Source: Methylobacillus gramineus (GTDB lineage: Bacteria > Pseudomonadota > Gammaproteobacteria > Burkholderiales > Methylophilaceae). Taken from it: a DNA stretch of 64,000 nucleotides. The notes below the pieces were generated by a model. It worked only from the letters and a program-made list of their open reading frames with translations, was not told the DNA's origin and searched no databases. Where the stretch lies: NCBI RefSeq assembly GCF_020532675.1, contig NZ_JAJAVE010000003.1, forward strand, positions 186,001 through 250,000. The letters run 5' to 3'. Below, in pieces: positions 1-64,000 of the stretch. Made by a program: the position numbers and the translations under genes. The first letter of the stretch is position 1. Every line of letters begins with the position of its first letter.

Positions 1-324
1 CGCCAGGCCCAGCCGGTCCTGCAGGATGATGGCCGTGGCCGGTACCAGGTAATCAGGGGATTGTGTCACCACAATCAAGGCATCCACTTCATCGCGTGAC
101 CACTGCAGGTCGTTCAGCAGCTTGTCGGCAGCGTCGTATGCTAAATCAGAAAAGCATTGCCAGTCCGGGCATACCCGGCGCGTCTCTATGCCGATATTGC
201 GCACCAGGCGCTCACGTTCAGAGCGCAGGTGTGGCGGCACATCATTAACGTTGTGGATCACATGCTTGGGCACGCAAGTCGCCATGCCGGCAAAACGTAC
301 ATTTTTTAGCGTTGAAGTGGCCAT
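1..324 (-). CDS. 3-oxoacyl-ACP synthase III (KAS III/FabH-like), 3' part outside window
   Basis: About 108 N-terminal residues are visible. They begin MATSTLKNVRFAGMATCVPK and contain the VTQSPDYLVPATA stretch typical of KAS III thiolase-fold enzymes just before the active-site Cys, which lies beyond the window edge. The family condenses an acyl-CoA with an ACP-bound malonyl or acyl unit. The ATG at 324 follows the acyl carrier protein stop by 9 bases in the same frame, with no strong ribosome binding site, so translation is probably coupled. Family known, substrate unknown. Because it sits with an ACP, an aminotransferase and an OGT-like glycosyltransferase, it more likely makes an acyl group for a glycan or sugar than starts housekeeping fatty acid synthesis. 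The protein is incomplete because of the window edge, not a mutation. Confidence 0.85.
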   Translation of the reverse strand, partial: MATSTLKNVRFAGMATCVPKHVIHNVNDVPPHLRSERERLVRNIGIETRRVCPDWQCFSDLAYDAADKLLNDLQWSRDEVDALIVVTQSPDYLVPATAIILQDRLGLA

Positions 325-333
325 ATCGACAAC

Positions 334-570
334 TTAATTCAGTAACTGATAGAGATCGTTGACGGTGCTCACTTGCTTTAAGTGTTCGCCAGTAATGGTT
401 TTGCCGTATTCCATATCACTGAGGACAATCACGCCCAGCGCTGCCAGGGAATCCCATTCCGGCAAGTCCTTGAGGATGGTGTCCGGGGTGATTTCCACCG
501 CTTCCTGAAAGTCCACTGCGGTGATGAATTTCTCAATAAAGGTGTCGATGTTGTCCATGTTCATTCTCAT
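334..570 (-). CDS. acyl carrier protein (dedicated, 78 aa)
   Basis: A small acidic four-helix protein with the phosphopantetheine attachment motif EWDSLA; Ser41 is the predicted modified residue (here D-S-L-A rather than the D-S-L-D of housekeeping AcpP). Its start ATG overlaps the aminotransferase stop by 4 bases (ATGA), so translation is coupled; in-frame ATGs at codons 3 and 5 are possible alternatives. It is followed at once by the KAS III-like gene. Specialised ACPs in polysaccharide or glycosylation clusters carry acyl groups to be loaded on amino sugars; that role is inferred from context only. Confidence 0.88.
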   Translation of the reverse strand: MRMNMDNIDTFIEKFITAVDFQEAVEITPDTILKDLPEWDSLAALGVIVLSDMEYGKTITGEHLKQVSTVNDLYQLLN

Positions 571-1730
571 TTCAATTGATTGATAGGCGCGATATTCGCG
601 ATGGCGAGGCTCACGGCTTCTACTACATCGGTAATGTCTTGGTTCGAGATAAAGGTAGAAAACGGCAGCCCAATCAGTCCATTCGCTACCGCTTCAGCGA
701 TGGGGGTGGGTTGTTTGATGATGGGCGCTACTTTGGCTGCATGCTGGTGCAACAGTGGTTGATACCAGCGGCGAGTGGCAATCTGTCTATGTTGGCAAAT
801 CTTCTCCAGCCGGTCGCGCGCTTCTGCGGCCATGCGTACGCAGAAAATAGTCGGGGCCGCTAATCGTATGCCTATTTGCCATTGCAGGCTGTCACCACAG
901 CTATGTTCCAGGGCCTCACGGTAGTCGTGATAAATACGATGTCTCAGGGTGGCCTGGGCATCCCATTGATCCAGACTGGCATGGGCCACGGCCGCATGAT
1001 ACTCGGAAAGTTTGGCATTGCTGCCTACAAAGGAAAGGTGGCCGACCGGGAAGCCGGCATTGGCATCTAGGTTGATGCCAAAATTGCTCAGCTGGCGCAC
1101 GGTATTATTGACGGTGGCGTTGCCGCTGACGACTATCCCTCCCTCGCCTGCTGCAAGCGATTTGGTGGCGTGCATGCTATAAACCACGGGGATATCTGGC
1201 GCCTCTACCCACTGGCTGCCAAATGCTCCTGCAGCATCAATCACGACATGGATGCCAGACTGGCGCTGGAATTCACTCCAGCCCAGTGTATCTTGCGGCT
1301 GGCCAAATGCCGCGACCGCAAGCACGGCCTTTGCACCACTTTGAGTAGCCGCTTCTGCAGCAATGGCCGGTGTAAGCAACCAGCTATCTGGGTCTATATC
1401 GGCAATCACGGGAATATAGCCCGCGCGGATGATGGTGGTAAGGGAGGCGACAAATGTCAGCGCCGGGACGATCACCTTGCTGCCTGGAGGCAGGTCCAGA
1501 CTGCTGAGCACCAGCTCCAGGCCAAGCGTGGCACTACTGGTGGTGGTGACATGCATGGGGTGGCTGCTGTGGACTTCAAACAGCGAGGACAGGCGCTGTT
1601 CCAGTGCGGTGTTGAGTGGGCCAAAATTTGAGTAGTGGCGGTTCTGGTCCAGCTGGGCGAGATAAGGCGCAAGTGAATCCCGGTCTGGCAAGAGCGGAGT
1701 CAGAAGCGGGATGGCAGTACGCACACTCAT
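567..1730 (-). CDS. DegT/DnrJ/EryC1/StrS-family PLP aminotransferase
   Basis: 387 residues with the fold-type I aminotransferase pattern of the DegT family: N-terminal substrate segment with NFGPLN near residue 35, cofactor Asp165 in VVIDAAGAFG, and Schiff-base Lys190 in SMHATKSLAAGEGG. Members usually aminate keto-sugar nucleotides, but some act on other keto compounds. The start overlaps the stop of the OGT-like gene by 4 bases and its own stop overlaps the ACP start, so the genes form a tightly coupled operon. Substrate cannot be read from the sequence. The product may feed the acylated amino sugar suggested by the ACP and KAS III neighbours. Confidence 0.88.
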   Translation of the reverse strand: MSVRTAIPLLTPLLPDRDSLAPYLAQLDQNRHYSNFGPLNTALEQRLSSLFEVHSSHPMHVTTTSSATLGLELVLSSLDLPPGSKVIVPALTFVASLTTIIRAGYIPVIADIDPDSWLLTPAIAAEAATQSGAKAVLAVAAFGQPQDTLGWSEFQRQSGIHVVIDAAGAFGSQWVEAPDIPVVYSMHATKSLAAGEGGIVVSGNATVNNTVRQLSNFGINLDANAGFPVGHLSFVGSNAKLSEYHAAVAHASLDQWDAQATLRHRIYHDYREALEHSCGDSLQWQIGIRLAAPTIFCVRMAAEARDRLEKICQHRQIATRRWYQPLLHQHAAKVAPIIKQPTPIAEAVANGLIGLPFSTFISNQDITDVVEAVSLAIANIAPINQLK

Positions 1731-3382
1731 TTGGATTGTCCTTGTGATGGCTCATGGGCCGCACGTAGCTGTTGCAAGTCATTGGCGTATGGCGCCTGCA
1801 CCATGAGGAATTTTGCCTTGCCCAGCAGGTAATTGAGCCATAACTGGCGATAACTGGTTTCCAGGTCGCGACAGCGGCCTGCATAGTCCATCAAAAGTGA
1901 CTTTTGCAGCAACGGGCGTGCCCGGCTACGGAACTCAGTCAGTAATTCCGGATGGTCAAGCAGGTGCAGCACCTTGGCAATATAGGCTTCCTCATCATCG
2001 GCAATCCATTGCTCCAGACCCAGGCCTCTCAGTATGGTGGAGGTCGAGGCAGAAACAGCATCAGTGGCGTTCATGGCCACGATCGGTAGCCCCATCCACA
2101 AGCTATGCAGCGTGGTGGTACCACCGGAAATCGGGAAACTATCGAGCGCAATATCCACAATATCGCCACGGGACATGAACTCCTCCATGGATACTATGGG
2201 CGAAACGATGATGCGGTCCAGGGGCAGTCCAAGTTCTACCAGACGTGGCTCTATCGTATGCACTGCATCGTCAATGGTGGTTTCTTGTACGTGGAGAAGC
2301 AGTTGAACATCTGGTCTGGCTTCCAGAATGCGTTTCCACACAAGCAGAGTCTGGTCGGTCAACTTGCGTGAGCTGTTGAGCGATCCCAGTGTAGGCGGGT
2401 TGCCCCGCAGCATTGGAGGGGCGGCTTCCAGCGGCGCATTGGCCGGAGGAATATAACTCGCCATGCAATGCAAGCGGAACAGTTTCTCTAGATAGAATTG
2501 CTCATTACCGAACGGATCCATGCCCCAGTCGGTGAGGCGGTAATCCATCTCTTTCATGCCCAGGGTACTGCCGATATAGCCCAGCCAGGTAACTTGTACT
2601 GGGGCTGCGCGTCTGGCAAACACATAGAGGCGATGGCCTTGTGTGTGACCAGACAAATCGATCAGGACATCAATCTTTTCCTTGCGGATCAGTTGGTAAA
2701 GCGCATCGTCAGTAATTTGGGAAACATCGTGCCAATGTGGTACCAGTATTTTCAGGCGCTTAGTCGTTGCATCCTGTTGTTTGGAGGTGGAGAACACATG
2801 CACGTCCACTTGCTTGGGATCATGATGGGCAAACACTGGCTCCATAAAGTAAGCCACGGCATGGTCGCGCATGTCACCTGACACATAGCCTATGCGCAGT
2901 ATGCGGTCTGGGGCGCGGTCATGGTGGAAGGGCCTGCTGTTGACCAGGGGATCAGCAAAACGCTGTCCCCACTCACGGTAAAGGGCCAGTTTTTTCTGGG
3001 GGTCAGGGCGGGCAATGGAGTGGATATTGGCGCGATCCAGTACAAACGATGAGTTATCGGGCTGCATCTCTACTGCATGGTCGATGAAGGCGCAGGCTTC
3101 TTCCAGTCGACCCAGATAGAAATAGGAAATGGCGAGGCCGTAAATGGCCTGCAGATTACCGGGTTCCATGCCCACGACAAACTCCATGGTTTCTGCTGCC
3201 TGCTGGTATTTCATGGTGCGCAGGAAAAGATTGCCTATTTTGAGCCAGATGGCAATCTGGTTGCTGCCCAACTCCAGGGCTGCAGTGAATTTATAGAGGG
3301 CTTCAAGATCATTGTGCGCAGCTTCGGCGTCAAGGCCGGCCTGAAATAACTCTTCGGAGGTGGGGGATGGCTGCTGTGACAA
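1727..3382 (-). CDS. TPR-containing O-GlcNAc transferase-like glycosyltransferase (GT41/SPINDLY)
   Basis: 551 residues. The first ~115 are tetratricopeptide repeats (pattern A-x-Y-x-L-G at residues ~40-115). From ~165 come the two Rossmann-like lobes of GT41: a VSGDMRDHAVAYF segment, then DLSGHTQGHRLYVFARRAAP, and the UDP-sugar-binding C-lobe with FGSLNSSRKL and DSFPISGGTTTLHSLWMGLP. The family transfers a sugar to Ser/Thr of proteins, in bacteria mostly of unknown targets (adhesins and flagellins are precedents). The start is TTG at 3382, supported by AAGG 8 bases upstream. It is the first gene of a four-gene operon. The number of TPRs is low compared with eukaryotic OGT. Confidence 0.88.
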   Translation of the reverse strand: MSQQPSPTSEELFQAGLDAEAAHNDLEALYKFTAALELGSNQIAIWLKIGNLFLRTMKYQQAAETMEFVVGMEPGNLQAIYGLAISYFYLGRLEEACAFIDHAVEMQPDNSSFVLDRANIHSIARPDPQKKLALYREWGQRFADPLVNSRPFHHDRAPDRILRIGYVSGDMRDHAVAYFMEPVFAHHDPKQVDVHVFSTSKQQDATTKRLKILVPHWHDVSQITDDALYQLIRKEKIDVLIDLSGHTQGHRLYVFARRAAPVQVTWLGYIGSTLGMKEMDYRLTDWGMDPFGNEQFYLEKLFRLHCMASYIPPANAPLEAAPPMLRGNPPTLGSLNSSRKLTDQTLLVWKRILEARPDVQLLLHVQETTIDDAVHTIEPRLVELGLPLDRIIVSPIVSMEEFMSRGDIVDIALDSFPISGGTTTLHSLWMGLPIVAMNATDAVSASTSTILRGLGLEQWIADDEEAYIAKVLHLLDHPELLTEFRSRARPLLQKSLLMDYAGRCRDLETSYRQLWLNYLLGKAKFLMVQAPYANDLQQLRAAHEPSQGQSK

Positions 3383-3698
3383 TTTATCTGCCTTGTCTAT
3401 CTCATTATTATGATGTTGCCATTGCTCGGGAGAACCTGCGCAAGCCTATATGCCACTGCATATCCCGTCAAGCAGGGCGGCAGCGTGCATGGTGGTACTG
3501 TGATATTACTATCGGTCATTTTCATCGGAATTTGAGATCAGTCAGGTAATTACCCTGCTATTCAGCAATTGTCCTCCTGCCCACGCAGTTTTCCAAACTG
3601 GTTTGCTAATTGCCCATGAACCTACGTAAAATACAGGGATGGCGGGATGTTCGCCAAATATCTAATCATTCTTGTGTATTTCACTAGGTAGTATTCAA
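3383..3698. other. divergent intergenic region between glycosylation operon and thiS
   Basis: 316 bases with no convincing reading frame on either strand. It must carry the promoters of both the minus-strand OGT-like operon and the plus-strand thiS-thiG genes. One sigma-70-like promoter for thiS is listed separately. I looked for a TPP riboswitch (CUGAGA and the thi-box helices) before thiS and did not find one, so thiSG here is probably not under THI-element control from this region. Confidence 0.6.
3603..3632 (+). promoter_or_regulatory. candidate sigma-70 promoter for thiS
   Basis: TTGCTA at 3603-3608 and TAAAAT at 3627-3632 are separated by 18 bases and lie about 65 bases before the thiS start. 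Both hexamers match the consensus at four or five positions. Prediction by eye only. Confidence 0.35.
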
Positions 3699-3905
3699 TT
3701 GATTCATCTGACCATCAACGGGAATTCACGGCAGTTCGAGGTTGAAAGCCTGACAGTGGGCGAGCTTGTGGAAAAGCTTGGCCTGACCGGCAAGCGTCTG
3801 GCAATCGAACGAAATGGTGAAATCGTCCCGCGCGGCGCGTTTGCCGATGCGGTGTTAAATAGCCATGACAAACTAGAAATTGTCGGCGCAGTAGGAGGCG
3901 GTTAA
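3699..3905 (+). CDS. thiS: ThiS sulfur carrier protein
   Basis: 68 residues with the ubiquitin-like fold of ThiS: TINGN near the N terminus, the [12 protein letters not shown] helix and the diagnostic C-terminal EIVGAVGGG. The terminal Gly is adenylated and converted to a thiocarboxylate that donates sulfur to the thiazole of thiamine. I place the start at TTG 3699, which gives the usual N terminus and has AGG 10 bases upstream; a TTG at 3672 in frame would add nine residues without family support. The stop overlaps the thiG ATG by one base. Confidence 0.93.
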
Positions 3906-4684
3906 TGGATACATTGAATATTGCAGGCAAGAGTTACCAATCGCGCCTGCTGGTGGGGACTGGCAAGTACCAGGATTTTGCGCAAACACGTGCAGCAATA
4001 GACGCCAGTGGCGCGGAAATCATTACCGTCGCGATTCGTCGCACCAATATCGGCCAAAATGCCGGTGAGCCTTCATTGCTCGAGTTCCTGCCGCCAGAAG
4101 AGTTTACCTATCTGCCCAATACCGCAGGCTGTTATTCTGCGGATGATGCCGTGCGCACCTTGCGGCTGGCGCGTGAGTTGCTGGATGGACACAAGCTGGT
4201 CAAGCTGGAAGTGCTGGGCGATCCTAATACCTTGTACCCCAATATGCTGGAAACCATCAAGGCCGCGGCAACCCTGGTCAAGGATGGTTTCGATGTCATG
4301 GTGTACTGTTCGGATGATCCGATTATTGCCAAGCAACTGGAAGAGTTGGGCTGTGCTGCCGTCATGCCATTGGCTTCGTTGATTGGTTCCGGTATGGGCA
4401 TACTCAATCCATGGAACCTGCAGATCATTATTGATAATGCCAAGATCCCGGTGCTGGTGGACGCAGGTGTGGGTACCGCTTCCGATGCGGCCATCGCCAT
4501 GGAGCTGGGTTGTCAGGGCGTACTCATGAATACTGCTATTGCGGCGGCGAAAGATCCGGTCTTGATGGCAGGAGCGATGAAAAAAGCGGTTGAAGCCGGG
4601 CGCGAAGCCTACCTTGCAGGCCGTATGCCCAAGAAGCTGTATTCTGCTTCTCCCAGTTCGCCTACCAGCGGCTTGATTGCCTGA
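3905..4684 (+). CDS. thiG: thiazole synthase
   Basis: 259 residues, a TIM-barrel enzyme that joins deoxyxylulose 5-phosphate, dehydroglycine and ThiS-thiocarboxylate into the thiazole phosphate. Lys100 in LVKLEVLGD is the expected Schiff-base lysine. The C-terminal [12 protein letters not shown] and [14 protein letters not shown] segments form the phosphate site. It is directly fused in translation to thiS, the standard arrangement in betaproteobacteria. Length and motifs are normal. Confidence 0.97.
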
Positions 4685-4692
4685 GGACTGAT

Positions 4693-5076
4693 ATGTCAGA
4701 ACATAAGCGTTATGAGTTCTCGACCAAGGTAGACACGGCGTTTGTGCCAGATCAATCGGACGTGGAGCAGAATCGCTATGTGTTCACCTATACGGTCCGC
4801 ATTACCAACACTGGCACCGTGGCGGCACAACTGATCAGTCGCCATTGGGTCATTACCGATGCTACCGGCAAGGTCAATGAAGTGAAAGGCCTCGGCGTCG
4901 TGGGAGCGCAGCCCCTGCTCAAGCCGGGCGAACATTTCGAGTACACCAGTGGCACTATCGTGGCGACCCCGGTGGGGACGATGCGAGGCAGTTATCATAT
5001 GACGGCAGAGGATGGCACGCAGTTTGACAGCGAGATCGCGCCTTTTACCCTCAATATGCCCAGAGTGTTGCATTAA
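4693..5076 (+). CDS. apaG: ApaG-domain protein
   Basis: 127 residues of the single-domain ApaG fold (fibronectin III-like beta sandwich), with the diagnostic RYVFTYTVRITNTG and RHWVITDATGK stretches and the GVVGAQPLLKPGE loop. Implicated in Co2+ resistance and Mg2+ efflux in enterics; biochemical function unclear. It begins 8 bases after the thiG stop, with GAGGACTGAT before the ATG, so it may share the thiSG transcript. Confidence 0.95.
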   Translation: MSEHKRYEFSTKVDTAFVPDQSDVEQNRYVFTYTVRITNTGTVAAQLISRHWVITDATGKVNEVKGLGVVGAQPLLKPGEHFEYTSGTIVATPVGTMRGSYHMTAEDGTQFDSEIAPFTLNMPRVLH

Positions 5077-5086
5077 GCCTGAGCGC

Positions 5087-6361
5087 ATGAGATTGATCAG
5101 AAGTTACCTGCCTTTATTGTTGGCGTTGTTATTGGCAGCTTGTGGTGACCACAAGCACGTTAAGCTGGATGATCATGCACAAGCCTGCCCATCATGCCCT
5201 GCGCCCCAGCAGACTATTCCACAACCGGCATTACCCGTTCCTGAAGTCCCCAAGCAACCGCCTGTAGAAAAACCATCGGCCAGCAAAATCCCTGACTATG
5301 GTTTGTTAAAGTCAGCAGACTGGAGTGCGCTGGCCGGTTTTGAGCAGGCTGATCTGGCCAAAGCCTGGCCTGCCTGGCAGCAAGGCTGCACCACCCTGAA
5401 AAATCGCCAGCCCTGGCAAGCTGCCTGTCAAGCCGCGAGCCAGCTGCCAGCCAGCCCTACTGATGCCATGGTGCAAAGTTACTTCAGGCAATATTTCAAT
5501 GTGTATCAGGCTACCAATGCGGACGGTAGCGATAGCGGCATGATCACCGGGTATTACGAACCCTTGCTCAAAGGCAGTCGTACACGCAGTGAGCTATATC
5601 GCTATCCACTCTATGGGCGTCCTGCCGACTTGATCACCGTGGAGCTTGCCAGCCTGTTTCCCGAGCTTGCCAACAAGCGGGTGCGCGGGCGGCTGGTGGG
5701 CAACAAGCTCCTGCCTTACTATAACCGTGCCGAGATTGAGAGTGGCATAGCGCCCATACAGGGCAATGAATTATTGTGGGTGAGTGATCCTATTGATCTA
5801 TTCTTCCTGCACGTGCAGGGCTCGGGATTGGTGCAGCTTAATAATGGTCAGGAAGTCCATGTGGGCTATGCAGACCAGAATGGCATGACCTACCAATCCA
5901 TAGGCCGTACCTTGGTGGAGCGAGGTGAGTTGACGCTGGACAAGGCTTCCATGCAGGGCATCAAGAATTGGGCGCGCAGTAATCCAGGCAAATTGCAGGA
6001 ATTGCTTAATACCAATCCCAGTTATGTGTTTTTTCGTGAACTTCCTGCTGGCCTGCCTGGACCTCTTGGCTCGCTCGGTGTGCCTATCCTGGGCGAACGC
6101 GTGGTAGCGGTTGACCCCAAGTATATCCCGCTCGGTGCGCCGGTTTTTCTGGCGACTACCTATCCCAATAGCAGCGCGCCATTAAATCGCCTGATGCTGG
6201 CCCAGGACACTGGCGGTGCTATCAAAGGCGGTGTGCGGGCAGATTTCTTCTGGGGTGCCGGTGAAGCAGCAGGGCAGAAGGCGGGCTCCATGAAGCAGTC
6301 AGGGCGCATCTGGGTGTTATTGCCTAAGGGATTTGTGGTGCCGACAGGGGCAGGTCAATAA
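5087..6361 (+). CDS. mltA: membrane-bound lytic murein transglycosylase A
   Basis: 424 residues. A lipoprotein signal with lipobox LAAC (Cys19) anchors it to the outer membrane, followed by a Pro-rich linker. The MltA domain begins near residue 130 (SGMITGYYEPLLKGS) and ends with the 3D-type LAQDTGGAIKGGVRADFFWG segment, which carries the catalytic Asp. It cleaves the MurNAc-GlcNAc bond of peptidoglycan to form 1,6-anhydro products. The ATG at 5087 is chosen because it puts the hydrophobic signal at the N terminus; in-frame codons reach back to 5012 inside apaG but lack support. It follows apaG by 10 bases. Confidence 0.96.
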   Translation: MRLIRSYLPLLLALLLAACGDHKHVKLDDHAQACPSCPAPQQTIPQPALPVPEVPKQPPVEKPSASKIPDYGLLKSADWSALAGFEQADLAKAWPAWQQGCTTLKNRQPWQAACQAASQLPASPTDAMVQSYFRQYFNVYQATNADGSDSGMITGYYEPLLKGSRTRSELYRYPLYGRPADLITVELASLFPELANKRVRGRLVGNKLLPYYNRAEIESGIAPIQGNELLWVSDPIDLFFLHVQGSGLVQLNNGQEVHVGYADQNGMTYQSIGRTLVERGELTLDKASMQGIKNWARSNPGKLQELLNTNPSYVFFRELPAGLPGPLGSLGVPILGERVVAVDPKYIPLGAPVFLATTYPNSSAPLNRLMLAQDTGGAIKGGVRADFFWGAGEAAGQKAGSMKQSGRIWVLLPKGFVVPTGAGQ

Positions 6362-6531
6362 TCCTGCAATATGAGTAGCGTTGCTGATGCCAGCGCTCCC
6401 TCGAATAAAATAGGGCCCAGATTGTCATGGTATCGGCTCTTTATATATTGATTAGACTATATGACGGACTCCCACCACGACCACCGGCGTTTGTCTCCCT
6501 CTGGTTAATGCATTCACCAGTAGTGTTCCAG

Positions 6532-7299
6532 TTAACTCCACACGTAAGTATCCATCGCCAATATGCCGTAGGTATTCTCTGGCTGGTAACGTATTCCGCT
6601 ACCTTGCGCAGCGCCTAATGCGACAAACAGTGGCATGAGGTGGTCCTCATGGGGATGGGCTCGATGACCGCCCGGTGCCTGGGTTCTATAGTCGAGCAGG
6701 GCGTCGATATCGTGGTCGGCAATTTTCTGTGCCATCCAATTGGTGAATGCCGGGACATAATCTAATACTGGTGCATCACGTTCTGCGGTGAAAAAATCGT
6801 GCAGGTTATGGGTGATGGCACCGGAACAAAGCAACAAGATATTCTCCTGTTGCAGGCCCGTCAGTGCTTGCCCTATTTGATAATGTTTCAATGGCCCAGC
6901 ATGGCTCTGGATGGAAAGTTGAGTCACCGGGATGTCTGCCTGGGGATACATGAGCATTAAGGGAACCCAGCCACCATGATCCAGTCCTCTGCTTGCATCC
7001 ATGCTAGTGGTAGGAAAAGAGTCAGCCAGTGCTTCCACCACACGCATAGCAAGGTCTGGCGCTCCTGGCGCTGGGTATTGCATCTCATACATTTCGCGTG
7101 GAAAACCTCCAAAATCATGGATGGTTTCCGGTGTTTCAACTGCGCTTACCCGTGGCTGGGTTGTATCCCAATGCGCTGAGATGACCAGGATGGCATCTGG
7201 TTGGGGTAACGACCGCCCTAATTCTGCCAGCAAGCGACCAGTGGCACCTGGCTCCATAGCCAATGTGGGTGCGCCATGCGAGATAAATAAGGTAGTCAT
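6532..7299 (-). CDS. DODA-type extradiol ring-cleavage dioxygenase (YgiD family)
   Basis: 255 residues of the class III extradiol dioxygenase fold. Metal-binding His appear in LFISHGAP (His8), ISAHWDTTQP and GAITHNLHDF. The family includes plant and bacterial 4,5-DOPA dioxygenase; many bacterial members have no known substrate. It lies downstream of doxX on the same strand with a hairpin between them, and divergent from a LysR-type regulator that probably controls both genes. Such DODA-DoxX-LysR sets usually respond to quinones or aromatic compounds, but nothing here fixes the substrate. Confidence 0.9.
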   Translation of the reverse strand: MTTLFISHGAPTLAMEPGATGRLLAELGRSLPQPDAILVISAHWDTTQPRVSAVETPETIHDFGGFPREMYEMQYPAPGAPDLAMRVVEALADSFPTTSMDASRGLDHGGWVPLMLMYPQADIPVTQLSIQSHAGPLKHYQIGQALTGLQQENILLLCSGAITHNLHDFFTAERDAPVLDYVPAFTNWMAQKIADHDIDALLDYRTQAPGGHRAHPHEDHLMPLFVALGAAQGSGIRYQPENTYGILAMDTYVWS

Positions 7300-7331
7300 G
7301 CTTGAGTTCCTGTAGGTGAGTCAGCAACAAC

Positions 7332-7351
7332 GGCCACGCTGGGGCGTGGCC
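7332..7351 (-). other. inter-cistronic hairpin between doxX and dioxygenase
   Basis: Perfect 8-bp stem GGCCACGC / GCGTGGCC with loop TGGG. No good T-run follows on the minus strand (TTGTTGCTGA), so it may be a partial terminator or an RNA-processing or stability hairpin rather than a full stop. Confidence 0.4.
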
Positions 7352-7374
7352 ATGGCGTTTTACGGTGGCGTTAT

Positions 7375-7764
7375 TTAGCGACGTAGACGATCCAGGCTAT
7401 AGCTACCCGCACCATGAACCGACACCTGCAATAGTCCGCCAATGATGGCGATGTTCTTGAGGAACATGATCAATTGAATCTGGTTACTGAAGTCATTATG
7501 AAACATGAGCGCAGTGGCCAATGTGAAAGCAGCAAGGATGGTTGCAGAGATGTTGGTGCGATAGCCGAACAACAAGCTGAGCCCAAGGCCGACTTCTACA
7601 ATCAGTGCAATGGCGTAGCCCAGTTCAGGCAATGGAGCGCCAACGCTGCTGATATAGGCAATGGTGCCACTGGGGTCTGCCAGTTTGCCAAAACCGCTGG
7701 CAATAAAAATGAGTGCCAGAAATGCGCGGCCAAGCAGCAGGGTGGTGTTTGAGAGAGTATTCAT
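7375..7764 (-). CDS. DoxX-family membrane protein
   Basis: 129 residues with four predicted membrane helices (about 10-30, 50-70, 75-95, 100-120) and the family signature GRAFLALIFIASGFGKL near the N terminus. DoxX proteins are quinone-linked or redox-partner membrane proteins; the exact role is unknown. Start taken at ATG 7764, which has AGGAAA 7 bases before it and begins right at the first helix; the longer frame to 7830 has no such signal. It is the first gene of the likely doxX-dioxygenase operon, divergent from the LysR gene. Confidence 0.9.
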   Translation of the reverse strand: MNTLSNTTLLLGRAFLALIFIASGFGKLADPSGTIAYISSVGAPLPELGYAIALIVEVGLGLSLLFGYRTNISATILAAFTLATALMFHNDFSNQIQLIMFLKNIAIIGGLLQVSVHGAGSYSLDRLRR

Positions 7765-7825
7765 GAGTGATTTCCTGATTAATATGGGATGAGTACATTG
7801 TAGTATTGAAGAGTTATGTTGATAA

Positions 7826-7863
7826 TCCACCTTGAATTAGTAAGACTGTCAATTAAAGGTGGA
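7826..7863. promoter_or_regulatory. 38-bp dyad over the lysR ribosome binding site
   Basis: Arms TCCACCTTGAATT (7826-7838) and AATTAAAGGTGGA (7851-7863) are complementary at 12 of 13 positions, with a 12-base spacer. The right arm contains AAAGGTGG, the Shine-Dalgarno of the lysR gene. It could be the LysR operator shared with the divergent doxX promoter or, in the mRNA, a hairpin that hides the lysR ribosome binding site. Confidence 0.55.
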
Positions 7864-7867
7864 CAAT

Positions 7868-8752
7868 GTGAGTCAGTTAGACGAAATGCGGATTTATGCC
7901 GAAGTGGTCAAGCGAGGTAACTTCACAGTGGCGGCGCATCAACTCGGGATTAGTAAACAGTTGGTTAGTCGCCGTGTCATGGATCTGGAACAGCGGTTAG
8001 GTGCGCGTCTATTGAATCGCACTACACGCAAGCTGTCGCCCACGGAGCTTGGTAAGGTGTTTTTTGAGCGTTGTCTGGAAATTTTGCTTCAGGTCACTGA
8101 GGCCGAGCAAGAGGTTTCCAGCAGCAGTGGGGAGTTACGCGGGTTGTTGCGCCTGTCAGTGCCAGTCTCTTTTGCCAGCATGGTATTGTCACCCGCGCTC
8201 AATAGTTTCATGTTGCAGCATCCCAAGCTGGAAGTCGCGCTGGATGTGGATAACCGCCTGGTCGATGTCGTTGGCGAGGGCTACGATATGGTGATCCGTA
8301 TCACCAAGCATCCAGACGAGGGGATGGTAGCCCGTAAACTGGCGGATTCCTCACTGATTTATTGTTGTAGCCCAAGTTATATTGCTCGTTATGGCATGCC
8401 AGAGTTACCCATGCAATTAGGCATGCATCAATGTATTACTTCTCGGGCAGGAGAGTGGGTGTTTGAGCAAGATGGGGAAACTCTCAAGATACAAGTACAT
8501 CCCACGCTTAGGTCCAATCATGGGGAAGTGATGTGCGAGGCGGCAATTGCTGGTTTGGGCATTACTGGGCTACCGGAGTTTTATGTCAGAAAAGCCCTGA
8601 AATCCGGGCAGTTGGTAGCGGTGCTACAAGAGTTTACCGGTAGCATTGGGGCTATCTATGCGCTCTATCCTCAGCACAGGCAATCATCCCTGATGGTGAG
8701 GACTTTTGCCGATTTCCTGCAGGATTGGTTCAAACAAGAAGAGAGAGCCTGA
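7868..8752 (+). CDS. LysR-family transcriptional regulator
   Basis: 294 residues. The N-terminal winged helix-turn-helix is at 1-60 (RGNFTVAAHQLGISKQLVSRRVMDLEQRLG) and is followed by a periplasmic-binding-like effector domain (RLSVPVSFASMVLSPAL onward). It belongs to the group whose neighbours are often short-chain oxidoreductases or DoxX. Start: GTG at 7868 has AAGGTGG 5 bases upstream; GTG at 7859 is in frame but lies inside that ribosome binding site. It is divergent from doxX and the DODA-type dioxygenase, its likely targets. Confidence 0.93.
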   Translation: MSQLDEMRIYAEVVKRGNFTVAAHQLGISKQLVSRRVMDLEQRLGARLLNRTTRKLSPTELGKVFFERCLEILLQVTEAEQEVSSSSGELRGLLRLSVPVSFASMVLSPALNSFMLQHPKLEVALDVDNRLVDVVGEGYDMVIRITKHPDEGMVARKLADSSLIYCCSPSYIARYGMPELPMQLGMHQCITSRAGEWVFEQDGETLKIQVHPTLRSNHGEVMCEAAIAGLGITGLPEFYVRKALKSGQLVAVLQEFTGSIGAIYALYPQHRQSSLMVRTFADFLQDWFKQEERA

Positions 8753-8758
8753 AAAGAA

Positions 8759-8780
8759 AACGGGAGCCTGAGCTCCCGTT
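8759..8780 (-). terminator. rho-independent terminator between lysR and pqqA (convergent)
   Basis: Perfect 9-bp stem AACGGGAGC / GCTCCCGTT with loop CTGA. On the minus strand it is followed by TTTTCTTTTC, so it fits best as the terminator of pqqA and probably also ends the lysR transcript. Confidence 0.8.
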
Positions 8781-8813
8781 GATCTTACATGCATGCATTA
8801 ACTTGGTAGTTAA

Positions 8814-8885
8814 TTAGCGATTGCAAACGTACATGGTTACTTCAAAGCCAAAACGCATTTCGGTAACTTCTGGTTTGGTCCACAT
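8814..8885 (-). CDS. pqqA: PqqA, coenzyme PQQ precursor peptide
   Basis: A 23-residue peptide that starts MWTKPEVTEMRFGFE and ends VTMYVCNR. It has the conserved Glu15 and Tyr19 (E-x-x-x-Y) whose side chains are cross-linked by PqqE and cut out to form pyrroloquinoline quinone. AAGGAG precedes the ATG by 7 bases, and a strong terminator follows 34 bases after the stop. No pqqB, C, D or E gene is within several kb on either side, so this is an isolated copy with its own transcript. PQQ is the cofactor of methanol dehydrogenase and other periplasmic quinoproteins. The gene is too short for normal gene finding and is easily missed. Confidence 0.95.
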   Translation of the reverse strand: MWTKPEVTEMRFGFEVTMYVCNR

Positions 8886-8987
8886 GGTAGATCTCCTTAG
8901 CGTGTTTTCAGAGTGAGCATACTGTTGTGCAGTACGTGAAGCAGACTGTACGCGTCTAAGATGTTCTACGCATGGGTGTTAGCCATT

Positions 8988-9015
8988 AAAAACAGCTCAT
9001 GATTTTCATGAGCTG
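8988..9015 (-). terminator. rho-independent terminator of the entericidin-like gene
   Basis: 10-bp stem CAGCTCATGA / TCATGAGCTG with loop TTT, then TTTTTAATG on the minus strand, 20 bases after the stop codon of the lipoprotein gene. Confidence 0.8.
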
Positions 9016-9034
9016 CTGGATGCATCCGGTTTAC

Positions 9035-9169
9035 TTACTTATGGCGATCAGCCGCATCTTCAAGTTTTTCACCACCGCGCTGGATATCCTGACCAGCACC
9101 CTTCATGGTGTTACAGCCTGTCAGTAAGATGAATCCGCATAGGAGGAAAAAAGCAGTCAATTTTTTCAT
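9035..9169 (-). CDS. entericidin A/B-like small lipoprotein
   Basis: 44 residues: signal peptide with lipobox LTGC (Cys19), then NTMKGAGQDIQRGGEKLEDA, the hallmark of the EcnA/EcnB family (toxin-antidote lipoproteins in enterics; in most bacteria a single small stress-related lipoprotein of unknown role). AAGGA lies 9 bases before the ATG. A terminator follows. It lies between lplT and pqqA on the same strand; no partner entericidin is present, so an antidote-toxin pair is unlikely. Confidence 0.9.
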   Translation of the reverse strand: MKKLTAFFLLCGFILLTGCNTMKGAGQDIQRGGEKLEDAADRHK

Positions 9170-9255
9170 TTGTTTATTCCTTCACAAATTGTCATGTGCG
9201 ACCAATATAAATGGTTAAGCTCAACAGTAGGTTAGGATTTCAGCTGAAATGCCTG

Positions 9256-10449
9256 TCAGATAATTCTGACACTTCTGAGACGCAACCAGGCCAATAATCC
9301 AATACTGAGAAATACCAGCAGGCCAATAGCCACAGTGGCCGGGACGACGGGCATTTGCTGTCGGCTGAGCAAAATGTAGAACCCCATCATGATCAGCATG
9401 CAGAAATTCTCAAACAGGTTCTGGATGGCAATCGCATGGCCTGCGCCTACAGAGTGATGCCCTCGCTCCTGTAACAAGGCATTGAGTGGCACCACATAAA
9501 AGCCGCCGCAGCAGCCGATCAGGATGAGCCAGATTGCCGCCATATACAGATTGCTCGAAAAGGCGAAGCCTACAATCAGCAAACCGATGAGTACACCTGC
9601 GGGAAGTGCCAGGTTAATCGTATGCAGAGTGACATAGCGGGCAGCGGCAATCGCTCCTATGGCTACCCCTATTGCCACTGCGCCGCTGAGGTTGGCTGGA
9701 GTGCTGAGGTCGGTGATATTAAGCGCAATTGGTACCCAGGCAACAAGCAGGAAACGCAAAGTGCTACCGGCTCCCCAGAAAATGCTGGAGCAAATAATGG
9801 AAAAGCGCGCATCGCTATTGCTCATCAATTTGCGCGTAGCCTGAAGAAAATCCTTGATTAAGACCATGGGTACAAAGGTCTCCACCGGGTGAGAAGGAGC
9901 CAGGCGCGGGATCAGGAGGTTGGCGGCAGCGGCCAGTAAGTAACAGCCTGCCACGATATAAAGCGCAGCATCCAGCCAATTATCGGCCAGCAAGCCACCG
10001 AGCACTGCACCCAACAGAATGGCGATAATGGTTGAGCCTTCCATCAGACTGTTGGCTTTGACTAGTTTATCGGAACTGACCATTTCGGCGAGAATGCCGT
10101 ATTTGGCAGGTGAGTACGCCGCTGCGCCAAGTCCGACCATGCCGTATGCCAGTAATGGATGCAGACCTGCAAGCATGGATGCTGCACCAAGGAACTTCAT
10201 GGTGTTGGCGATCAGCATCACCCTTCCCTTGGGCAAGCTGTCGGCAAAGGGGCCGACAAACGGGGCCAGGATAATGTAGGCAATAACGAAGAATTCCTGC
10301 AGCAACGGAATTTGCCAGGAAGGTGCCATATCCGCCTTGAGCAAGGCAATGGCAGCAAACAGTAGCGCGTTGTCCGCCAGCGCAGAAATGAACTGCGCAA
10401 TCATGACCGCAATCATGCCGCGTGAAATTAGGGAGTCAGTATGTTTCAT
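9256..10449 (-). CDS. lplT: lysophospholipid transporter LplT
   Basis: 397 residues, a 12-helix major facilitator protein. It matches the LplT family in its opening (ISRGMIAVMIAQFISALADN), in AAYSPAKYGILAEM near residue 115, and in its place directly after aas. LplT flips lysophospholipids from the outer to the inner leaflet of the cytoplasmic membrane, where Aas re-acylates them. It begins 15 bases after the aas stop, so the two are co-transcribed. Confidence 0.94.
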   Translation of the reverse strand: MKHTDSLISRGMIAVMIAQFISALADNALLFAAIALLKADMAPSWQIPLLQEFFVIAYIILAPFVGPFADSLPKGRVMLIANTMKFLGAASMLAGLHPLLAYGMVGLGAAAYSPAKYGILAEMVSSDKLVKANSLMEGSTIIAILLGAVLGGLLADNWLDAALYIVAGCYLLAAAANLLIPRLAPSHPVETFVPMVLIKDFLQATRKLMSNSDARFSIICSSIFWGAGSTLRFLLVAWVPIALNITDLSTPANLSGAVAIGVAIGAIAAARYVTLHTINLALPAGVLIGLLIVGFAFSSNLYMAAIWLILIGCCGGFYVVPLNALLQERGHHSVGAGHAIAIQNLFENFCMLIMMGFYILLSRQQMPVVPATVAIGLLVFLSIGLLAWLRLRSVRII

Positions 10450-10464
10450 GGTTGCCTTGTCTGC

Positions 10465-12585
10465 TTAAGCATTTTCAGCCATCTGTTTAAGGCAGACGTA
10501 ATCTGTCTTGCCAGTGCCAAGCACCGGCAAGGATTTGACGACAATAATCTTGCGTGCAATCGCCAGTTCGCTGGCGCCCAGTTTTTTGGCTGCAATTGCC
10601 AGCGGTTCACGACTCAGGTTGGAGTCGGTGGTATAGAGCACGATATTCTCGCCGCGCTGTATGTCAGTTTGTGTGGTGGCTGCATGCTGGTGTTCGGGTG
10701 AGGCGGTATTGGCAAGTTGCTCCACGGTTTCCAGTGAAACCATTTCACCCGCAATCTTGGCGAAGCGTTTTACCCGGCCACAAATCGTGACAAAGCCATT
10801 GGGATCAATATTGACGATATCCCCAGTGTCATACCAGCCATCGGGAGGCGGTTGCAGCTTCCCTGGCTGATCATGGAGATAATAACCGAGCATCACGTTA
10901 GGCCCCTTTACATGGAGCAGGCCACCTTCTTCTATCCCGGGCACAGGTGTCAATTTGTAATTCAGCGATGGCAACAATGTTCCTACCGTGCCAGCAAGGT
11001 GCGCCATCGGCGTGTTCACTGCCAATACTGGCGCACACTCTGTTGCGCCATATCCCTCCAAAATGCGGATGCCAAACTTCTCTATCCATAACTTGCGTAC
11101 TTCACTGCTGAGTTTCTCCGCACCTGCGACAACATAGCGCATCTTGTAGAAGTCATAAGGATGAGCAAACCTGGCGTAATTGCCAAGGAAGGTGCTGGTG
11201 CCGAAAATTACGGTACAACCACGGTCATAGACCACTTCGGGAATTACGCGGTAATGCAGCGGGGAGGGATAAATAAAGACCTTGCTGCCGCAGACCAAGG
11301 GCATGATGCCGCCACAGCTGAATCCAAATGCGTGGAATAGCGGTAACGCCATCATGAATTTGTCTTTGTGTGAAAAGTCGATTACCGCCCGAATCTGCGC
11401 GATATTCGACATGATGCTGCGGTGGGAGTGCACGACGCCTTTGGGTTTACCTTCTGAACCCGAGGTAAACAATACAGCGGCTGGGGCATCAGGGTTGCGG
11501 TTTTTTTCTATGCGGGAAGGGAGCCAGATGGCATAGGCCATCAGCCACAACTTGTCGGGCAAGGTGAATTGACTGCGTAAATCTTCCAGGTAAACGATAT
11601 TCAGCTGTTGCAGTTTCCCCACGGCTTCGGTGAGTTTGGCTGCCTCAAGGAATTTTCTTGAAGTGATGACGGTGCTAATGGCGGCGGCTGTACATGCGTT
11701 CTGCATGCCACTGGTGCCTGCGGTGTAATTCAACATGGCCGGGATGCGTTGCATGGCGCTCATGCCGAAAATCAGGCAAACCGTATTGGTGACATTCGGC
11801 ATCAGGACGCCTACTGTTTCATTCTGCTGCGTGACTTTCTCAACCAGGCGGCCCAGTGCCAGGCTCTTCTTCAGCAGGTCACCATAGTTTTCTTCCAGCA
11901 TTTGTACGTCTTCTACCACTTTGGTTCGCTTACCATAAGTATTTACGGCGTCGATGAATGCACTGTAAATGGTAGTGATCGGTTGCGAGGTGAACAGCAT
12001 GTCCTGCATGATGCGTTGCATATGCTCACCTGCCATACGCCGTCTCACCTTGGCAGTTGGGGCCTCCGGCATGGCGATATGTGTAGGTGGCTGGATGGAG
12101 AGGGTAATTTTTGGTAAAAGCTGGTGCGGGTAATCACTGCCCAGTCGGCCAAACCAGCTACGTGCAGCGCCCATGATGCGTACTGGCAAGATAGTGGCAC
12201 CGGTCTTGGCTGCAACAAATGCAGGGCCAGCATAGACCTTCATCAGACTGCCTGTCAGCGTGATACGACCTTCCGGGAAGATCATGACCGACTCGCCTGC
12301 TTCCAGTAAGCGGATGACCTTTTTCATCGCCAGCGGGATGTTGGTGTCCACGGCCAAGTGAGGAACATAACTGAGAATGCGACGAAACAACCAGTTATCC
12401 AGCACAGTTGTATGCACGATGAAGGTGGTACGTACAGGCAGGAACAGGCCGAGCAGAAATCCATCCAAAAAAGATTCGTGATTAGCGATGATCAGCAGTT
12501 TTTCCTGTGCGGGAATATATTGCTGACCGGTGACTTCAACACGGAACAGCAGCCTGGTGATCCATCTTGTTAATGACAACAGCAT
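10465..12585 (-). CDS. aas: bifunctional acyl-ACP synthetase / 2-acyl-glycerophosphoethanolamine acyltransferase
   Basis: 706 residues. The N-terminal acyltransferase domain has the HX4D motif in NHESFLDG (His36, Asp41) and FPEGRIT near residue 100. The C-terminal AMP-forming domain has LFTSGSEGKPKG near 355 and TGDIVNIDPNGF near 590. It activates fatty acids on ACP and re-acylates lysophosphatidylethanolamine. It lies between an ArsR-type regulator (15 bases upstream) and lplT (15 bases downstream), giving a regulated three-gene phospholipid repair operon. Length and domain order match E. coli Aas. Confidence 0.95.
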   Translation of the reverse strand: MLLSLTRWITRLLFRVEVTGQQYIPAQEKLLIIANHESFLDGFLLGLFLPVRTTFIVHTTVLDNWLFRRILSYVPHLAVDTNIPLAMKKVIRLLEAGESVMIFPEGRITLTGSLMKVYAGPAFVAAKTGATILPVRIMGAARSWFGRLGSDYPHQLLPKITLSIQPPTHIAMPEAPTAKVRRRMAGEHMQRIMQDMLFTSQPITTIYSAFIDAVNTYGKRTKVVEDVQMLEENYGDLLKKSLALGRLVEKVTQQNETVGVLMPNVTNTVCLIFGMSAMQRIPAMLNYTAGTSGMQNACTAAAISTVITSRKFLEAAKLTEAVGKLQQLNIVYLEDLRSQFTLPDKLWLMAYAIWLPSRIEKNRNPDAPAAVLFTSGSEGKPKGVVHSHRSIMSNIAQIRAVIDFSHKDKFMMALPLFHAFGFSCGGIMPLVCGSKVFIYPSPLHYRVIPEVVYDRGCTVIFGTSTFLGNYARFAHPYDFYKMRYVVAGAEKLSSEVRKLWIEKFGIRILEGYGATECAPVLAVNTPMAHLAGTVGTLLPSLNYKLTPVPGIEEGGLLHVKGPNVMLGYYLHDQPGKLQPPPDGWYDTGDIVNIDPNGFVTICGRVKRFAKIAGEMVSLETVEQLANTASPEHQHAATTQTDIQRGENIVLYTTDSNLSREPLAIAAKKLGASELAIARKIIVVKSLPVLGTGKTDYVCLKQMAENA

Positions 12586-12600
12586 GGGGTCTCCTTGGGT

Positions 12601-12906
12601 TTAGATGTCTTCATTGATGTAGTGCAATACGTTCTGTAACGCGATCTGCATATGGTGCTTGTCGATACCGAACAGTACTTCTTTGCCGACTTTCTGGCTT
12701 TTAAGCGCTCCTCCCTGCTCCAGCACTTTAAGGTGATGAGTAACTGCAGTGCGGCTCAGCGTGGATGCCTCGACGATCTGTCTGATGCTGAGTTGTTCCC
12801 CCGATTCGAATGACAGCAGGATACGTTGCCGGTGCTCGTCACCAAGGGCTACGAATAAATCAGAGATGTCTTTCCACTCCTGGGGGATGTCGCGAACGCT
12901 TTTCAT
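12601..12906 (-). CDS. ArsR-family winged-helix regulator
   Basis: 101 residues with a clear ArsR/SmtB helix-turn-helix (IRQIVEASTLSRTAVTHHLK, residues 41-60). There is no Cys pair in the recognition helix, so it is not a classic metal sensor; the signal might be a lipid or membrane state. It is the first gene of the arsR-aas-lplT operon. The start codon directly touches a 24-bp palindrome (listed separately), which suggests tight autorepression. Confidence 0.9.
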   Translation of the reverse strand: MKSVRDIPQEWKDISDLFVALGDEHRQRILLSFESGEQLSIRQIVEASTLSRTAVTHHLKVLEQGGALKSQKVGKEVLFGIDKHHMQIALQNVLHYINEDI

Positions 12907-12930
12907 AACTAAATAATTAGTTATTTAGTT
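12907..12930. promoter_or_regulatory. palindromic operator abutting the arsR start codon
   Basis: AACTAAATAA, then TTAG, then TTATTTAGTT: perfect 10-bp arms. It ends at the base next to the ATG (12906) and occupies the space where a Shine-Dalgarno would be expected, so bound protein or the equivalent mRNA hairpin could block expression of the whole operon. Confidence 0.7.
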
Positions 12931-13006
12931 CCATCCGTCAACAACTTTATTTCAAAGATGCGGTGTGATTCGCTAATATGCTTATCTTTCCAAGGTATAA
13001 GTATTT

Positions 13007-13750
13007 ATGAGCGATCAGCAGGTAACAGATGTGATATCCCTGGCGACAAAAATCCAAGAGGATGGATTCAGTTTTGTCAGTGCTGCCCAGGCACGTGCCT
13101 GGTTGCTGGAAAAGCATGTCGATGCACTTGATGATTGGGCAGTTTTTGATGCCAGCTGGGAAAGTATGCCGCTGGATGAGTATATGGCGGATGGTGGTCG
13201 CTACCGGCGTCGACGCTTTGCTACCTTGAGCGCGGAAAGTGAAGGGGTTATCCTGCTGGAGCCTCATCAGCCGCATTACCAGAGTCGTGAGTACAACTCA
13301 TTGAATGGTGGGGTGGCACGTATGTATGAGCCGATTCCTGATGCTATTGTGCAAGGGCAGAGCATGCAGGGGGTGTTGCATTTCTGTCGTGATTTATTTA
13401 GCCAGATGCGCCCTAAAGCGCGCTGGCATATTGAATGCCATCAGTTTCGCATAGAAGCCAGCCAGCAGGAACATGGACAACCAGCTCCTGAGGGAGTACA
13501 CAGGGATGGCGTGGATTATGTGCTGGTGATGATGGTCAAGCGGGTCAATATTTCCAGTGGCACGACGACATTACATGATTTGAACAAGCAGGTGCTGGAT
13601 AGCTTTACACTGACGAATCCGCTGGACTGGGCGTTGGTGGATGACAAGCGCCGCATGCACGGGGTGACGCCAGTGGAGCAGATTGATCCTGCGTTGCCTG
13701 CCTATCGCGATGTATTGGTCATGACATTTACCGATAAATCTTCAGTATGA
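13007..13750 (+). CDS. 2OG-Fe(II) dioxygenase, isoleucine/leucine-hydroxylase-like family
   Basis: 247 residues. The double-stranded beta-helix shows an Fe-binding set His165-x-Asp167 (GVHRDGVDY) and His218 (RRMHGVTP), with Arg234 placed to bind 2-oxoglutarate. This is the 2OG-Fe_dioxy_2 family, which includes the isoleucine 4-dioxygenase of Bacillus thuringiensis; related enzymes hydroxylate free L-leucine, isoleucine or methionine. It starts at ATG 13007. It appears monocistronic, between the divergent arsR operon and a c-di-GMP protein. The amino acid substrate is inferred from the family only. Confidence 0.85.
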   Translation: MSDQQVTDVISLATKIQEDGFSFVSAAQARAWLLEKHVDALDDWAVFDASWESMPLDEYMADGGRYRRRRFATLSAESEGVILLEPHQPHYQSREYNSLNGGVARMYEPIPDAIVQGQSMQGVLHFCRDLFSQMRPKARWHIECHQFRIEASQQEHGQPAPEGVHRDGVDYVLVMMVKRVNISSGTTTLHDLNKQVLDSFTLTNPLDWALVDDKRRMHGVTPVEQIDPALPAYRDVLVMTFTDKSSV

Positions 13751-13869
13751 TCTTTAGAGTTGGTAGCTCCTGATAAAAGATCAGCGTGTCATCCTCAGCA
13801 TTGTTGCCGCTATAAAAATGGATAAAATATGAGCATCGGGAATTCAGAATGGCACAAAGAAGGTTTGCT

Positions 13870-16800
13870 ATGCTTGATGGGGTATTAGCTGGCAAGCGTT
13901 TTTCAATATCTAGTACGATCACATCGGTCGTGCTGTTTCTCATACTTTCCTCATCCGCGCTTGGTGTCTCGGCAGCGCCTCTGGAGAAAGTCAAACTTCA
14001 GCTTAAGTGGTATCACCAGTTTCAGTTTGCCGGATATTATGCAGCCCAGACACAAGGATATTATCGAGATGCCGGGCTGGATGTAGAAATCCTTGAAGGT
14101 GGCAAGGGGCGTGTACCGATCAATGAGGTCGTGAGCGGTCGCGTCCAGTTTGGCGTAGGCGACTCGGAAATTGTATTAGCCCGTATTCAGGGGGAGCCGC
14201 TAGTCGCCCTGGCTTCCATATTCCAACACACTCCCCATATTTTGCTCAGCAAGAAATCGAGCAATATCAATACACCCGCAGACTTGGTTGGCAAACGCAT
14301 CATGCTGGCTGGCGATAATCGCGACGCACAGCATAAAGCCTTGTTATTGAGGGAGGGGGTTGATATCCGCAAGCTGACGATAGTCCCTCATAGCCGTAAT
14401 CTGGATGATTTGCTGGCAGATAAAGTTGATGTGATATCCGCCTATGCCACGGTAGAGCCATTGCGCATGCTGGAGCTGGGGATAGAGCCCGCCATTTTGA
14501 GCAGTATGGATTACGGCATTGATTTCTATGGCGATACCTTGTTCACCTCTGAGGCTGAAGTATCTGCACACCCTGATAGAGTCGATGCATTTGTGAGCGC
14601 CAGCCTGAAAGGCTGGAAATATGCCCTGGAAAACCCGCATGAAATTGCCCAGCTGATTTTAACCATGCCGGGTGTGGTCGAGCGGCATGTCACCATGAAG
14701 CAACTGATGTACGAAGCTCGTGACATGCACCGCCACATCATGCCGGAAGTGGTGGAAATCGGGCATATGAATCAGGCGCGCTGGGAGTTTATTGCCAAGG
14801 TCATGACCGATGTCGGGGTTGCCAAGCCTGGCTATGACTTATCCGGTTTTATGCGGCCCACGGCGGCGAATAATGCGCATTTGGTGCGCTGGTTTGCCTT
14901 GATCACCTTGATTGTCGGTATTGTCATGGCGCTGGTGTTGTTCTGGAACCTGCAGATCCGCCGCAAGGTGCAGGAAAGTACGCGCGACCTCAATGCCGAA
15001 ATCCTGCAGCGAAAGCTGATTGAAAAAGAACTGCAATCGAGTCAGGAGTTGGTCAAGCTGACATTTGGTGCCGCTGCTGCCGGGATTGCAATGATCACCA
15101 TACAGGGACGTTTCATCCTGACCAACCCTGCCTATTGCGACATCGTAGGGTATTCAGAGGATGAACTAAGGGCGCTTGATTGTGATGCCCTGATTTATGA
15201 ACAAGACAGCATTGAAGCGATTAAGAATCGGCAGCGTTTATTGCATGGGGAAATCAGCTATTCAGTGGTTGAAAAGCGCTACCGGACAAAATCAGGTCGG
15301 CCGGTGTGGGTGCGGATCAGTGCATCCGTTGTGTTGGGTGCTGATGGTGCACCGATTCACCTGATCAAGGTGGTAGAGAATATTGAGCAGGAAAAAAGAC
15401 AGGAGTTGCTGCGGGTTGAGCAGCGGGCATTGCTGGAGAAAATTGCCGCAGGGGGCGTACTTAATGAAACCTTGCATGCCGCGGTAGAATTGATAGAGGC
15501 GCAATCTCCAGAAGTCATGTGTTCCATCATGTTGCTGGACAAGGATGAGTGCTTCATGAACGCGGTTTCGACGCGATTGCCTGATGGGTATCTGGATGCA
15601 CTGCACGGATTAAAAATTGGACCCTCTGTCGGGTCTTGTGGCACGGCAGCTTACGAGCGCAGAACCGTTATTGTGGAAGATATTGCAGAGGATAGACTAT
15701 GGAGAGAATATCGTGCAATTGCCCAGCAATATGATTTGCGCGCCTGTTGGTCCATGCCTATTTTTTCCAGTACCCAGCAGGTATTGGGCACCTTTGCCGT
15801 GTATGGAAAGCATCCTCGCGTTCCGGAAAGTGAAGAGATGGACCTGGTCGCTGCCTGCTCACATATTGTGGGGATTGCGATTGAGCGGGCCCGTGCAGAA
15901 GACCAGCTCAGGTTGCTTGAAACCAGTATTGCCCGCCTGAACGATATCGTACTGATTGCCGAGGCTGACCCTCGCGGATTACATAGCCCCCACACTATTT
16001 TTGTGAATAAGGCATTTGAGCAATTGACCGGGTACAGCGCTGAGGATGTGATCGGCAAGCCTCTACGGTTGCTGGATGGACCCAATACTCAACAGGAAGA
16101 GCTCAGTAAGGTCAAAGCGGCACTAAAGAATGGAGAGTCCATCAGGACTGAGTTAATCAATTACAAGAAAAATGGTGAAGAAATCTGGCTGGAAATGGAT
16201 ATCCTGCCGATTGCGAATGCAGCGGGGCAATATACTCATTGGGTAGCCGTTGAGCGTGATATTACAGAACGTAAGGCGGCTGAAAGCAAGATTCAGCATC
16301 TGGCTTTCTACGATGTGCTGACTAACCTGCCCAATCGCCTGTTATTGCTGGATAGGCTGGAATACGTGCTAGTGAATTCCATCAGGCTGAATACTTCGGG
16401 AGCCTTGCTGTTTATTGATCTTGATAATTTCAAAACCCTGAATGATACCCATGGCCATGATTTTGGCGACATGCTGCTGGAACTGGTCGCGCAGCGTATT
16501 GTAGAAAGTGTGCGTGTCAGCGATACCGTGGCCAGGCTCGGTGGTGATGAGTTTGTGGTGGTGCTGGACGGACTGAGCAAAGACCTACAACTGGCGGCAC
16601 AAGAGACGCGTACGGTGGCGGAAAAAATCCTCGCCTCTTTCTTCCAGCCTTTTCATCTGGCCGGCTATGAGCATTATTCTTCCAGTAGTGTCGGCGTCGC
16701 CTTATTCGGACCTCAGCAGCAGGTTACCGTAGATGAGCTCTTGAAGCGTGCCGATCTGGCGATGTACCAGGCGAAGTCAGCGGGCAGGAATACCTTCCGT

Positions 16801-17601
16801 TTCTTTGATCCTGCCATGCAGGCCTTGATTAGTGAACGGGCAGCCATGGAAGAGGATTTGCGACAAGCACTGCCACGCCATGAGCTGATACTGTTCTATC
16901 AGCCCCAGGTAGATGAAAAGGCCAAATTGTTCGGCGCAGAAGTTTTATTGCGGTGGCAGCACCCTCGCCATGGCCTGTTGTCACCCGCAGGGTTTATTTC
17001 TCTGGCGGAAGAAACTGGCTTGATATTGCCGATTGGTAACTGGGTGCTGGAAACCGCATGTCGTCAGCTTGTGTTGTGGTCTCACCAGACAGAAACTGCT
17101 CGCTTGAGCCTGTCCGTCAATGTCAGCGCCCGCCAGTTCCGCCAGCCCGATTTTGTTGAGCAGGTGCTACTCATTCTCGAGGAGACAGGGGCTGATCCTG
17201 CTTATCTCAAGCTTGAGCTGACCGAGAGCATGCTGGTGGACAATATTGAGGACGTGATCGTCAAGATGAATGCGCTAAAAGCCATGGGGGTTGGTTTTTC
17301 CATGGATGATTTTGGTACCGGTTATTCCTCATTGTCCTACTTGAAGCGTCTGCCATTGTCGCAACTGAAAATTGACCGGTCCTTTGTGAGGGATCTGCTG
17401 ATTGACTCCAACGATGCCTCTATTGTGCGTACCATCATTGCCTTGGGTCATGGCTTGGGGCTGAAAGTCATTGCGGAAGGCGTTGAAACCCAAGAGCAGC
17501 AAAGATTTCTGGCAGATGAAGGGTGCTTGGCGTATCAGGGTTACCTGTTCGGTGCTCCTATCTCCCTGGTTCAGTTTGAGCAGGCCTTCAAGCTGGGCTG
17601 A
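13870..17601 (+). CDS. periplasmic THI5/NMT1-type sensor with PAS-GAF-PAS-GGDEF-EAL output
   Basis: 1243 residues. Domains in order: signal/anchor helix (10-35), NMT1/THI5-like periplasmic binding domain (KVKLQLKWYHQFQFAGYYAA onward to ~330), membrane helix (~345-365), PAS (~390-510), GAF (~530-680), PAS (~690-810), GGDEF (GGDEF at about 887, with an RxxD inhibitory site five residues before it), EAL (1015-1240). The EAL signature reads EVLLRW, but NVSARQ, ELTES, DDFGTG, KIDR and AEGVE are all present, so the phosphodiesterase is probably active. Start: ATG 13870 has AAGAAGG 6 bases upstream; ATG 13849 is in frame without such a signal. It links a small-molecule signal in the periplasm to c-di-GMP turnover. 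Confidence 0.93.
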   Translation: MLDGVLAGKRFSISSTITSVVLFLILSSSALGVSAAPLEKVKLQLKWYHQFQFAGYYAAQTQGYYRDAGLDVEILEGGKGRVPINEVVSGRVQFGVGDSEIVLARIQGEPLVALASIFQHTPHILLSKKSSNINTPADLVGKRIMLAGDNRDAQHKALLLREGVDIRKLTIVPHSRNLDDLLADKVDVISAYATVEPLRMLELGIEPAILSSMDYGIDFYGDTLFTSEAEVSAHPDRVDAFVSASLKGWKYALENPHEIAQLILTMPGVVERHVTMKQLMYEARDMHRHIMPEVVEIGHMNQARWEFIAKVMTDVGVAKPGYDLSGFMRPTAANNAHLVRWFALITLIVGIVMALVLFWNLQIRRKVQESTRDLNAEILQRKLIEKELQSSQELVKLTFGAAAAGIAMITIQGRFILTNPAYCDIVGYSEDELRALDCDALIYEQDSIEAIKNRQRLLHGEISYSVVEKRYRTKSGRPVWVRISASVVLGADGAPIHLIKVVENIEQEKRQELLRVEQRALLEKIAAGGVLNETLHAAVELIEAQSPEVMCSIMLLDKDECFMNAVSTRLPDGYLDALHGLKIGPSVGSCGTAAYERRTVIVEDIAEDRLWREYRAIAQQYDLRACWSMPIFSSTQQVLGTFAVYGKHPRVPESEEMDLVAACSHIVGIAIERARAEDQLRLLETSIARLNDIVLIAEADPRGLHSPHTIFVNKAFEQLTGYSAEDVIGKPLRLLDGPNTQQEELSKVKAALKNGESIRTELINYKKNGEEIWLEMDILPIANAAGQYTHWVAVERDITERKAAESKIQHLAFYDVLTNLPNRLLLLDRLEYVLVNSIRLNTSGALLFIDLDNFKTLNDTHGHDFGDMLLELVAQRIVESVRVSDTVARLGGDEFVVVLDGLSKDLQLAAQETRTVAEKILASFFQPFHLAGYEHYSSSSVGVALFGPQQQVTVDELLKRADLAMYQAKSAGRNTFRFFDPAMQALISERAAMEEDLRQALPRHELILFYQPQVDEKAKLFGAEVLLRWQHPRHGLLSPAGFISLAEETGLILPIGNWVLETACRQLVLWSHQTETARLSLSVNVSARQFRQPDFVEQVLLILEETGADPAYLKLELTESMLVDNIEDVIVKMNALKAMGVGFSMDDFGTGYSSLSYLKRLPLSQLKIDRSFVRDLLIDSNDASIVRTIIALGHGLGLKVIAEGVETQEQQRFLADEGCLAYQGYLFGAPISLVQFEQAFKLG

Positions 17602-17691
17602 GCGGTTGACATTCTATGAAGCATGGGGAACTATTCCCTGTAGGTGATGAAATTTTTCATTACCATGACGTGGTTCATATGAGGAGAACGT

Positions 17692-17973
17692 ATGAAAAAG
17701 ACCCTATTGGCGATCTGCTGTGCAGGCGTATTATCCGGCTTGTCTCTTGGTGCCCAGGCGGCTGATGAAGAATTCTATGGCGTGATTGAGAGCCGTCCGC
17801 AGGAAAATGTGGGGACATGGGTAATCGGTGGCCGCAAGCTGAATGTAACGAAAGACACTGAGCTTGAAAACGATCATGGGCCTTTAGTCAAAGGCGCTTG
17901 CGTAGAGGTCGAAATTGAAGATGGCCTGGTGCAGGAAATCGAAACCAAGAAAAAGGAAAAGTGTGCCAAGTAA
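17692..17973 (+). CDS. small exported DUF5666-like protein
   Basis: 93 residues: cleavable signal peptide (residues 1-23, ending AQAA), then a small beta-rich domain with GVIESRPQENVGTWVIGGR and a GPLVKGACVEVEIEDG stretch, resembling one DUF5666 (OB-like) repeat. Two Cys in the mature part could pair. Ribosome binding site GAGGAG 8 bases before ATG; a strong terminator follows. Function unknown. Confidence 0.75.
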   Translation: MKKTLLAICCAGVLSGLSLGAQAADEEFYGVIESRPQENVGTWVIGGRKLNVTKDTELENDHGPLVKGACVEVEIEDGLVQEIETKKKEKCAK

Positions 17974-18000
17974 CGCTGAGCAAGCGTAGCCACATGTATC

Positions 18001-18030
18001 AACCCCTTGAGAGATTCCAAGGGGTTTTTT
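18001..18030 (+). terminator. rho-independent terminator
   Basis: 9-bp stem AACCCCTTG / CAAGGGGTT with an 8-base loop, running into TTTTTT (18025-18030). It ends the transcript of the small exported protein. Confidence 0.9.
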
Positions 18031-18132
18031 CTTGCCGCAAACTGGCTGGAGGTTTGAAGTAAAATGTTGAGAAAAGGCGGCTGACATGTTGGCTTAAGCC
18101 ACTGCAGCTATCATGGGTTGAGAGGGATTGCG

Positions 18133-18564
18133 ATGTTGGGATGGATGCGTTTTTTTGCAGTGGTGTGGCTTATGAGCGCCGCCATTGCCTGGGCGACGCC
18201 GTTGGTGACCTTGTACAAGGATGCCAATTGTGGATGCTGTCAAAAGTATGTGATGTATTTACGTCAGCATGGCTTTAAAGTGGATGCATTTGATCGAAGT
18301 GATATGTCACAGATCAAGCTCAGGTATGGCGTTTCCCGGGTGGCAAGTTGTCATACGGCGCTTATCGGTGGCTATGTGGTAGAAGGGCATGTTCCGGTGG
18401 CAGCTATTAATAAACTGCTCACGGAAAAACCCGCCATCATTGGTATCAGCGTCCCGGAGATGCCGATGAACTCGCCAGGGATGGGGGAAATGAAGCCAGG
18501 CACACTCACGGTTTATAGCATTCCTGCGGCCGGACAACAGCCCAAAGTATTTTCGGTGGAGTAA
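18133..18564 (+). CDS. DUF411 putative metal-binding exported protein
   Basis: 143 residues: signal sequence (residues 1-22), then a thioredoxin-like DUF411 domain with CGCCQKYVMYLRQHG and a second Cys/His site VASCHTAL with GGYVVEGHVPV. DUF411 proteins are often found with copper resistance genes and are thought to bind metal in the periplasm. Met-rich segment MPMNSPGMGEM near the C terminus agrees with copper handling. Start placed at ATG 18133 with AGAGGG 6 bases upstream; TTG 18118 is less likely. No copper pump lies nearby. Confidence 0.85.
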   Translation: MLGWMRFFAVVWLMSAAIAWATPLVTLYKDANCGCCQKYVMYLRQHGFKVDAFDRSDMSQIKLRYGVSRVASCHTALIGGYVVEGHVPVAAINKLLTEKPAIIGISVPEMPMNSPGMGEMKPGTLTVYSIPAAGQQPKVFSVE

Positions 18565-18735
18565 GCCATGTTGGATGGTCGATCTACACCGCGGAATTGA
18601 CCCACTAAAAATCAACTTGATTGCGCTATTGAAACTGCAATATTGCGATATGCTACTGCATCGGTGACCACCTTGCATGGTCACTGGAGCCTCCGTGACG
18701 GGGGAAATTCAACCATTTTCCGAGATGCAGATGCC

Positions 18736-20544
18736 ATGCAACAATCAGCCTCTTCCATAGATATTGCGCGTCAGACCCTGATGCAGCTGGCATCGCGCAA
18801 AATCCAGCCTACCCCTGATAACTTTCGTACCGTCTATGACGAAATTGCCGGCGTTAAATCAGCCGATAGTTCTGTTGATCTGGCAAACACCCTGAACGAT
18901 GTACTGGTAAGCGCAGGGCAGCAGAGCCCTAAATACAGTACGGCGGCCCAGTCTGTTAAACAGTCGATAGAAAGCCGAAACTGGCCGAAGTTGGCAGAGC
19001 AGCTTGGCAATCTCCTGCCGGTTTCCAGCGCAGTGGATGAGGGGGTGAGCTGGCCTGCGACGGTACGTAATCTGTTGAAGCAACTGGATATGAGCCACAA
19101 GGGCGTGACCTTGACGCGCAAGCGTGAGGGCTTGAATCGCCTGCTCAGCAAGTTTGAGCATGATGAGGCATTGCCCCAGAAAATGCAGTCATTGATCAAC
19201 TCCTGGGGTAGCAGTAACACCGATGATCTGGAGATCATGGATACCATGGAGGGTAGCGCCTCTGCCCCTGCCAATGCGGTGACCGGCCCTGGTGAAGCAA
19301 ACCGGGAGCCTGCGCGCGAATATTACGCTCGCGTATCTGATTATTGGCGCGATATGCTGATGCGGACATTGAACCTCATTATTATTCCCCAACTGTCAGC
19401 CCTGCCTGAGGTGGCGCAGAAGGCAGAAGCTTTGCTGGCGGATATCAAGCTTGCCTACTCGGAAGAGGATGTATTACGCCAGGGTGAAAATCTCAAGTCC
19501 ATTCTGTTCACGCTGGAAATGCATGGGGATTCGCAACATCGTATGCATGAGGCATTGCTACAGTTATTGCGCCTGTCGATCACCAGCATGAGCGAGCTGG
19601 TGATGGAGGATAAATGGTTGCATGGGCAAACCCTGATATTGCGCGATATTCTCTCGCGCCCGATGAATCTGGATATGTTGTTTGATGCTGAAAGCAGCTT
19701 TAAAGAGCTGATCTTCAAGCAGGGGCAGATCAAGCCTCGACTGATCGATGCCAGGGACGCGGTCAAAAAGATGGCAGAAATCTTTATCATGCGCCTGACC
19801 GATATGACTGAGAGTACCAGCGAATATCAGAGCAAGATTGATGTGTACAAGCAGAAGATTACCGAGACAGAGGATATCCTGGAGCTTAATAAGCTGATTG
19901 ATAGCATGATGGAAGACACGCGTAATATCGGCCTGAATATCCGTCAGTCGCGTGAAATGCTAAGTGAAACCCAGCTGAAAGTGGTGGAAGCCGAGCGGCT
20001 TATAGATGAGCTCACATCCAAGCTGGATTACTTTAGCGAAGTGGCCCATGAAGATTACCTGACAGGCACGCTTAATCGCCGCGGGATGGAAGAAGCGCTG
20101 GAGCGCGAGTTTGACCGGGCCGACCGGCATGCGACTCAACTCAGTCTGGCCATGATGGATATTGATCATTTCAAGAAACTCAACGACAAGCTGGGTCATG
20201 CGACCGGTGACAAAGCGCTGGTGCATTTAGCCAAGATTATCAAGGAGTCCCTGCGTACGACAGATGTGCTGGCACGTTATGGCGGCGAGGAGTTTATTAT
20301 TATTCTGCCCGGTACTGGCGAGAGCGAAGCGATAGACATTGTGAAACGCTCCCAGCGTGAGCTGACGCGCAGCTTTTTTATGCACAAGAATGAGCGGGTC
20401 CTGATTACCTTCAGTGCTGGTGTGGCCGAGCGCCAGTCGACAGAGCCAGCCGCCGACCTGGTTCCACGCGCAGATGCTGCTTTATATAAAGCCAAGCAGA
20501 GTGGGCGCAACCGGGTTATTGGAGCAGGTGAGCAGGAGCCATGA
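18736..20544 (+). CDS. diguanylate cyclase (GGDEF) with long helical N-terminal domain
   Basis: 602 residues. Residues 1-410 are helical with no domain I recognise, ending in a coiled coil (ETQLKVVEAERLIDELTSKL). The GGDEF domain spans ~430-600, with an intact GGEEF near 515 and an RxxD inhibitory site (RTTD) five residues before it. It makes c-di-GMP and is expected to be product inhibited. No membrane helix, so cytoplasmic. The start is uncertain: ATG 18736 is chosen, as in-frame upstream codons (TTG 18643) have no ribosome binding site. Its stop overlaps the next start by 4 bases. Confidence 0.88.
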   Translation: MQQSASSIDIARQTLMQLASRKIQPTPDNFRTVYDEIAGVKSADSSVDLANTLNDVLVSAGQQSPKYSTAAQSVKQSIESRNWPKLAEQLGNLLPVSSAVDEGVSWPATVRNLLKQLDMSHKGVTLTRKREGLNRLLSKFEHDEALPQKMQSLINSWGSSNTDDLEIMDTMEGSASAPANAVTGPGEANREPAREYYARVSDYWRDMLMRTLNLIIIPQLSALPEVAQKAEALLADIKLAYSEEDVLRQGENLKSILFTLEMHGDSQHRMHEALLQLLRLSITSMSELVMEDKWLHGQTLILRDILSRPMNLDMLFDAESSFKELIFKQGQIKPRLIDARDAVKKMAEIFIMRLTDMTESTSEYQSKIDVYKQKITETEDILELNKLIDSMMEDTRNIGLNIRQSREMLSETQLKVVEAERLIDELTSKLDYFSEVAHEDYLTGTLNRRGMEEALEREFDRADRHATQLSLAMMDIDHFKKLNDKLGHATGDKALVHLAKIIKESLRTTDVLARYGGEEFIIILPGTGESEAIDIVKRSQRELTRSFFMHKNERVLITFSAGVAERQSTEPAADLVPRADAALYKAKQSGRNRVIGAGEQEP

Positions 20545-20969
20545 TCCTAGTTGAGATGGTGTTTGGCTCCAGTTTGTATCAACAAAGCCTGGCCTTGCGA
20601 CAGTTGGTTTTACGTACCCCGCTAGGGTTGGTGTTGAATGAAACGGATGTGATTGGGGAAGAAGAGCAATGGCATTGGGGATTCATCCAGGATGATGTGC
20701 TGCAAGCTTGCCTTGTGATCAAACCTCAGCCTCATGCGAGTGCAAAACTGCGGCAAATGGCGGTTTCCCCTGCATTGCAAGACCAGGGATTAGGGCGGCA
20801 GTTGCTGGCTCAAGCGATAGTCCTGCTGCGTGAGCGTGGTTTTACTGACATGACATTAGATGCGAGGCAAACGGCAGTGAATTTTTATCGTTGCTTGGGA
20901 TTTGTGGAGCAGGGAGCGTATTTCCCCCAACTGGGTATCCCCCATATTGTGATGACACAGCGGATATGA
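20541..20969 (+). CDS. GNAT-family N-acetyltransferase
   Basis: 142 residues with the acetyl-CoA-binding motif A (LRQMAVSPALQDQGLGRQLL, about 73-92) and motif B (AVNFYRCLGFVEQG). It resembles the ElaA/YjcF-type small acetyltransferases. The ATGA overlap with the diguanylate cyclase stop indicates coupled translation. Substrate unknown. Confidence 0.88.
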   Translation: MILVEMVFGSSLYQQSLALRQLVLRTPLGLVLNETDVIGEEEQWHWGFIQDDVLQACLVIKPQPHASAKLRQMAVSPALQDQGLGRQLLAQAIVLLRERGFTDMTLDARQTAVNFYRCLGFVEQGAYFPQLGIPHIVMTQRI

Positions 20970-21110
20970 ATGGATGCGGTAAAGACTGGACTAAAAGCTT
21001 GAACTAGGGGAAGCGCATGTTTTCCCTGGCGGATTGGTATGATCATTACGAGCATGCTAGGATAGCCCGCTGTTAACGCACCTTTCAGTAGATTGTACTT
21101 ACCAATTTAT

Positions 21111-21542
21111 ATGAGCGCATGGCCGATGGCCTTGAACTCACAATCAGCATTCCCTAACCTTAGAAATAAAGATTTGATTACTCCAGAACGCCTGACGCAA
21201 TTAGCACTGGGCATGCTTATCCTGCTGGTCGCGGGGATTTTTATCGGTGGCGAGGCGCCTGGTGCTGGTGGCTTATTTATCCCGCCGTGGGACAAAGTGG
21301 TCCATTTCTTTGCTTTCGGCACCATAGGCGTACTCTCCGGTATCGCTTTTCCTCGTATCCCGTTGCTTTTGATCTGGGTGCTGGTGGTCGCGGTGGGTGC
21401 TGCTGATGAATTCCATCAAATATTCATTCAGGGACGCCAGGCTGGCCTGGATGATTTGCTGGCGGATGCGGTGGGTGGTCTTGCCGCATTGCCGGTGATT
21501 TCAGTATTGAGGACATGGTGGCGGCTGGGTAAGCGCGATTAG
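21111..21542 (+). CDS. VanZ-like membrane protein
   Basis: 143 residues with three or four membrane helices and the VanZ-like signature DKVVHFFAFGTIGVL and ADEFHQIFIQGRQAGLDDLLADAVGG. VanZ-family proteins are small membrane proteins, one of which gives low teicoplanin resistance; the role in proteobacteria is unknown. ATG 21111 is preferred; a TTG at 21093 would add six residues. Stands alone before the MFS gene, 60 bases apart. Confidence 0.85.
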   Translation: MSAWPMALNSQSAFPNLRNKDLITPERLTQLALGMLILLVAGIFIGGEAPGAGGLFIPPWDKVVHFFAFGTIGVLSGIAFPRIPLLLIWVLVVAVGAADEFHQIFIQGRQAGLDDLLADAVGGLAALPVISVLRTWWRLGKRD

Positions 21543-21602
21543 TCTGCAATAGCTTTCCAGTCCATATGTGTTATTCCACTCATTTCAATGTAAATAGCCT
21601 GC

Positions 21603-22850
21603 ATGCCGTCAAACATTCAAGCACCAGATACTGCCTTCCCCTTACGTAATATCGCGTTTATTCGCCTGCTGGCGTTTCGCGTCAGCATTACGTTCTCCTA
21701 TCAGATCATGGCGGTGGTGGTGGGCTGGCATGTGTATCAGATCACGCATGACCCGCTGTCATTGGGGTTGATAGGTCTCGCTGAAGTCTTTCCTTACTTC
21801 TGTACCGCATTGTTTGCCGGGCATGCCGTTGATCACTATTCGCGGCGTATGTTTGGGGTCATGGCCAGTACCCTGCTGGTATTGAATGCACTGGTGCTGG
21901 CCGCGATTGCAGCAGGCCTGCTCTTGCATGAAAGCGAGTCTTCACTATTTATTTACGCCTCGATTGCCTGCGTTGGATTTGCCCGGGCATTTATCGGGCC
22001 ATCCTATAGTGCTTTGTTTGCATTGGTATTGCCGCGACAGCAGTTTGCGCGCGCTGCCAGCATCGGCAGTTCAGTGTTGCAGACGGGGCTGGTGCTGGGG
22101 CCGGCGATTGGCGGTGGCATGATCGCCTGGGCTGGTATTACCTCGGCCTACCTGATGTCTGCGTTATTTGCCTTGTTTGCAGTGATTGCCATGTTGAGCT
22201 TGAGAGTGAAGGAACCACCGGGCACAGACAGCACGCCGGTATTTGCCAGCATTGCCCAGGGCTTGCGGTTCGTATTCGGCAACCAGATCATGCTCGGCGC
22301 GCAGGCCCTTGATATGTTTGCCGTATTGTTTGGCGGTGCTGTGGCGATGTTGCCCATGTTTATCCACGATGTATTCCACTACGGGCCAGAAGGCCTGGGT
22401 ATTCTGCGGGCAGCTCCGGCCATTGGGGGCATTGCCACCGGTATATGGCTGACACGCCATCCGGTTAACTTACATGCTGGGCGTATTCTGCTAGTGGCGG
22501 TGGCAGGTTTTGGTCTCAGTATTATTGCGTTTGCGCTCAGCGGTAGCTTCTGGATGGCGGCAATGTTATTGCTGATCTCTGGCATATGTGACGGCGTGTC
22601 CGTTGTGGTCCGCACCACGATTATGCAACTGGTCACACCGGATGCGATGCGGGGCAGGGTATCTGCCATCAATGGCATTTTTATCGGGTCCTCCAATGAG
22701 CTGGGCGCGTTTGAATCCGGCATGATGGCGCGCCTGATGGGCTTGATTCCTTCCGTTATTTTCGGTGGTGCCATGACGATAGCCGTAGTAGGGGCGGTCG
22801 CTAAATGGGCTCCCGGCCTGCGCAAACTCAATATGCGAGATCTGCACTGA
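21603..22850 (+). CDS. major facilitator superfamily transporter
   Basis: 415 residues with 12 predicted membrane helices, of the MFS_3/enterobactin-exporter-like type: cytoplasmic loop DHYSRRMFGVMASTLL after helix 2, VLQTGLVLGPAIGGG in helix 5, and TPDAMRGRVSAINGIFIG in the C-terminal half. Typical of EntS-like or drug exporters. Substrate unknown; no siderophore genes nearby. It converges on the LysR gene that follows. Confidence 0.88.
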   Translation: MPSNIQAPDTAFPLRNIAFIRLLAFRVSITFSYQIMAVVVGWHVYQITHDPLSLGLIGLAEVFPYFCTALFAGHAVDHYSRRMFGVMASTLLVLNALVLAAIAAGLLLHESESSLFIYASIACVGFARAFIGPSYSALFALVLPRQQFARAASIGSSVLQTGLVLGPAIGGGMIAWAGITSAYLMSALFALFAVIAMLSLRVKEPPGTDSTPVFASIAQGLRFVFGNQIMLGAQALDMFAVLFGGAVAMLPMFIHDVFHYGPEGLGILRAAPAIGGIATGIWLTRHPVNLHAGRILLVAVAGFGLSIIAFALSGSFWMAAMLLLISGICDGVSVVVRTTIMQLVTPDAMRGRVSAINGIFIGSSNELGAFESGMMARLMGLIPSVIFGGAMTIAVVGAVAKWAPGLRKLNMRDLH

Positions 22851-22863
22851 GAGCCTGTATTGG

Positions 22864-23778
22864 TTAACGCTGGGTAGGAAACACGGCCTGGTCTGTGAGC
22901 GCCCTGGCGATTTCGTCATAGACCAGGCGTATACGATCTGGCACCGGGCCACGCTTGGGGCGGTATACATATAAATCCCAGGAAGGTGCGATGTGGTCAT
23001 CCAGAACGGTGATCAGGCGTCCGCTATGAAGATGCGGAATAACGAATGGGGCCGCAAGTTGGGCAAACCCGACCCCGCTCAAGGCCAGGTCAAGCTCTAC
23101 GCTAGAGTCATCGGTGATAAAGCTGGTGGTCTTGGGACTAAGTTGCTGACCATCGGCAAAAAACCAGGGCCAGGTCTTGCCGCTGCTTTTGTCCACCAGT
23201 GCAATAGTGGGGTGGTCATGCAGCTCCTGCAGAGTGCGTGGCTTGCCGTTACGGGCGACTAGCTCTGGCGTACCTGCCACAAAAAACGATACTTTGGATA
23301 GAGCGCGAGCGACAAAGCTGCTGTCGCGTAAAAATCCCACTCTCACACCAATATCAATCTGCTGTTCCACCACATCGCTATGCGTATCGGAGAGCCGTAA
23401 ATCTATGGTGATCTGCGGATGTTCACGGGCAATCTTGCCCAGGATGGGCATCAGGAAAAGCTTGCCGATGACGATAGGGGCGGTAATACGGACGATGCCG
23501 CTCATCTCGCTGGCAAGTTGTTTGCCTGAACGCAGAAACAGTTCGTCTACATCCGCAATCGTATCGCGTGCACGCAATGCCAGCTGTTCGCCAAACTCGG
23601 TAATACGCATCTGCCGAGTGTTGCGGTAAAACAGCGGTTCTCCAAGAATGGTTTCCAGCTCTTTCACCGCACGTGTAACGGCCTGTGGCGAGACACCCAG
23701 GCGGGCGGCTGCTTCCTTGAAGCTAGATGCTTCGGCAGTGGCGCAGAAGATGCGCATCATTTCCAGGCGATTAAGCAT
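22864..23778 (-). CDS. LysR-family regulator of the molybdenum hydroxylase genes
   Basis: 304 residues: N-terminal helix-turn-helix (SSFKEAAARLGVSPQAVTRAV, ~18-38) and a LysR substrate domain. It belongs to the CrgA/AphB-like subgroup. It is divergent from the molybdenum hydroxylase operon, with 195 bases between, and a LysR-type dyad lies 33 bases before its start, so it probably controls both itself and the hydroxylase. Effector unknown. Confidence 0.92.
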   Translation of the reverse strand: MLNRLEMMRIFCATAEASSFKEAAARLGVSPQAVTRAVKELETILGEPLFYRNTRQMRITEFGEQLALRARDTIADVDELFLRSGKQLASEMSGIVRITAPIVIGKLFLMPILGKIAREHPQITIDLRLSDTHSDVVEQQIDIGVRVGFLRDSSFVARALSKVSFFVAGTPELVARNGKPRTLQELHDHPTIALVDKSSGKTWPWFFADGQQLSPKTTSFITDDSSVELDLALSGVGFAQLAAPFVIPHLHSGRLITVLDDHIAPSWDLYVYRPKRGPVPDRIRLVYDEIARALTDQAVFPTQR

Positions 23779-23810
23779 GATGAGGCAGTGTAAAAATGGA
23801 TATTGTCATT

Positions 23811-23827
23811 ATTCCACATTATGGAAT
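23811..23827. promoter_or_regulatory. candidate LysR operator
   Basis: ATTCCA-N5-TGGAAT, a perfect dyad containing the T-N11-A core, in the divergent region between the LysR gene and the molybdenum hydroxylase. Confidence 0.5.
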
Positions 23828-23878
23828 TCTAAAATAAGCATATTTCCATTTATTCAGTAGGGGAATTTCCGCATACTC

Positions 23879-23902
23879 TGGACATATGATTGGACATATG
23901 AT
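23879..23902. repeat. two tandem 12-bp direct repeats
   Basis: TGGACATATGAT occurs twice without spacing. It sits in the divergent promoter region 5' of the molybdenum hydroxylase and is followed by an AT-rich imperfect dyad framed by TAACG (23910-23914) and CGTTA (23935-23939). Possible regulator binding sites. Confidence 0.7.
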
Positions 23903-23973
23903 TGATTTCTAACGATATATTTAAACATATATAACGTTATCAACAGGATTTTTGCTTTTAAAAGGAATGCTTC

Positions 23974-24435
23974 ATGGTCAGTTTAAATATCAACGGCAAG
24001 GACAGGCAGCTGGATGTGCCTGGTGAAATGCCGATTCTCTGGGCCTTGCGTGACATTGAGCACCTGACAGGGACCAAGTTTGGCTGTGGAATGGCCTTGT
24101 GTGGTGCTTGCACCATTCATCTTGATGGTGAGCCAGTACGATCTTGTGTCACTCCAGTCTCTGCGGCGGCCGGCAAGAAAATCACCACAGTGGAGCAGAT
24201 TTCCACTGACCCGGTGGGAGAAGCCGTGCAAAAAGCCTGGCTGGATCTGGGAGTAGCGCAATGTGGATACTGCCAGGCGGGCCAGGTGATGTCGGCTACT
24301 GCCCTGTTGAAGGCCACCCCTAACCCCAGTGATGAGGAAATCGATGAGGCCATGAGTGGCAACATTTGTCGTTGCGGGACATATCCGCGGATACGTGCAG
24401 CCATCAAGCAGGCAGCCAAAGGAGCGGCGAAATGA
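23974..24435 (+). CDS. molybdenum hydroxylase 2Fe-2S subunit (IorA-like)
   Basis: 153 residues with two [2Fe-2S] sites: plant-ferredoxin type [18 protein letters not shown] (residues ~32-49) and the four-helix site QCGYCQAG ... [13 protein letters not shown]. This is the small subunit of the isoquinoline 1-oxidoreductase / aldehyde dehydrogenase group, which lacks an FAD subunit and passes electrons to a cytochrome or quinone. AAAAGGAATGCTTC precedes the ATG. It overlaps the large subunit by 4 bases. Confidence 0.94.
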
Positions 24436-26738
24436 ATGTGGATATTGAACAACTGGATCTACCCAACCTCAGCCGTCGCCAGTGGTTGAAGGGCGCAGGC
24501 GCCATTACGGGTCTGGCATTGACTATCGGTGTGAGCGGGCTGGTGCGGGCAGCGGTGGAAGAGCCGAAGAAATTTGGTGGTGACGCCATGCCGGGTGGCC
24601 TTAAGGATGATGCACTGGTATTTGTCTCCATCGGGACGGACGGCATTGTCAGCATCGTGGCCCACCGGTCTGAAATGGGTCAGGGTGTACGCACGAGCTT
24701 GCCTATGGTGGTCGCCGATGAGTTGGAGGCTGACTGGAGCAAGGTACGTGTGGTGCAAGCGGAAGGCAATGAAGCCAAGTACGGTAACCAGAACACCGAT
24801 GGTTCACGCAGCCTGCGCCATTCATTTGAGCCGATGCGACGCGTGGGTGCGACGGCCCGCCACATGCTGGAAACCGCGGCAGCAGCCCAATGGGGAGTGC
24901 CAGTCAGTGAGGTGGAAGCCAAGCATCATGAAGTCATCAATAAACGCACGGGCAAGAAACTAGGCTATGGCGAACTTGCGACTGCGGCTGGCAAGCTCGC
25001 GGTACCTGCGCGTGAGAGCCTGCGTTTGAAGACGCCAGCCCAGTTTCGCTATATCGGTAAGCAGAATACACGCAATATCGATGGCAGGAAGATCGTGACT
25101 GGCGCTACGCATTACGGTATAGATACCCAGCTGGACGGCATGCTGCATGCGGTGATCGCGCGTCCCCCGGTATTTGGTGGCAAGGTCAAACATTTTGATG
25201 CGAGTGCGGCGCTGAAAGTGCCTGGCGTGGTGAAGGTGCTGGAGCTCAAGGGCAGCAATCTTCCTCCGCTGTTCCATCCACTGGGCGGTATTGCCGTCTT
25301 GGCGACCAACACCTGGTCTGCCACCAAGGGGCGTGAAGCACTCAAGATCACCTGGGATCATGGCCCCAATGCCAGTTATAACTCGCCTGCCTTCAGGAAA
25401 ACACTAGAAGCTGCTGCCCGTAAACCGGCCAAGGCTGTACGCAATAACGGCAATGCGAGCGCAGTATTGGCCAAGGCCAAGCAAAAATTTGAGGCGGAGT
25501 ATTACCAGCCTCATATTGCACATTCCTCTATGGAGCCGCCTGCGGCAACGGTGCGTATCGTCAACGGCAAGTGCGAAGTATGGGCCTGCGTGCAGGCACC
25601 ACAGGCCACGCTTGAAACAGTGGCAGCGCACTTGGGACTCAAGCCAGAAAACGTCAAAGTCAACGTTACCTTGCTCGGTGGTGGGTTTGGCCGTAAATCC
25701 AAGCCAGATTTCGTCGCTGAGGCAGCACTTCTGTCACAAGCCATGAAGGGCAAGCCAGTTAAGGTAACCTGGACCCGTGAGGATGACATCCACCATGATT
25801 ATTTCCACACGGTTTCGCTGGAACGCATTGAGTGCGCATTGGATGAAAAAGGCCTCCCTACTGCTTGGCTGCACCGTACCACGGCGCCTACCATTGCATC
25901 GACCTTTGTGGCCGGGGCTAAAGGTGGCGCACCATTTGAGCTAGGCATGTCAGCGGTGAACATGCCATTCAATATCCCTAACGTGCGGGTAGAAACCCCG
26001 GAAGTGGCTGCCCACACCCGTATAGGTTGGTTCCGCTCAGTGTCCAATATTCCGCATGCGTTTGCCGTGCAGTCTTTTGCTGCTGAGCTTGCACACAAGG
26101 CAAAGCGCGATCACAAGGATTACCTGCTTGATCTGCTCGGGCCGGCCCGCAAGATCAATCCTGATGATATTTCCGATAGCTGGAATTATGGGGAGTCACC
26201 CGAGCGTTATCCGCTGGATATTGGTCGTATGCGCAATGTGATTGAATTGGCGTGCAAGAAAGCGGGATGGGGGCGTAAGTTGCCCAAAGGACATGGTCTG
26301 GGCCTATCGCTGTGCTATAGCTTTGTGACGTATGTCGCCACCGTGGTTGAGGTCGTGGTCGCGGAGAATGGTGAAATCAGCATTCCCCGCGTAGACCTGG
26401 CAGTGGATTGTGGTCCCCAGGTGAATCCTGACCGCATACGTTCACAGGTGGAAGGCGCTTGTATCATGGGCGCCAGCTTGGCATTGAGCGGCGAGATTAC
26501 GTTCAAGAATGGGATAGCCGAGCAAAGTAATTTTCACCAGTATGAAGTGTTGCGCATCAATGAAGCCCCGCGGGATATTCAGGTGCATATTGTGGAACAT
26601 GGCTTGGATGTCCCACTGGGCGGCATAGGTGAACCTGCTACGCCGACCATTGCGCCTGCCCTCTGCAATGCCATTTTTGCGGCAACGGGCAAACGGATAC
26701 GTACCCTGCCTATCCGTGATCAATTGAGCAAGGTTTAA
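24432..26738 (+). CDS. molybdenum hydroxylase large subunit (IorB-like, Mo-binding)
   Basis: 768 residues. A twin-arginine signal ([18 protein letters not shown], residues ~15-32) sends the folded enzyme to the periplasm. The Mo-cofactor domains follow, with [12 protein letters not shown] near 420, SMEPPAATV near 365 and the catalytic Glu in [13 protein letters not shown] near 740. Start: ATG 24432 overlaps the small subunit stop; the frame stays open upstream but without a signal. The enzyme hydroxylates an aldehyde or N-heterocycle with water as oxygen donor; substrate not deducible. Small subunit, XdhC and MobA-like genes lie next to it. Confidence 0.94.
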
Positions 26739-26741
26739 TCC

Positions 26742-27755
26742 ATGACCAGCATGCATGCATTGGAGCAGGAGGTGCTTGAGCAGGCGTTGGCATGGATCAA
26801 TGCTGATCATGAGGTGCATCTTTTTACTGTGGTGCAAACCTGGGGATCTGCGCCTCGCCTGCCGGGCGCTTTGCTGGCGGTGCGTGATGATGGTCAGTTG
26901 GTTGGCTCGGTTTCTGGGGGGTGTATTGAGGATGATCTGGCTGACAAAGCCAGGGAAGGCGTACTGCCCACCAAGACCGCGCTGCTTGAGTATGGGGTCA
27001 GTCGTGATGAGGCCCAGCGTTATGGCATCCCTTGTGGGGGACGCTTACAGATATTTGTCGAGCCATTGAAAAACACGCAGCACATCCAGCGAGTGCTGCA
27101 AAGTCTGCACGAGCGTCGTTTGGTGAAGCGATCCGTGCGTCTGGGTACTGGCGAAGTCATGCTGGCGGATGCGATGCCAGGATCGGTAGCCGCGCTGGAT
27201 GGTGACTGGTTCCACAGCTATTTCGGCCCCCAGTGGAGGCTGCTCATCATTGGTGCCAACCAGCTTGGTGCTATGTTGGCGACGATGGCGCAAGCACTGG
27301 AGTTTCAGGTATTGATGTGTGACCCGCGTGAAGACATGCGTGCGCAGTGGCGTGTGGATGGCGTGAGCTGGCAATCGGGTATGCCGGATGATGTGGTGCT
27401 GGATATTACGCCTGATTCCTTTACCGCTATTGTCGCGGTGACGCATGACCCCAAGCTGGATGACATGGCTTTGCTGGAAGCACTGAAATCTGAAGCTTTC
27501 TACATAGGTGCGCTAGGTTCCAGACTCAACCAGGAAAAACGCCGCGAACGCTTGCGCATGTTTGACTTGAATGACGAGGAAATTGGCCGGTTGCATGGCC
27601 CGGTAGGCTTGCCGATTGGCAGCAGAACGCCCGCTGAAATCGCCGTCGCCATTCTGGCCGAGATCATCCAGATTCGCTCTCAACAACGTGCTGCCGCACT
27701 CACCAGCCAGTCAATTGCCCAGGCTTTCCCTGCAGGCAGTGCTTGCGCCAGTTAA
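26742..27755 (+). CDS. XdhC/CoxI-family molybdenum cofactor insertion protein
   Basis: 337 residues. N-terminal XdhC_CoxI domain (VVQTWGSAPRLPGALLAV, GSVSGGCIEDDL) and C-terminal Rossmann domain (LLIIGANQLGAMLATMAQ) with IGALGSRLNQEKRRERL. XdhC proteins bind the molybdenum cofactor, aid its sulfuration and insert it into the large subunit. It starts 3 bases after the hydroxylase stop, so it serves this enzyme. Confidence 0.93.
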   Translation: MTSMHALEQEVLEQALAWINADHEVHLFTVVQTWGSAPRLPGALLAVRDDGQLVGSVSGGCIEDDLADKAREGVLPTKTALLEYGVSRDEAQRYGIPCGGRLQIFVEPLKNTQHIQRVLQSLHERRLVKRSVRLGTGEVMLADAMPGSVAALDGDWFHSYFGPQWRLLIIGANQLGAMLATMAQALEFQVLMCDPREDMRAQWRVDGVSWQSGMPDDVVLDITPDSFTAIVAVTHDPKLDDMALLEALKSEAFYIGALGSRLNQEKRRERLRMFDLNDEEIGRLHGPVGLPIGSRTPAEIAVAILAEIIQIRSQQRAAALTSQSIAQAFPAGSACAS

Positions 27756-27784
27756 GCCATGTTCTAGGCCTTGGATAAACTAGC

Positions 27785-28378
27785 TTAGCTGGAGCTTAGT
27801 CGCTCCAGATCTTCCCAGGTATCAATGTCTTGCAGGATGCCCAGGTCATCACACTCCAGAAAATGGACCTCTCCCGTATGGCGGCGCAGGACAGAACGTG
27901 CACCTTCGTCGCCCGTGAGCGCCATCAGCTCGGCATAAAAACGGCGATTGAAACCCACCGGGTGGCCGCGTTGCTGCTGGTAAGTCGGCACGACAATGCC
28001 AGCCCCTGCCGCCAGTTTCAGCGCAATGCTGGCGATGGTTGCCGGGCGAATAAATGGCATATCCGCCAGCGCAATTACAATGGCATCAGGGGGAGAGTCT
28101 TGAGAAGAGAGATGATGTACAGCCGCAGCTAAGCTGTCGGCCATTTGCTGCTGATGTGCTTGGCAGGGCAAGGTCTCCAAACCAGCACCAGACATCAGCT
28201 TAGCAAGCTCAGGTGCTTCAGGCCGCACTACTGCAAGGCTATGGGGGAGGGCAGCAACCAGATTATTGGCTGAAACCACAGCCGTGGGCTGGTCTGCTTG
28301 CAGTGGATGAAGCAGCTTGTTGCCATGCGAAAATCGGCGTGAGTGACCGGCTGCGAGGAGTATGCCCTGAATATTCAT
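27785..28378 (-). CDS. MobA/MocA-like molybdenum cofactor nucleotidyltransferase
   Basis: 197 residues of the MobA-like NTP transferase fold: GILLAAGHSRRFSHGNKLL (residues 4-22) is the nucleotide-binding loop, and ADMPFIRPATI holds the metal-binding Asp. It should attach CMP to molybdopterin, giving the cytosine dinucleotide form used by this hydroxylase group. It is encoded convergent to the xdhC-like gene. GMP transfer cannot be excluded by sequence alone. Confidence 0.87.
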   Translation of the reverse strand: MNIQGILLAAGHSRRFSHGNKLLHPLQADQPTAVVSANNLVAALPHSLAVVRPEAPELAKLMSGAGLETLPCQAHQQQMADSLAAAVHHLSSQDSPPDAIVIALADMPFIRPATIASIALKLAAGAGIVVPTYQQQRGHPVGFNRRFYAELMALTGDEGARSVLRRHTGEVHFLECDDLGILQDIDTWEDLERLSSS

Positions 28379-28403
28379 GCGTTTAATATGACTCGCTAAT
28401 CAT

Positions 28404-28844
28404 CTACAGCACTTTGAATGCGGCATCTGATGCGAGTGTCACACCCATTCTGGCAACTTTCACCACATCTTTGCTCAAGCACAGACTGGTTTCATTAATG
28501 TCTTCAAGTGCAAACCAACCAACCTCAAGCGCATCATCTGCGGCGACTGCGTGACCTGAAACCCAGCTGCATAGCACTGCTACCAGAACAAAATGTTCTT
28601 GCAGTGTATGGTTGTCGTCACGATCAAAAGCATCAACCGCAGTGATAACACGCAATGCTTCAGATTGAATGCCGGTTTCCTCAAACAATTCGCGGACCGC
28701 TGCACTCTCGATGCTTTCACCAGTATTGATCTTGCCGCCAGGAAATCCCCAGTAGCCCGCATCAGGTGGATTGGCTCTCCGCACCAGCAATATGCGGTTA
28801 TTGTGAACAACAACGGCAATGACCGCAGGGATTGGATAAAGCAT
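28404..28844 (-). CDS. NUDIX hydrolase
   Basis: 146 residues with a complete NUDIX box from Gly37 to Gly58 (G-x5-E-x7-R-E-x2-E-E-x-G, containing RELFEETG). Preceded by VRRANPPDAGYWGFPGG, as in ADP-ribose or 8-oxo-dGTP hydrolases. It lies upstream of the MobA-like gene on the same strand, 25 bases away, so it may be co-transcribed. Substrate unknown. Confidence 0.92.
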   Translation of the reverse strand: MLYPIPAVIAVVVHNNRILLVRRANPPDAGYWGFPGGKINTGESIESAAVRELFEETGIQSEALRVITAVDAFDRDDNHTLQEHFVLVAVLCSWVSGHAVAADDALEVGWFALEDINETSLCLSKDVVKVARMGVTLASDAAFKVL

Positions 28845-28938
28845 CAGCTTAATTATTGATTTGATTAGCAGCGATTTTATTAGCGATATGCGATGGAGGA
28901 GCTTACAAAGTCCATATTACATCGATTGCACACTATGT

Positions 28939-29448
28939 TCAGGCTGCTGGCTCATCTGCCTTTGTCTCGCTGGATGCCGCAGTTTCTGTGACTTTTACTG
29001 CCTTGGGTTTGCGCGGCTGTTTGCGGCGTGCCTCTAGCGAGCGAGCCTGGGCCGCATCCCTTGAGGTCACTTGTCCTGCCGGATTCCCTTCCAGGTCGAC
29101 ACGGGGGGCATCCTCAACAATGCTTGCCCAATAGCGTGTACCGCGGCACCAGGTTTTAACTGCTTCCGTGATGGCAACCTCTTCCAAACCGAGGTCCTTT
29201 GCCTTGGCAAGCAACTCCTGATGAATGCCAATTTTGAGCGGCAGCTTAGGCGCCGGATTCTTGGGAAACGACTTGGGGAAATGTTTTTGCAGCCTGCCTA
29301 TTGTCAGCACCACCGGATCCACCGGGTTGGGATTCGCTTTCGCTGGTTGACGTGGTTTGGTAGCAGCCGTCTTTGGCTTGGCTGGTTGCTCGGTCTTTGC
29401 CGTGGCTGCCAGTTGTTTTTTTAGTTCTGCGAGTTGTTCAAAGCCCAT
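28939..29448 (-). CDS. ProQ/FinO-domain RNA-binding protein
   Basis: 169 residues: a short N-terminal helix, a Lys/Pro/Ala-rich linker, then a ProQ/FinO fold (RLQKHFPKSFPKNPAPKLPL, residues ~52-71, to TRYWASIVEDAPRVDL) and a basic Ala/Lys tail. ProQ proteins bind structured small RNAs and 3' ends of mRNAs. The flexible arms on both sides are usual in betaproteobacterial members. Apparently monocistronic. Confidence 0.87.
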   Translation of the reverse strand: MGFEQLAELKKQLAATAKTEQPAKPKTAATKPRQPAKANPNPVDPVVLTIGRLQKHFPKSFPKNPAPKLPLKIGIHQELLAKAKDLGLEEVAITEAVKTWCRGTRYWASIVEDAPRVDLEGNPAGQVTSRDAAQARSLEARRKQPRKPKAVKVTETAASSETKADEPAA

Positions 29449-29675
29449 AGTGATATCTGGAAAAATAAAAAAGGGAATTCTACTACTGAAAGCCTGATGA
29501 TTATGATGCTAATCACATAGTAATCGTCTGCATGGATAGCGTGTTAGGTTTTTGATGATGGCTGGCTTGCCAGTAGAGATTGGCTGAGCAGCCTGAGCCC
29601 ATCCTGCTAAACAGGGTAGTTTCAGAGGTAAGCCCTTAAAAAATGCCAGAAAAACCATGCTCCAGCATCAGATTT

Positions 29676-30503
29676 TTAACTTGCTGGCTGTACAGGGGTA
29701 TCCAGTGCTTGTTTCAAGCGATAGATAAACTCCCTGCGCACAATGCTTTTATCCTGTGGTTTTACCTGCAAGCGGCCTCGTAGTACGGCAGTTTCATGGT
29801 CCATTTGCTCAATACCGGCAATTTCCAGGTCGCTGTCTATCTTGTCTTTGTAGTGTTTATCGGCACGTAATTCTGCCCCTATCTCGCGCATGACTTGCAG
29901 GATGTGGCTCAAGTTACTGGCTACCGGTACTTTGAAATCAATCACGGCATAGGCAAAGCCACGACTCATGTTGCTGACCGTGGTGATGACACTGTTGGGA
30001 ATGAAATGTACGCTACCTTCATAATCACGCAGGCGGATGTGGCGCAAGGTGACTTCTTCTACAGTCCCGCGCTTGCCAGCGGCTTCCACGGAATCACCCT
30101 GGCGAATCTGGTTTTCCAGCAACATGACCAGGCCATTGAAATAATCCTTCACCAGGCTTTGGGCACCAAAACCAACAGCGACACCGACAATACCCGCTGC
30201 GGCCAGAATGGGGGCAATCGAGACACCCAGCTCATGGAGCACTTCAACAACGGCAATGCCGCCAATTACGGTGGTAGCGATATAGCTGATGACACGTCCC
30301 AGGGTCTCAATGCGTTTGAGTTCTTCAAGGTTTTGCTGGGCATGCTGGCGCAACCTGCCCTTGAGCAGGCGGATGGCATTGTTGCTGAGGCGAATCAGTA
30401 CAATTGCGGCGATGATGACGAGCACGATGCGGAGGCCTGATTGAATGAAGTGTGCGAGGCCTGCCGTGTTGGAGATACCCAGTGAGCTTAAATATTGTTC
30501 CAT
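29676..30503 (-). CDS. small-conductance mechanosensitive channel (MscS family)
   Basis: 275 residues: three membrane helices (about 20-40, 65-90, 95-130) and the pore helix with GIVGVAVGFGAQSLVKDYFN, the most diagnostic MscS segment, then the beta domain (LLENQIRQGDSVEAAGKRGT) and cytoplasmic cage. It opens under membrane tension during osmotic downshift. It lies 18 bases after the amylosucrase operon's start region on the same strand, i.e. downstream of amylosucrase; linkage with sucrose as an osmolyte is a reasonable inference. Confidence 0.93.
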   Translation of the reverse strand: MEQYLSSLGISNTAGLAHFIQSGLRIVLVIIAAIVLIRLSNNAIRLLKGRLRQHAQQNLEELKRIETLGRVISYIATTVIGGIAVVEVLHELGVSIAPILAAAGIVGVAVGFGAQSLVKDYFNGLVMLLENQIRQGDSVEAAGKRGTVEEVTLRHIRLRDYEGSVHFIPNSVITTVSNMSRGFAYAVIDFKVPVASNLSHILQVMREIGAELRADKHYKDKIDSDLEIAGIEQMDHETAVLRGRLQVKPQDKSIVRREFIYRLKQALDTPVQPAS

Positions 30504-30521
30504 GAGGTTCCTTACAGAGAG

Positions 30522-32474
30522 TTAAAGTTGCAGCCAGTAAAAGCCTAGTGGCGGGATCACGAGCTGGCCATGGCGGGTAGACAGCACTTTGTCCGTGTAG
30601 AGTTCACGTACCTGAGTGTGTTCAAACACATTCACCGCCTCCAGGTCCTTCAGCTCCAGGGTTTGTGCTGCGGTATCAAAATTGGCGACGACCAGCACAC
30701 GGGAGTGGATGCCACTAGACGTGAAGCGCAAGAATGCAAACAGGTGCGGATTGCTGATCGTCAGCATCTCGCGATTATTGAGGTCGGCAAAGGCGGGGAT
30801 CTGCTTGCGGATGGCAAGGATTTTTTTGATCGGGTGGAAAATGCGATATTCCACAGTGCCTTCCACATGGCGTTTTTCTGCATTGTCCCAGTTCAGGCGT
30901 GGTCGATGTACCCAGCGACTGTCATGGTGCTTGTTCTCATCCGACAGGTAAGTATTGTCATTAAGGGTGCCAATCGAGTCCCCGTAATACAGCAGTGGAA
31001 TGCCACCAAAAGAGGCAATCATGCTGTGCAACAGGATAATGGTATTGATACTGATCGCAGTGGCAGCTTCATCGTGGATCAGCAAGGCATTTTCCAGGCC
31101 TGCCAGGGACGCTAATGAGCCGGAAATGCGGGCATCCCCGGTTTTTTCATTGCGGCCAAACGCAACGCCGGTGGCGGTGGAGGCGGGATATTGTCCAGTG
31201 TAATAATCGACCAGGAATCGCCGGTGTAGCTGAGGGTCATAACCTGCCTCGCGAATATCGTTATCATCAAAGCCCAGGCCGATGTCATCGTGGCAGCGGA
31301 TGTAATTGAGCCAGGTAGCCCGATCCAATTTGGTGGGCAGGCTACGTACCCCTTTTTCCAGCAGGATGGTCTTTTTGGTGGCAACCGCTTCCCATAGTAG
31401 GGCCATGAAAGTCGCGTTGTAGGCGATCTCACATTCTTTGGCATTGACTGCATCTTCACCAAAATACTTGATGATTTCCACTGGTGCAACAATGGCCTCG
31501 GCAATGAACAAGGCACCTGGTGCGGTCACCTGGCAGCAGTCCTTCATCAATTGCAAAATCAGGTGAGCTTCACGTTCATTCTGACAGGTGCTGCCGACTT
31601 TTTTCCAGAGAAAAGCGACTGCATCAAGGCGGATGACGTCGGCCCCATGATTGGCCCAGAACAGGATGATATCGATCATCTCAATGAAAACAGCGGGATT
31701 TTTGTAATTGAGATCCCACTGAAAATCATTGAATACCGTCATCACCCACTTCTCCATTTCCGCGTTCCAGGTGAAATTGCCTGGTGCAGTTTCGGGAAAG
31801 ACCTCCGGCATGGTTTGCTCGAACAGGTCAGGTATTTTGCGGTCGGTGTAGGTGTAGTAATAATCCTGGTATTTTTTCTGGCCCTTGCGTGCCTTGGTGG
31901 CCCACTCGTGTTCATCGGAAGTGTGGTTGACCACGACATCCAATACCAGCAGCATGTCGCGAGAGCGCATATCAGCGCTCAGGTTATCCAGGTCTTTCAG
32001 GGTGCCATATTTGCTATCAATCTTGCGGAAATCACGTACCGCATAGCCCCCGTCGTTACGTCCCTTGGGGCCATCCAGCAAAGGCATGATGTGCACCAGG
32101 TTGATGCCGAGTTCCTGCAGGTAATCCAGTTTGCTATGCATGCCGTGAATGCTGTCTGCATACTCCTGGCAATACAGCGCATACCCTGCCAGCTTCTGGC
32201 TCAGGAACCAGTCATGGTCTTTCTCTCGTGCAAGGTCACTTTGCCTGAGCTCGCTGGAGCGGTTGGTGTATTGCTTGGCCATGACCTCCACCAGCTTGTG
32301 CATTTGCAGGCGGAAATCGCGGCGGTCCCCATAAAGCTGGTGAAACAGCGAATGGATGGCGTAAAAATTGGCCCCCAGCCGGATATAAAAGTGCTTGAGA
32401 TCATTACTATCGACCTTGGGGTCAAGCCCAATCAGGATGTCGTTGAGTAGTGAGTGCGAGACTTGTTCATACAT
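30522..32474 (-). CDS. ams: amylosucrase-type GH13 enzyme
   Basis: 650 residues, the length of amylosucrase (GH13_4). An N-terminal helical domain (to ~100) is followed by the (beta/alpha)8 barrel, with conserved regions DVVVNHTSDEHEW, GADVIRLDAVAF (nucleophile Asp), LFIAEAIVAP (acid/base Glu) and IRCHDDIGLGF (transition-state Asp). It transfers glucose from sucrose to an alpha-glucan or hydrolyses sucrose. It follows the sucrose-phosphate synthase gene by 50 bases, matching the sucrose cluster described for methylotrophs. A sucrose hydrolase is an alternative that sequence by eye cannot exclude. Confidence 0.9.
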   Translation of the reverse strand: MYEQVSHSLLNDILIGLDPKVDSNDLKHFYIRLGANFYAIHSLFHQLYGDRRDFRLQMHKLVEVMAKQYTNRSSELRQSDLAREKDHDWFLSQKLAGYALYCQEYADSIHGMHSKLDYLQELGINLVHIMPLLDGPKGRNDGGYAVRDFRKIDSKYGTLKDLDNLSADMRSRDMLLVLDVVVNHTSDEHEWATKARKGQKKYQDYYYTYTDRKIPDLFEQTMPEVFPETAPGNFTWNAEMEKWVMTVFNDFQWDLNYKNPAVFIEMIDIILFWANHGADVIRLDAVAFLWKKVGSTCQNEREAHLILQLMKDCCQVTAPGALFIAEAIVAPVEIIKYFGEDAVNAKECEIAYNATFMALLWEAVATKKTILLEKGVRSLPTKLDRATWLNYIRCHDDIGLGFDDNDIREAGYDPQLHRRFLVDYYTGQYPASTATGVAFGRNEKTGDARISGSLASLAGLENALLIHDEAATAISINTIILLHSMIASFGGIPLLYYGDSIGTLNDNTYLSDENKHHDSRWVHRPRLNWDNAEKRHVEGTVEYRIFHPIKKILAIRKQIPAFADLNNREMLTISNPHLFAFLRFTSSGIHSRVLVVANFDTAAQTLELKDLEAVNVFEHTQVRELYTDKVLSTRHGQLVIPPLGFYWLQL

Positions 32475-32524
32475 GCCGATTCACTTTCTTTTTTATTGAT
32501 TAGCTCTACACGGAATGCCCTGGC

Positions 32525-34723
32525 TCAGTGTTCCGCCACGGGTTCTGGCTCAATCTCTTCAAAGCGATAATGCTCGATACCTTCCAGAATGCCTGCAGCA
32601 TAATGGCCCTGGGCAAAATACACTTGTTCCATGCCACGTAGTTTTTCCAGCTCCTCGCTGTGGTTGCCCACCACGACGCCTAGGGTGTCGCCCACCAGCA
32701 TTTCATGGTCATTGCCAGAGTCACCAGCTACCAGGAAGTTTCTTAGCGGCACTCCCCATTTATAAGCAAGATAGCGAATGGCATGACCCTTGGATGCGCG
32801 GATAGGCAGAAGATCGAGAAACTCGCCATGCGAATAGATGAGTTGGGCAAATAATTGCTGTTCACGCAGCTGGTGATTGATCTCTTCTAGTGATGGCATG
32901 GTGGCTGGATCAACGATATAACTCAGCTTGAATTCACGCTGATTCTCCGGGGCTTGCAAGGTGAGTCCTGCTATCTTGCTCATGGCAGCAGCCAGGTCTT
33001 CCCGACGCCATTTATGCCGGATGTGGTTAGCCCAGCCGGTGTCAGGAATCAGGCGGGAGCCATAATGAATTTCACTACCTACAGAGGTGATCAGCACTTC
33101 GGGGATAGGCACCTGCCATTCCTTCAGGATCGCAACTGCACTCTCCAATGGACGACCAGTCGCAATGCCAAAGGCCTGTTTGCCCTTGTGTTCCTTCAGC
33201 CAGGTCACCAGTTTGCGCAAGGCGCGCTTGTCGCCAAGCAAGGTGTTGTCGATATCGCTGATGAGGGCGGAGTTCACCAGTGGCATATAGGATTTTCCCG
33301 AATCTAGTGTGATAACCAGCTGGCGGCGCCAGCGCTTGCGATCACGGCGTAACACATGCTGCACTTGCTTCATGTAGGTGTTGACGTGGGCAGGCCAGTT
33401 GTAATGACGCTTGACGCCAACCAGGCCATTCTTGGCCCATTGTCTCCAGCGTTTCTTGTCTTCCAGCACCTCACGCAATGCCCCGGCAATTGCCTGGCTA
33501 TCCAGCGTATTGGCGATCACGCCACTACGGCAATTGCCGACAATATCTCGCGGGCCGCCGTCATCCGGGGCAACAAAGGGCAAGCCGCTGGCAGCCGCTT
33601 CTATCAAGGTCAAGCCAAAAGGTTCTGTGAGGGCGGCATTGACGAAGACACCACGGCGGCGTGCTGCCAGGCGATAAAGCTCAGGGATATCGTCCTGGGT
33701 AATGTGCTTGGGAATGGATACCTTGCCCCAAAGGTCATATCGGTCAATATCCAGCAAGAGATCCAGCATGACCTGCTGCTGGGATTCCTCCAGGTCGAGA
33801 ATGTTCTGGCGGGTACCGGCCACAATCAGCAAATTGGCGCTTTGCTGCAGTTGTTCATCTTCCCCATAAGCGGCAATCAGTCCTTTGATATTCTTCCTGA
33901 GCTCGGGTCTGCAAATGGTGAGTATCAAGGGCTTGTCTGGCTGGCTGAAAAAACGGTCCACTGTTTCCTGCAGGGTGGAGGACATTTTCTTGCGGCCCGG
34001 TGGGGAAAAACGTGAAGTATTGGTGCCGGGGGGAATGACACGAAAACGCTGATGGTCAAAATGGCGATACTTGCTGTATTGCTCATCAATTTCCTGCTGC
34101 GTGCTGGTGATAATCATGGAGGCATGCTCCAGCACGGATTCTTCTACTGCAATACGCCGCTCAAAATTGAATTGACGTTCTATGCTTTGCGGCTTCTTTC
34201 CGGAAGCTAGTAAGCGTTCACGTTTGGTGTGGCCCAAGGAGTGACCGGTATGTACTTGGGGAATGCCGAGTAGCAGCGACAACTGCTGCCCGACATAACC
34301 CGCATCTGCGTAATGCGTATGCAGTAAATCCGGCAGACGCCCCCCTTGCTGGCGCAGGAAATGCAGGCACTGATCCACCATTTGATCGAGATGCGGCCAT
34401 AAGGATTCCTTGCGCAAATAGCGCTTGGGGCCACATGGCAGGCGGATAATGCGGGCATTGTCCTCCAGGTTCTCTTGCGGCCGCTTGTAATCTTCAGGCA
34501 GGCTGTCATCGTCGATCAAGCGGGTGAGGAGGTCGACTTTTTCTACCTGTGCGTGCTTGGATAGTGCATGTGCTAATTCAACGACATAAGTAATCTGCCC
34601 GCCTGTATCGGCATCGCGGCCCAATTCCAGATTTTCGGAACGAATCAGGCCATGCATGCTGATCATCAGAATGTAGATGGGGTGCTCGTTGTTTCTCTCT
34701 GGCGATGGCTTGGGGGGTGTCAT
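32525..34723 (-). CDS. sps: sucrose-phosphate synthase with C-terminal HAD phosphatase domain
   Basis: 732 residues. GT-B glycosyltransferase part (1-460): SMHGLIRSENLELGRDADTG loop, HTGHSLGHTKRERLL, and the donor site EPFGLTLIEAAASGLP. The C-terminal part (~480-730) is a sucrose-phosphatase-like HAD domain with LISDIDNTLLGD (nucleophile and acid Asp) and VAGDSGNDHEML, so it could be bifunctional, making sucrose from UDP-glucose and fructose 6-phosphate. Start: ATG 34723 with AAGGAG 8 bases upstream; it overlaps the fructokinase stop by 4 bases. Confidence 0.93.
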   Translation of the reverse strand: MTPPKPSPERNNEHPIYILMISMHGLIRSENLELGRDADTGGQITYVVELAHALSKHAQVEKVDLLTRLIDDDSLPEDYKRPQENLEDNARIIRLPCGPKRYLRKESLWPHLDQMVDQCLHFLRQQGGRLPDLLHTHYADAGYVGQQLSLLLGIPQVHTGHSLGHTKRERLLASGKKPQSIERQFNFERRIAVEESVLEHASMIITSTQQEIDEQYSKYRHFDHQRFRVIPPGTNTSRFSPPGRKKMSSTLQETVDRFFSQPDKPLILTICRPELRKNIKGLIAAYGEDEQLQQSANLLIVAGTRQNILDLEESQQQVMLDLLLDIDRYDLWGKVSIPKHITQDDIPELYRLAARRRGVFVNAALTEPFGLTLIEAAASGLPFVAPDDGGPRDIVGNCRSGVIANTLDSQAIAGALREVLEDKKRWRQWAKNGLVGVKRHYNWPAHVNTYMKQVQHVLRRDRKRWRRQLVITLDSGKSYMPLVNSALISDIDNTLLGDKRALRKLVTWLKEHKGKQAFGIATGRPLESAVAILKEWQVPIPEVLITSVGSEIHYGSRLIPDTGWANHIRHKWRREDLAAAMSKIAGLTLQAPENQREFKLSYIVDPATMPSLEEINHQLREQQLFAQLIYSHGEFLDLLPIRASKGHAIRYLAYKWGVPLRNFLVAGDSGNDHEMLVGDTLGVVVGNHSEELEKLRGMEQVYFAQGHYAAGILEGIEHYRFEEIEPEPVAEH

Positions 34724-35655
34724 GACTGCCACTCCTTGAGAAATGGCAGGTAAAAATCGGCAGAGCTAGGGGCTGCACCACGAATCGTACATAAAGCGGC
34801 GGCAAACTGGTTGGCGCGTTGAAGCGTGAGCTCAATAGGCCAGCCTTTGAGAATGCCGAGAATGTAGGCGGAGGCAAAACCATCACCTGCGCCTACGGTG
34901 TCCATGAAAGGATCAGGTACGTCACTTCCAGTGATTTCCGTCACCTTGCCATCCTTGTTCAGTATCCATGCGCCCTCTGCGCCGGCAGTGACCAATATCA
35001 TGTCCAGGTTGAAGCGTTTGAGCATGGCTGTGGCATATTCGAGCGCAGTCTTGCCAGGCAGGCGCAACATGGAAGCCAGCACATCCAGCTCATCATCGTT
35101 CATCTTGACGATATCTGCGCGCAGCAAGGAGCGTCGTACCGTGTGCTTGTCATACCATGGATCCCGCAGATTGATATCGAGAAAGCGCGGGCTGGTGCCG
35201 TAATTGAGAAAGTTATCCAGGGCCAGCCGGGCTTCCATATTGCGTTGGGCGAGGGTGCCGAAATACACCAGATCAGGCTTGGTCGACATGGTCACCATAT
35301 GGGTGACACCCGCATTGATGTAATCGTAGGCCTGGGAAGGCAGAATCTCAAAGCGATGGCCGTCGTCCGCCATATGTACCTTGACTTGACCCGTGGGATG
35401 AATGGGATCGGCTTGCACGCCGGTAGTGTCCATGCCCAGATGCGTCATTTCATCCAGCAGTTCCTGGCCAAGGGCATCATGGCCGATTCGCGTGATCATG
35501 ACCGGGTGTAGCCCGAATGCATGCAGGTGACGTGCAACATTGAAAGGTGCGCCGCCGAGTACGCTTCCATCAGGGAAGATATCGGCCAGTACTTCGCCGA
35601 AAATGGCGACAGCATGGCCGTTTTCTTGTTTGAAATTTCGCTTGTTAAGTGCCAA
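34720..35655 (-). CDS. fructokinase (PfkB family)
   Basis: 311 residues of the ribokinase fold: GEVLADIFPDGSVLGGAPFN near the N terminus and DTVGAGDGFASAYILG with the catalytic Asp near 250. It phosphorylates fructose released by amylosucrase, so the three genes make and recycle sucrose. The start is TTG 35655: AAAAGGAG stands 5 bases before it and the frame begins with the family's usual residues; in-frame codons to 35688 precede that ribosome binding site. First gene of the frk-sps-ams operon. Confidence 0.92.
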   Translation of the reverse strand: MALNKRNFKQENGHAVAIFGEVLADIFPDGSVLGGAPFNVARHLHAFGLHPVMITRIGHDALGQELLDEMTHLGMDTTGVQADPIHPTGQVKVHMADDGHRFEILPSQAYDYINAGVTHMVTMSTKPDLVYFGTLAQRNMEARLALDNFLNYGTSPRFLDINLRDPWYDKHTVRRSLLRADIVKMNDDELDVLASMLRLPGKTALEYATAMLKRFNLDMILVTAGAEGAWILNKDGKVTEITGSDVPDPFMDTVGAGDGFASAYILGILKGWPIELTLQRANQFAAALCTIRGAAPSSADFYLPFLKEWQS

Positions 35656-35721
35656 TGTTGCTCCTTTTTTATTTACCGTGAACGGCAACTGCGCATAAAT
35701 ACGGAGTTGAGTGGCAATTGA

Positions 35722-36738
35722 TTACTTGGTCAGCTGTATCTTCGTCCAGTCGTTACCTGCTGCCTCCAATAATCGGGCCAGGGCTTTGCTTTTGCTGCGG
35801 TAATTGTCTGAGTTGGCGTCCCAGCGCTGTTTAACTGATATATGAAGTGGCCCTGAAATATCGCGGACATGTTCTTCACGCGCCAAGTAAATGCCTTTCC
35901 GTTCGTTGTGTTGCTGGCCGTTCTCATCAGGTTGGATGGTATTCTTCAGGTGAGGTTCAAAAATCAGTCCACATTCTTCTGCTTCATAGATCATCCACTG
36001 TGCTGCACAGTAGCTTAATCCTGGCTGATCATAGCCTCCGCCTATGTCAGAATGCACGCCAGCAAACCAGACTTGCTTCAAGTCCAGTTCGGGTTTTTCG
36101 CTCCATAGGGTCGGTTCAAAATCCTTGCGATTCTCGTCAATCGACACGGCATGACGTGCACGGAGAATGATCTTGCTGGGTTCGGTATCGTGAAAGAGGA
36201 ATTCGCGCTCACCCAGGGTACCCCAGAATGGAATGGGAATGCCCAGCGCCCCGACAGTGTCCCAGACACCCACGAAGTTGATGTAAGTAATGTCGGCTAC
36301 GGCATAATCCTGGCGGAATTTGATGGCCTCGGGCTGATTGGGGCCACTGGTGCGTGAGCGTTTGCGGTACAGCTTGTAAGCATCGGGAATCCTGTTAGCG
36401 AATTCACGCTTGAGCAGGCCGCTGTTACGGATGAAACCAGCCAAGGAACGCACGGTGTAGGCACCGCGGCTAAAGCCAAAAAAATACAACTCATCGCCGG
36501 GATCATAGTTATGCACGATGAACCGGTAGCAATCCATGATGTTCTTGTCTATACCTGCGCCGGTAATCCCACCACTGATTTTATTGCCGTCAGAGCCAAC
36601 CCCCCAATCGTAAAATGCCACCTGGTCAATATCCTTGACTTTGGGCTGCACAGCTTGCGCCATGCTCAATACGTTGGTCGGGTTTCCCTGTTCGGGTGAG
36701 TTCCAGGTGCCGTCAGCGAAAATTGCCATTCTCTTCAT
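35722..36738 (-). CDS. DUF2235 alpha/beta-hydrolase
   Basis: 338 residues with IFADGTWNSPEQGN at the N terminus and the nucleophile elbow GFSRGAYTVRSLAGF near 95. DUF2235 includes type VI secretion phospholipases (Tle1-like), but this single-domain form has no secretion signal, adaptor or immunity gene beside it. AAGGAG precedes the ATG by 7 bases. It is upstream of fructokinase on the same strand with 66 bases between. Function unknown. Confidence 0.88.
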   Translation of the reverse strand: MKRMAIFADGTWNSPEQGNPTNVLSMAQAVQPKVKDIDQVAFYDWGVGSDGNKISGGITGAGIDKNIMDCYRFIVHNYDPGDELYFFGFSRGAYTVRSLAGFIRNSGLLKREFANRIPDAYKLYRKRSRTSGPNQPEAIKFRQDYAVADITYINFVGVWDTVGALGIPIPFWGTLGEREFLFHDTEPSKIILRARHAVSIDENRKDFEPTLWSEKPELDLKQVWFAGVHSDIGGGYDQPGLSYCAAQWMIYEAEECGLIFEPHLKNTIQPDENGQQHNERKGIYLAREEHVRDISGPLHISVKQRWDANSDNYRSKSKALARLLEAAGNDWTKIQLTK

Positions 36739-36791
36739 GGAGTGCTCCTTTTTTCAGTAGTCAGTGGTGGATAAAACGTCCTTCTAGATAC

Positions 36792-36821
36792 AAAAAAACC
36801 TGTCCGTGGGTTACGGACAGG
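36792..36821 (-). terminator. rho-independent terminator of the dienelactone hydrolase gene
   Basis: 9-bp stem CCTGTCCGT / ACGGACAGG with loop GGGTT, followed on the minus strand by TTTTTTT. A second hairpin of 9 bp (TGCCAGTAG / CTACTGGCA, 36835-36858) lies between it and the stop codon. Confidence 0.85.
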
Positions 36822-36872
36822 GGGATTCACGTGGTGCCAGTAGACATTCCTACTGGCAATTTGATGCAGAGT

Positions 36873-37607
36873 TTACAAGGTGCGACCAAACAATTGCAGT
36901 GCAAGCTGGTAGCCAGTCGCTGCCAGTTGTGGATCGTAACGTTCTCCCTCGTCGCGCATGAATGCGTGCTGGCCGTTGAACTCGTGCCAGGTGAAGCTGA
37001 GGCCAGCGTCTGTCAGTTGCTGGTAGACCTGAATACGGCCTGCGGTGGGGATATGGTTGTCCTGCTTGCCCCAGATCATGAGCAGTTCGCCCTTGATGTC
37101 GGCCAGGCGTTCCATGCTGTGTTGACCTGGCTGGTTGGGGATGACCTGGGTATGCAGGTCAGTGGCATAGAAACAGGCAGTGGCTTTTACTTCTGGTTGC
37201 AATGCAGCACGGAATGCCAGGTGGCCGCCGATACAGAAGCCTGCAGCACCGATATTACCGTTGAACCAGGGTTGGGTCTTTGCCCATTCGATCATGGCGC
37301 GGTTGTCGCTGTCGTAGCCTTGTACATCCTTGGCTGACTTGTCGGCATTGCCCTTGTCACGGCCTGCATCATCATATGCCAGCACGGTGCCAATTGGATT
37401 GAGCTCGTGGAAAACTTCTGGCACCAACACGGCGTAACCGCTGCCCGCGATGATTTTGGCAGCACGTTCAATCGGTCCGGTTTGCTGGAAAATTTCCGAG
37501 TAGAACAGGATGGCCGGGAAGCGGCCTTCACCTGCAGGGCGGTGAACATAGGTTCGCATGACACCGGTTGGGGTTTCCAGATCGACGATATGGCTTTGAA
37601 TCAGCAT
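36873..37607 (-). CDS. dienelactone hydrolase family protein
   Basis: 244 residues of the DLH alpha/beta-hydrolase family, with the Cys nucleophile in GAAGFCIGGHLAF (near 125) and His in NGQHAFMRDEG near the C terminus; Asp from the WGKQDNHIP segment completes the triad. In aromatic pathways the family opens dienelactones; isolated members have varied ester substrates. GGGAGGAA precedes the start. No chlorocatechol or aromatic pathway genes are beside it. Confidence 0.9.
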   Translation of the reverse strand: MLIQSHIVDLETPTGVMRTYVHRPAGEGRFPAILFYSEIFQQTGPIERAAKIIAGSGYAVLVPEVFHELNPIGTVLAYDDAGRDKGNADKSAKDVQGYDSDNRAMIEWAKTQPWFNGNIGAAGFCIGGHLAFRAALQPEVKATACFYATDLHTQVIPNQPGQHSMERLADIKGELLMIWGKQDNHIPTAGRIQVYQQLTDAGLSFTWHEFNGQHAFMRDEGERYDPQLAATGYQLALQLFGRTL

Positions 37608-37735
37608 TGCGTGGTTCCTCCCACAGTAGGTCTATTGATAATGACCGATATTCTATCGTGCTACAGCGCGCAATGCAGGATTAATCACGCGGTAAAGACA
37701 GCGGATTGTCTGTATGGGCCAACCCGCTGTATGGC

Positions 37736-38155
37736 TTACTTGCTGGAGGAAAGGCAGCTTTGCATAAAGGTCTTGCGTTCATTACCTTCCAGTTTTTTGC
37801 TGGAGGCTTCGGTATTACAGGTCTTCATCTTGAGTTGCTGGGTGTTGCTGCTAGCTTGGGGATTGGCCGACAGACAGTTTTTCATGAAGGCTTTGCGTTC
37901 ATCGCCTTTCAGGCTTTTATCCCCTGCTTCGGTATTACAGGATTTCATTTTTTGCTGTTGCGTATTTTCTGCCGTGTCTGCCGTGTCTGGTGTGGCCGAG
38001 AGGCAGACTTTCATGAAAGCCTTACGCGTGTCACCAGTCAGGCTCTTGCCAGAAGCCTCTGCGTTACAGGCTTTCATCTTGTCTTGCTGAGTACCAGCAT
38101 ATGCCACGTTGATGGCCAGCGAAGCAAGCAAGACAGCAGTGATCAGTGATTTCAT
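37736..38155 (-). CDS. exported protein with three PsiF repeats
   Basis: 139 residues: signal peptide (ending VAYA), then three tandem ~38-residue PsiF repeats, each of the form K-M-K-x-C-N-x-E-A-x5-L-x-G-x3-K-x-F-M-x-x-C-L. E. coli PsiF, induced by phosphate starvation, has two such repeats; the function is unknown. Each repeat holds two Cys that could form a disulfide. Start: ATG 38155, 8 bases after GAGGAG; ATG 38161 is too close to it. A second, more divergent member of the same pattern lies at 53802. Confidence 0.88.
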   Translation of the reverse strand: MKSLITAVLLASLAINVAYAGTQQDKMKACNAEASGKSLTGDTRKAFMKVCLSATPDTADTAENTQQQKMKSCNTEAGDKSLKGDERKAFMKNCLSANPQASSNTQQLKMKTCNTEASSKKLEGNERKTFMQSCLSSSK

Positions 38156-38295
38156 GGGCATAACTCCTCATCATATTGTTGTGGAATAAACAGCCACACT
38201 ATCTTATGCCAATTACAGGAAAAGAGGAGGGGAGAGATTGTGATCTATTGTCAAATACACCATGAGTTATCGAGTTATCCGGCGCACAACAGGTT

Positions 38296-38394
38296 TCAAC
38301 CCGCGATGAGGCTGACGATATGCTGGGCATACAAGATCATTAAGGCAATGCCATTGGCAATGCGTAAAGAAAGTTGGCTGATAATTTCCATCAT
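38296..38394 (-). CDS. 32-residue putative membrane micro-protein
   Basis: A short frame starting MMEIISQLSL with an AAAGGA 6 bases before its ATG. Residues 10-30 are hydrophobic (RIANGIALMILYAQHIVSLI), enough for one membrane helix. It starts 36 bases after the stop of the PbgA-like sulfatase on the same strand, so it would be on that transcript. Not recognised as any family; the strong ribosome binding site and hydrophobic content are the only support. Confidence 0.5.
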   Translation of the reverse strand: MMEIISQLSLRIANGIALMILYAQHIVSLIAG

Positions 38395-38430
38395 ACGATG
38401 TCCTTTGTATGCGATATATGGGTGACCAAT

Positions 38431-40356
38431 TCAGGATTTTTTGTCTATGAATCTGGTCAGGTCATGCATGATTTGCAGCATGATGCGGCTTTTGTTGCGG
38501 TTGATATCTGCCGTCTGGCTCGCTGACAGTGCCTGGTCATTGGCGCTGGTCAATGTCCCGGAAGAGTATCCGTTGATATTCATGGTGGATTTAATCGTGT
38601 GGTCCAGATAAGCGATACGGTTCCAGTCCGACATATAGGTGTATTGCCGTTCTGCTCCATTGATCAAGTCGTGCCCCAGAGAATAATCCGCTGGAGTGTT
38701 GGTAACTCCCAGATAGGGCATCAGCGTCGGCACGATATCCATATGACTACTGAGTTCCGTATGCACTTTTGCCTTCATTCCTGGCAGCCAAAGCACTAAA
38801 GGGGTACGTACCTGTTCATTGACGAAGGTGGAGTTGTGTCCCCAGTAGCCGTGCTCCATGAATTCCTCGCCATGATCGCCGACCATGATGACAATGGTGT
38901 TATCCAGCAGGTTTTTTTCACGCAGATGCTGCATGACGCGCGCAAACTGGCTGTCCAGATGATGTACGGCATTGATGTAGCGGTTCTTGATTTGCGGCAT
39001 ATCGTGGGCCAGTGCAGCCTTGCTGAGCGTGGCGTAATTGATGTCATCCTTGTACGGACGGCGAATCACGCTCTCCTCGGGGAAGTGATAGCGCGCATGC
39101 GGGGACTCAAAGAACATAAAGGTAAAGAAAGGTTTGAGCGGGTCTCTGGTGTCGATGAAATGCAGCATGTCATCCACATTGGACCTGTCATTTTCCCAGC
39201 CTGCCCGGCCATTGTGTTGCAAGGCCTGCGTATTGGCTGAAGGCACGTGGCTGAAAATGGTGCGGTCAAATTCCGGGTAGCTGAATAGTGCGCTGGTATA
39301 GAGGCTGATCTGGTATTGCTGTTGCTGCAATACGTCAATCATGGCGGCCCCGCGTTGATCGCGCAGGAACGGGAACCAGTAGTTGCCAGGCAAGCCGGTG
39401 AACATGGAGAACACGCCCATGCGGGTGCCATTGCCGCCGCTATAGTGGTTGGTGAAGCGTTGTGCTTGGGCAGCAAATCTCCAGGTTTCAGGCATGACGT
39501 CGGGGTTCAGCATGTCTGCGCGCCATGACTCAGAGGTGAGCCAGATAATATTGTAGGGTTGTCTGGGTGCCTGGATATTGAATGGCTTTAAGGGGTAGTT
39601 CAGGCGTCCATCCACATTCAGCTTGGCTTTGGGTTTGACCTCTGCCCCCAGCAGTTTGAAAAAACTTTTGGCCGTGACAGGCTGGAAGAATGGTACTTGT
39701 TCGATCAATTCCGTCACGGAGGCCTTGCCAAATGCATCCTCCGCGGCATAACCAAGATGGACTCCCAGGCTGGTGAGTATGAGGCTTAATAGCGCTAGCC
39801 GCCTTGTTGCCTTGTTGCTAGGCGATGTATAACGGGTAAAGAGTGGGCGCTGATAGATCTGGTGTATAGCCAATAGCAGCAGGGCTTGTAACGCAAAAAA
39901 ACCAAGTCCTATCAAGGCAAGGCTTAGATTGGATGCGTTGCTTCCGCCCAGTGACTCAATGCCGCCAGGGGTGGTGATCAGATTGATAATGAAGCCGTTG
40001 ATAAAGGTGCCATAGAGCGCATGAATCTTGGCATTGGCGTAAAACAACAAGGTGGTGATGCCTCCCGTGAGAATGGCAACGATATAAGCTGGCCAGGGAG
40101 ATTGCGATGAGTGATGTCGGGTAAACCAATGGCTGATAAGGTTTGTGGCGCTGGTGAGCGCAACTGCAGGCAACAGGTAATACCAGCCATAACAAAGCCA
40201 GCTTGCCATGACCAAGCCGAATGCCCCAGCGCCTGCATGCCATGCGTTGATGAGTTCAATGGAGTCGGCGGCAATGAAGAGGACTAGCAGATAGGTCAGT
40301 AGAAAATAACAAGCCAGGATTTTGTTGGTATTGATGGCTTTCGTCAGGCTGGGCAT
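38431..40356 (-). CDS. membrane-anchored sulfatase-fold protein, PbgA/YejM-like
   Basis: 641 residues: five or six membrane helices in the first ~230, a linker, then an alkaline-phosphatase/sulfatase-fold domain (IIWLTSESWRADML near 280, NHYSGGNGTRMGVFSMF near 320, MVGDHGEEFMEHGYWGHN near 510). It resembles the DUF3413-sulfatase proteins (PbgA/YejM/LapC), which control LPS synthesis through FtsH in enterics, and lipoteichoic acid synthases. The Thr/Ser expected as nucleophile falls in GGNGTRMG. Start: ATG 40356; a TTG 14 codons upstream is an alternative. Phosphoethanolamine transferase is another possibility. Confidence 0.85.
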   Translation of the reverse strand: MPSLTKAINTNKILACYFLLTYLLVLFIAADSIELINAWHAGAGAFGLVMASWLCYGWYYLLPAVALTSATNLISHWFTRHHSSQSPWPAYIVAILTGGITTLLFYANAKIHALYGTFINGFIINLITTPGGIESLGGSNASNLSLALIGLGFFALQALLLLAIHQIYQRPLFTRYTSPSNKATRRLALLSLILTSLGVHLGYAAEDAFGKASVTELIEQVPFFQPVTAKSFFKLLGAEVKPKAKLNVDGRLNYPLKPFNIQAPRQPYNIIWLTSESWRADMLNPDVMPETWRFAAQAQRFTNHYSGGNGTRMGVFSMFTGLPGNYWFPFLRDQRGAAMIDVLQQQQYQISLYTSALFSYPEFDRTIFSHVPSANTQALQHNGRAGWENDRSNVDDMLHFIDTRDPLKPFFTFMFFESPHARYHFPEESVIRRPYKDDINYATLSKAALAHDMPQIKNRYINAVHHLDSQFARVMQHLREKNLLDNTIVIMVGDHGEEFMEHGYWGHNSTFVNEQVRTPLVLWLPGMKAKVHTELSSHMDIVPTLMPYLGVTNTPADYSLGHDLINGAERQYTYMSDWNRIAYLDHTIKSTMNINGYSSGTLTSANDQALSASQTADINRNKSRIMLQIMHDLTRFIDKKS

Positions 40357-40616
40357 AAAGTCGTTAACATTGGGTGCGATAGGCACAATACTCAGCAAGG
40401 GATGTGCCTGAAAGAAAAGATGTGTAAATACGCTTTGTATTCATTGTGTTATTTATGGTTTGGGTGCCTGTTTATCCTGGCAGCCTCATTCAATACCTTG
40501 ATAGGAGAGGTATGCATGCAGTGAATGTCTGCATTATTTGCGTGCTGACGGTTAACTAAACGCAAGATCCTGCAAGTTTTGCATGGTGATTGCAGAACGG
40601 AGTTGAGGAGGACAAT

Positions 40617-40865
40617 ATGAACACCAGCTTGCTGGCGGCAGTAGAGGCAGCTTTAAAAGGGGATTGGGATACAGCACATCAGATTGCCCAGGACTCCAGT
40701 ACACAGGAGGCTCACTGGCTGCACGCGGTATTACACAAGATTGAAGGCGATGAATGGAATAGCCGCTATTGGTATCGGCATACGCAACAGCGATATGAGG
40801 ATTTTGATGACGTGCATGCTGAATTGCATGCGATTGCCAAGCAGTTAGAAGCTCAATCCGAATGA
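40617..40865 (+). CDS. conserved hypothetical protein, 82 aa
   Basis: A small soluble helical protein, starting MNTSLLAAVEAALKGDWDTA and rich in His, Trp and Tyr in the middle (HWLHAVLHKIEGDEWNSRYW). GAGGAGGACAAT just before ATG 40617 is an excellent ribosome binding site. Monocistronic with a hairpin after it. It resembles uncharacterised short proteins common in beta- and gammaproteobacteria. Function unknown. Confidence 0.8.
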   Translation: MNTSLLAAVEAALKGDWDTAHQIAQDSSTQEAHWLHAVLHKIEGDEWNSRYWYRHTQQRYEDFDDVHAELHAIAKQLEAQSE

Positions 40866-40883
40866 GATGCTATGTGCGTTGAG

Positions 40884-40915
40884 GCAAGGCGGACCTGAAC
40901 ACAGTTCCGCCTTGC
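40884..40915. terminator. bidirectional terminator hairpin
   Basis: 10-bp perfect stem GCAAGGCGGA / TCCGCCTTGC with a 12-base loop, between two convergent genes (the 82-residue protein and gnd). Short T-rich tail only on the plus side (TTGCTTTA). Confidence 0.65.
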
Positions 40916-40920
40916 TTGCT

Positions 40921-42432
40921 TTAGATTTCCAGTTGTGGGCGCTCGGCTTCGGGCCAGTCTACGTGGAAGAATTTACCGCGAGGCTGGTCTATACGCTCAT
41001 AGGTATGGGCACCGAAATAATCGCGCTGGGCTTGCAGCAAATTGGCTGGCAAGGAAGCGCTACGATAGCCATCATAGTATGACAGTGCCGCGCAGAATGC
41101 CTGGGCTGGAATACCATTGCGCACAGCCAATGCTACTACATCACGCCAGCTGGATTGACCTTCTTCCAGGGCCAGGGTGAAGTAAGGATCCAACATCAGG
41201 TTTTTCAGGCGTGAATCCAGCGCGTAAGCATCGGTAATCTTCTGCAGGAAGCGTGCGCGGATAATACAACCACCGCGCCAGATCTGGGCAATCTCGCCAA
41301 AGTTGAGTTTCCAGTTGTAAGCCTCTTGTGCCTTGTCGATGAGCTGGAAACCCTGGGCATATGCACATATCTTGGAGCAATACAGCGCATTGCGGATCGA
41401 CTCGATGATCTTCTTTCGATCTCCCTCTTGCTTGATTTCAGGGCCCTTGAGAATAGCGCTGGCGGCGACACGTTCATCCTTGACCGTGGAAAGTGCGCGT
41501 GCAAATACTGCCGCTGCAATCGCATTGGCTGGGGAGCCCAACTCAAGCGCATTCGCTGCTGTCCATTGCCCAGTGCCTTTTTGACCTGCGGCATCCATGA
41601 TCTTGTCGACCAGGAACCCATCACCTGCCGGGTCTTTTTGTTGCAGGATATCGCCGGTAATCTCGATCAGGAAGCTTGATAACTCACCTTTGTTCCATTC
41701 TTCGAACACCTTGCCGATTTCATCAGCACGCATGCCCAGCAAGTTCTTCATGAGCCAGTAGGCTTCACAGATGAGCTGCATATCGATGTATTCAATGCCG
41801 TTGTGCACCATTTTCACGTAGTGGCCTGCACCGTCCGGCCCTATGTATTCAGCACATGCAAATCCGCCTTGAACTGGTTTGCCAGGCGTGGCGCCCTCGA
41901 TCGGGTTGCCAGTGCGGGGATCTACCTTGGCGGCAATGTCACGCCAGATCGGCTCCAGTGAAGACCAGGCTTTGCGCGTGCCGCTAGGCATGAGCGATGG
42001 GCCGAAGCGGGCACCCGTTTCGCCACCGGATACGCCTGAGCCTATGAACTCAAGGCCTTTGGCGCGCAACTCTTTCTCGCGGCGTATGGTGTCTGTCCAA
42101 AGCGCGTTGCCCCCATCGATGATGATGTCGCCTTCTTCAAGAAAAGGGACGAGGGCATTAATCGTCACGTCGGTGGCACTGCCAGCCTTGACCAGCAGCA
42201 CGATCTTGCGTGGTCGCTTGATACTCAGAACAAAGGTGGCAAGATCTTCAAAGCCGATGAGACGGTCTGCTGACGGTTCGTTTTCCTTGCAATGTGCGAT
42301 GAAATCGCGGGTTTTTTCCGGATTGCGGTTGTATACCGAGATCGTGTAATTGTGATCTGCGATATTCAATGCCAAGTTTTGCCCCATGACTGCTAAACCA
42401 ATGAGGCCAATATCTGCCGTATTTGTACTCAT
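40921..42432 (-). CDS. gnd: 6-phosphogluconate dehydrogenase, decarboxylating
   Basis: 503 residues. N-terminal Rossmann domain with [14 protein letters not shown]; substrate and catalytic region [14 protein letters not shown], which includes the active Lys; C-terminal helical domain ending [17 protein letters not shown]. The long form is the dimeric type. In RuMP methylotrophs the enzyme runs the dissimilatory cycle that oxidises formaldehyde carbon to CO2 and gives NAD(P)H. The cofactor residue after strand beta-2 ([11 protein letters not shown]) favours NADP. No partner zwf in the window. Confidence 0.95.
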
Positions 42433-42591
42433 AATGATTGCTTCTTATTAAGTAGGGTGGAAAGGAACGAAAGCCGACGTCACATCACGATATATACAAA
42501 TCGGTACAGCGACTTTCAAGTCAAACTATAGACCTATATGGCAAAAGGCACAAAGCCGGAGTTCCGGGAATTTTGGAAAAATTGATATTGA

Positions 42592-42972
42592 TTAAGGATT
42601 AGCTGCTTGGGAAGCGAGCATGTGGGAGAGGGTTTTCAAGCGACGATTAAGGCTGTGTCCTGCAATGAGGAGCAAACTACCCGGTATTGTTACGGCGATT
42701 TCCGTGGCTTCACTGACTGGCAAAAAGGCAGCAATGCCTACCAGAACCAAACCTCCCGCTAACAGGATGCTCGGCTTGAGGTCATGATGGTGGCGCCAGC
42801 CTGACCATGCGCCAAATATAGCGGCTGGCAGTAACGCAATAAATAGCCAGACGTGCACACGCTCATCCAGGAAAATGGATAAAGGCAGTGTCACGGCCAG
42901 CCACGGCAACATGATGCAGTGAATCAGGCAGAGGAAGGACAGGGCGTTACCCAGCTTGTCCCAGTTGATCAA
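42592..42972 (-). CDS. MerC-domain membrane protein
   Basis: 126 residues, four predicted helices. Cys15 and Cys19 in FLCLIHCIMLP form the MerC motif, which binds Hg(II) in transposon MerC. Chromosomal members without other mer genes, as here, are often Zur-regulated and linked to zinc; a 13-bp palindrome occurs in its upstream region. No merR, merA or merT nearby. Confidence 0.87.
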   Translation of the reverse strand: MINWDKLGNALSFLCLIHCIMLPWLAVTLPLSIFLDERVHVWLFIALLPAAIFGAWSGWRHHHDLKPSILLAGGLVLVGIAAFLPVSEATEIAVTIPGSLLLIAGHSLNRRLKTLSHMLASQAANP

Positions 42973-43049
42973 TTTTTGCTTGAAAGAGTGAATGGTTAAT
43001 ACGCAGTTTTGCTAAAGACGTAAATTCTAGTCGATTTTGGCTCTATTTA

Positions 43050-43062
43050 GCAACAATGTTGC
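43050..43062. promoter_or_regulatory. palindrome upstream of merC-like gene
   Basis: GCAACA-A-TGTTGC, perfect 6-bp arms, in the divergent region between the MerC-like gene and the small exported protein operon. Candidate operator, regulator unknown. Confidence 0.35.
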
Positions 43063-43211
43063 AAAGTAATGAATAGGGGATAGTGCTTTACACAGCGGCA
43101 TGATGACTTACGAAAAATTACGCATCTTTACAAAAACCGCTAAAACTTAGCATTTGCTCCACCAGTCTTAATTAATGCCCACTTGATGGGTTTATACAGG
43201 CGAGGTTGAAA

Positions 43212-43658
43212 ATGCGTACATTCAAAAAGATCATGTTAGTTGGTTTGCTGGCTGGCGTGGTCATCAGTGGATCAGCCAGTGCTGACCCCTGGCATGGTGG
43301 TCATCGTCATGGCGGCGGCGCCAATATCGGTTTCTATTTTGGCCCCGGTTATGGTTCCGGCTTCGGTCCAGGCCCTGGTTATTATGGTCCGGGTTGGGGC
43401 CCTTACTATCCAAGGCCCTATTATGCAGTACCCACCTATCCCTACTACCCGCCTGTGATTGTGGCACCTGCTCCCGCTCCGGTACCACCACCGGTCTACA
43501 TAGAACAGGCACCGCAGGAAGCAGCACCAGTACCACCGGCCTCAAGCCAGGCAGGTAGTTTCTGGTACCACTGCAATCAGCCTGAAGGCTACTACCCGTA
43601 TGTCAAGGAATGCCCACAAGGTTGGCAAAAGGTAAACCCTCAACCACCTTCACAGTAA
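43212..43658 (+). CDS. Gly/Tyr/Pro-rich exported protein
   Basis: 148 residues: signal peptide (ending SASA), a Gly-Pro-Tyr-rich low-complexity central region and a conserved C-terminal part with FWYHCNQPEGYYPYVKECPQGW, which has two Cys. Similar short exported proteins are common in beta- and gammaproteobacteria and unassigned. GAGG stands 6 bases before ATG 43212. First of three consecutive exported genes. Confidence 0.8.
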   Translation: MRTFKKIMLVGLLAGVVISGSASADPWHGGHRHGGGANIGFYFGPGYGSGFGPGPGYYGPGWGPYYPRPYYAVPTYPYYPPVIVAPAPAPVPPPVYIEQAPQEAAPVPPASSQAGSFWYHCNQPEGYYPYVKECPQGWQKVNPQPPSQ

Positions 43659-43670
43659 ACGAGGCGCATC

Positions 43671-44210
43671 ATGAAAATTGCAGCTGTATTGATCCCGTTG
43701 GCCTTGCTGGCGGGATGTGCCACGGTGCCACCTGATGGCCCCAGCAGGATGGCGTTGCCAGGAACAGGTAAGGGTTTCGATCAGTTCCGTTATGACGATA
43801 GTACTTGTCGCCAGTTTGGCCTGGAGCAGAGTGGCTCAGTCAAGGCCGCCACCAAGGAAAGCGCATTGACCAGTGCCGCTGTGGGCACGGTGGTGGGTGG
43901 TTTGCTAGGGGCTGCGGTTGGTGGTCATCAAGGTGCAGCGATTGGCGCTGGCTCTGGGTTGCTGGTGGGAACGGTGGCGGGCTCTGAAGCGTCATCTGAT
44001 TCTTATTATTCTGCCCAGCAGCGCTATGACAACGCATATACCCAATGCATGTACGCCAAGGGTCACAAGGTGGCAGTGTCTGGCAGGCTGGCACAAAGCC
44101 GTCCGCAGGGCCAGTCCATTAGTGCTGCTCCTGCTGTTGCGCCTCCCCCGCCACCCGGTTACAAAGGGCAACCATTATCAGCCACAGTCCCGCCAGATTA
44201 TCGGGAATAA
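43671..44210 (+). CDS. glycine-zipper lipoprotein
   Basis: 179 residues: lipobox LAGC (Cys16), then a helical segment and a strong glycine zipper (VGTVVGGLLGAAVGGHQG, about 71-88, continuing with GAAIGAGSGLLVG) that can insert in a membrane, and a second Cys-containing helix (YDNAYTQCMYAKGHKV). This is the YMGG-like Gly-zipper family, outer-membrane lipoproteins of unknown function. It starts 12 bases after the previous gene. Confidence 0.82.
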   Translation: MKIAAVLIPLALLAGCATVPPDGPSRMALPGTGKGFDQFRYDDSTCRQFGLEQSGSVKAATKESALTSAAVGTVVGGLLGAAVGGHQGAAIGAGSGLLVGTVAGSEASSDSYYSAQQRYDNAYTQCMYAKGHKVAVSGRLAQSRPQGQSISAAPAVAPPPPPGYKGQPLSATVPPDYRE

Positions 44211-44212
44211 GT

Positions 44213-44250
44213 GGGTGGGGCTGAAACTTAACCCAGCCACCCTATTTAAA
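44213..44250 (+). terminator. probable terminator after lipoprotein gene
   Basis: GGGTGG-gg-CTG (44213-44223) pairs with CAGCCACCC (44234-44242), 9 bp with a 2-base bulge, then TATTT. Moderate quality. Confidence 0.45.
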
Positions 44251-44290
44251 TAGCGAATACAGCTTTTTAGCAGTATCACAGGAGGAAGTC

Positions 44291-44812
44291 ATGAAAAAGT
44301 CCATTACACATAGCTTGCCAGCCTTATTGCTGGTGCTGATGACAGGAACAATGAGCATTACTAGCGCTTATGCTGACCGGGATGATCGCGAAGATCGTCG
44401 AGACCGGCATGAGCAGCGTGGAGACAGGGGCCGTGGTCATGATCATGGCCAGTGGGAAAAGCGCGGTCGTGACCGTCATGACGACAGGCGCTGGAATCAT
44501 CGGCAGGCAGCACGTCCCGTGATTATCCAGCAGGATGTGCACTACCATTTTCGCGATGATGACCGGTATCGCTTGCGTCACCAGTATGATCGCAGCCTGC
44601 GCATGGTCAATCGGGATCACCGGCCTTATTTCCAGGCTGGCTATGCAGTCCTTCCTGCCTACCGTCCTTATATCACGCCTGTGCCGGTACAAGTCCTGCA
44701 TCGTTTGCCACCACCGCCTCCAGGCTATGTGATTGGTTACTATCAGGGCTATAACGTAGTGTATGACCCGGTCAGTTTTGTGGTGTTGACCACCATAGAT
44801 TTGCTGCGTTAA
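44291..44812 (+). CDS. RcnB-like exported protein
   Basis: 173 residues: signal peptide (to ~28, SAYA), a His/Arg/Asp-rich region (RDDREDRRDRHEQRG) likely to bind metal, then a C-terminal RcnB-type domain ending LPPPPPGYVIGYYQGYNVVY. RcnB proteins of this family act in Ni/Co homeostasis in E. coli, but many homologues have other roles. GGAGGAAG precedes the ATG. It ends 4 bases into the convergent chalcone-isomerase-like gene. Confidence 0.75.
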   Translation: MKKSITHSLPALLLVLMTGTMSITSAYADRDDREDRRDRHEQRGDRGRGHDHGQWEKRGRDRHDDRRWNHRQAARPVIIQQDVHYHFRDDDRYRLRHQYDRSLRMVNRDHRPYFQAGYAVLPAYRPYITPVPVQVLHRLPPPPPGYVIGYYQGYNVVYDPVSFVVLTTIDLLR

Positions 44813-45330
44813 TGTGAGTTGATCAGCTTCAGCCGCAGTTTGGGTTCAGTCGTTTTAGGCCCGAGCCAGATATCAAGAAAGCTGCGGGTGAAGTCTGCAT
44901 CATCAATGGTAGAAGTGACCTTGTTGTTGCTATAAAAGCGGATAGCCTGATTGGGAAGCTGGATGGCAGTGAGGGTATCGCCTGCTTTGACATCGGTGAA
45001 TGCCTGCTCCATCAGCGGTTGCCATTCCTTGATCTTGTTTTCTTCTATGCCTTGTTTGCGTAGCTGGTTGACGCCTTCCTTGGCCAGATTTTTTGCACTG
45101 AAATCATGGCCGTAGGTCAGCACCAGCGCATGCGGCTTGTCCAGTTGATATTGCCCGTTTTCGGCCCACAGCTGCGCTGAATACACCTTGATGCCAAACC
45201 AGCGCAGGTCGCCTTGCCCCACTATTTGTGCATGCGGGATTTCAGCCTGGATGTAGTCAGGATTTTCCGCTTGCGTATGGATAGGCAGGATAGCCAGCAT
45301 GGTGATAAATAATAGACGGTGCAATGTCAT
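44809..45330 (-). CDS. chalcone isomerase-like exported protein
   Basis: 173 residues: signal peptide (ending TQA), then a CHI-like domain (HAQIVGQGDLRWFGIKVYSAQL; LVLTYGHDFSAKNLAKEGV). This bacterial family has the chalcone isomerase fold but unknown activity, and probably binds fatty acids. Last gene of the minus wing of the lipid locus, 12 bases after the CFA synthase. A second, diverged copy starts this operon at 48659. Confidence 0.85.
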   Translation of the reverse strand: MTLHRLLFITMLAILPIHTQAENPDYIQAEIPHAQIVGQGDLRWFGIKVYSAQLWAENGQYQLDKPHALVLTYGHDFSAKNLAKEGVNQLRKQGIEENKIKEWQPLMEQAFTDVKAGDTLTAIQLPNQAIRFYSNNKVTSTIDDADFTRSFLDIWLGPKTTEPKLRLKLINSH

Positions 45331-45342
45331 CTGTATTCCTTT

Positions 45343-46563
45343 CTAGGCGCTCAGTGTCCAGAGCTTGACGTCTGTTTTACGTTCGCGGAACCCTGCTTCG
45401 CAGTATTTCAAGTACATCTGCCACAGGCGAATGAACGAGTCGTCGAACCCTTGGGCGCGCACGCTGTCCAGGCGATACATAAACCTGTCGTACCAGAGTT
45501 GCAATGTTTTGGCATAGTCCAGACCAAATGACTGGACATTATCCAGGCGGAGCGAGGCTTGTTGGGCATGGGATCGGATGGCATTGGGGCATGGCAGCAT
45601 GCCCCCCGGGAAAATGAACTGCTGTATGAAATCCGTCCCATATTGATAGGAATCAAAGCTACTATCCTGAATATCAATGCTCTGGATCACAATCTTGCCG
45701 CCATCTTTCAGGCGTAGGGGCAGCCTGGAGAAATAACTGTGCCAATGGTTCTTACCCACGGCTTCCAGCATTTCAATTGACACAATGTGGTCAAACTTGC
45801 CGGTGACGTCCCGATAATCTTGCAGGGCAAGAGTGACCAGATGATCAAGCCCAGCTTTTTCTATTCTCTCGGTTGCGTATTGTAGTTGGGCCGGCGACAG
45901 CGTAATGCCAAATACCTCAAAGCCACGTTGGGCCGCCCGTTCTGCAAATCCTCCCCAGCCACAGCCAATCTCCAGTATACGCTGGCCAGGTGTTGCCTTC
46001 AGTTCATCAATAATACGGTCATATTTTGCCAACTGCGCCTCTGCGAGCGTCATGTCCGTTTTTCCTGAAAACCATGCTGCAGAATAGGTCATGGTGTCAT
46101 CCAGCCACAATTGGTAAAACGCATTACCCAGGTCGTAATGCGCTTGTATATTTCGCTTGCTGCCATGGCGTGAGTTATTGCGGAGCAGGCAATGCGAAAG
46201 GCGACGCAGAATCAGTGACCACCATTTGCCATTCACTGTGCGGTCCAGATGCTGTTGATTGCGCAATGCCAGTGTAAACAGCTGTAATAAATCTGGACTT
46301 GAAATCCAGTTTTTACGCAGGCTTTCGGCAAACCCGATATCTCCCTGCCTGATCAAGAGGCTTGCTGCACGCCAGTCATGGATATGCAACTGGGCGGATG
46401 CTTCAGTAGAGGTATTGCCAAAGGTGATGACATGGCCGTCCGGTGTGGTCAAAGTGAGGCTGCCAGCATCAATGTTGTTAAGCATGGCAAGCAAGACGCG
46501 AGCTGCCAGTGGTCTTTTTACGGAGTTGTTGAATGTCATGGTGGGATGGTTATGGCTCATCAT
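45343..46563 (-). CDS. cyclopropane-fatty-acyl-phospholipid synthase (CFA family, copy 1)
   Basis: 406 residues. SAM-binding motif ILEIGCGWGGFAERAAQRG near 195, HYDLGNAFYQLWLDDTMTYSAAWF near 145 and the C-terminal MYLKYCEAGF with the conserved Cys. Typical CFA methyltransferase that adds the methylene bridge to unsaturated phospholipid acyl chains. It overlaps the DUF1365 stop by 14 bases. Confidence 0.9.
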   Translation of the reverse strand: MMSHNHPTMTFNNSVKRPLAARVLLAMLNNIDAGSLTLTTPDGHVITFGNTSTEASAQLHIHDWRAASLLIRQGDIGFAESLRKNWISSPDLLQLFTLALRNQQHLDRTVNGKWWSLILRRLSHCLLRNNSRHGSKRNIQAHYDLGNAFYQLWLDDTMTYSAAWFSGKTDMTLAEAQLAKYDRIIDELKATPGQRILEIGCGWGGFAERAAQRGFEVFGITLSPAQLQYATERIEKAGLDHLVTLALQDYRDVTGKFDHIVSIEMLEAVGKNHWHSYFSRLPLRLKDGGKIVIQSIDIQDSSFDSYQYGTDFIQQFIFPGGMLPCPNAIRSHAQQASLRLDNVQSFGLDYAKTLQLWYDRFMYRLDSVRAQGFDDSFIRLWQMYLKYCEAGFRERKTDVKLWTLSA

Positions 46564-47377
46564 TACCGTATTCCTGTTGGTTCTGAGTCAGACTGTGTGG
46601 TGAAGCTTGAGGTTTGGGAATATAGGGCACTCTCTTGATCCAGAGCAGCAATGCCTGCCAGTGAATGCGAAAGACAATGCCAAAGGTAAGCAAAGGCATC
46701 TTGACTAAGGCCTTGAGCATATTCCACTGTGTGGGCGCCAATGTGCGATAGCTGATTTTTGTGGCAATCAATGGCTGGAAAGGCTCCTCATCCATGAAAT
46801 AGTCGATAGACATCACATGGTGCGGATGATTGCCCAGGTAACGGAACTGATAAAACCCGCGGATTTCGCAGAATGGCGATACATGAAATGCCTTGCGGCA
46901 AACCAGGCTGGTATCGGCATCAATTGCCTGATTGCCCTGGGCCGTGAGTAAATACTGGTGATGCTCGCCAAATGTGTTGTTCACCTCAGCCAGAATTGTT
47001 TTCAGTTCGCCTTGCTGATCATGCATATACCAGAAACTGACCGGGTTGAAGACATAGCCAAATACACGCGGGAAGGTTTGCAGCCAGATATCGCCATCCG
47101 GTATCTGTACCCCGGCACCTGCAAGTTTCTGACTGAGCCAGGTGCGTAGTTCTGTGTTGCGATCCCCATGATCGCGTTCGAAAAATGCGATAGGGCGCAC
47201 ACGATTAAATCCCAGTAGCCATGATCCTTGTTGCTTTACCGCTTCCAATCGGCTGATGCAAATCCTCAGGCAGAACACTGGGTAGACAAAGCGATTGAAG
47301 ACAGGACGATGGCGCACATGCATGACATTGCCCATGCCAAGTTGCAGATTCAACGCTGAGGCGGCTGTATTAGTCAT
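46550..47377 (-). CDS. DUF1365 protein
   Basis: 275 residues of DUF1365: [19 protein letters not shown] near 15-35, [18 protein letters not shown] near 115, and [16 protein letters not shown]. Always seen beside CFA-type genes and flavin amine oxidases; function unknown. Start: ATG 47377 (overlap of 8 bases with the FAD gene); a frame to 47413 is open but lacks support. Confidence 0.88.
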
Positions 47378-48662
47378 AGACAGCCTGCCAGGGCGGGGTG
47401 ATGCCAAATCCACGTGCTACTCTCAAGCCAGATTTCAGTCCATCTTCATGAAAGCCGTAGCCCGTCCACGCGCCGCAGAACCAGGCACGCTGCTTGCCCT
47501 GGATTGAATGCAGTTGACGTTGAGCGGCGATCGCCATGCTATCCATGATCGGGTGTGCATATTCGAATTCCTCTATCACGCTATTGGCCGCCAGTGCCTG
47601 ATGCGGGTTGAGAGTCACAATGACCGGTGTTTTCCAAGGTAGTGGTTGCAATTGATTAAGCAGGTAGCTGACGGTCACCGGGTATTGCGGGCGATGATGG
47701 CGGGGCATGGCATAGTTCCAGGCTGACCAGATTTTCTTGTTGCTGGGCAGCAGGGAGGTGTCAGTATGCAATACCGCCCGATTGGCCTGGGTGCGGAAGG
47801 CTGACAATAAGCGCCTTTCTTCTGCATTGCAGTCCAGCAGCTTGAGGGTGGTGGGCGCATGACAGGCAAAGACGACCTGATCAAACTGTTCTACGTCATT
47901 CGGGGTTGTGATGAGGACGCCATTGGCATGGCGCGTGACCTGCTCAATCGGGCAGGACAATCTTTTATCGTCAATATCCGTCAGCATGGCGTCAACATAA
48001 CTGCGTGCACCATTGATCACGGTTTTCCACAAAGGCCGGTCATTGACCTGCAATAACTGATGGTTCAGGCAAAAGTGCAGAAAAGTAGCCGCGGGAAAAT
48101 CCAGGATGTCATGCACGGAAGATGACCAGATTGCGGCGGCCATCGGCAGCAGATACCAGTCACGCATGATCTGGGAATATCCATGCATATCCAGTAGTTG
48201 CCTTAATGTCAGGGGGTGGTCAGGCAGGCTGGCTAGATAGGAAGCTGCATGGCGGTTGAACCGCAGAATATCCTTGAGCATGCGCCAGAACTGGGGCCGC
48301 AACACATTCCGGCGCTGCGCGAATACTGTATTCAGGGAGGTGCCCGCCCATTGCAGATTGGCTTGTTCCACGGACACGGAGAATGTCATCTCACTGGCAT
48401 GGGTGGCGATATTGAGATGACTGAATAAGGCAATCAGGTTGGGATAGGTGAGGTCATTGTGTATCAGGAAGCCAGTATCAACTGCCGCTGTTATGCCATC
48501 AATCTCGATGTCTACCGTGTGTGTGTGACCACCAAAATAATCATTGGCTTCAAACAGGGTTACTTCATGCTCTCGTGCCAATAGCCAGGCGGCAGACAGG
48601 CCTGAGATGCCTGAGCCGATAACGGCAATTCGTTGCTGGGGTTTTTGCGCGCCGCTATTCAT
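47370..48662 (-). CDS. FAD-dependent oxidoreductase (amine oxidase fold)
   Basis: 430 residues. The FAD-binding loop [16 protein letters not shown] (14-29), and ELFEAN-like [15 protein letters not shown] at the dinucleotide end; the C-terminal [20 protein letters not shown] holds the FAD-binding exit motif. It belongs to the flavin amine oxidase / squalene-associated family found in the CFA-DUF1365 cluster; a desaturase or isomerase of lipid chains is an inference. Its start overlaps the upstream stop by 4 bases. Confidence 0.88.
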
Positions 48663-49162
48663 CGTACGGCAGGCTTTTGCAATAAGGCTGAACGTAATGT
48701 CTTGCTATGGCAGTCTGGATCAAACCAGATACTGGCAAACGCAGTACAGAAGGCTGGGTCCAAGATTTCTCCCAGAGTCGTGGTTTGTTGAAAGAAACTT
48801 ACCTTGATGCCGGGCTGAAAGATGATCCAGACGATGTCGCCTTTGACGACATCAGGCATGATGCCAGCAAGTGCATTCTGCCATTGCTGGATACTCTGGT
48901 CGGGCGCATGCCCCAGTCTTTGCAATTCAGTCCGGCTGGCTTTCAGTATGTACTCCGCCGTGACAGTGCGCAGATATTCAAAGCGCAGGGCAAACGCCTG
49001 GTTGGCAATGCTATTGTTAACCAAGTGCAGGCTATCTAGTGTCCATAAGCTGGCCCGGTAAATGGAGAACACGCTCCAAGTGAGCGTGCCAGTCCCTTGT
49101 TGGAGCCAGCTGTTGGCGGGAGAAGCTGTCTGTAATGTCAGGAAATCCTGGATATCTTCCAT
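48659..49162 (-). CDS. chalcone isomerase-like protein, diverged second copy
   Basis: 167 residues without an obvious signal peptide. The CHI-like segments [36 protein letters not shown] and the C-terminal [15 protein letters not shown] fit the chalcone_3-type family, but identity to the copy at 44809 is low by eye. First gene of the minus operon and divergent from TetR. Assignment less sure than for the first copy. Confidence 0.65.
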
Positions 49163-49221
49163 TGCTTTTTCTGAAAATTATTACCTTGTGGTTTTAAATA
49201 TAACACAAAAGTATTAAATGG

Positions 49222-49235
49222 AAACTAATCAGTTT
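49222..49235. promoter_or_regulatory. candidate TetR operator
   Basis: AAACT-aatc-AGTTT in the 124-base region between the divergent CHI-like and TetR genes. Short dyad, by eye only. Confidence 0.35.
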
Positions 49236-49286
49236 ACAAAGTTACTTTATGGTCTATAATTCAACAAAACACTATGCAGAGTAGTA

Positions 49287-49898
49287 ATGAGCGACATTAA
49301 AAAACCCAGTTTGAAGCAAAGGCAGTTTGAGTTGCGAGAGAGCGCCATCCTGGATGCAGTGGATAGTTTTCTCGCAAGCAAAGGCTTCGACTTGATGACG
49401 ATGGATGAAATTTCCCAGGAAGTCGGGATTTCAAAAGCCAGTCTGTACAAGCATTTTGATTCAAAAGAGTTGTTGGCTGCTGCCACAATGACACGCCTGA
49501 TTGTCCGCACGCTTGAAGTGGTGGAAACCCGGACACAAGCCAATGCACCGCTTGATAACCTGAAGATGGTGGTGGCCTGGAGTGTGCGTGAGCACCTCGA
49601 GGGCCGTATGCCCTCCCTGCCTTCTACGCGTTCCAGTATTCATGAGTTCATGATGCGCCATCAGCCTTATGTAGAAACGCTGGAGCGGCTGACGGAGATT
49701 CTGGGCGGCTGGATCCTGGATGCACAACAACTGGGTCTGTTGAATCCAGAGCTGCCTGGTGAAGTGATTCTTTACACCATTTATGCTCGCCCCTGTGATC
49801 CGGTGACTGATTTCTTGAAAATGGGTGGGGCATTGACCGATGAAGAAATCGTGAATGCCATCGTGAGTACCTGCTTTAACGGTCTGAAACCCAGTTGA
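49287..49898 (+). CDS. TetR-family regulator of the lipid-modification locus
   Basis: 203 residues. TetR helix-turn-helix MDEISQEVGISKASLYKHFDSKELL (about 41-65) and an all-helical effector domain. It sits at the divergence point of both wings, so it probably controls both. Ligand unknown; a fatty acyl signal is possible. Confidence 0.9.
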   Translation: MSDIKKPSLKQRQFELRESAILDAVDSFLASKGFDLMTMDEISQEVGISKASLYKHFDSKELLAAATMTRLIVRTLEVVETRTQANAPLDNLKMVVAWSVREHLEGRMPSLPSTRSSIHEFMMRHQPYVETLERLTEILGGWILDAQQLGLLNPELPGEVILYTIYARPCDPVTDFLKMGGALTDEEIVNAIVSTCFNGLKPS

Positions 49899-49993
49899 GA
49901 GTAGCAAAGAGCATGGTTGTTTAAGTATTAAGCAATGTTCTACCGGGATTTTTGTTCATCTATGTCGCAGTTTGATTGCTAAGGAAAAGTGCC

Positions 49994-51031
49994 ATGCAAC
50001 TGGTCAAGTATGCAATAGAGCTTTCTGAACAGGGGCGCATGCCGGATAGCCTGATACGTGCCGGTATCCGCCATTTACTCAAGTCACGGCTGCAGGAGAT
50101 CAAATCCAGCGATTGTGCTGCCAGTGCGGATATACAGACCCTGTTTGTAGAGAGCATGAATGTTTCACCGGTGGCGCTGGTGCCTGAGATGGCTAACGAT
50201 CAGCATTATGAAGTACCTAGTGATTTCTTCCGTTACAGCCTGGGCAAGCAGCTTAAATATAGCTGCTGCTATTGGGATGATGAAGTGACCACACTGGATC
50301 AGGCCGAAATCAGGGCATTGAAGCTCACCTGCGAGCATGCCAACATCCGGGACGGGGATCGTGTTCTTGAGTTGGGCTGTGGCTGGGGCTCACTCACACT
50401 ATGGATGGCGGGAAAATTCCCCAATAGCCAGATTACCGCTGTTTCCAATTCGCACTCGCAGCGTGAGTATATTGAACGTGCAGCAAAGGACCTGGGGTAT
50501 GCCAATATCCAGATTGTCACCTGCGATATGAATAATTTTTCCCCGGTCACGACCTATGACCGCATCGTCTCTGTGGAAATGTTCGAGCATATGCGCAACT
50601 ACCGCACGCTATTTGAACGATTGCATGGCTGGCTTAATCCGGGCGGTAAGTTCTTCATGCATATCTTTGTGCACAGGCTCACGCCTTATGCCTTTGTCGC
50701 CAATAGCACTGATGACTGGATGAGTGAGTTGTTCTTTTCGGGTGGCATGATGCCCAGTGACAATTTGCCGCTACATTTCCAGCAGCACTTGAAGTTGCAA
50801 AGCCAATGGCGCTGGGATGGAAGTCATTATGAGAAAACGGCGAATGCCTGGCTGGACCGGATGGATGATCATGCTACCCAGGTCATGACTGTATTCCGTG
50901 CTACCTATGGCGATGATGCCCAGATCTGGTTTAACCGCTGGCGTATTTTCTATATGTCCTGTGCTGAATTATTCGGCTACAACAAGGGGCAAGAGTGGTG
51001 GGTCAGCCACTACCTGTTTGAACGGGATTAA
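49994..51031 (+). CDS. SAM-dependent methyltransferase, CFA/coclaurine N-methyltransferase type (copy 2)
   Basis: 345 residues. SAM loop VLELGCGWGSLTLWMA near 115, SVEMFEHMRNYRTLFERLHG near 190. The C terminus has the SCAELFGYNKGQEWWVSHYL signature, as in coclaurine N-methyltransferases rather than in E. coli Cfa, and the protein is about 60 residues shorter than copy 1. So the two enzymes of the locus likely do different methyl transfers. Start: ATG 49994 with AAGGAA 8 bases before. Confidence 0.88.
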   Translation: MQLVKYAIELSEQGRMPDSLIRAGIRHLLKSRLQEIKSSDCAASADIQTLFVESMNVSPVALVPEMANDQHYEVPSDFFRYSLGKQLKYSCCYWDDEVTTLDQAEIRALKLTCEHANIRDGDRVLELGCGWGSLTLWMAGKFPNSQITAVSNSHSQREYIERAAKDLGYANIQIVTCDMNNFSPVTTYDRIVSVEMFEHMRNYRTLFERLHGWLNPGGKFFMHIFVHRLTPYAFVANSTDDWMSELFFSGGMMPSDNLPLHFQQHLKLQSQWRWDGSHYEKTANAWLDRMDDHATQVMTVFRATYGDDAQIWFNRWRIFYMSCAELFGYNKGQEWWVSHYLFERD

Positions 51032-51032
51032 C

Positions 51033-51563
51033 ATGAGCCGGCGCTGGATAGTCTTGAACATCCTGCTATTCCAACTGGGCTGGTTTGGCGCTGTATATGG
51101 CGGCGCCAATCAAATGCCATGGTTGGGCATAGTGGTGATTGTGCCCATTTTGCTCTGGCATTTGGCGCGCGCGCAGCGTTGGCATCTTGAACTAAAGTTG
51201 ATGCTGTTGCTTGGGGCTGTTGGTTGCGTGCTGGATCAAACCCTGCTGTCGCTGCATCTGCTTTCATTTCCTGCGAGTGACTGGCCGGCTCATCTATTGC
51301 CTGCATGGATGGTAGCCTTATGGTTGCTGTTTGCCACGACGTTGAATGTCAGCATGCGCTGGATCAAGGGCCACTACCTGATAGGACTGGTGTTTGGTGG
51401 CGTGGGTGGCGTACTGGCTTATCTGGGCGGCGAGAAGCTGGGCGGAATCACCCTGCATTCTTCCTGGACCTTGCTTGCGATTGGCGTGAACTGGGCCATG
51501 GCCATGCCCCTGGCCATCTATTTCTCGATCAGGTTTGATGGCTGCGCCGGGAGTAAGACATGA
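51033..51563 (+). CDS. DUF2878 membrane protein
   Basis: 176 residues with five predicted membrane helices, start MSRRWIVLNILLFQLGWFGA and signature WHLARAQRW. DUF2878 is found only beside CFA/DUF1365 genes; function unknown. It starts 1 base after the methyltransferase stop and its stop overlaps the DUF1295 start by 4 bases. Confidence 0.87.
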   Translation: MSRRWIVLNILLFQLGWFGAVYGGANQMPWLGIVVIVPILLWHLARAQRWHLELKLMLLLGAVGCVLDQTLLSLHLLSFPASDWPAHLLPAWMVALWLLFATTLNVSMRWIKGHYLIGLVFGGVGGVLAYLGGEKLGGITLHSSWTLLAIGVNWAMAMPLAIYFSIRFDGCAGSKT

Positions 51564-52351
51564 GTACAGGATCAGCGGCTATCTGGGTGCCATGGCTATA
51601 TGCCTTGATCCCCCTGAGTATTTTTGCCTTGCTGGGCTGGATATACAGCGTGATCCGCAAGAATGTGCATGTGATTGATAGCATGTGGAGCTTGTATTTC
51701 CTCGGCACGAGCCTGGTAGTGGTCAGCATGCAGCCTGCGCCATTCAGCATGCGCGCCAACATCTTGCTGGCTTTGGTGGTGGTGTGGTCGCTGCGGTTAG
51801 CGGTTTATCTGGCTATACGCAACTGGAACAAGGATGAAGATTATCGCTATCAGCAGATCCGCGCCAATAATCAACCGCATTTCTGGCTCAAAAGCCTGTA
51901 TATCGTTTTCGGCCTGCAGCTGCTCCTGGCGTGGGTGATAGCCCTGCCGTTGGTCACGGCACTGACAGGTGAACCAGCATTAGGCTGGCTTGATATTGCT
52001 GGTTTGGTGCTGGTTGCAGTAGGCATTGCCTGGGAAAGCATCGCAGATTGGCAGCTATACCGCTTTAAACGCAAACCGGAAAATGCAGGCCAAGTGTTGG
52101 ATGCTGGATTGTGGGCCCTGTCCAGGCATCCCAATTATTTTGGCGAGGCCTGCATCTGGTGGGGGTTTTACCTGATGGCAGTGGCGGCTGGTGGCTGGTG
52201 GACGATTTTGAGTCCAGTGTTGATGACTATCCTCCTGTTACGTGTTAGCGGCGTGCATCTGCTTGAGCAAACCATTCATGAGCGGCGGCCACAATATCGG
52301 CAATATCAGCAGTCTACCAATGCGTTCTTCCCTGGCCCGAAGAAGTCTTGA
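51560..52351 (+). CDS. DUF1295 / steroid 5-alpha-reductase-like membrane protein
   Basis: 263 residues with six membrane helices and the signature WALSRHPNYFGEACIWWGFYL followed by HLLEQTIHERRPQYRQYQ near the C terminus, as in DUF1295 (fold of 5-alpha reductase and isoprenylcysteine methyltransferase). Likely acts on the membrane lipid made by the locus. Reaction unknown. Confidence 0.88.
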   Translation: MSTGSAAIWVPWLYALIPLSIFALLGWIYSVIRKNVHVIDSMWSLYFLGTSLVVVSMQPAPFSMRANILLALVVVWSLRLAVYLAIRNWNKDEDYRYQQIRANNQPHFWLKSLYIVFGLQLLLAWVIALPLVTALTGEPALGWLDIAGLVLVAVGIAWESIADWQLYRFKRKPENAGQVLDAGLWALSRHPNYFGEACIWWGFYLMAVAAGGWWTILSPVLMTILLLRVSGVHLLEQTIHERRPQYRQYQQSTNAFFPGPKKS

Positions 52352-52388
52352 GCCAGCGCACAAGCATTGCAACTTCAAAGGAGCTGAC

Positions 52389-52919
52389 ATGAATATCAAG
52401 ACCATACTTGCAACAGTACTCGGCGCTATTGGATTATCAGCCTGTGCGTCATATCCGCCTTTAGCTGTTGTCAGCAAGGTGGAGACGGAAAAATTCATGG
52501 GACGGTGGTATGTGATTGCCCATATCCCGACCTGGGTAGAGCGCAAGGCGTTCAATGCCATTGAGTCGTATGAGTTGAATAAAGACGGGACAATTGCCAC
52601 TACCTTTACCTTCAACGAAGGCAAAGCAACAGGCCCGCTCAAGGTCTATCATCCCAAGGGTTTTGTGGTTGACGGTACAGGCAATGCGATTTGGGGCATG
52701 CAGTTTATCTGGCCGATCAAGGCCCAGTACAAGATCACCTATCTGGCACCTGACTATTCCAGCACCATCGTTGCGCGCGATGCGCTGGATTATGTCTGGA
52801 TCATGGCGCGTAGCCCCAATATTTCCGATGAGGAATATGCCACCCTGCGAGAGCGGGTGGCGAGCTATGGCTATGATCTAAGCGAACTGCGGCGAGTGCC
52901 GCATACATCGCGTCAATAG
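52389..52919 (+). CDS. blc: outer-membrane lipocalin (Blc-like)
   Basis: 176 residues: lipobox LSAC (Cys19) then the lipocalin GxW motif at 38-40 (MGRWYVIAHIP) and the C-terminal SPNISDEEYATLRERVASYG. Bacterial Blc binds lysophospholipids and fatty acids at the outer membrane. Last gene of the plus wing, 37 bases after DUF1295; AAAGGAG before ATG 52389 defines the start. Confidence 0.92.
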   Translation: MNIKTILATVLGAIGLSACASYPPLAVVSKVETEKFMGRWYVIAHIPTWVERKAFNAIESYELNKDGTIATTFTFNEGKATGPLKVYHPKGFVVDGTGNAIWGMQFIWPIKAQYKITYLAPDYSSTIVARDALDYVWIMARSPNISDEEYATLRERVASYGYDLSELRRVPHTSRQ

Positions 52920-52926
52920 CACCCGG

Positions 52927-53595
52927 CTACCAAGCAATCACAGGTGTTCCCAGGGTATTAAGGGCTTCATTGGTTTTGCTGAATGGGCGGCTACCGAAGA
53001 AACCACGATGCGCTGATAAAGGTGAGGGATGCACTGATGTGATCACGATATGGTGGGGTGCTATGAGCGGCTGATATTTCTGTGCATGCGCCCCCCACAG
53101 GATGAATACCAGGGGTTGCGCATGTTGACCCAGCTTCACCATCAAGGCGTGGGTAAAAGCCTGCCAGTGTTTGCTGTGGGCACCGGCGAGACCGCCGCGT
53201 GTCGTCAAGGAGGCATTCAGCAGCAATACACCCTGCTCTGTCCAGGGCGTCAGGTTGCCGCCTGAGATGACTGATCCGTTCCCAAGGTCACTATCCAACT
53301 CCTTGAGCATATTGCGCAAAGAGGGGGGAGGCCTGACGCCATCCGGCACCGAGAACGACAGGCCATGGGCCTGTTGTATGCCATGATCTTCACCATGATA
53401 CGGATCCTGGCCCAGAATCACGACCCTTACTTGTGCTGGGGCAACCTTGCGTAGGGCTTCAAACCATAAGCCCCGGCGCGGGCGGATATCTTCCTCATCG
53501 GCCAGTGTGGCCGCAATCGCTGTGTAATGCGCCTGTAACTCAGGGATGTAGTCTAACCAGACTGGCGGTAAAGATTCTTCTCTGGTGTGGTTCAT
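52927..53595 (-). CDS. ung: uracil-DNA glycosylase (family 1)
   Basis: 222 residues. Water-activating motif GQDPYHGEDHGIQQAHGLSF with catalytic Asp near 63, the DNA-intercalating HPSPLSAHRGFFGSRPFS loop near 190, and SWARKD-like C-terminal end. It removes uracil from DNA. Convergent to the lipocalin gene, 7 bases apart. Confidence 0.96.
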   Translation of the reverse strand: MNHTREESLPPVWLDYIPELQAHYTAIAATLADEEDIRPRRGLWFEALRKVAPAQVRVVILGQDPYHGEDHGIQQAHGLSFSVPDGVRPPPSLRNMLKELDSDLGNGSVISGGNLTPWTEQGVLLLNASLTTRGGLAGAHSKHWQAFTHALMVKLGQHAQPLVFILWGAHAQKYQPLIAPHHIVITSVHPSPLSAHRGFFGSRPFSKTNEALNTLGTPVIAW

Positions 53596-53801
53596 GGGGC
53601 TGACCTTCTACTGGCATCAATGACTGAAATAAAAGCCGATTAAACTACTGGATTCAGTAGTGCTAGGCAACTATAAAAGGCGTAAGATCAACTGACAGTG
53701 CGCCGGATTCATGCAGAACAGCCTGAGTATCCGTGCATGCCGTGGGTTCAAGACAGACGCTAGATCTGTGATCAATCGCATTCGACTATGGAGAAACGAA
53801 G

Positions 53802-54098
53802 ATGAAAACCCTGCTCGCAGCCATTCCAGTATCACTCATGTTGGCCATGTCAGCCCAGGCCAATTCCCAGTTAAATGAAAACGAATTTGAGATCATGAAG
53901 GTCTGTCACGTTAACGCTACGGCCATGAATCTGTATGGTGGTGTGCGTGAACACTACCTCAATAATTGTGTGTTATCTCGCGCATCTGAGGACAATCAGC
54001 CGCACATGCGCAAGGCTTGCCAGATCAACGCCACTGCCATGAACCTGGCAGGGGATGTACGCAGAAACTACTTGCTGTCGTGTCTTGCCAGTAACTGA
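53802..54098 (+). CDS. exported two-repeat PsiF-like protein
   Basis: 98 residues: signal peptide (to ~20, SAQA), then two copies of a ~35-residue unit, K-x-C-x3-A-x4-L-x-G-x2-R-x5-C-L (KVCHVNATAMNLYGGVR; KACQINATAMNLAGDVR). The spacing of Cys, Ala, Leu, Gly and Arg matches the PsiF repeats of the gene at 37736, though most other residues differ. GGAGAAACGAAG precedes the ATG. Not annotated as PsiF by name with certainty. Confidence 0.7.
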   Translation: MKTLLAAIPVSLMLAMSAQANSQLNENEFEIMKVCHVNATAMNLYGGVREHYLNNCVLSRASEDNQPHMRKACQINATAMNLAGDVRRNYLLSCLASN

Positions 54099-54104
54099 GC
54101 CGGG

Positions 54105-55004
54105 CTAGGCAATATAGTCTTGCAGGCGTTCAGTGAGCCATGCCATCAGTACCTTGATACGCTGCGGCTGGTTGCGACGATTCGGATAGAGCAGTGATAC
54201 CGGCATGGGCGCTGATCTATGGTCAGGCATGATCGCTATCATGGCGCCGGAGGCAATATAGCGCCTTGCTCCTGCCAATGGCACCTGGATGACGCCCAGT
54301 CCTGCCAGGCAAGCATGGCTATAGGCGTCGGAATTGTTGACAGTGATTAAAGACGGCATCTTGATGCTGCGCACCTCTTTACCATCCAGATATTCCCAGG
54401 CAGCATCAGTGGATCCCAGTGTCTGGGCATAATTGACTAGGTAATGGTGTTGCAAGTCGTCCATGCTGCTTGGCATGCCATAACGTGCAATATAGTCGGG
54501 GCTGGCGCAGTTGACCATGCTCAAGTACCCCATGTTTCTGGCGATCAGCCCTGACTCGGTGAGGTTGCCGACGCGAATCACGCAATCAAAGCCTTCGGCA
54601 ATCAGGTCAACCTTGCGATCCGTGCTACTGAGTTCTATGCGTATACCAGGATGTTGTCTGATAAATTCTGGCAAGTGCGGCACGATAAAGTCGCGGGACA
54701 ATGCAAGAGGCAAGTCAATTCTGATACGGCCCTGAATACTGTGTTCTCCAGTCTGGAACATGGACTCCAGTTCATCCATGTCAGCGAGTACATCCTTGCA
54801 GCGCTCATAGAACACCTCGCCATCCTGGGTGAGCACGACCTTGCGCGTAGTACGGTGCAACAGGCGTGACCCAAGGTGAGACTCCAGGTTCTGGACTGCA
54901 GATGAAATGCTGCCCTTGGGCAACCCCAGGCTTTCTGCCGCTTTGGTGAAACTGGCAAGTTCTGCAACACGGATGAATATTTCCATGGCGTTGAGTCTGT
55001 CCAT
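54105..55004 (-). CDS. LysR-family regulator
   Basis: 299 residues with the HTH (ASFTKAAESLGLPKGSISSAVQ, 17-38) and LysR effector domain; CrgA/DmlR-like subgroup. Divergent from an SDR gene, with a TGTTCA/TGAACA dyad between, a standard target arrangement. Confidence 0.93.
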   Translation of the reverse strand: MDRLNAMEIFIRVAELASFTKAAESLGLPKGSISSAVQNLESHLGSRLLHRTTRKVVLTQDGEVFYERCKDVLADMDELESMFQTGEHSIQGRIRIDLPLALSRDFIVPHLPEFIRQHPGIRIELSSTDRKVDLIAEGFDCVIRVGNLTESGLIARNMGYLSMVNCASPDYIARYGMPSSMDDLQHHYLVNYAQTLGSTDAAWEYLDGKEVRSIKMPSLITVNNSDAYSHACLAGLGVIQVPLAGARRYIASGAMIAIMPDHRSAPMPVSLLYPNRRNQPQRIKVLMAWLTERLQDYIA

Positions 55005-55026
55005 TGGCCTCTCTCAGATGGGATAT

Positions 55027-55045
55027 TGTTCACATAATATGAACA
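55027..55045. promoter_or_regulatory. candidate LysR operator
   Basis: TGTTCA-N7-TGAACA with T-N11-A core, 23 bases from the LysR start and 105 bases before the SDR start. Confidence 0.5.
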
Positions 55046-55149
55046 GTAAAATCAATTTTTTGCAGTTTATCACTTTTTAAAATGGCAATAGACTGTGTTT
55101 CAGCAACTCAAGACATGATGTCAAACCTACATATTGAGAAGGAGTGAGC

Positions 55150-55905
55150 ATGAGCAAGATCGCAATCATCACCGGCGGTAACCGCGGCCTGGGCAGGAAC
55201 ATGGCGCAGCATCTGGCAGCAAAAGGCATTGATGTCATCATCACTTATCGTGCAGGGCATGAGCAGGCACTAGAAGTAGTGGACGAGATCGAGAAACAGG
55301 GCAGAAAAGCCGCAGCACTGCAATTGGACGTAGGAGTGAGCGCAAGCTTCAGTGGATTTGCTGCCCAGGTTTCTGATCTGCTGCAACAGAAGTGGGCACG
55401 GCGCGATTTCGATTTCCTGGTCAATAATGCGGGTATGGGCGTGCATGCCGCGATTGCCGAGACAACAGAAGAACAGTTTGATGACTTGGTGAATGTGCAC
55501 TTCAAGGGGGTATTTTTCCTCACACAAAAACTATTGCCCTTGATCAAGGATGGCGGACGCATCCTGAATGTCTCAACCGGGCTGACACGTTTTGCCTTGC
55601 CGGGATTTGCAGCCTATGCCGCCATGAAGGGCGGTATTGAAGTGCTGACCAAGTATCTGGCAAAAGAATTGGGACCACGAGGCATTGCGGTCAATGTACT
55701 GGCCCCTGGGGCAATTGAAACCGATTTTGGTGGTGGTGCCGTACGGGACAATGCTGATCTGAATAATTTTGTTGCCAGCCAGACGGCGCTGGGACGGGTT
55801 GGCCTGCCCGATGATATCGGTGGCGTGGTGGCATCGCTGCTGGCCGATGAGAATCGCTGGCTGAATGCCCAGCGCATAGAAGCTTCTGGCGGTATGTTCA
55901 TCTGA
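55150..55905 (+). CDS. short-chain dehydrogenase/reductase
   Basis: 251 residues. TGGNRGLGRNMA cofactor loop (7-18), NNAGMGVHAA, catalytic Ser in VSTGLTRF, and YAAMK (Tyr/Lys). Arg after TGGN and the R-A segment suggest NADP(H). Start: ATG 55150 with AAGGAG 5 bases before. Substrate unknown. Confidence 0.93.
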   Translation: MSKIAIITGGNRGLGRNMAQHLAAKGIDVIITYRAGHEQALEVVDEIEKQGRKAAALQLDVGVSASFSGFAAQVSDLLQQKWARRDFDFLVNNAGMGVHAAIAETTEEQFDDLVNVHFKGVFFLTQKLLPLIKDGGRILNVSTGLTRFALPGFAAYAAMKGGIEVLTKYLAKELGPRGIAVNVLAPGAIETDFGGGAVRDNADLNNFVASQTALGRVGLPDDIGGVVASLLADENRWLNAQRIEASGGMFI

Positions 55906-55960
55906 GTGAGCCAGGACTTATGAATATGCTTATCAGCTGGAATGCTGCTGCAATTGCTTG

Positions 55961-55989
55961 TTGAGAGAGGCGCGTAAATTCTCTCTCAA
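55961..55989. terminator. terminator hairpin between SDR and oxyR
   Basis: 9-bp stem TTGAGAGAG / CTCTCTCAA with an 11-base loop; its right arm covers the oxyR stop codon, so it serves convergent transcripts. No long T-run. Confidence 0.5.
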
Positions 55990-56861
55990 GCCAACGGTTT
56001 ATAAGCGAGCAGCACGGCCAGTTGCTCGAATAACTTCTTGCGCGGATGATTCTTGCGCCAGACCATCGCAATGGTGCGGCTGGGTTGTTGCTTGATATCG
56101 ATATAGCAGATATCGCTGTCGTCTGGTTGAATCGCAACCGAAGGCATCAGTGTAATGCCAACGCCATTCTTGACCATGAAGCGGAGGGTTTCCAGGCTGG
56201 AAGCACGAAAATCATCCTCGATAAATCGGGACGGGTTGCATAGCTTGAGTGCCTGGTCGCGCAGGCAGTGGCCTTCATCAAGCAAGAGCAGGTTTTCCCG
56301 GTCTACCGAGTTGAGATCCACCTCTTTCAATGTAGCTAACGGGTGGTCAGGACAGACGGCGAGGGTGAACGGATCCTCGAACAACACGCGGGACTCCAGT
56401 TCGGGGTGGTCTACCGGCAAGGCGAGCAAAGCCGCATCCAGCTTCATCCCCAGCAGCAGATCCATCAAGGCGCTGGTTTTCTCTTCAATCAGCAGCATTT
56501 TCATGTCGGGAAAATGCTGCTTGATGCGAAATACATATTCCGGCAATACATAGCTGGCCACCGAGGGAAAAGCCCCCAGCGATAACTTGGTGCTTTGAGG
56601 GCTTTGTGCCTGTGCGGCTATCTGGCGGATATGCTCCACATTGTCCATCACCTGGCGCGCCACTTGTACGATTTGCTGACCGAGATCGGTCACGCTGACC
56701 TGATTTTTCTCCCGGACAAAGATCGGCACGTTTAGGTAATCCTCCAGTTTCTTGATCTGGGTACTCAAGGTGGATTGGCAGATAGCACAATGGTTGGCTG
56801 CCTGGCTGAAGTTCTTGTGGTCAGCGACCGCTATCAAGTAATTCAAGTCTCTCAAGTTCAT
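55986..56861 (-). CDS. oxyR: hydrogen peroxide-responsive regulator OxyR
   Basis: 291 residues. LysR helix-turn-helix at the N terminus (NFSQAANHCAICQSTLSTQI) and redox-active Cys199 and Cys208 in GHCLRDQALKLC, at exactly the positions of E. coli OxyR. Start ATG 56861 with AAAGG 7 bases before; the open frame to 56957 would add 32 basic residues and is unlikely. It is divergent from the small exported protein and katG, its probable targets. Confidence 0.95.
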   Translation of the reverse strand: MNLRDLNYLIAVADHKNFSQAANHCAICQSTLSTQIKKLEDYLNVPIFVREKNQVSVTDLGQQIVQVARQVMDNVEHIRQIAAQAQSPQSTKLSLGAFPSVASYVLPEYVFRIKQHFPDMKMLLIEEKTSALMDLLLGMKLDAALLALPVDHPELESRVLFEDPFTLAVCPDHPLATLKEVDLNSVDRENLLLLDEGHCLRDQALKLCNPSRFIEDDFRASSLETLRFMVKNGVGITLMPSVAIQPDDSDICYIDIKQQPSRTIAMVWRKNHPRKKLFEQLAVLLAYKPLA

Positions 56862-57195
56862 TTTCTTACCTTTGCGGGTTGTGCGGATGCCAAGGCCAGG
56901 CACGACAAAAATCCGTGTTGGCTTTGGGTCTTTCTTAAGCGCACGCCCATGCTTCACTCCACTCCATAGTCTTTACGCGACAACCTCAATCTCATTAGCC
57001 GCTTTTTTGCCCCCATTTTAACGATATGGTTTTTTCTTGATCATTGATTTTGCCTATAGGGGTATTGAGGAAATGAATTTCACCAGCTAGCCGGAAAACA
57101 CTTTAATGACCTCACTCCCCGAGACAAGCCTGATTCTAGGTGAGAAGCGGGGGAAAGCAGATCAGTGAAATCATTAATTTACCAAGGAGATAGTC
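56862..57195. other. divergent oxyR / katG promoter region
   Basis: 334 bases with no convincing gene. It holds the promoters of oxyR (minus) and of the small exported gene plus katG (plus). One OxyR half-site candidate is listed separately; a full four-repeat OxyR site was not found by eye. Confidence 0.6.
57043..57057. promoter_or_regulatory. candidate OxyR half-site
   Basis: ATTG-ATTTTGC-CTAT matches the ATAG-N7-CTAT half-site in 7 of 8 defined bases. The adjoining half-site is not evident. Confidence 0.3.
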
Positions 57196-59807
<2,612 letters not shown>

Positions 59808-59832
59808 TCAATCAAGCCGTCATGATGTAGCT

Positions 59833-59863
59833 GGGCTGGGTATCTCATTTGAGTATCCAGCCC
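59833..59863 (+). terminator. probable katG terminator
   Basis: Stem GGGCTGGGTA (59833-59842) with TATCCAGCCC (59854-59863), nine of ten pairs Watson-Crick, one wobble; only a short T-rich tail (TTATTG). Confidence 0.55.
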
Positions 59864-60032
59864 TTATTGCCAACCATCGTGGAGTGCGTAAAAGAGACGC
59901 AAGAAGTCTTAAAGGACATAAGCGGTGGCTTGATTTTAGCAAGGTGCCAGCGACACCCTCAATGCCATGAGGTTGCAGAAGTACATTTCTGAAGAATGGC
60001 ATCACGTCATGCTTGCCTACACCACATTTGTT

Positions 60033-61253
60033 CTACTGAATCGGATCTATTGATAGCGGTAACTTCAATGTGAAGGTGGAACCTTCGCCCTGTATGCTTT
60101 CTATCAATATCTGCCCTTGATGCGCCTCTGCCAGTTGTTGGGCAATATAAAGCCCCAGGCCCAGTCCTGCGGAGCCCTCGCTACCCTGACAACGTTCGAA
60201 TGCCAGGAATATCCGCGCCTGGTCCTCAGGGGAAATGCCCTGGCCTTGGTCACGCACGGCGATTTGAGCATGGTCATCTATGCGACGCAGTGTGACAGAA
60301 ATCGGTTTGCCATGGCCATAGCGCAAGGCATTGGTCAGAAGGTTGGCGATGATCTGTTCAATACGGAATTCGTCCCACATGCCTTGTGCTGCATCGAGTA
60401 TTTCCAGTGAAATTTTATAACCGGCAGCTTGGGCCTGTAGCTGAAAGTCCGTGACCAGCCTCTCCAGCAGTATGGTCATGTCAGTCTGGGTCGGACGTAT
60501 GGAGAGCTTGCCGCTGGAGATACGGGAAAGGTCCAGCATATCGTCAATCAGGCGGATCATATTGGTGATCTGCCGCCGGTCACGTTCTAGCATCTTGGGC
60601 AGTTGTTCTGGGTTGAATGCCGCCAGGTTGCCGCGTTCCAGTTGCAAGGAGCGTACCTGGACATCCAGGAACAAGGTGTTCAATGGTGTACGCAGTTCAT
60701 GAGCGACCATGGACATGAAATCGTCGCGGATGCGAACGGAGTTTTGCAGGTCTACCTGGGTTTTTTCCAGTTCCTTCAGCAGCACTTCCTGCTCTTTGCG
60801 ACTATGCTCAAGGGCGACGACCTGCCGCTGGGTTTCCCTGCGTTGCTGGTCGAGTGCAACAAATACATTCACCTTGCTTTTGACGGCGTTGATATCCAGC
60901 GGTTTATGCAGAAAGTCCACGGCACCGGTTTCATACCCACGGAATGCAAAGTTGAGTTCACTGGCGGCAGCCGTGACGAAGACAATCGGGATATGCCTGG
61001 TCTTGGCAGTGCCGCGCATCAATTCTGCCAACTCAAAACCATCCATGCCTGGCATCTGCACATCGAGGATAGCCAGCGCGAATTCGTGCTCCAGTAATAG
61101 CGATAAGGCCTCATCCCCGGAGCTGGCCTGATAAATGATGCGATCTTCACCCCGGATAATGGCTTCCAGTGCGCGCAGGTTTTCCTGCAAGTCATCGACG
61201 ATCAGTAGCTTGGTGGGCGTTGTCGTTTCTATAGGATGGTCTTTAATCAACAT
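60033..61253 (-). CDS. REC-histidine kinase (response regulator fused to kinase)
   Basis: 406 residues: receiver domain with Asp64 in LAILDVQMPGMDG, a coiled coil (135-175), HisKA with His185 in MVAHELRTPLN, and HATPase with NALRYGHGK and GLGLGLYIAQQL. No membrane helix, so cytoplasmic. It is the last gene of the CheR/CheB signalling operon and overlaps the CheB gene by 11 bases. Confidence 0.93.
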   Translation of the reverse strand: MLIKDHPIETTTPTKLLIVDDLQENLRALEAIIRGEDRIIYQASSGDEALSLLLEHEFALAILDVQMPGMDGFELAELMRGTAKTRHIPIVFVTAAASELNFAFRGYETGAVDFLHKPLDINAVKSKVNVFVALDQQRRETQRQVVALEHSRKEQEVLLKELEKTQVDLQNSVRIRDDFMSMVAHELRTPLNTLFLDVQVRSLQLERGNLAAFNPEQLPKMLERDRRQITNMIRLIDDMLDLSRISSGKLSIRPTQTDMTILLERLVTDFQLQAQAAGYKISLEILDAAQGMWDEFRIEQIIANLLTNALRYGHGKPISVTLRRIDDHAQIAVRDQGQGISPEDQARIFLAFERCQGSEGSAGLGLGLYIAQQLAEAHQGQILIESIQGEGSTFTLKLPLSIDPIQ

Positions 61254-61857
61254 GCTGGTGGTCCAATATCATTAGCAGGCGGTGAATGTCTGCCAGGTTG
61301 AGTATGAGGTCCGGGGTTTGTAGCTTGATGGCTTCTTGCGGCATATAGGCGACTTCAGCCTCTGCGGGATCCTGAATTACCGTGAGGCCGCCACTTTCCT
61401 TGATTTTCTGCATGCCCATCGCGCCGTCATGGCTGGCACCAGTAAGTAATATTCCCATCAGAGTGGGGCCATAAGCATCGGCGGCGGACTCCATCAGGAT
61501 ATCAATCGAGGGGCGCGAGAAATGCAGTGGTGGTTCACAGCTGATGGAAAAGCTCAGGCTGTGTTCAATCGACAGATGATAACCGGCACTGGCAAAGTAC
61601 AGCTTGCCTGGTACGATCGTTTCCTTATCCTCGGCTTCTTTGACCCGCATGGACATACGGTGCTGGAAGACGGTTGCCAGTCGGCTCTCACGCATTTCCT
61701 GCATATGCAGCAAGGCAATCAGGGGCAGGGGATAAGTGGCTGGCAGCCCGCTGAATAAACGCAACATGGCATCTACCCCGCCAGCGGACGCACCGATCAC
61801 CACCGCATGGATATTGCGATCTACCAGGTATGGTGCAAAAGCGGGCGATGGCATCAT
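61243..61857 (-). CDS. CheB-type methylesterase domain protein (no receiver)
   Basis: 204 residues. Catalytic Ser24 in VIGASAGGVDA, His51 in ALLHMQ and Asp144 in GASHDGAMG. The N-terminal receiver of classical CheB is absent. It removes methyl groups from glutamyl methyl esters or acts as amidase; no chemoreceptor in view. Overlaps CheR by 4 bases. Confidence 0.9.
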   Translation of the reverse strand: MMPSPAFAPYLVDRNIHAVVIGASAGGVDAMLRLFSGLPATYPLPLIALLHMQEMRESRLATVFQHRMSMRVKEAEDKETIVPGKLYFASAGYHLSIEHSLSFSISCEPPLHFSRPSIDILMESAADAYGPTLMGILLTGASHDGAMGMQKIKESGGLTVIQDPAEAEVAYMPQEAIKLQTPDLILNLADIHRLLMILDHQHVD

Positions 61858-62741
61858 AGTTTGCGGAATAGCCGATCACGTTTGCTGACAGGTTCAAAGT
61901 GGCTGCTGTAATCTGAAAAATCAATGCTTTCCTTGCTACCCAGGCCAAGGAATCCACGGTGGCACAAAGAGCTATGGAACAAGCCCAATGCCCGATCCTG
62001 CAATGTTCGGTTAAAGTAGATCAGTACGTTACGGCAGGAAATAAAATTGGTCTCAGAGAACACACTGTCAGTCGACAGGCTATGGTCAGCAAAGGTAATG
62101 TTTTCACATAGCGATTTATCGAACAGTGCAGCGTTATAGGCTGCGGTGTAATAGTCTGAGAATGCACCATGTCCGCCTGCTTCCTGATAGTTCTTGGTAT
62201 AGAGCTGCATGCGGTCGAGCGGGAACACGCCTTTTTTGGCTTTTTCCAGCGATTGTGGATTGATATCGGTCGCGTAAATGATGGAACGTTCCAGCAAGCC
62301 TTCTTCTTTGAGCAGGATAGCCATCGAGTAGACTTCCTCGCCGGTGCTGCAGCCAGCCACCCAGATTTTGAGCGAAGGGTAGGTACTGAGTATGGGGATT
62401 ACCTGGCTGCGCAGCGCGGCATAATAGGTCGGATCACGAAACATCTCGCTGACCGGGATGGTGAGAAATTGCAGCAGTTGCATGAACAGGTTGGCATCAT
62501 GCAGGATCCGCGCTTGTAGTTCTGATACTGATTGGCAATCCAATGCGCGCACCGCCTGAACCACACGGCGCTTTTGCGAGGCGCCGGAATAATCACGGAA
62601 GTCATAACTGTAGCGTAGATAAATCGCTTCCATCAGCAGGCGCAATTCGATGTCCAACGGACTCATGCGGGTTTCAGGCTGTCCGCCTGCAATCCCGCCG
62701 TTAGTGCTGAGGTCGACCTGATCCTGTTTTTTATCTGTCAT
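61854..62741 (-). CDS. CheR-type protein-glutamate methyltransferase
   Basis: 295 residues: N-terminal helical domain, then SAM-binding domain with VAGCSTGEEVYSMAILLKEE near 140 and the SCRNVLIYFNRTLQDRAL segment. It methylates glutamates of a receptor-like protein. Co-encoded with CheB and two kinases, 3 bases from the upstream kinase stop. Confidence 0.93.
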   Translation of the reverse strand: MTDKKQDQVDLSTNGGIAGGQPETRMSPLDIELRLLMEAIYLRYSYDFRDYSGASQKRRVVQAVRALDCQSVSELQARILHDANLFMQLLQFLTIPVSEMFRDPTYYAALRSQVIPILSTYPSLKIWVAGCSTGEEVYSMAILLKEEGLLERSIIYATDINPQSLEKAKKGVFPLDRMQLYTKNYQEAGGHGAFSDYYTAAYNAALFDKSLCENITFADHSLSTDSVFSETNFISCRNVLIYFNRTLQDRALGLFHSSLCHRGFLGLGSKESIDFSDYSSHFEPVSKRDRLFRKL

Positions 62742-62744
62742 GCC

Positions 62745-64000
62745 CTATTTCTCATAACCCAGATCGACGGGCATCCACACCCGTAACAATGAATGCAACC
62801 GTGTCAGATCAATCGGTTTGGCCAAATAGTCGCTCATGCCGGCTTTCAGGCATTGTTCCTGATCATCTTTCATGGCCTTGGCGGTAATGGCAATAATCGG
62901 CAAACGCTCGAAGCGGCTATCTGACCGGATGCGGCGTGTTGCTTCCAGTCCATCCATTTCCGGCATCATGACATCCATCAGCACCAGATCTATGCCTGGG
63001 GTATTGTCGAGTTTTGCAATCGCTTCCAGCCCATTGCGCGCCACTTCCACTATCATGCCTTTTTGCTCGAGCGCGCTGGTCAGGGCAAAGACATTACGTA
63101 CATCATCGTCCACCAGCAATATGCGCCGTCCATCAAAGATACGTTCGCGACTGCGTATGGTTTTCAGCATATGCTGGCGCTCGCTGGACAGTTCAGATTC
63201 CACCTTGTGCAGGAACAGGGTCACTTCGTCCAGCAGGCGCTCCGGTGAGCGCGCGCCCTTGATGATGATGGAGCGCGAGTATTTCAGCAACTCCGTTTCT
63301 TCCTCTCGGGTCAGGTTGCGACCGGTGTAGACAATCACGGGCGGGAAGGCACAGATTTTCTCGGTCGACATGCGTTTCAGCAGTTCGCTTCCCTGCATGT
63401 CCGGCAATTTGAGGTCTATGATCATGCAGTCAAAAATGGTGGAATGCAGCAGTTCCAGTGCCTGTTCGCCAAACTCAACGGCGACAATTTCAACATCGGC
63501 GTCAGAAATCAATTCATGCACGCTTTCCCGCTGGCGTGCATCATCTTCTACCAGCAGTACCCGTTTGATTTTCTGCGTCAGCTTTTCTTCCAGACGTGAA
63601 AATACTTTCTTCAATTCTTCCAGTGTTGCTGGTTTCAGCGCATAACCAATCGCCCCCAGGTGTAGTGCAGCTTCTGCATGATCTGCGGCTGACACTACAT
63701 GTACGGGGATATGCCGGGTATGCGCACTTTCCTTGAGTTGCTGCAACACGCTGAGGCCGGACTGATCTGGCAGGCGCATATCCAGCAGGATCGCCTGTGG
63801 CTGATAATGTGTAGCAAGATGCAAACCCTCTTCTGCAGTATGTGCCACCAGGCAGCGATACTGCATTTCGTGGGCCAGTTCGTACAGGATCCGCGAGAAC
63901 GCCACCTCATCTTCAATCACCAGGACTGTGCGCTCTGAGGCTGAAATTTGATCCCTGTCATCGGGGAATGCCGGACCGCTGAAAGTGGTTGCCTGGGGTT
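62745..64000 (-). CDS. hybrid histidine kinase, C-terminal part with three receiver domains (start outside window)
   Basis: 418 residues to the window edge, in frame throughout. Three receivers: TVLVIEDEVAFSRIL (Asp in LLDMRLPDQSG), RVLLVEDDARQRESV (Asp in IIDLKLPDMQG) and RILLVDDDVRNVFAL (Asp in LMDVMMPEMDG, with KPIDL). The kinase core lies upstream of the window. The frame has no stop to the edge, so the ATG/GTG at 63920 is not the true start. Confidence 0.9.
   Translation of the reverse strand, partial: PQATTFSGPAFPDDRDQISASERTVLVIEDEVAFSRILYELAHEMQYRCLVAHTAEEGLHLATHYQPQAILLDMRLPDQSGLSVLQQLKESAHTRHIPVHVVSAADHAEAALHLGAIGYALKPATLEELKKVFSRLEEKLTQKIKRVLLVEDDARQRESVHELISDADVEIVAVEFGEQALELLHSTIFDCMIIDLKLPDMQGSELLKRMSTEKICAFPPVIVYTGRNLTREEETELLKYSRSIIIKGARSPERLLDEVTLFLHKVESELSSERQHMLKTIRSRERIFDGRRILLVDDDVRNVFALTSALEQKGMIVEVARNGLEAIAKLDNTPGIDLVLMDVMMPEMDGLEATRRIRSDSRFERLPIIAITAKAMKDDQEQCLKAGMSDYLAKPIDLTRLHSLLRVWMPVDLGYEK

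Follow-up and report, generated by a model that had tools for sequence, protein, structure and literature searches.

A GT41 glycosyltransferase gene heads a probable flagellin-type glycosylation island in Methylobacillus gramineus

Four genes at one edge of the window, the 64,000-nucleotide stretch of Methylobacillus gramineus DNA analysed here, appear to open, at its 5' end, a flagellin-type glycosylation island of the PAK and viosamine kind, a reading to which we assign a probability of about 0.75. Clusters that place an acyl sugar on flagellin are already known from Pseudomonas; less documented is a glycosyltransferase of family GT41 at the head of one.

The four genes and their products

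The genes lie on the minus strand and begin with a GT41 (OGT/SPINDLY-type) glycosyltransferase with TPRs, here called OGT (positions 1727 to 3382, 551 aa, TTG start). It is followed by a sugar aminotransferase of the DegT/DnrJ/EryC1/StrS family, with a predicted VioA role (567 to 1730, 387 aa), by a dedicated acyl carrier protein, ACP (334 to 570, 78 aa, with Ser41 in its DSL motif), and by the N-terminal part of a 3-oxoacyl-ACP synthase III, KAS III (1 to 324). The KAS III gene starts at position 324, encodes 350 aa in all and extends about 728 bases past window position 1. A preliminary description had the four genes overlapping or nearly so, and this was borne out: the OGT and aminotransferase genes overlap by 4 bp, as do the aminotransferase and ACP genes, the ACP and KAS III genes are 9 bp apart, and three of the products have Pfam matches. 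The same order adjoins thiG-apaG in all nine relatives of the family that have a close KAS III, and no more than 35 bp (aligned ends) separate the ACP from the KAS III in 80 of 80 named loci, which together argue that the grouping is not due to chance. Gene content of the named loci was read by tblastn, since maps of G+C-rich loci based on open reading frames miss genes lying under longer shadow frames. A search of the window against Rfam gave no family at or above its gathering score.

What we observed directly are the genes, their order, their conserved residues and their homology. The OGT matches Glyco_transf_41 (PF13844) with 155 bits against a cut-off of 25 and carries N-terminal TPRs (TPR_19), as expected of the GT41 class. 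Its best solved relatives are 5djs (2e-79) and SPINDLY (9e-70), with OGT also among the sequence relatives, and it is 54-86% identical to the OGT found at the same place in the nine relatives, in all of which it belongs to the island unit. Residues H174, H246 and K340 are invariant across 10 sequences and presumably have a catalytic role, by analogy. From its sequence, the enzyme is predicted to glycosylate protein side chains. Members of the GT41 family can act on many proteins, and their known donors include UDP-GlcNAc, UDP-Glc and GDP-fucose. Among the named loci, 30 of 80 have a GT41 gene, which in 22 of these 30 lies no more than 500 bp from the aminotransferase gene.

The aminotransferase matches PF01041 (DegT) with 200 bits; its best NCBIfam model, DesI, scores 151 bits, far under the cut-off of 650. 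It contains the motif HATKSLAAGEGG, and we take Lys190 to be the PLP lysine. Only 27% of its residues are identical to those of its counterpart in P. aeruginosa PA7, so the sugar may differ. The ACP gave no Pfam match at E<=0.001 and no NCBIfam match at E<=1e-5; a profile of 16 homologues matches solved ACPs (best 2lml, E 5e-5), and the top PDB matches of its predicted fold (mean pLDDT 86.8) are ACPs, all weak (best E 0.004, none <=0.001). All 80 named ACP homologues carry the D-S-L motif. Both KAS III domains (ACP_syn_III and the C-terminal domain, PF08545/PF08541) score over their cut-offs, and C120, H266 and N296, invariant in 11 sequences, are presumably the catalytic triad.

The island beyond the window

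The four genes open a cluster of about 25 kb, most of which lies past window position 1 and, with the exception of one gene, on one strand. Genes for the aminotransferase, the ACP, KAS III, a reductase-type SDR and VioB all occur together in it, as in islands of the PAK/viosamine type. It was suggested earlier that acyltransferase or flagellin genes be sought past position 1. A VioB/NeuD-type hexapeptide transferase and a second hexapeptide enzyme were indeed found there, but no flagellin gene lies beside the island. At the cluster end, a 1,176-aa large glycosyltransferase of the VioT/OrfN type matches GT2 families, not GT41, and has 64% identity, across 1,173 positions, with the PA7 protein encoded before fliC; that 1,173-aa protein is, by its place and size, the probable OrfN/VioT counterpart. 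Genes for a GT2, an MBL-GT2, a cytidylyltransferase and a 2-hydroxyacid dehydrogenase are extra relative to the PAK and PA7 islands. The SDR proteins match only broad SDR models, one of which bears the title enoyl-ACP reductase, so a ketoreductase role is suggested by their position. We scanned 20 island proteins, two of which gave no match at all, leaving out one opposite-strand gene; the 20 included neither a dehydratase nor a second ketosynthase family. RmlB, encoded elsewhere in the genome, scores over its cut-off.

The cytidylyltransferase, whose best model is PseF, under cut-off, prompted us to consider a nonulosonic-acid route inside the island. This was rejected, as NeuB had no match among the island proteins, though one exists elsewhere in the genome (contig C1, 581 kb), to which the cytidylyltransferase may be linked. 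Foreign origin was likewise unsupported by base composition (G+C 53.3% in the island, 52.0% in the rest of the window).

Proposed pathway and the transferase step

In the pathway that we propose, RmlB would supply dTDP-4-keto-6-deoxyglucose, which the DegT enzyme would aminate at C4. With the dedicated ACP as carrier, KAS III would build an acetoacetyl-type chain, which one or both SDR enzymes would reduce to give a 3-hydroxyacyl-ACP, and the VioB/NeuD-type hexapeptide transferase would pass the acyl group to the amino group of the sugar. The product would be dTDP-4-(3-hydroxybutyrylamino)-4,6-dideoxyglucose or a close relative, which a Rieske oxygenase, the second hexapeptide enzyme and an FkbM methyltransferase may decorate. 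The SPINDLY-type GT41 and, in the M. gramineus genome, GT2-type enzymes, one of them VioT-like, would build the glycan on the protein. The acyl length, the sugar identity, the target and the assignment of the transferase step we infer.

The OGT might prime the protein with an ordinary sugar, to which the 1,176-aa VioT-like transferase would later add the acylated amino sugar, as in Pseudomonas syringae; we give this close to an even chance. In P. syringae the acyl sugar is transferred by VioT, a protein of 1,173 aa (PMC3927599). A VioT-like gene ends the island in the Methylobacillus genome and in relatives G001, G003 and G005, and the likeness of its product to the PA7 protein ahead of fliC points the same way. 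However, no VioT-like gene was seen in the stretches from G002, G020, G021, G038, G049 and G056, which keep the OGT and the acyl cassette. Nor did any of the 30 GT41-bearing named loci have, in the DNA searched, a VioT-like match above 38% identity, a threshold of our own choice (three Paraburkholderia loci reach 33-34%); in Methylobacillus, GT41 and VioT-like genes are both present, too far apart to fall together in these loci. In the compact Methylophilaceae islands of G020, G038 and G049 the OGT is the sole glycosyltransferase recognised, which favours it as the acyl-sugar transferase there. A further reading, less likely than not, is that flagellin receives an N-acylated (3-hydroxybutyryl-type) dTDP-amino sugar straight from a SPINDLY-type GT41, in which case the compact islands would be complete one-transferase systems. 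If true, this would be a GT41 donor class unlike UDP-GlcNAc, UDP-Glc and GDP-fucose. The question whether a GT41 accepts an acylated amino sugar could be addressed most simply in these compact islands.

Flagellin as the probable target

By analogy, the most likely target of the glycan is flagellin. Flagellin is encoded on contig C1 and the island on contig C3, not near flagellar genes, so that it is linked to neither flgL nor fliC, and no listed flagellin lies near the island in any of the nine relatives. Such linkage is frequent in PAK/viosamine-type islands without being a defining trait. Of the 80 named loci, 25 of them from Xanthomonas, 46 have fliC no more than 10 kb away (37 of the 60 loci that are 21 kb long), compared with none of 53 genomes, our own included, for ordinary fabH. 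In the DNA searched, fliC was not seen in 34 of the 80, among them all six Massilia, two Variovorax and three Oxalicibacterium loci. Flagellin is present in 9 of 9 island-bearing family relatives versus 21 of 50 others (p 0.001), or 25 of 50 by a lenient count (p 0.004), kinship being ignored in both cases. The only one of five same-genus relatives without flagellin, G004, is also without the island. Transfer to a pilin, an outer-membrane protein or a cytoplasmic protein would suit the breadth of GT41 targets and the lack of linkage within the family, but the linkage in many genera and the co-occurrence with flagellin in the family make it unlikely.

Equally improbable is a cluster serving O-antigen, capsule or exopolysaccharide, with the OGT a bystander or acting on other proteins: some genera have no nearby fliC, and relative G019, which has no flagellin, carries a more distant cassette without OGT in a cluster that looks O-antigen-like by inspection, but no flippase, polymerase, polysaccharide ABC transporter for export or lipid-carrier sugar transferase was found among the 20 island proteins scanned (E<=0.001), the OGT sits inside the unit in all nine relatives, and both PAK-type islands (PMC4020848, in the part available) and that of P. 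syringae (PMC3927599) act on flagellin.

Comparison with known systems

The likeness to the PAK, PA7 and P. syringae islands, together with the proximity of fliC in named loci but not beside fabH, makes an acylated protein glycan a sound idea. The available part of PMC4020848 lists, for the PA103/PAK island of P. aeruginosa, orfA (aminotransferase), orfB (ACP), orfC (3-oxoacyl-ACP), orfD (reductase), orfE (transferase), orfF (2Fe-2S), orfG (acetyltransferase), orfH (methyltransferase), an O-antigen biosynthesis protein and fliC. The Methylobacillus order follows this flagellin glycosylation island, PAK being known from the gene list alone, with the extra genes added. The PAK glycan structure is only partly known (PMC3927599). 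In PA7 the order is flgL, aminotransferase, ACP, KAS III, SDR, VioB, FkbM, Rieske, hexapeptide enzyme, 1,173-aa glycosyltransferase and fliC; FkbM thus precedes Rieske, whereas the 2Fe-2S gene comes ahead of the methyltransferase in the PA103/PAK list. The PA7 cassette lies between flgL and fliC, while the Methylobacillus island lies beside thiG. Identity to PA7 is 68% for the ACP, 71% for KAS III and 64% for the large glycosyltransferase. No GT41 was seen in six Pseudomonas loci, in contrast to Methylobacillus.

The viosamine island of P. syringae pv. tabaci (vioA, vioM, vioT, vioS, vioB, vioR and acp) has, compared by description alone, the same enzyme set as Methylobacillus, except that its seven listed genes include no GT41; it is likewise away from fliC, between glutamine synthetase and histidine kinase genes, and its proteins are only 12-52% identical to those of PAK (PMC3927599). 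Mass spectrometry identified its product on flagellin as Qui4N(3-hydroxybutyryl)2Me; modified viosamine was missing from flagellin in vioA, vioB, vioT and vioR mutants, and mass spectrometry of these and of a vioM mutant backs an acyl amino sugar on flagellin, while the roles of vioS (KAS III) and acp were assigned by homology (PMC3927599). These data support the proposal of the preliminary description that an ACP-borne acyl chain on an amino sugar ends up on protein. Its remark that acylated protein sugars are poorly described is not supported, as they are published for P. syringae (PMC3927599) and, in a table of the review PMC12355684, for Burkholderia cenocepacia, whose flagellin bears Qui4N(3-OHBut), similar to the product proposed here.

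Enterobacterial flagellin glycosylation islands, as described in the available part of PMC4875605, include GT41 enzymes containing a SPINDLY domain (198 strains), ACP genes (72 strains) and FabG (71 strains), with no statement there that GT41 and ACP share an island. Most of those GT41 proteins have methyltransferase domains, unlike the Methylobacillus OGT; glycosyltransferase families are mutually exclusive there, whereas Methylobacillus has GT41 and GT2 together; and KAS III, present in Methylobacillus, is not named in that part. Within the open-licence literature, where absence means little, we found, judging by title, no fitting paper on Methylobacillus flagellin glycosylation, and nothing on flagellin glycosylation with ACP and Rieske or on FlmQ; on GT41-type enzymes together with flagellin, PMC4875605 was the one that fitted. 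Our findings would extend to methylotrophs an acyl-sugar pathway for flagellin that the papers cited here describe for pathogens, and many versions of the island outside Pseudomonas and Xanthomonas pair a GT41 gene with an aminotransferase gene.

Organization of the Cluster

In this genome (3.05 Mb, four contigs), the window corresponds to C3:186001-250000. The four-gene observation of the preliminary description is confirmed by the coordinates, which give a minus-strand run: the OGT gene (family GT41, 1727-3382) overlaps the aminotransferase gene (567-1730) by 4 bp, this in turn overlaps the ACP gene (334-570) by 4 bp, and a 9-bp gap leads to the KAS III gene, which starts at 324 and continues past window position 1. 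Reading the sequence beyond that position extended the cluster to about 25 kb. The rest of KAS III is followed by genes for two SDRs, a VioB/NeuD-type transferase (173 bits, against an NCBIfam cut-off of 160.8 for NeuD/PglB/VioB acetyltransferases), a Rieske oxygenase, a second hexapeptide transferase, a Rieske-less oxygenase homologue and an FkbM methyltransferase. Next come a GT2-type protein, an MBL-fold/GT2 fusion, a cytidylyltransferase, a 2-hydroxyacid dehydrogenase, an SDR, another FkbM protein, a weak methyltransferase match and a 653-aa protein, and the cluster closes with one opposite-strand gene and a GT2-type protein of 1,176 aa. Flanking genes (thiG, apaG, mltA and others) were named by inspection, without a family search.

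The Rieske-less homologue (327 aa, minus strand, L005:12365-13348, about 4650-5635 bases beyond position 1) resembles the adjoining Rieske oxygenase, with a clean in-frame loss of the [2Fe-2S] domain, and retains a His motif that we take to be the mononuclear iron site. No Rieske-less version was seen at the same place among the relatives aligned. It may be a decaying duplicate or a partner subunit fed by the neighbouring Rieske oxygenase. In the relative G002, the Rieske genes at this place are split into several frames (L056, contig C22, about 119261-122196), by real decay or assembly error. The MBL-fold hydrolase-like/GT2 fusion (minus strand, L005:6912-8609) adjoins the PseF-like cytidylyltransferase, the 2-hydroxyacid dehydrogenase and the SDR; this module is common only to G001 and G003 among the nine island-bearing relatives.

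Integrity of the Enzymes

KAS III residues C120, H266 and N296 were kept in all 11 sequences. The ACP matched no Pfam or NCBIfam model, its family profile finds solved ACPs, and its predicted fold is ACP-like, with TM-scores (by query) of 0.59-0.71 and a best E-value of 0.004, none being at 0.001 or below, among the 50 matches listed. OGT residues H174, H246 and K340, presumably the counterparts of the OGT catalytic residues, are invariant in 10 sequences, and the closest proteins are SPINDLY and 5djs (titled TPR_2 repeat protein), which we take to be the Thermobaculum OGT. Since the SDRs match broad SDR models and fall below NCBIfam cut-offs, "ketoreductase" is assigned to them by position.

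Conservation of the Cassette

KAS III matches at 1e-20 were found in 92 of 100 relatives, mostly with 26-35% identity, the level that ordinary fabH would give; identity reached at least 56% in nine relatives and 41% in G019. All nine have the order OGT, aminotransferase, ACP, KAS III beside thiG and apaG by tblastn, which also detected the ACP genes of G038, G049 and G056 that are missing from the ORF-based map. The remainder of the cluster is variable among them. The G020 island comprises OGT, aminotransferase, ACP, KAS III, two SDRs, VioB, Rieske, hexapeptide, Rieske, hexapeptide and FkbM, after which comes a catalase-like gene; those of G038 and G049 apparently have the second Rieske gene as their last. 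In none of the three islands was another glycosyltransferase recognised; Pfam scans there covered four island proteins and three neighbours in G020, two and one in G038 and none in G049, and the others took their names from resemblance to the cluster that opens in the window.

A pattern-based contig scan with the KAS III alignment turned up 199 relatives; the 80 best, four of them also among the nine, were taken as named loci, with gene presence scored by tblastn at 1e-6. In each of the 80, KAS III has a DSL-bearing ACP no more than 35 bp away, measured between aligned ends. Because 20 of the 80 are shorter than 21 kb, the counts are lower bounds: ACP 80, VioB 77, aminotransferase 73, SDR1 72, Rieske 68, second hexapeptide 56, fliC 46, VioT-like 34 and GT41 30. 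GT41 lies within 500 bp of the aminotransferase in 22 of the 30 loci that bear it, and was not found within the DNA of the 25 Xanthomonas and six Pseudomonas loci. In three of the 30 (L063, L082, L115) the sole match is nearer to this genome's second GT41, a 698-aa protein encoded outside the island (minus strand, L007:10991-13087, i.e. G000:C1:760991-763087), than to the island OGT, and four further loci (L072, L098, L105, L113) match both kinds. GT41 matches in 58 of 59 family relatives indicate that such enzymes commonly occur independently of the island.

Proposed Link to Flagellin

By tblastn in the DNA of each locus, fliC was present in 25/25 Xanthomonas, 4/4 Delftia, 3/3 Paracidovorax, 3/3 Paraburkholderia and 2/6 Pseudomonas loci, and in none of six Massilia, two Variovorax, three Oxalicibacterium and four Methylophilaceae loci. 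The P. aeruginosa strain PA7 carries the cassette between flgL and fliC. As a control, ordinary fabH was checked in 53 genomes, this one included, and in none did a listed flagellin-domain gene (stronger matches only) lie 11 kb or less away. Within the family, a flagellin-domain match at E<1e-20 was found in 9/9 island-bearing relatives versus 21/50 others (Fisher p 0.001), or 9/9 versus 25/50 (p 0.004) with four weak cases taken as positive, both values uncorrected for relatedness and genome size.

Counting against the link, the island and the flagellar genes lie on different contigs, and inspection of the immediate fliC neighbours in this genome revealed no glycosyltransferase. No listed flagellin lies near the island in the nine relatives.

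G019 has a distant ACP-KAS III-SDR-SDR set with aminotransferase, VioB-like and Rieske genes (L058, C1:706000-724000), and no OGT was found in the 18 kb examined. By inspection, this set sits within a cluster resembling O-antigen synthesis, and the genome has no flagellin match, so the acyl cassette may have a role in polysaccharide as well.

Comparison with Known Systems

PMC4020848 lists nine genes of P. aeruginosa PA103 with PAK counterparts, in the order orfA aminotransferase, orfB ACP, orfC 3-oxoacyl-ACP, orfD reductase, orfE transferase, orfF 2Fe-2S, orfG acetyltransferase, orfH methyltransferase and O-antigen biosynthesis protein, then fliC. P. syringae flagellin bears methylated, 3-hydroxybutyryl viosamine, according to PMC3927599, which reports mass spectrometry of vioR and vioM mutants, cites earlier vioA, vioB and vioT mutants, names vioS (KAS III) and acp by homology, gives 12-52% protein identity between P. 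syringae and PAK, and states that the full PAK glycan is not known. PMC3958885 repeats the same glycan, and PMC8364246 mentions its terminal modified viosamine. An entry in PMC12355684, citing another paper, gives Qui4N(3-OHBut) for B. cenocepacia flagellin. PMC4875605 places SPINDLY-type GT41 in enterobacterial flagellin glycosylation islands, describes ACP genes there separately, and reports GT families as mutually exclusive in them.

The cluster is of a kind already known from publications. The proposal that a sugar with an ACP-made acyl group is put on protein holds in outline, but published examples speak against such glycans being poorly described, as had been suggested; we infer the steps of this mechanism that go past gene content. 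New here are its occurrence in methylotrophs, how often a SPINDLY-type gene is paired with the aminotransferase gene, and compact islands in which the SPINDLY-type enzyme seems to be the sole transferase.
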